A stretch of DNA of 20,062 nt from an uncultured Pseudomonadota bacterium (GTDB lineage Bacteria > Pseudomonadota > Gammaproteobacteria > Burkholderiales > Burkholderiaceae), in contig CAMLIZ010000079.1 in NCBI GenBank assembly GCA_946480245.1, positions 1 to 20,062 of the forward strand, written 5' to 3'. Numbering within the stretch: position 1 is the stretch's first letter; every line of letters starts with the position of its first letter. Below the pieces are notes generated by a model. The model was not told where the DNA came from. It saw nothing but the letters and a program-made list of their open reading frames with translations, and ran no database searches. Position numbers and translations under genes: made by a program. Below, piece by piece: positions 1 to 20,062 of the stretch.

Positions 1-100
1 CCCGGAAGTAGCCCGTGTAGTCGAGCGCCTGGGCTGCGCTGCAGGCCAGCAGCGCGGCGATCGCCAGCGGCGCCAGCGCGAGGCGGGACGAGGATTTCAT
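1..100 (-). CDS. N-terminus of an outer-membrane porin, probably carbohydrate porin (partial)
   Basis: Only the first 33 codons are present; the gene runs off the left edge. The start ATG (98-100 on the complement) follows a good Shine-Dalgarno, AGGAG at about 109-113. The peptide has a basic N-terminus (MKSSSR), a hydrophobic core and an Ala-Gln-Ala signal peptidase I site before a mature start LDYTGYFR. That mature start resembles LamB/OprB-type carbohydrate porins, whose first beta strand typically reads like 'GYxRSG'. A Leu-Leu-Ala-Cys stretch at residues 17-20 could be read as a weak lipobox, but the AQA site is better placed. The gene is downstream of, and on the same strand as, the two-component pair at 238-2376, so it is a likely target. 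The exported protein is well supported; the porin family rests on a few residues. Confidence 0.55.
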   Translation of the reverse strand, partial: MKSSSRLALAPLAIAALLACSAAQALDYTGYFR

Positions 101-170
101 CGGTGAGTCTCCTGTTGATGCGTCAAATTGGGGTTCGACGAACGTTCATCTTTTGTGCATGCGGCGCGAA

Positions 171-189
171 TATTAATGAAACATTAATA
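171..189. promoter_or_regulatory. Inverted repeat in the porin upstream region (candidate operator)
   Basis: TATTAATG-AAA-CATTAATA is a perfect 8-bp inverted repeat with a 3-nt centre, in an AT-rich island (about 165-205) within GC-rich DNA. A further TTCATTA at 195-201 repeats the half-site. It lies about 70 bp upstream of the porin start and just after the sensor kinase gene, so it could be an operator for the adjacent response regulator or part of the porin promoter. The binding protein is inferred only from position. Confidence 0.4.
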
Positions 190-237
190 CGCGCTTCATT
201 AGGGATTACGCCAAGATGAACAGAAAACAACAGGCTC

Positions 238-1677
238 TCAACGGGCCAGCGGCAGGTCGATGCGCACGCTCAGGCCCTGCGGCTTGACCGACGCGAGCTT
301 CACGCGGCCGCCGTGCCGCTCCACGATCTCCTTCACGATGGCCAGCCCCAGGCCGCAGCCGCTGCCCTCGTGCGTGGCGCGGAAGAAGCGCTCGAACACC
401 GCCTGGTGCAGGTCCTCGCGCAGGCCGGGCCCGTTGTCGGTGACCTCCACCCAGGCCGTGCCCTCGGCGCGGCCCACCTGCACGGTGACCACCGCGCCGC
501 GGCCGGCATAGCGCAGCGCGTTGTCGATCACGTTGACCAGGGCTTCGCGCAGCAGCAGCGCGATGCCGGTCACCTCGATCGGCGTGGCGGGCGCGTCGTC
601 GCCACCGGGGCCGCCGTAGCCGAGGTCCACGCCGGCCTGCAACGCACGCGGCACCAGCTGTGCGGTGACTTCGCAGGCCAGCTGCACCAGGTCGACCCGC
701 GTGCGCGGCTGGCGCTCCGCCGATTCCGGCTCCGCACGCGCCAGCGCCAGCAGCTGGTTCACGAGGTGCGCGCTGCGGGTGGCGCTTTCGTGCACCCGCT
801 GCAGGCGGGCGCGCTGTGCCGGTTCGCCGGCTTCCTTCAGCGCCAGCTCGGTCTGGCTCTTCAGGCCGGCCAGCGGTGTGCGCAGCTGGTGTGCCGCGTC
901 GCTGATGAAGCGGCGCTGCGCGGCCACGCTCTGCTGCACCGCGCCCAGCAAGTCGTTGATGGCCTGCGCCAGCGCGCGCACCTCCTCCGGCGCGGCGGCC
1001 AGCTCGATCGGCGCCAGGTCGTTGGCTGCGCGGCCTTCCACCAGGCGGCGCAGGCGGGTCAGCGGCGCCAGGCCCGCGCGCACGCCGGCCCACACGATCA
1101 TCGTCATCAGCGCGATCAGCGCCGACAGCGGCAGCACGGTGTCGTGCAGGATGCTGGCGGCCAGCTCGTCGCGGCTGGCGCGGCTGCGGGCGATCTGCAC
1201 CAGCATCAGCTGCCGCTCGTCCGGCTCGCCGTAGGCGATGTACAGCGCCGCAATGCGGATCGGCACGCCGGCCATCATGCCGTCGTAGAAGTACGGGTCT
1301 TCCAGGCGCGGATGCTCGATCGGCGGGGGCGCGGGCAGCGTGCGGCTGCCAAGGATGAACTTGCCCGGCGGCGTGCTCACCATGTAGTACACGCGGTCCT
1401 TGGGGTCGGCCTCGATGATGTCCTGCGCCGCACGCGGAAAGTCGATCAGCAGGCCGTTGCCCACCGGCTTGACCTGACGCGCGAGCGAGCGGCTGGCCTG
1501 CGACAGGCTGGCGTCGATGGCGCGATTGGCATAGCGCGCGGCCACGTTGTAGGTGACGAAGGCCGCCGCCACCCACAGCACCAGCTGCGGCAGCAGCAGC
1601 CACAACAGCAGCTGGCGGTGCAGCGATCCGCGGCCGGCGATGGTGGCGGCCGCGCGATGGATGGCCGGATGCGGCAT
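238..1677 (-). CDS. Two-component sensor histidine kinase, TctE-like
   Basis: A 479-residue inner-membrane histidine kinase. TM1 is about residues 22-44, followed by a periplasmic sensor of about 135 residues (2CSK_N-like, as in TctE kinases for tricarboxylates and related sensors) and TM2 at about 179-199. A HAMP-like linker leads to the H-box SDAAHQLRTPLAG with phospho-acceptor His263. The catalytic domain shows an N-box (NVIDNALRYA, about 382-391), G1 (DNGPGL, 414-419) and G2 (GCGLGLAI, 440-447). All catalytic motifs look intact. The ATG directly follows the TGA of the response regulator gene, indicating a translationally coupled operon. The cognate regulator is therefore the 1678-2376 product, and the porin gene downstream is a plausible target. 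The ligand cannot be read from the sequence; an organic acid is a guess from the TctE resemblance. Confidence 0.9.
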   Translation of the reverse strand: MPHPAIHRAAATIAGRGSLHRQLLLWLLLPQLVLWVAAAFVTYNVAARYANRAIDASLSQASRSLARQVKPVGNGLLIDFPRAAQDIIEADPKDRVYYMVSTPPGKFILGSRTLPAPPPIEHPRLEDPYFYDGMMAGVPIRIAALYIAYGEPDERQLMLVQIARSRASRDELAASILHDTVLPLSALIALMTMIVWAGVRAGLAPLTRLRRLVEGRAANDLAPIELAAAPEEVRALAQAINDLLGAVQQSVAAQRRFISDAAHQLRTPLAGLKSQTELALKEAGEPAQRARLQRVHESATRSAHLVNQLLALARAEPESAERQPRTRVDLVQLACEVTAQLVPRALQAGVDLGYGGPGGDDAPATPIEVTGIALLLREALVNVIDNALRYAGRGAVVTVQVGRAEGTAWVEVTDNGPGLREDLHQAVFERFFRATHEGSGCGLGLAIVKEIVERHGGRVKLASVKPQGLSVRIDLPLAR

Positions 1678-2376
1678 TCAGCGCGCGGGCGCGTCGGCCT
1701 CGAGCAGGTAGCCCAGGCCGCGCACCGTGCGGATCGACAGCCCCGAGCCTTCGAGCTTGCGGCGCAGGCGATGGATGTACACCTCCACGGTACCGCCGCC
1801 GCCGGCCGCCTCGGGCTTGGCGGCGTCGGCGCGGTCGGTGGACCAGGCGCGCTGGATCTGGTCCTTCGTGACCACGCGGTTGCGCTGCGCGAGCAGCAGG
1901 TCCAGCAGCAGCCATTCACGTGGCGACAGGTCCAGCATCTGGCCATCGATGCTGGCGCGGCGTGCGTCGCGCTCGAAGTGCAGGCGGCCCATCTCCGGGT
2001 CGCTGGCCGGTGCCGCGCGGGTGCGGCGCAACAGCGCGCGCATGCGCGCCTCCAACTCGGGGAAGTCGAATGGCTTGGTGAGGTAGTCGTCGGCGCCGGC
2101 ATTGAGGCCGGCCACGCGGTCGTCCAGCCCGTCGAGTGCGGTGAGCACGAGCATCGGCAGTTCGGGCTTGCTCTGGCGCACGTGCTTGAGCACCGTGAGC
2201 CCGTCGAGCATCGGCAGGCCGATGTCGATGATCGCGGCGTCATACGGCTGCTTCATCAGCAGGTATTCGGCCACCGGGCCGTTGGGTGCGTGCTCCACCT
2301 TGTAGCCAGCCTCGCCAAGCTGCGTGATCAGCGCATCGGACAGCAGGGGGTCGTCTTCGGCCAGCAAGATGTTCAT
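1678..2376 (-). CDS. OmpR/PhoB-family response regulator, TctD-like
   Basis: A 232-residue DNA-binding regulator with an N-terminal receiver: acidic pair Asp8/Asp9, phosphorylation site Asp51 in IIDIGLPMLDG, Thr79 and Lys101 (TKPF). The C-terminal winged helix (about 128-228) ends in the typical IHRLRRKLEG...IRTVRGLGYLL. The open frame continues far upstream, but MNILLAEDDP is the canonical receiver start and its ATG is at 2374-2376; the Shine-Dalgarno is weak (AAGAAAG-like). A low-complexity insert of about ten residues (around 183-195, including four glycines) separates the two halves of the winged helix. It precedes the kinase gene with no gap and is divergent from tex. Role: phosphorylated by the adjacent kinase, probably controlling the porin and/or its own operon. 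Confidence 0.9.
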   Translation of the reverse strand: MNILLAEDDPLLSDALITQLGEAGYKVEHAPNGPVAEYLLMKQPYDAAIIDIGLPMLDGLTVLKHVRQSKPELPMLVLTALDGLDDRVAGLNAGADDYLTKPFDFPELEARMRALLRRTRAAPASDPEMGRLHFERDARRASIDGQMLDLSPREWLLLDLLLAQRNRVVTKDQIQRAWSTDRADAAKPEAAGGGGTVEVYIHRLRRKLEGSGLSIRTVRGLGYLLEADAPAR

Positions 2377-2502
2377 GGCCGTTAGCTTATCTTTCTTAAT
2401 GCCAAGTTCACGTTGGCTTCGCGCCACCCAGCGCGAGTGAAAACCCGAGGGGAGCCCTATGGCACACTGCGCGCCTTCGAAATTGGCTGTGCTTCGAATC
2501 CC

Positions 2503-4842
<2,340 letters not shown>

Positions 4843-4851
4843 CCAGCGCGA

Positions 4852-5004
4852 TCAGCCGGCGTGCTGAACGCTGCAGGCCTGCGCCAGTTGCACCGGCGAG
4901 CCCGGCTTGCTGGCCATGCTGCTGACACCGAGCAGCAGGGTGAAGGTGATGGCCAACGCAGCGGCGAAGGAAGCGAGGCGGGTGGCGGTGGTCGAGATGA
5001 TCAT
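4852..5004 (-). CDS. Small exported or membrane peptide, 50 aa, unknown function
   Basis: ATG at 5002-5004 with GGAG about 9 nt upstream opens a 50-codon frame starting MIISTTATRLASFAAA. It has one hydrophobic segment (about residues 9-28) and a short polar C-terminus ending QACSVQHAG. This looks like a signal peptide with a tiny mature part, or a single-pass membrane peptide. Similar tiny proteins of the pattern 'short basic start, Ala/Leu helix, short tail' are common as hypothetical proteins in Burkholderiales. Its stop is 9 nt from the convergent stop of tex, and the methionine synthase gene lies 145 bp upstream on the same strand. I assign no function. Confidence 0.55.
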   Translation of the reverse strand: MIISTTATRLASFAAALAITFTLLLGVSSMASKPGSPVQLAQACSVQHAG

Positions 5005-5149
5005 GGCGTGCTCCGAAGGTGAGGGGGAGAGTCAGCGAAACGTTTGCGTTGGCTGAACTATCGGCCTCGATCCCTGGCGCCGAAAGCGCGTTGCGACGGG
5101 CTGCGCCAAGCGCGCGACAAAGTGCAATGCGCGCGGATGCGCGGCCAGT

Positions 5150-6175
5150 TCAGCCGCCCGCGTAGCGCTGTCGCGCCAGCGCCGCCCCTTGAGCCAGCGC
5201 CTGCAGCTTGGCCTCCGCCACCGCACGGCTGATCGGCGCCAAGCCGCAATTGGTGCAGGCGATCAGGCGCTGTGGCGGCACGTAGCGCAGCGCCACGCCG
5301 ATCGTGTCGGCCACCTCCTCAGGTGTTTCCACCTGCTCGGAGGCGACGTCGATCACGCCCACCATCACGTCCTTGCCGTCGAGCAGCGCCATCAGCTCCG
5401 GTGGCACGTGCGAGTGGATGCACTCCAGGCTCACCTGGTCGATGCGGCTCTTGGCCAGCGCCGGGAACACCTTCTCGTACTGGCGCCACTGGTCGCCCAG
5501 CGTCTTCTTCCACTCGATGTTGGCGGTGATGCCGTAGCCGTAGCAGATGTGCACGGCCGTCTTGCAGCGCAAGCCTTCGGCGGCGCGCTCCAGCGCCTTC
5601 ACGCCCCAGTCGGCCGCTTCGTCGAGGTACACGTTGAACGCCGGCTCGTCGAACTGCACCACGTCCACCCCATCGGCTTCCAGTGCCCGTGCCTCCTGGT
5701 TCAGCAGCTCGGCGAAGGCGAAGGCCAGCTTCACGCGGTCGCCATAGTGGCGGTCCGCCACCGTGTCGACGATGGTCATGGGGCCGGGCAGCGTGAACTT
5801 GATGCGCTTGCGCGTGTGTGCGCGCAGCAGCCGCGCCTCCGCTTCGTGCACGCGGCCGGTCAGGCGCAGCGGCGCCACCACCTGCGGCACCATGGCCTTG
5901 TAGCGGTCGTTGCGGATGCCCATCTCGACCTTGTGCTCGAAGTCGATGCCGGCCACCTTCTCGAGGAAGCCGTGCACAAAGTGCTGGCGGCTCTGTTCGC
6001 CGTCGCCGATCACGTCGAGCCCTGCGTCCTCCTGCTCCTTGATCCACAGCAGCGTGGCGTCGAGCTTGGCCTGCGCCAGCGCCGGGCCTTCGGCCTTCCA
6101 CTGCGGCCACAGCTTCTCGGTTTCGGCCAGCCAGGCAGGCTTGGGCAGGCTGCCGGCGATGGTGGTGTCGAACAT
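5150..6175 (-). CDS. Short MetE-type methionine synthase (catalytic domain only)
   Basis: A 341-residue protein corresponding to the C-terminal, zinc-containing half of cobalamin-independent methionine synthase; full MetE is about 750 residues. It starts MFDTTIAGSLPKPAWLAE (ATG at 6173-6175, AAAGG upstream); a longer frame to 6211 has no better start. The zinc ligands expected from MetE are present: His209-x-Cys211 (AVHICYG), Glu251 (LECIHSH) and Cys310 (CTNCGLAP). LPGPMTI and QFDEPAF also match the fold. The N-terminal folate-binding-like half is missing, as in the 'core MetE' families that use a methyl donor other than methyl-folate, some of which work with a separate DUF1852-type partner. 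No partner gene is in this window. Expected product: methionine from homocysteine; the methyl donor is unknown. Confidence 0.85.
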   Translation of the reverse strand: MFDTTIAGSLPKPAWLAETEKLWPQWKAEGPALAQAKLDATLLWIKEQEDAGLDVIGDGEQSRQHFVHGFLEKVAGIDFEHKVEMGIRNDRYKAMVPQVVAPLRLTGRVHEAEARLLRAHTRKRIKFTLPGPMTIVDTVADRHYGDRVKLAFAFAELLNQEARALEADGVDVVQFDEPAFNVYLDEAADWGVKALERAAEGLRCKTAVHICYGYGITANIEWKKTLGDQWRQYEKVFPALAKSRIDQVSLECIHSHVPPELMALLDGKDVMVGVIDVASEQVETPEEVADTIGVALRYVPPQRLIACTNCGLAPISRAVAEAKLQALAQGAALARQRYAGG

Positions 6176-6225
6176 GGTGGGCCTTTCAGGTGGCTGCGGG
6201 CGGATGAACACGATGATCCGCCGGC

Positions 6226-6245
6226 CGGGCGCGCCGGTGCGCCCG
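6226..6245. other. GC-rich hairpin between livF and the methionine synthase gene
   Basis: CGGGCGC-GCCGGT-GCGCCCG is a perfect 7-bp stem with a 6-nt loop, located 36 bp after the livF stop. No T-run follows on either strand, so it is not a canonical intrinsic terminator. It may affect mRNA ends or read-through from the liv operon into the downstream gene. Confidence 0.25.
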
Positions 6246-6280
6246 ATGCAGCTATCGTTTTCCCGCAGCGGCCGAACACC

Positions 6281-7039
6281 TCAGATCGCGAGGTACTGCT
6301 GCCGCAGTTCGGCGTTGTCGATGACCTCGCGCGCCGTGCCGTCGAACACGATCTCGCCCATGTCGAGGATCAGCGCACGGTCTGACAGGTGCAGCGCCGC
6401 GATGGCGTTCTGCTCCACGATGATGGTGGTGAAGCCGAGCTGCTTGATCTCCTCGAGGATCTTCTCGATCTCGTGCACGATCACCGGCGCCAGCCCTTCG
6501 TAAGGCTCGTCGAGCAGCAGCAGCTTCACGTCGCGTGCCAGCGCGCGCGCCACGGCCAGCATCTGCTGCTCGCCGCCGCTCATCGTCACGGCCTCCTGCC
6601 GGCGCCGCTCGGCCAGGCGCGGAAAGTGGTCGTAGATGCGCTCCAGCGTCCAGCCCACGGGCTTTTCGATCTGCGCCAGCTGCAGGTTCTCTTCCACCGT
6701 GAGGCCGGGGATGATGCGGCGGTCCTCCGGCACCAGGCCCACGCCGCAGCGCGCCGCCTGGTACGCGCTCATGGCGTGCAGTGGCTGGCCGCGCAGCCAG
6801 ATCTCGCCTTGCTTGAGCTGCGGGTCGTCGAGCCGCGCAATGGTGCGCAAGGTGCTCGTCTTGCCGGCGCCGTTGCGGCCCAGCAGCGCCACGATCTCGC
6901 CTTCGCGCACCTCGAAGCCCACGCCTTGCACGACGTAGCTCTCCCCGTAATAGGCGTGCAGGTTGCGGCAGGCGAAGTAGGGCGTGTTCGCGGTGGCGCG
7001 CACGGCATCCGCGGGGGCTGCAATGGTGGCGGTACTCAC
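6281..7039 (-). CDS. livF: Branched-chain amino acid/amide-type ABC transporter ATPase LivF
   Basis: A 252-residue cytoplasmic ATPase of the HAAT family. Walker A is GRNGAGKT (54-61), the signature SGGEQ (154-158, preceded by Met153) and Walker B LLLLDEPYEGLAP (173 onward), followed by IIVEQN, where the LivF family usually has Gln/Asn rather than the H-loop histidine. The start is GTG at 7037-7039 with a strong GGGGGGAG upstream. It overlaps the livG stop in a GTGA arrangement, so translation is coupled. The N-terminus has about 18 extra residues (STATIAAPADAV...) before the usual LivF start. It pairs with LivG to drive the LivH/LivM permease. Confidence 0.92.
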   Translation of the reverse strand: MSTATIAAPADAVRATANTPYFACRNLHAYYGESYVVQGVGFEVREGEIVALLGRNGAGKTSTLRTIARLDDPQLKQGEIWLRGQPLHAMSAYQAARCGVGLVPEDRRIIPGLTVEENLQLAQIEKPVGWTLERIYDHFPRLAERRRQEAVTMSGGEQQMLAVARALARDVKLLLLDEPYEGLAPVIVHEIEKILEEIKQLGFTTIIVEQNAIAALHLSDRALILDMGEIVFDGTAREVIDNAELRQQYLAI

Positions 7040-7791
7040 AGGTGGGCTCCCCCCAGATACGCTTCCTGCACGCGCGGGTCGCCCTTGATCTCGTCGGGGT
7101 GGCCCTCGGCGATCACGGTGCCCTGCGCCATCACGCTGATGCGGCTGGCCAGCGAGAACACCACGTGCATGTCGTGCTCGATGATGATCTTGGTGACCTT
7201 GCCGTCGCCGATGCGTTGCAGCAGGTCGATGGTGTTGTTGGTGTCGGCGCGCGACATGCCGGCGGTGGGCTCGTCCAGCAGCAGCAGCTTCGGATCCTGC
7301 GCCAGGCACATCGCCAGCTCGAGTCGGCGCTTGTCGCCACGGCTGAGGTGCTGGGCCTCGGTGTGGCGCTTGCCGGCCAGCCCCAGGTCGGCCAGCATGT
7401 GCTCGGCGCGCTCGCGTACCTCGGCCTGCGCATCGGTGCGCGGCCAGGCGTTGACGCGGAACGCGCCGTCGCGACGGGCAAGCGTTGGGATCAGCACGTT
7501 GTCCAGCAGGCTCAGCTCGCCGAAGATCTCGGGCGTCTGGAACACACGCACCACGCCCACCTGGTTGATCTCGTGCGGCTGCAGGCCCACCAGCGAGCGG
7601 CCGTCGAAGGTGACCGAGCCGGTGTCGGGCTTCAGCCGCCCGACGAAGCAGTTGAGGAGCGTGGACTTGCCGGCGCCGTTGGGGCCGATGATGGCGTGCA
7701 CGCTGCCGCGCTCTACCGCCAGGTTCACGTCGTTGAGTGCTCGCAGGCCGGCGAAGCTCTTGCTCACGGCCTTGACATGGAGGATGGACAT
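7036..7791 (-). CDS. livG: Branched-chain amino acid/amide-type ABC transporter ATPase LivG
   Basis: A 251-residue ATPase, start MSILHVKAVSKSFAGLRAL, with Walker A GPNGAGKST (36-44), Q-loop region VFQTPEIFGEL, Walker B KLLLLDEPTAGM (168 onward) and H-loop His206 in IIIEHD. The ABC signature is unusual: LSRGDKRRLELA (149-160) in place of LSGGQ or the commoner LivG form with Tyr-Gly. The second glycine, Lys/Arg and LE positions are kept, so it is probably active. It starts 18 nt after the livM stop and its own stop overlaps the livF GTG. It is part of the five-gene importer at 6281-11405. Confidence 0.92.
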   Translation of the reverse strand: MSILHVKAVSKSFAGLRALNDVNLAVERGSVHAIIGPNGAGKSTLLNCFVGRLKPDTGSVTFDGRSLVGLQPHEINQVGVVRVFQTPEIFGELSLLDNVLIPTLARRDGAFRVNAWPRTDAQAEVRERAEHMLADLGLAGKRHTEAQHLSRGDKRRLELAMCLAQDPKLLLLDEPTAGMSRADTNNTIDLLQRIGDGKVTKIIIEHDMHVVFSLASRISVMAQGTVIAEGHPDEIKGDPRVQEAYLGGAHL

Positions 7792-7809
7792 GCGGCGTCG
7801 CTTCTTGAG

Positions 7810-8961
7810 TCAGGCACTGGCCGAGGGCTGGATCACCGACTCGCGTGCCGGCGGGTGCGGCCGCTTGCGTTTCACGCGCATCCAGATGCGGTGGATGCCT
7901 TCCATCACGCCCCCGGGCAGGAAGATGACGAGCACCATGAACAGCACGCCCAGCGTGAGCTGCCAGCCCTGGCCGACGAAGAGGCCGGCCACCGCGACCA
8001 CCGGCTTCTCGATCATGTCGGGCAGGAAGCCGAAGAAGCCGTGCAGCGTCTGCGCGTTGAACGACGAGAAGATGTTCTCGAAGTACTTGATGATGGCGGC
8101 GCCCAGCACCGGCCCGAGCAGCGTGCCGGCGCCGCCGAGGATGGTCATCAGCACCACCTCGCCGCTGGCCGTCCATTGCATGCGCTCGGCGCCCGCCAGA
8201 GGGTCGGTCACGGCCAGCAAGCTGCCAGCCAGACCCGCGAAACAACCGCTGATCACGAACGCGGCGAGTGCATAGGGACGGGTGTGCACGCCGGTGTACT
8301 TGAGGCGGTTCTGATTGCTCTTCACCGCCTTCAGCATCAGGCCGAACGGCGAGCGCGTGATGCGCATCGCCACGTAGAAGCTCAGGATCAGCAGCACGGC
8401 GCAGAAGTAGAAGCCGCCATAGCCGATCATCGGCACGCCGAAGAGGCTAGGCACGCCGATTCCGGGCGCCGCGTTGCCGAACAGGTGGTCAAGCACGCGC
8501 GGATCGTTGCGTGCCAGCTGCAGGCCCGTCTCGCCGTTGGTGATGGGCGTGAGCACGGAGTACGCCATGTTGTAGCTCATCTGCGCGAATGCCAGCGTAA
8601 GGATCGAGAAGTAGATGCCCGAGCGCCGCAGGCTCACATAGCCGATGGCCAGCGCGAACAGGCCCGCCGTCACCACGCCCAGCACCACGGCCACTGCCGC
8701 ATTCATGCTCAGCAGCTTGAAGCACCACACGGCGGTGTACGAGCCGACGCCGAGGAACGCCGCGTGGCCGAAGCTGAGGTAGCCGGTGAGGCCGAACAGC
8801 ACGTTGAATCCGATGGCGAAGATGCCGTAGATCGCAAACTTCTGCAGCAGGTCGGGGTAGGCCGCGCCGACCGGCTTGAGCCACAGCGGCATGGCCAGCA
8901 CCGCGATGGCGAACGCGATGAGGAGCAGGCGGTCGTGGCGCGGATCGGTGGTCTTGTGCAT
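7810..8961 (-). CDS. livM: ABC transporter permease LivM
   Basis: A 383-residue inner-membrane permease of the HAAT family with about ten hydrophobic segments. The diagnostic LivM stretch [20 protein letters not shown] is present near residues 53-72, and the cytoplasmic coupling region [16 protein letters not shown] near 277-292. The C-terminus is a basic tail ([10 protein letters not shown]) and a short polar end. The ATG at 8959-8961 directly follows the livH TGA, so the two permease subunits are translationally coupled. Together with LivH it forms the membrane channel; transported compounds may be branched-chain or other amino acids, amides or urea, and the sequence does not decide. Confidence 0.92.
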
Positions 8962-9978
8962 TCAGTCCTCCATCACGCCCTTGCGGCCGAACAGCCCGCG
9001 CGGCCGCACCAGCAGCACCATCACGGCCACCAGGTAGATGATCACCTGGTCGATGCCCGGCACCAGGCGCTTGACCTCGTTCATCGACGCGAAGCTCTGC
9101 AGGATGCCGAGCAGGAAGCCAGCGGCCACCGCACCGGGCAGCGAGCCCATGCCGCCCACCACCACCACCACGAAAGACAGCACGAGGAAATCCATGCCCA
9201 TGTGGTAGTCGGGCGAGAGGATCGGTGTGTACATGGCACCTGCGATGCCGGCCACGATCACCGCAATGCCGAACACGATGGTGAAGCGGCGCTGGATGTT
9301 GATGCCCAGCAGGCCCACCGTCTCGCGGTCGCGCATGCCGGCGCGTACCACCATGCCGAAGGTGGTGAACTGCAGGAAGGCGAACACCGCGGCGATCACC
9401 AGCGCCGAGAAGCCGAAGTACACGAGGCGCCACCACGGGTACACCACCGAGTCGCCCAGCCCCAGCCACGCGCCCACGTTGGCGCTGCCGGCCACGATGG
9501 CCGGCGCGGGCGTGGGGATCGGGTTGGCGCCGAAATAGGCCTTCACGATCTCCTGCAGCACGATGGCCAGGCCGAAAGTCACGAGGATCTGGTCCGCATG
9601 GGCGCGCCGATAGAAATGGCGGATCAACCCGCGCTCCAGCAGCACGCCGAGCAACAGCATCAGCGGGATCGCCAGCAGCAGGCTGAGCGGCACGGCGTAG
9701 TCGATCAGCCTCAGCCCCGTATCGCCGAACCAGATCTTCAGGTAGGGCACGTCGGTGTAGCTGTCGAAGAAGGTGACCGTGGGATCCTTGATGTGCTTGG
9801 ACAGCGTGAGCAGCTTCTGCAGCGTCACCGCGCAGAAGGCCCCGAGCATGAACAGCGCGCCGTGCGCGAAGTTGACGACCCCCAGCGTGCCGAAGATGAG
9901 CGTGAGGCCGAGCGCGATGAGCGCATAGGCGCCACCCTTGTCGAGGCCGTTGAGCAGTTGCAGGACGATGGCATCCAT
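8962..9978 (-). CDS. livH: ABC transporter permease LivH
   Basis: A 338-residue membrane protein beginning MDAIVLQLLNGLDKGGAYAL and containing the LivH hallmark ALGLTLIFGTLGVVNFAHG. I choose ATG 9976-9978 because it matches the family N-terminus; an in-frame TTG at 10002 would add eight residues (MPFPLPHL). Neither has a strong Shine-Dalgarno. A region near residues 75-90 (TVTFFDSYTDVPYLKIW) forms an unusually long polar loop, as in several Burkholderiales LivH proteins. The conserved cytoplasmic GGMGSLPGAVAAGFLLG is present. It is the first permease gene after the binding protein and its hairpin. Confidence 0.9.
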   Translation of the reverse strand: MDAIVLQLLNGLDKGGAYALIALGLTLIFGTLGVVNFAHGALFMLGAFCAVTLQKLLTLSKHIKDPTVTFFDSYTDVPYLKIWFGDTGLRLIDYAVPLSLLLAIPLMLLLGVLLERGLIRHFYRRAHADQILVTFGLAIVLQEIVKAYFGANPIPTPAPAIVAGSANVGAWLGLGDSVVYPWWRLVYFGFSALVIAAVFAFLQFTTFGMVVRAGMRDRETVGLLGINIQRRFTIVFGIAVIVAGIAGAMYTPILSPDYHMGMDFLVLSFVVVVVGGMGSLPGAVAAGFLLGILQSFASMNEVKRLVPGIDQVIIYLVAVMVLLVRPRGLFGRKGVMED

Positions 9979-10015
9979 GAGGTGTGGCAGCGGAAACGGC
10001 AAAAGCCTGCGTGAC

Positions 10016-10052
10016 GGGCCCGGCCGCGCGTGGAGGCGCGCACGGCCGGCCC
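10016..10052 (-). other. Intercistronic GC-rich hairpin between binding-protein gene and livH
   Basis: In the 92-bp gap, GGGC (10016-10019), CGGCCG (10021-10026) and CGCG (10027-10030) pair with CGCG (10037-10040), CGGCCG (10043-10048) and GCCC (10049-10052), with a 6-nt loop and small bulges. That is about 14 G-C pairs with no T-tract. Hairpins after ABC binding-protein genes commonly stabilise the upstream mRNA or reduce read-through, giving an excess of binding protein over permease. That role is inferred here. Confidence 0.55.
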
Positions 10053-10070
10053 GCGTTTACGGCAGGAACA

Positions 10071-11405
10071 TCAGGCTGCCTGGTACGGACCCAGGTTGCC
10101 GCCGCCCATCGACGGGTCGTAGTCCACCGCGGAGCGCGGCACCACCTTCACCACTTCGAGCAGGTCGAACTTGTTGGTGGGCTTCTCCTTGCCGCGCACC
10201 ACCAGCACGTCCTTCATGCATTGGTGGTCGGCCGCTCGGTACTCGGTGGCGCCGTTGCCCAGACCGTCGAACTTGAAGCCCTCCAGGTGCTTGATCACCT
10301 CCGGCGGGTAGAAGGTGCCCGCGCGCTGCACGGCGTCGGCATACAGCAGTGTCTGCACGTAGCAGGTCTGTGCTGCCTGCGACGGGGGTTGGTGATAGGC
10401 GTTGCCGAAGCTCTTGACGAAGGCCTTGGTGCCTTCGTCGGGCAGCTTCCAGTCCCAGTTGGCAGTGCCGAAAATGCCCTTGATCGCGCTGCCCGCGCCC
10501 TGCGCCATCAGCTCGCTGAACAGCGGCACCACGATCTCGAACTTCTTGCCGTTCACCTGCTTGTCGCGCAGCCCGAACTGCACCGCCTGCGTCAAGGAGT
10601 TGATCATGTCCTTGCCGTAGTGGTTGAGGATCAGCACGTCGGCGCCCGAGTTCAGCACCGGCGTGATGTACTGCGAGAAGTCGCCGGCGCCCAGCGGCGT
10701 GCGCACCGCGGCCACCGTCTTCCAGCCCAGCGCCTCGGTGCTGTTCTTCATCGACTCTTCCTGGGTCCAGCCCCAGGTGTAGTCGGCGGTGAGGTGGTAG
10801 GCCTTGCGGTCCTTGCCGTACTCCTGCGCCAGCACCGGGCCGAGCGCCTTGCCGGACATGTAGGCATTGAAGAAGTGGCGGAAGCCGTAGCGGCGCCGGT
10901 CCTTCATGGTGGTGTCGTTGGAGTGCGACAGGCCCACCATGTAGATGACGCCCATCTCCTGGGCCAGCGACTGCTCGGCCACCGCCACTGCTGACGAGGA
11001 GCAGCCGGAGAACATGATCACGCCGTCCTTCTCGACCATGCGCTTGGCGGCGGCGCGCGCGGCGTCGGCCTTGGTCTGCGTGTCGCCGGTGACGAACTCC
11101 ACCTTCTTGCCGAGCACGCCGTTGCCCTTGAGCGCCAGCGGCTTCATCGTGTGCAGCATGCCGCCGTCACCTTCGCCGTTGATGTGCTTGACGGCCAGCT
11201 GGAACGCGCGCAACTCGTCCGCGCCTTCGTCGGCGTACGGGCCGGTCTGCGGCACGGTGAAGCCGAACTTGGCCGTGCTGGCTTTGCTCGGGTCGTTGCG
11301 GAAGTCGGCCGCCCACGCATTGCGCACGAAGAAGGAGGGCGCGGCCACGCCGGCTCCGAATGCGCTGATGGTCTTGAGCACTCTGCGTCGAACTTCGTCT
11401 TCCAT
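10071..11405 (-). CDS. Periplasmic substrate-binding protein of the Liv-type importer
   Basis: A 444-residue Leu/Ile/Val-binding-protein-family (Peripla_BP_6-like) protein. The start MEDEVRRRVLKTISAFGAG (ATG 11403-11405, GGAGA about 8 nt upstream) carries a twin-arginine-like motif RRRVLK, a weakly hydrophobic stretch and an AWA cleavage site at about residue 32, so Tat export is likely. The mature part shows the family pattern KFGFTVPQTGPYADEGADELRAFQLAVKHIN near its start, then VIMFSGCSSSAVAVAEQSLAQE, and YGKDRKAYHLTADYTWGW after the first lobe. It is first in the operon and followed by a hairpin and livH-livM-livG-livF. The ligand is unknown; amino acids, amides or urea are the family's usual substrates. 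Confidence 0.9.
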   Translation of the reverse strand: MEDEVRRRVLKTISAFGAGVAAPSFFVRNAWAADFRNDPSKASTAKFGFTVPQTGPYADEGADELRAFQLAVKHINGEGDGGMLHTMKPLALKGNGVLGKKVEFVTGDTQTKADAARAAAKRMVEKDGVIMFSGCSSSAVAVAEQSLAQEMGVIYMVGLSHSNDTTMKDRRRYGFRHFFNAYMSGKALGPVLAQEYGKDRKAYHLTADYTWGWTQEESMKNSTEALGWKTVAAVRTPLGAGDFSQYITPVLNSGADVLILNHYGKDMINSLTQAVQFGLRDKQVNGKKFEIVVPLFSELMAQGAGSAIKGIFGTANWDWKLPDEGTKAFVKSFGNAYHQPPSQAAQTCYVQTLLYADAVQRAGTFYPPEVIKHLEGFKFDGLGNGATEYRAADHQCMKDVLVVRGKEKPTNKFDLLEVVKVVPRSAVDYDPSMGGGNLGPYQAA

Positions 11406-11471
11406 GCTTGTCTCCGTGTGTGAGGTGAGGTTGGCGAACCGCCTGAGGCGCCCGGAGAATTGCACGGCGCT

Positions 11472-11496
11472 GTCAATGCTTCAATAACTCATTGAC
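11472..11496. promoter_or_regulatory. Inverted repeat in the divergent liv / XRE-regulator promoter region
   Basis: GTCAATG (11472-11478) and CATTGAC (11490-11496) are perfect 7-bp arms separated by 11 nt. They lie in the 191-bp AT-richer gap between the divergent binding-protein and XRE-regulator genes. Each arm contains a -35-like TTGAC pointing outward (TTGACT at 11492-11497 on plus; TTGACA, complement of 11471-11476, on minus). A possible plus-strand -10 is TAAATC after a 16-bp spacer. A dimeric regulator bound here could control both directions; which protein binds is unknown. Confidence 0.4.
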
Positions 11497-11568
11497 TTTC
11501 AAAGAAAATCCTGTAAATCTCCAGATCGTCATCGCATCAAACTTGTCAACGATTCACACCGCGCTGCA

Positions 11569-11585
11569 GCAAAGCGCGGGTTTGC
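11569..11585. promoter_or_regulatory. GCAAA-N7-TTTGC inverted repeat ahead of the XRE regulator start
   Basis: GCAAA (11569-11573) and TTTGC (11581-11585) flank 7 nt, ending 11 nt before the ATG at 11597. RamB/ScfR-type regulators are known to recognise sites containing TTTGC/GCAAA half-sites, so this could be an autoregulatory operator. Short arms make chance occurrence quite possible. Confidence 0.25.
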
Positions 11586-11596
11586 ACCAGGGCTTC

Positions 11597-13096
11597 ATGG
11601 CGCGCATCCTCATCGGCACCCGCCTGCGCGACCGGCGCAAGACGCTCGGCATCACGCAGACCGCATTGGCAGCGCAGCTGGGCATCTCGGCCTCGTACCT
11701 CAATCTGATCGAGGGCAATCGCCGCAACATCGGCGGGGCCTTGCTCAAGCGCATCGCCGATGCGTTGCAGGTACCGATCGACGAATTCGACGGCGCGGTC
11801 GAGCGCCGGCTGGTCGACGACCTGGGTGAGGCCGCCAGCGACCCTTTGGTGGCAGCGCTGCAGCTGAGCGACGCGTCTGCCGCGGAGCTCGCATCGCGCC
11901 ACCCGGGCTGGGCGCGCGCGATGGTGCAGCTGCATCGGGCCTACCTCGATCGCAGCCAAGTGGTCACCGCGCTGTCGGATCGGCTCACGCAGGATCCGTT
12001 TCTGGGCGACGCCGTGCACAGCCTGCTGACGCACCTGAGCGCGGTGCGCTCGGCCTCCGAGATCCTCGAGAGCGAGCAGGGGCTGGACGACGCGCAGCGC
12101 CGGCGCTTCGTGAGCATCATCGCGTCGGACAGCCGGCGCCTGTCGGACGTGTCGCAGGCGTTGGCCGGCTTCTTCACAAGGGCGCACAGTGCGGCGCGCT
12201 CGACCACGCCGGTGGAGGAGGTGGACGATTTCATCGCTGAGCACGACAACCACTTTCCCACGCTCGAAGCCGCCGCAGACGACATGCGAGTGCAGGCGGC
12301 GCTGGCACCCGGGCGCGTGGAGGCGGCGCTGGCTGCCTGCCTTGGAACGCCTTTGCCATCGGCGTCTGAAGGCCAGCGGGAGAGCACGCGCCGCTTCCGC
12401 CTTGCGCAGGCCGTGATCGCAACGCACGCAAGCGCGCAGCTCGATGCGCTGCTCGCCGCATCTTCCGCACTCGCGTCGGACGCCGCGCGCCAGCGTGCAC
12501 GCAGCGCGCTCACGGCCTATGGGGCGGCAGCCATGCTGATGCCGTATGCCGAGTTCCTGGCCGCCGCTCGCTCCGTGCGCTATGACGTAGGCGCGCTGGC
12601 GCGCCGCTTCGACTGCAGCCTGGAGCAGGTGTGCCATCGGCTGGTTACGTTGCGCCGGCCGGGCGCAGAAGGCGTGCGCTTCGGCTTTCTGCGCTCGGAC
12701 CCGTCGGGGCATGTGACCAAGCGGCTGCCGCTGCCGCGCCTGCCGCTGCCGCGCTACGGCACCGCCTGCCCGTTGTGGGCGGTGTACCGCGCGTTCCAGG
12801 CGCCGGGCACGCTGGTACGACAACTTGCCGAATTCCCTGCCGGGGACCGCTATCTGCTGCTGGCACGAACGGTGGAGAAGGTGCCGGGCGACGCTCGAGT
12901 GCCACGGCACCTGATGTCGATCATGCTCGTCTGCGATGCGCTGCATGCCGACCAGTTGGCGGCGGCCGACGGGCTCGACCTGTCGCCGGCGGCTCCCGCT
13001 GTGCCTGTCGGGCAGGCGTGCCGCGTGTGCGTGCGCCGCGGGTGCAGCGCGCGCCAGGAAGATCCGATCATCGATGCCGGCCTGCCTGCCGGATAG
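11597..13096 (+). CDS. XRE/ScfR-family transcriptional regulator with embedded HisKA-like segment
   Basis: A 499-residue cytoplasmic regulator starting MARILIGTRLRDRRK (ATG 11597, CCAGGG upstream; the frame is open to 11492 but that part is not family-like). Residues 9-62 are an XRE helix-turn-helix (GITQTALAAQLGISASYLNLIEGN). Residues 136-193 resemble a histidine-kinase dimerisation domain, with His141 at the phospho-acceptor position (FLGDAVHSLLTHLSAVRS). Residues about 265-375 match the IrrE-like region of short-chain fatty acyl regulators (MLMPYAEFLAAARSVRYD, SLEQVCHRLVTLRRPGAEG), but no HExxH metal site is seen. The C-terminus (about 388-499) is the DUF2083/ScfR domain with Cys475, Cys478 and Cys483. 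Relatives (RamB, ScfR) control acetate/propionate metabolism. It heads the signalling block and is divergent from the liv operon. Confidence 0.85.
   Translation: MARILIGTRLRDRRKTLGITQTALAAQLGISASYLNLIEGNRRNIGGALLKRIADALQVPIDEFDGAVERRLVDDLGEAASDPLVAALQLSDASAAELASRHPGWARAMVQLHRAYLDRSQVVTALSDRLTQDPFLGDAVHSLLTHLSAVRSASEILESEQGLDDAQRRRFVSIIASDSRRLSDVSQALAGFFTRAHSAARSTTPVEEVDDFIAEHDNHFPTLEAAADDMRVQAALAPGRVEAALAACLGTPLPSASEGQRESTRRFRLAQAVIATHASAQLDALLAASSALASDAARQRARSALTAYGAAAMLMPYAEFLAAARSVRYDVGALARRFDCSLEQVCHRLVTLRRPGAEGVRFGFLRSDPSGHVTKRLPLPRLPLPRYGTACPLWAVYRAFQAPGTLVRQLAEFPAGDRYLLLARTVEKVPGDARVPRHLMSIMLVCDALHADQLAAADGLDLSPAAPAVPVGQACRVCVRRGCSARQEDPIIDAGLPAG
12725..12754 (+). repeat. Perfect 15-bp tandem duplication within the XRE regulator gene
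   Basis: CTGCCGCTGCCGCGC occurs twice in direct succession and encodes LPLPR-LPLPR at residues 377-386. It sits in the linker before the C-terminal ScfR domain. The length of this linker appears normal for the family, so the duplication may have replaced, rather than lengthened, the usual sequence. Confidence 0.9.
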
Positions 13097-13183
13097 GGGA
13101 AGGTTCGCTGGCGTGAGGTGCCGGCGCGCCTCTAGACTGGATCGCCCCTTGTCGAACCCGACCACGTTCCAGGAGAAGACGGC

Positions 13184-13555
13184 TTGGCAGCTCGCGTGCT
13201 GATCGCGGAAGACGAAGCTCACATCGTGGAGTCCCTCAGCTTCATCCTCGAGCGTGAAGGCTACGAGGTGGCCAGCGTGGCCGACGGCGAGGCCGCGCTG
13301 GCGCAGGTGCGCAGCGCGCACCGGCCCGACCTGCTCATCCTCGATGTCATGCTGCCCAAGCGCAACGGCTTCGAGGTGCTGAAGGCGCTGAAGACCGATG
13401 CACGCCTGTGCGCAGTGCCGGTGATCCTGCTCACCGCCAAGGCGCAGCCGCATGATCGCGCGCTGGCCAAGGAGATCGGTGTGGAGGCCTATGTGACCAA
13501 GCCTTTCTCGAACCGCGAGATCGTGGCGCAGGTGCGGCAGCTGCTGGTGCCGTAG
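13184..13555 (+). CDS. Single-domain response regulator (receiver only)
   Basis: A 123-residue stand-alone receiver: Asp10/Glu11 acidic pocket, phosphorylation site Asp54 in LILDVMLPKRNGFE, Thr84 and Lys106 (VTKPFSN). There is no output domain; the protein ends at the last receiver helix. The start is TTG 13184-13186, decided by a strong AGGAG at 13170-13174 and the family-like MAARVLIAEDE. It lies 87 bp after the XRE regulator and 5 bp before the small membrane protein gene, in the same direction as the kinase at 13824. It is probably the kinase's phosphorylation partner. Related CbrA/CrbS systems use a regulator with a DNA-binding output, so the signal here must be passed on by protein contact or a further phosphotransfer. 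Confidence 0.9.
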   Translation: MAARVLIAEDEAHIVESLSFILEREGYEVASVADGEAALAQVRSAHRPDLLILDVMLPKRNGFEVLKALKTDARLCAVPVILLTAKAQPHDRALAKEIGVEAYVTKPFSNREIVAQVRQLLVP

Positions 13556-13560
13556 GCGGC

Positions 13561-13824
13561 ATGAAGCAGCGTTCCGCCTCGCGGCGTGCCCACAGCGCGG
13601 CGGTGCTGCTGCCGCTGTTCGGCGTGTTCCTGCTGCTGCCGCCGTTCGTCACCCTGTTCGCGACGTCGGCACGACCCTTCGGCGTGCCGCTGATCGTGCT
13701 GTACCTGTTCGGCGTGTGGGCGCTGCTGGTCGCAGGGGCGGCGCTGCTGGCGCGCCGCCTCCATGCCGACGAGCCGCTTGCCGAACCGGGTGCCACCAAC
13801 ACGCCGATGCCGCCCGAGGCCTGA
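13561..13824 (+). CDS. Small two-helix membrane protein preceding the SLC5-type kinase
   Basis: An 87-residue protein with a basic start (MKQRSASRRAH), two hydrophobic segments (about 14-34 and 41-64) and a polar C-terminus, so both ends are probably cytoplasmic. Its stop overlaps the kinase start in a TGATG arrangement, a sign of translational coupling. Small membrane proteins occur next to SLC5-family proteins (DUF3311-like partners), and the cbrA gene of Pseudomonas also has a small overlapping gene, cbrX, upstream. It could be an accessory subunit of the symporter domain. The ribosome-binding site (TAGGCGG) is modest. The gene is real by position and coupling; its function is unassigned. 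Confidence 0.75.
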   Translation: MKQRSASRRAHSAAVLLPLFGVFLLLPPFVTLFATSARPFGVPLIVLYLFGVWALLVAGAALLARRLHADEPLAEPGATNTPMPPEA

Positions 13825-16529
13825 TGCTCGCGCCCAACCTCGTGCTGCTGACCGCGCTGGGCTATGTGGCGCTGCTGTTCACGGTGGCCTTCGTGGGCGA
13901 CCGCCGTGCGCGCCAGGGGCGGCTCGGGTGGCTGCAGTCGCCGGTGGTCTACACGCTGTCGATTTCGATCTACTGCACCTCCTGGACCTTCTACGGCGCG
14001 GTGGGTTCCGCGGCACGCAGCGGGCTGGAGTTCGCAACGATCTACATCGGTCCGACGCTCGTGTTCGTGGGCTGGTGGTTCTTCCTGCGCAAGCTGGTGC
14101 GCATCGGCCAGCTGCACCGCATCACCTCCATCGCAGACCTGATCAGCTCGCGCTACGGCAAGAGCGCGGCACTGGGCGCGCTGGTCACGCTGATCGCGGT
14201 GGCCAGCAGCACGCCCTACATCGCGCTGCAGCTGAAGGCCATGACCAACAGCTTCCAGGTGATCAGCGCCTCGGGGCCCGACTTCCTGCAGGGCATTCCG
14301 AGCGCCCGGCCCAACTTCCAGCTTGCGTTCTGGATCGCTGCGGGCATGGCGCTGTTCACCATCCTGTTCGGCACCCGCAACATCGACGCCAACGAGCGAC
14401 ATCACGGTGTGGTGGCGGCGATCGCGGTGGAGGCGGTGGTCAAGCTGACGGCGCTGGTCACCGTGGGCTTGTTCGTCGTGATCGGCATCGCGGGCGGCCT
14501 GGGCGCGGTGTTCGACCGCATGCCTGCGCAGATGCTGCATGCGCAGGACGGCTTCGGCGCGCGCTGGGTCAGCCTGATCTTCCTGGCGGGCGCGTCCGTG
14601 ATCTGCCTGCCGCGGCAGTTTCAGGTCACGGTGGTGGAGATCGCCGACGAGCGCCACCTGCGCACCGCCTCGTGGCTGTTCCCGCTGTACTTGCTGCTGA
14701 TCAGCCTGTTCGTGCTGCCAATCGCCGTGGCAGGCCTGAGCGTCCTGCCGCGCGGTGCCAACCCGGACATGTTCGTGCTCACGCTGCCGATGTGGGCGGG
14801 GCAGCATGCAGTGGCGCTGTTCGCGTTCCTCGGGGGCTTCTCGTCGGCCACCTCGATGGTGATCGTGGCCTGCATCGCGCTGTCCACGATGGTGTCCAAC
14901 CACATCGTGCTGCCGATCGCGCTGCGCCTTCCGTGGATGCAGCTCAACGCCAGCGGCGAGATGCGGCGCTTCCTGCTGGCCACACGCCGCATCAGCATCT
15001 GCGTGATCCTGCTGCTCGCGTTCCTCTACTTTCGTGTGTCCGGTCGATTCGACGCGCTGGCCTCGATCGGGGTGATCGCGTTCGCCGGCGCGGCGCAACT
15101 GCTGCCATGCCTGATCGGCGGGCTGTTCTGGCGCCAGGCCACGGCGCGCGGAGCCCTGGCCGGCTTGAGTTGCGGCGCGGCGCTGTGGGCCTTCACGCTG
15201 TTCCTGCCCGGCTTTCGCGGTGACCTGCTGCTGTCGGCGCGCGACATCGCGCAAGGACTGTGGGGCCTGTCGCTGCTCAAGCCCTACGCGCTGTTTGGCC
15301 TCGGCGGCATGGATCCGCTGGTGCACTCGATCTTCTGGAGCTTGAGCGCCAACACGCTGGTGTTCGTCAGCGTGTCGCTCGTGGGTGAGCCGCGGCCGCT
15401 GGAGCACCTGCAGAGCACGCTGTTCGTCGACGTGTTCCGCCATCGCGGCGTCGACACCTCGCGCTTCGTCAGCCGCTCCGCCGCGGCCTACGACCTCAAT
15501 GTGCTCGCGCAGCGCCTGATCGGCGTGGACGAGGCGCGGCGCCTCTTCGCGGAGAGCGGCCACAGTCTGGACCTGGAGCCGCATCGCCCGATGGCCAACG
15601 ATGCGCTGATCACCGAACTGGAGCGCAAGCTGGCGGGCAGCGTGGGGGCGGCCACCGCCCGCGCAATGGTTTCGCAGGTGGTCACCGGCGAAACCATCAG
15701 CCTGGAGGAACTGGTGAAGATCGCCGACGAAACGCAGCGCATGCGCGACTACAGCCATCGGCTCGAGCAGCAATCGCAGAAGCTGGCGGCCACTGCCGGC
15801 GAGCTGCAAGTGGCCAATGAGCAGTTGCGTCGCATCGACAGCCAGAAGGACGACTTCCTCAGCCAGGTGAGCCACGAGGTGCGCACTCCGCTCACGTCGA
15901 TCCGTTCGTTCTCGGAAATCCTGCTTGACGCACCGGATCTGCCGCAGACACAGGTGCACCGCTACCTGCAGGTGATCCACGACGAAAGCATTCGCATGAC
16001 GCGCCTGCTCGACGGCATCCTCGACCTGAGCGTGCTCGAGGGCGGTGACGCGCCATGGCTGCTGCAGCCGGTGGATCCTGAGCAGCCTCTGGCGAACGCG
16101 ATCGCCGTGTGCGAGGCGCTGGCCGCCAAAGGCGGGGTGCAGTTGCGGCAGGCACGGCTTGCCGCACCGGTACAGGTGCTCGCCGATGCCGATCGCCTGA
16201 GCCAGGTCTTCATCAACCTGATCTCCAACGCGATCAAGTACAACCGCAGCGCCGCGCCCGAGGTTCGCATCAGCAGCCGGGTCGACGACGGCTGCTACGA
16301 GGTGCTGGTCGACGACAACGGCCCGGGCATCCGCGCGGAGGAGCGCGAGCGCATCTTCCACAAGTTCTCGCGGGGGTGGGCGCAGAGCGAGGCCGCACCT
16401 CAGGGCGCGGGCCTGGGCCTGGCGATCAGCTGGCAGATCGTGCGGCGCCTCGGCGGTTCCTTGAGCCTGCTCGATCGGGCGGGGCCGGGCGCGTGCTTCC
16501 GCGTGCGCCTTGCGCTGCATCGGCCGTAG
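13824..16529 (+). CDS. SLC5 symporter-histidine kinase fusion (CbrA/CrbS-like)
   Basis: A 901-residue inner-membrane protein. Residues 1 to about 520 form a sodium/solute symporter-like domain with about 13 helices (SISIYCTSWTFYGAVGSAAR, ITSIADLISSRYGKSAALG, GFSSATSMVIVACIALSTMV). A STAC-like linker follows (about 535-625: LNVLAQRLIGVDEARRLFAE, GAATARAMVSQVV), then a coiled coil (about 640-675) and an H-box SQVSHEVRTPLTSIRSFSEI with His684. The ATPase domain has an N-box (NLISNAIKYN, 798-807), G1 (DNGPGI, 831-836) and G2 (GAGLGLAIS, 861-869). No PAS domain is seen, unlike CbrA. The ATG overlaps the previous stop. CrbS/CbrA kinases govern acetate or carbon-source responses; substrate sensing through the transporter domain is expected, and the ligand is unknown. 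Confidence 0.92.
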   Translation: MLAPNLVLLTALGYVALLFTVAFVGDRRARQGRLGWLQSPVVYTLSISIYCTSWTFYGAVGSAARSGLEFATIYIGPTLVFVGWWFFLRKLVRIGQLHRITSIADLISSRYGKSAALGALVTLIAVASSTPYIALQLKAMTNSFQVISASGPDFLQGIPSARPNFQLAFWIAAGMALFTILFGTRNIDANERHHGVVAAIAVEAVVKLTALVTVGLFVVIGIAGGLGAVFDRMPAQMLHAQDGFGARWVSLIFLAGASVICLPRQFQVTVVEIADERHLRTASWLFPLYLLLISLFVLPIAVAGLSVLPRGANPDMFVLTLPMWAGQHAVALFAFLGGFSSATSMVIVACIALSTMVSNHIVLPIALRLPWMQLNASGEMRRFLLATRRISICVILLLAFLYFRVSGRFDALASIGVIAFAGAAQLLPCLIGGLFWRQATARGALAGLSCGAALWAFTLFLPGFRGDLLLSARDIAQGLWGLSLLKPYALFGLGGMDPLVHSIFWSLSANTLVFVSVSLVGEPRPLEHLQSTLFVDVFRHRGVDTSRFVSRSAAAYDLNVLAQRLIGVDEARRLFAESGHSLDLEPHRPMANDALITELERKLAGSVGAATARAMVSQVVTGETISLEELVKIADETQRMRDYSHRLEQQSQKLAATAGELQVANEQLRRIDSQKDDFLSQVSHEVRTPLTSIRSFSEILLDAPDLPQTQVHRYLQVIHDESIRMTRLLDGILDLSVLEGGDAPWLLQPVDPEQPLANAIAVCEALAAKGGVQLRQARLAAPVQVLADADRLSQVFINLISNAIKYNRSAAPEVRISSRVDDGCYEVLVDDNGPGIRAEERERIFHKFSRGWAQSEAAPQGAGLGLAISWQIVRRLGGSLSLLDRAGPGACFRVRLALHRP

Positions 16530-16540
16530 CATTCGCACCC

Positions 16541-17602
16541 ATGCAAGCGCTTCTCGTCTACGCCGGCCAGCGAGCCCGGCAGCATCTGCGTGACCATGGC
16601 TTGCGTCCCGAGCATGTGGGCGTGGTGCCTGGCGCCGCCGGCGGCCCCAAGGGGCTGGCGCTGAACCCGATCGACCGGTTCATCTTCGGTCATTGGCTCA
16701 AGCCCGCGCAGCACACGCTGCACCTGCTGGGTGCCTCCATTGGTGCCTGGCGCCTGGCCTGTGCGTGCATGCCCGACCCGGACGCAGCGCTTGCGCGCAT
16801 GGCCCACGACTACATCCACCAGCGCTGGCCTGGTGGTCCGCGTGCGGTGAGCGCAGTGTTTCGCGCCAAGCTCGACGAGCAGTTCGGCGGCCATGAACGG
16901 ACGGTGCTCTCGCACCCGCGCTACCGCCTGCACGTATTCACCAGCCGCGGCCGTCATGCCCTGCTCCGGCGCCAAGGCCGAGTGCGCACGCCGCTGGGCT
17001 ACCTGGGTGCGTTTGCCACCAACGCAGTGAGCCGTCGTGCGATGGGTGCATGGCTGGAGCGCGCGATCTTCTCCGACCCACGCGATCCCCTGCCACTACT
17101 TACACAGGATTTCCGCACGCAGCAGTTCGCGCTCGCGCCCGACAACCTCAGCGCGAGCATCCTGGCCAGCTGCTCGATCCCCTTCTGGCTCGACGCGGTG
17201 CACGACATCCCGGGCGCGCCGCCCGGCGCCTACTGGGACGGTGGCATCACCGACTACCACCTGCATCTGGACTATGCGTCGATGGCCGGCGAAGGGCTGG
17301 TGCTGTACCCGCATTTCCAGCCCCGCGTCGTGCCGGGGTGGCTGGACAAGGGCCTGCACCACCGGCACCGTGCCACCGCACGCCTGGCCAACGTGGTGCT
17401 GCTGGTGCCCAACCCCGAGTGGGTGCGTACGCTGCCCAACGCCAAGCTGCCCGACCGCGGCGACTTCAAGGCCTATGGCGATGATTTCGATGGCCGCGTG
17501 AACGCCTGGGAACGCGCACTCGCCGAAAGCCAGCGCCTGGCCGACGAGTTCGAGACGCTGGTGTCCCGCCCGGGCGGTGTGGATGCACAACTGCTCGCCT
17601 GA
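16541..17602 (+). CDS. Patatin-like phospholipase/acyl hydrolase
   Basis: A 353-residue protein with patatin hallmarks: a glycine-rich oxyanion motif (GAAGGPKGLAL, 31-41), nucleophile Ser66 in Gly-Ala-Ser-Ile-Gly (GASIG) and catalytic Asp233 in the D-G motif (YWDGGITDYH). Together these give a Ser/Asp dyad typical of lipid acyl hydrolases. No signal peptide is seen; the start MQALLVYAGQRAR suggests a cytoplasmic enzyme. ATG 16541 is 11 nt after the kinase stop and has no clear Shine-Dalgarno, so it probably depends on translation of the kinase gene. The substrate is unknown. A small TCGCC-TGA-GGCGA palindrome spans its stop codon; it has no T-run and is not a terminator. The next gene, thrS, has its own leader. 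Confidence 0.88.
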   Translation: MQALLVYAGQRARQHLRDHGLRPEHVGVVPGAAGGPKGLALNPIDRFIFGHWLKPAQHTLHLLGASIGAWRLACACMPDPDAALARMAHDYIHQRWPGGPRAVSAVFRAKLDEQFGGHERTVLSHPRYRLHVFTSRGRHALLRRQGRVRTPLGYLGAFATNAVSRRAMGAWLERAIFSDPRDPLPLLTQDFRTQQFALAPDNLSASILASCSIPFWLDAVHDIPGAPPGAYWDGGITDYHLHLDYASMAGEGLVLYPHFQPRVVPGWLDKGLHHRHRATARLANVVLLVPNPEWVRTLPNAKLPDRGDFKAYGDDFDGRVNAWERALAESQRLADEFETLVSRPGGVDAQLLA

Positions 17603-17647
17603 GGCGACCGGCTTCTGACGCAACCTTTCCCGCTTGACTGCTGCCGC

Positions 17648-17653
17648 TACAAT
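17648..17653 (+). promoter_or_regulatory. Candidate -10 element of the thrS promoter
   Basis: TACAAT (five of six matches to TATAAT) lies 44 nt before the leader-peptide ATG. A TTGACT at 17634-17639 is too close (8 bp) to act as its -35, and at 17 bp upstream only a weak CTTTCC is found. A start near 17660 would give a 37-nt untranslated stretch before the leader peptide. The element is plausible but not certain. Confidence 0.45.
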
Positions 17654-17696
17654 GTCGGTTCCATACTCTCACAAGGGCGAGAAAGGCTGACTGGTT

Positions 17697-17738
17697 ATGA
17701 CACCGCGAACTACGTCGTTCACCACCTTCACAGGTTGA
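17697..17738 (+). CDS. Threonine-rich leader peptide of thrS (13 aa)
   Basis: ATG 17697 opens [13 protein letters not shown] and stops at TGA 17736-17738. Six of 13 residues are threonine, encoded by ACA, ACT, ACG, ACC, ACC and ACA, including two adjacent Thr pairs. GAAAGG at 17681-17686 is a reasonable ribosome-binding site with a 10-nt spacing. The peptide lies 43 nt before an intrinsic terminator and 88 nt before threonyl-tRNA synthetase, the enzyme that charges the tRNA needed to translate it. By analogy with known amino-acid leader peptides (thrL, hisL, pheM) its translation should report tRNA-Thr charging, and the product itself probably has no function. Confidence 0.85.
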
Positions 17739-17808
17739 TCTGACCGCGGCTTGTCACGTCCATAAACGTCTCTCGTTCCTGAAAAGCGCGGTTGCCCACC
17801 GCGCTTTT
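17698..17808 (+). promoter_or_regulatory. thrS transcription attenuator (alternative RNA pairings)
   Basis: Region 1 is 17698-17707 (TGACACCGCG, inside the leader peptide). Region 2 is 17741-17756, region 3 is 17782-17794 and region 4 is 17799-17808. 1:2 forms TGACA/TGTCA plus CCGCG/CGCGG with a 2-nt bulge. 2:3 pairs 17741-17752 with 17784-17794 (11 pairs including wobbles, one bulged G at 17749). 3:4 is the terminator. A ribosome stalled on the Thr codons covers region 1 and leaves region 2 free to form the antiterminator. A ribosome at the stop codon reaches into region 2 and permits termination, and with no translation 1:2 forms and termination also follows. The pairings are visible in the sequence; the regulation is inferred. 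Confidence 0.8.
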
Positions 17809-17815
17809 TCTTTTT
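17782..17815 (+). terminator. Intrinsic terminator in the thrS leader
   Basis: AAAAGCGCGG (17782-17791) pairs perfectly with CCGCGCTTTT (17799-17808) around a 7-nt loop TTGCCCA, and TCTTTTT follows to 17815. It lies before thrS, immediately upstream of its GGAG ribosome-binding site, and after the Thr leader peptide. It is therefore the termination element of the attenuator rather than the end of the patatin gene 180 bp upstream. Confidence 0.9.
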
Positions 17816-17826
17816 GGAGTTCTTCG

Positions 17827-19746
17827 ATGATCACGATCCAGTTGCCCGACGGCTCGCAGCGCGAGTTCCCGCAGCCGCCCACGGTGGGCGAGGTGGCGGC
17901 CGCCATCGGCCCCGGCCTGGCCAAGGCGGCGATCGCCGGCCGCATCGGCCATGGCAAGGAGGCGCGCGTGGTGGACACCAGCCATAGGCTGGAGCGCGAC
18001 ACGCCGCTGGCCATCTTGACGGACAAGGATCCAGAGGGCCTGGAGGTGATCCGCCATTCCACAGCCCACTTGCTCGCCTATGCGGTGAAGGAGCTGTTCC
18101 CGGAGGCGCAGGTCACGATCGGCCCGGTCATCGAGAACGGCTTCTACTACGACTTCGCGTACAAGCGCCCGTTCACGCCCGAGGACCTGTCGGCCATCGA
18201 GGCCAAGATGGCCGAACTGGCGCGCAAGGACGAGAAGGTGGAGCGTCGCGTGCTGCCGCGCGACGAGGCGGTGGCCCACTTCAAGAGCCTGGGCGAGGAG
18301 TACAAGGCCGAGATCATCGGCAGCATCCCGCAGAATGAGGATGTGTCCTTGTATCGCGAAGGCCGCTTCGAGGACTTGTGCCGCGGCCCGCACGTGCCGA
18401 GCACGGGCCGCCTGAAGCACTTCAAGCTGATGAAAGTGGCCGGTGCGTATTGGCGTGGCGATCACCGCAATGAGCAGCTGCAGCGCATCTACGGCACGGC
18501 CTGGGCCACCAAGGACGAGCTGCAACAGTACCTGCGCATGCTGGAGGAGGCCGAGAAGCGCGACCATCGCAAGCTCGGCCGCGAACTGGATCTGTTTCAC
18601 ATCGACGACCACGCTCCCGGCGTGGTGTTCTGGCATCCCAAGGGCTGGGCCGTGTGGCAGGAGGTGGAGCAGTACATGCGGCGCGTATACCGCGACAACG
18701 GCTACCTGGAGGTCAAGGGCCCGCAACTGCTCGACAAGACGCTGTGGGAGAAGACAGGCCACTGGGACAAGTACCGCGAGAACATGTTCACCACGGAGAG
18801 CGAGAAGCGCGACTACGCCCTCAAGCCGATGAACTGCCCGGGGCACATCCTGATCTTCAAGCAGGGCATCAAGAGTTACCGCGACCTGCCGCTGCGCTTC
18901 GGCGAGTTCGGCCAGTGCCATCGCAACGAGCCGACGGGCGGCCTGCACGGCATCATGCGGGTGCGCGGCTTCACTCAGGACGATGGGCACATCTTCTGCA
19001 CGGAGGACCAGATCCTCGGTGAGTGCGTGGCCTACACCGCGCTGCTGCAGAAGGTGTACAGGGACTTCGGCTTCGAGCACATCATCTACAAGGTGGCCAC
19101 GCGGCCGGAAGCGCGCATCGGCTCCGACGAAAGCTGGGACAAGGCCGAGCACGCGCTGGTCGAGAGCCTGCGGCGTTCGGGCGTGGATTTCGAGATTGCG
19201 CCGGGCGACGGCGCGTTCTACGGCCCCAAGATCGAGTACACGCTGAAGGATGCCATCGGCCGGCAATGGCAGTGCGGAACGATGCAGGTCGATTTCTCGA
19301 TGCCCGGCCGCCTGGGTGCCGAATATGTGGCCGAGAGTGGCGAACGCCAGGTGCCGGTGATGCTGCACCGCGCGATCGTCGGCTCGATGGAGCGCTTCAT
19401 CGGCATTCTGGTCGAGCAGCACGCGGGCGCCTTGCCGGTATGGCTGGCGCCGGTGCAGGTGGTGGTGACGAGCATCACGGACGGCCAGCACGACTATGTA
19501 TCCGAAGTGGCGAAACTGCTTCAAAAACAAGGAGTTAGAGTGCAGGCCGATTTGCGCCATGAGAAAATCACGTATAAAATCCGCGAGCATTCTTTGCAAA
19601 AGGTTCCGTTCATCCTTGTCGTGGGTGACAAGGAGAAGGCAAGCGGGGCCGTTGCGGTGCGCGCCCGGGGCAACCAGGATCTCGGGGTGATGCCGGTCGA
19701 CGCCTTCACCGAGAAGCTCGCCGCCGACATCGCCGCCAAGGTTTAA
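17827..19746 (+). CDS. thrS: Threonyl-tRNA synthetase
   Basis: A 639-residue class II aminoacyl-tRNA synthetase that charges tRNA-Thr in the cytoplasm; the length is normal. Domains: N-terminal TGS (1-63); an editing domain with the zinc-like site His77/His81 (HSTAH) and Cys185/His189 (CRGPH), which hydrolyses Ser-tRNA-Thr; a class II core with motif 1 around [15 protein letters not shown] (270-284), motif 2 [18 protein letters not shown] (358-375) and motif 3 ([13 protein letters not shown], 514-526); and a C-terminal anticodon-binding domain (about 538-637). The catalytic zinc ligands Cys337, His388 and His514 are present. ATG 17827 has GGAG at 17816-17819. Expression is probably controlled by the attenuator in its leader, and infC follows by 70 bp as in other proteobacteria. 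Confidence 0.99.
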
Positions 19747-19803
19747 GGCTGCCCTTCGAGGCGCGCTGTCGTTTTTGTCTGAAGCCTTTGCCTTGGTTTC
19801 TTG

Positions 19804-19819
19804 AAAGGTTCACACCATC
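19804..19819 (+). promoter_or_regulatory. infC ribosome-binding site with AUC start codon
   Basis: AAAGG (19804-19808) lies 8 nt before ATC 19817-19819. The infC frame is closed by TGA at 19802-19804, and the codons between (AAG GTT CAC ACC) include no ATG, GTG or TTG, so AUC must start the conserved N-terminus. E. coli infC uses AUU. Such rare starts are discriminated against by IF3 and give autoregulation. Confidence 0.85.
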
Positions 19820-20062
19820 GCTACTTTTGCTGACCGTCGCATTCCCAACGTGGAGCGCAAGCACCGCTTGAATCGCGAGATCACCGCGCTGCAGGTGCGC
19901 CTGAACGGCCCCGACAACGAGCCTCTGGGCATCGTTAGCTTGCAGGAAGCGCTGCAGATGGCGGGCGAGCGGGACGTTGATCTGGTCGAGATTGCCGCTC
20001 AGGCCGATCCGCCGGTGTGCCGGCTGATGGACTACGGCAAGTTCAAGTACCAGGAGCAGAAG
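19817..20062 (+). CDS. infC: Translation initiation factor IF-3 (partial, 5' end)
   Basis: The first 82 codons are present and the gene runs off the right edge. The protein, read from AUC as Met, begins [20 protein letters not shown] and contains the IF-3 N-terminal hallmarks [22 protein letters not shown] and [16 protein letters not shown], which leads into the linker helix. IF-3 binds the 30S subunit, prevents 50S joining and checks the start codon. It follows thrS as in the standard thrS-infC-rpmI-rplT operon. The 70-bp gap after thrS shows no terminator, so co-transcription is likely; a separate promoter cannot be excluded. Confidence 0.98.

Follow-up and report, generated by a model that had tools for sequence, protein, structure and literature searches.

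In Escherichia coli, pheST is controlled by an attenuator with a Phe-rich leader peptide. Thr_leader (RF00506) is the attenuator of thrABC; it acts on biosynthesis genes and senses Ile in addition to Thr. E. coli thrS is under translational control by an operator that mimics tRNA. Attenuation in aminoacyl-tRNA synthetase operons was reportedly surveyed by Lopatovskaya et al. in 2010, and this survey may contain a thrS case. Leader-peptide attenuation is an already known kind of control, synthetase genes included (PMC1262725, PMC2965389), and the available parts of these sources describe it for pheST in gamma-proteobacteria (PMC1262725) and for hisS in bacilli (PMC2965389). The accessible text of other reports assigns thrS of Bacillota to T-boxes (PMC12452182) and contains the proposal that thrL, located before thrS in Streptomyces lividans, is a threonine-dependent leader, a weak one (PMC8079986). 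A description of a leader-peptide attenuator for thrS in Proteobacteria was not found among the matches listed from the partly available open-access literature.

We analyzed a window of 20,062 nucleotides (the whole stretch of DNA presented above), in which a short Thr-rich frame and a hairpin with a T-run precede thrS (Table 1). This element is very probably a ribosome-mediated transcription attenuator of the trp/his/pheST type that responds to the charging of Thr tRNA. The initial annotation had proposed an attenuator of this kind for thrS, and the conserved frame, the synonymous variation of its Thr codons, the computed switch, and the dependence of the 2:3 pairing on its own partner all support that reading. 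The leader and hairpin, which occur ahead of thrS in many Burkholderiales, most likely raise the production of the synthetase when charged Thr tRNA is short.

Similar to E. coli pheST, a leader rich in the cognate residue and alternative hairpins are followed by a synthetase gene; however, the residue is Phe in pheST and Thr here, and the lineage and sequence differ. Thr_leader has the same Thr-rich leader peptide and terminator/antiterminator logic, but differs in its target genes and in its additional signal, and the thrS leader had no Rfam match. The E. coli operator and the Bacillota T-boxes act on the same gene with the same physiological input, whereas leader translation and termination are proposed here, and no T-box was matched. 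As far as the available text goes, hisS of bacilli is also a synthetase gene under leader-peptide attenuation, but it is another gene in another phylum. S. lividans thrL, too, places Thr codons in a short frame ahead of thrS; however, it has 18 residues with two Thr on a leaderless transcript, shows no clear terminator according to its authors, and was described in one Actinobacteria genome (PMC8079986, in the part available). In the Rfam comparison that the initial annotation had suggested, no family reached its gathering score in the window, and Thr_leader and T-box were unmatched in positions 17580–17860 even at E values up to 10. The near-hits ncS54, ncS025, and STnc420 were rejected with scores far below gathering; two near-hits cover little beyond the terminator, and ncS025 spans 17721–17813.

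Table 1. Positions of the leader elements and thrS in the window
Feature	Position	Strand	Basis
Putative −10-like TACAAT of the likely leader promoter	17648..17653	+	Read from sequence
Shine-Dalgarno AGAAAGG of the leader peptide, 10 nt before the leader ATG	17680..17686	+	Read from sequence
Leader peptide frame, 13 codons, 6 Thr	17697..17738	+	Sequence, relatives, mini-ORF enrichment
Region 1, TGACACCGCG, within the leader codons	17698..17707	+	Minimum-energy fold, duplex test
Region 2, right after the leader stop codon; partner of region 1 or 3	17742..17756	+	Fold, duplex tests
Region 3, AAGCGCGGTT, terminator 5′ arm and its edge	17784..17793	+	Terminator scan, duplex test
Region 4, terminator 3′ arm	17798..17809	+	Stem 17781–17809, 12 pairs, loop 5
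T-run TTTTTCTTTTT of the intrinsic terminator, TTTTT-C-TTTTT	17805..17815	+	Sequence, terminator scan
Shine-Dalgarno GGAG of thrS	17816..17819	+	Read from sequence
thrS, threonyl-tRNA synthetase, 639 aa, ATG at 17827	17827..19746	+	ORF, Pfam

The thrS product of the window contains the four ThrRS Pfam domains TGS, tRNA_SAD, tRNA-synt_2b, and HGTP_anticodon. The leader frame (ATG ACA CCG CGA ACT ACG TCG TTC ACC ACC TTC ACA GGT TGA) uses all four ACN codons for its Thr residues, and both this codon usage and the 13-codon frame with its Shine-Dalgarno sequence had been recognized in the initial annotation. The frame is enriched in codons for the amino acid of the downstream synthetase, and we infer that it is translated. 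A perfect 10-bp stem with a T-tail had also been described; the hairpin and T-run hold, and the stem length was slightly underestimated (12 pairs around a 5-nt loop). The end of the hairpin is only 17 nt from the thrS ATG, and these 17 nt contain the T-run and the ribosome site; thrS transcription should, therefore, have to cross the hairpin. The Shine-Dalgarno sequence of thrS falls outside the hairpin. A terminator scan of the window found one terminator against 0.8 expected by chance. Taken alone, the window sequence gives modest evidence, and it is the conservation tests described below that raise the observation above chance. On the two sides of these features, the frame 5′ of the leader (16109–17602) has a patatin-like domain at 26.9 bits against a curated cut-off of 27.7, and the stretch after thrS (19817–20062) reads by eye as infC with an ATC start codon. 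ATC is an atypical start codon that is usual for IF3.

The leader was searched for in 80 related thrS loci and the window (81 loci) by its core Met-Thr-Pro-Arg-Thr (MTPRT), with every synonymous codon permitted. The core precedes thrS in 56 of the 81 loci, which affirms the conservation of a short Thr-rich frame upstream of this gene, and its carriers include Roseateles, Rubrivivax, Methylibium, Leptothrix, Hydrogenophaga, Acidovorax, Delftia, Ramlibacter, Rhodoferax, Comamonas, and an Oxalobacteraceae genome. Among the 25 loci that lack the core are six Limnohabitans and two Polaromonas, single loci of Rhodoferax, Extensimonas, Malikia, Serpentinimonas, and Ottowia, and MAGs. Among them, L076 has the variant leader MTLRTTFTEG; in L051, the start codon was lost and the core had decayed as well (one case). 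The script found a hairpin with a T-run in 21 of these 25 loci, including L039 and L078, whose hairpins, at 93 and 86 nt upstream of thrS, could be part of the preceding gene. The pattern that the initial annotation had named as evidence against an attenuator, a terminator kept where the Thr frame is lost, was thus seen in part, in these coreless loci.

Seven Limnohabitans and related loci (L036, L040, L045, L056, L058, L061, and L068) have no leader peptide and a very short 5′ leader with TANAAT at 69–74 nt; they keep a GCGCGG hairpin and T-run approximately 40 nt upstream of thrS. L054 lies on a MAG contig labelled Chitinophaga pinensis; its thrS resembles those of Comamonadaceae (77% to the window) and has the leader, and the bin is probably mislabelled.

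A pattern search of 250 order genomes, which fixes a 5-nt spacer and misses leaders with a 6-nt spacer, gave 10 exact core matches and, in 17 further genomes, 18 three-mismatch matches; no match had one or two mismatches. The reversed control pattern gave 22 (hand tally). thrS was located within 330 nt downstream of all 10 exact matches and of none of the 18 three-mismatch matches. In the set of 70 MTPRT leaders, a terminator was identified by script between leader and gene in 68, with that of L072 mis-picked and that of L030 partial (−5.7 kcal/mol). Hairpin and thrS were separated by at most 25 nt in 33 of 68 leaders (median, 26 nt). In L165, a stretch with TTTTTTGTTTTTAGCGCGGCGG is partially repeated in tandem between the leader and thrS, within the last 200 nt before the gene.

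The leader transcript is estimated to start near 17660. TANAAT occurs 90 to 25 nt 5′ of the leader ATG in 41 of the 70 leaders, 31 of these at 48–52 nt, and TACAAT of the window is 49 nt before the ATG. A sigma-70 scan of the window found no site, and we consider its −35 element to be weak for this reason. Conservation among the 70 leaders reaches 72–94% at positions −15 to −11 relative to the leader ATG.

Thr accounts for 138 of the 577 residues after MTPRT in the 70 leaders (24%; shuffled mean, 42), and for 7/507 (1.4%) and 16/507 (3.2%) in the other two frames. Residue 6 is Thr in 46 of 70 leaders and is spelled with all four ACN codons (16/9/20/1), and the Thr codons, therefore, vary synonymously across relatives. 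A mini-ORF test was run for each amino acid, with an upstream ATG frame of 7–25 codons counted when it contained at least three, and at least 25%, of that residue. The order and class sampled are those to which G001, the genome of L001 (Roseateles terrae), is assigned. The order sample consisted of upstream DNA from 90 of 200 genomes, the 30 best matches and 60 taken by hand down the ranking, and L111, from the genome of L001, was left out (89 genomes). The class sample consisted of 60 of 143 genomes from the top of the ranking, with G001 and G053 as well as G274, G340, and G362 (matches too near the contig end) removed.

A Thr-rich upstream mini-ORF was present in 26 of the 89 order genomes against 0.2 expected from shuffles, and Thr was by far the most enriched residue; the same genomes gave Arg 13 vs 4.5, Val 3 vs 1.0, and Lys 2 vs 0.3, and the remaining residues were near expectation. 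Without the 14 MTPRT genomes, the Thr count was 18 of 75, with frames such as MPRTRTTTGFFSRRG, MFRTRTTTQR, MSFRTTTTGTLYLG, MRPPTTLQGKTR, and MLKTDTTTLMISG. Candidate leaders were found in 40 of the 89 genomes when 8 Arg-Thr CGAAC frames below the cut-off were counted. In the 60 class genomes, Thr-rich mini-ORFs numbered 3 against 0.5 expected and Arg-Thr CGAAC frames 0; the leader device, therefore, looks largely confined to the order. These counts bear on the explanation that the leader acts without sensing Thr, through generally slowed translation or through coupling and reinitiation. The rare codons CGA and ACT are nearly invariant, and 15 of the 70 leaders have only the two Thr of the core and none beyond, as a general slowdown would allow; however, Thr and no other residue is strongly enriched beside the gene for the Thr-tRNA synthetase, also in the families without the core, and we regard this explanation as unlikely.

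As an attenuator, the element would work as follows. Transcription would begin near the estimated start, and a ribosome would translate the Thr-rich leader. When charged Thr tRNA is short, the ribosome would stall on the Thr codons and cover region 1, leaving region 2 free to pair with the terminator 5′ arm, and RNA polymerase would continue into thrS. When charging is adequate, the ribosome would reach the stop codon and cover region 2, the 3:4 terminator would form, and transcription would end near 17815. If the leader is not translated, the 1:2 pairing would likewise free the terminator.

The switch was measured as the pairing of the terminator 5′ arm before the 3′ arm exists, at simulated ribosome positions. 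It was computed for 67 of the 70 leaders; L032 and L060 (no terminator by script, although one with a longer loop is visible by eye in L060) and the mis-picked L072 were left out, and L030 was kept. Mean 5′-arm pairing was 0.80 with the ribosome at codon 6, 0.52 at the stop codon, and 0.56 with no ribosome. Shuffling the spacer removed most of the difference (0.67 stalled, 0.61 at stop); the Wilcoxon p-values against spacer shuffles (2e-8 for the level and 6e-9 for the difference) count related sequences as independent and are optimistic. Pairing was higher in the stalled state than at the stop codon in 59 of the 67 leaders, as classic attenuation predicts, and not in 8. The earlier claim that ribosome spacing fits mutually exclusive hairpins is thereby borne out in simulation, beyond spacer shuffles. 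The window itself gave 0.81 stalled, 0.43 at stop, and 0.27 with no ribosome, and fractions of 0.02 and 0.14 of its spacer shuffles equalled the stall-minus-stop difference and the stalled level, respectively. Of the 28 leaders chosen from those without the core, 25 were computed (the script assigned no terminator to L121 or L157, and the spacer of L124 was too short; L168 was kept, although its terminator is clearly mis-picked). Their means were 0.67 stalled and 0.44 at stop, with the predicted direction in 20 of 25 (p 0.001, optimistic for the same relatedness) and not in 5; leaders such as L189, L194, L200, and L138 spell their antiterminators differently.

Both pairings of the initial annotation (17698–17707 with 17745–17756 and 17741–17752 with 17784–17794) were recovered in the window with small shifts. 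The 1:2 pairing is in the minimum-energy fold (17698–17707 with 17745–17749 and 17752–17756; z −2.34, 3/200 shuffles as good), and the 2:3 pairing joins 17742–17752 to 17784–17793 with one G bulged (duplex, −14.4 kcal/mol). In 52 of 67 leaders (hand count), the start of the best region 2 partner falls in the interval −5 to +10 bases relative to the stop codon end, and a ribosome at the stop would, therefore, cover region 2. In 23 loci with long spacers, this partner beats the terminator-proximal spacer by a mean of 6.5 kcal/mol. RNAalifold on a MAFFT alignment of the 67 leaders recovered the 3:4 helix and neither 1:2 nor 2:3 because the spacers align poorly, and dependence on the partner was subsequently tested by swapping duplex arms. 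The 2:3 duplex was better than the mean shuffle in 50 of 67 leaders (p 1e-7), and 41 of 67 leaders paired better with their own arm than, on average, with the arms of others (p 3e-4; both p-values are optimistic for the same relatedness); arm permutations equalled the real pairing in 0/5000, and in 85/5000 after thinning to 37 leaders. Region 1:2 duplexes were better than shuffled ones in 44 of 67 core leaders and 18 of 25 others, with 240/5000 and 173/5000 in the respective swap tests, a modest excess over chance across relatives. Of the pairs for which the initial annotation had called for covariation, 2:3 shows dependence on its own partner, 1:2 has modest support, and 3:4 is the one that RNAalifold recovered. 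In the model, the 2:3 antiterminator is exclusive with the terminator and gated by ribosome position.

We also considered that ThrRS may repress its own mRNA through a tRNA-like operator, as in E. coli, with the frame incidental and the core serving as the binding site. The core is common to all 70 MTPRT leaders, and a system of this type exists for the same gene in E. coli; however, Thr is enriched in one frame only and with synonymous variation, other leader families have Thr codons without the core, and a terminator with a T-run and a ribosome-gated antiterminator are foreign to that mechanism, which makes it quite improbable here. A reading in which the frame is the gene of an independently acting small protein, the hairpin is its terminator, and thrS is driven from another promoter would suit the high conservation of MTPRT and the promoter room in some relatives (60–97 nt between hairpin and thrS), but is highly improbable given the 17-nt gap in the window and leaders of 10–22 residues that vary after residue 5 apart from Thr.

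Within the attenuator reading, the invariance of the core needs an explanation of its own. The core GTTATGACACCGCG[A/G]AC is common to 70/70 MTPRT leaders. The strict pattern used for this set builds in codon invariance; however, the searches that allowed all synonyms did not, and they found only ACA-CCG-CG[A/G]-AC[T/G] (56/56 and 11/11). The Arg codon is CGA in 65 of 70 leaders and CGG in 5, against 124 CGA among 3241 Arg codons when the initial 1,900 nt of 80 thrS genes are counted, and the following Thr codon is ACT in 64 of 70. Arg-Thr also occurs in 11 of 18 leaders without the core chosen by Thr richness alone, 10 of the 11 with CGA; of the 19 non-core Arg-Thr leaders, all except L157 also have CGAAC. 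Two other leader families (MTPLT and MRPPT) have CTG-ACT or CCG-ACT at the same place, which speaks against an essential role of CGA. Pairing alone was rejected as the cause of the invariance because just 29 of 70 core leaders have GTTCG, which is complementary to CGAAC, in the interval from stop to thrS, and 5 of 17 other leaders have it downstream of CGAAC (in L148, the CGAAC taken by the script is not part of the leader). The idea of a tRNA-anticodon mimic at GGTT was abandoned, since the nucleotide 5′ of GG is not constant (T in 61%). The nucleotide invariance of the core exceeds what peptide coding and pairing together account for.

The tRNA-Arg that decodes CGA contains inosine, and the I-A wobble pair that results is an awkward one. 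We speculate, with considerable doubt, that the rare pair CGA-ACT, and not the number of Thr codons, is the fixed decoding device by which the leader senses Thr-tRNA; once CGA occupied the P site, the ribosome would be poised to pause at the Thr codon that follows. If true, this device would explain why families that otherwise share little retain CGA-ACT at the nucleotide level, and why two Thr seem enough in 15 of 70 leaders. The near-invariant CGA-ACT makes a codon-level stall device directly testable.

The neighborhood of thrS may indicate how the attenuator arose. By pattern, 57 of the 89 order genomes and 31 of the 60 class genomes have a tRNA-Val(GAC) gene in the 400–500 nt 5′ of thrS (e.g., L189:248–324, L159:254–330, L162:357–433, and L211:331–407), and ARAGORN confirmed it in 9/9 loci scanned; no tRNA gene was found in the window. 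Where a tRNA arm was recognized, 44 of 58 order loci and 17 of 31 class loci have a hairpin and T-run in the interval from the tRNA to thrS. The gene seems to be an old neighbor of thrS, widespread in the class sample. Rmet_R0015 of Cupriavidus metallidurans may be the tRNA-Val gene. In the available part of the source, the mapped thrS start of this species carries that RNA gene locus tag (PMC9045368), which fits thrS transcription from a tRNA promoter there. Based on the tRNA-Val neighborhood and the intervening hairpins, the attenuator may have arisen within the order between the old tRNA gene and thrS, and the hairpin behind the tRNA-Val gene may have been recruited for it.

Two other controls of thrS are known, the operator of E. 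coli and the T-boxes of Bacillota. A third, widely conserved in Burkholderiales, would make this gene a clean case of regulatory replacement.
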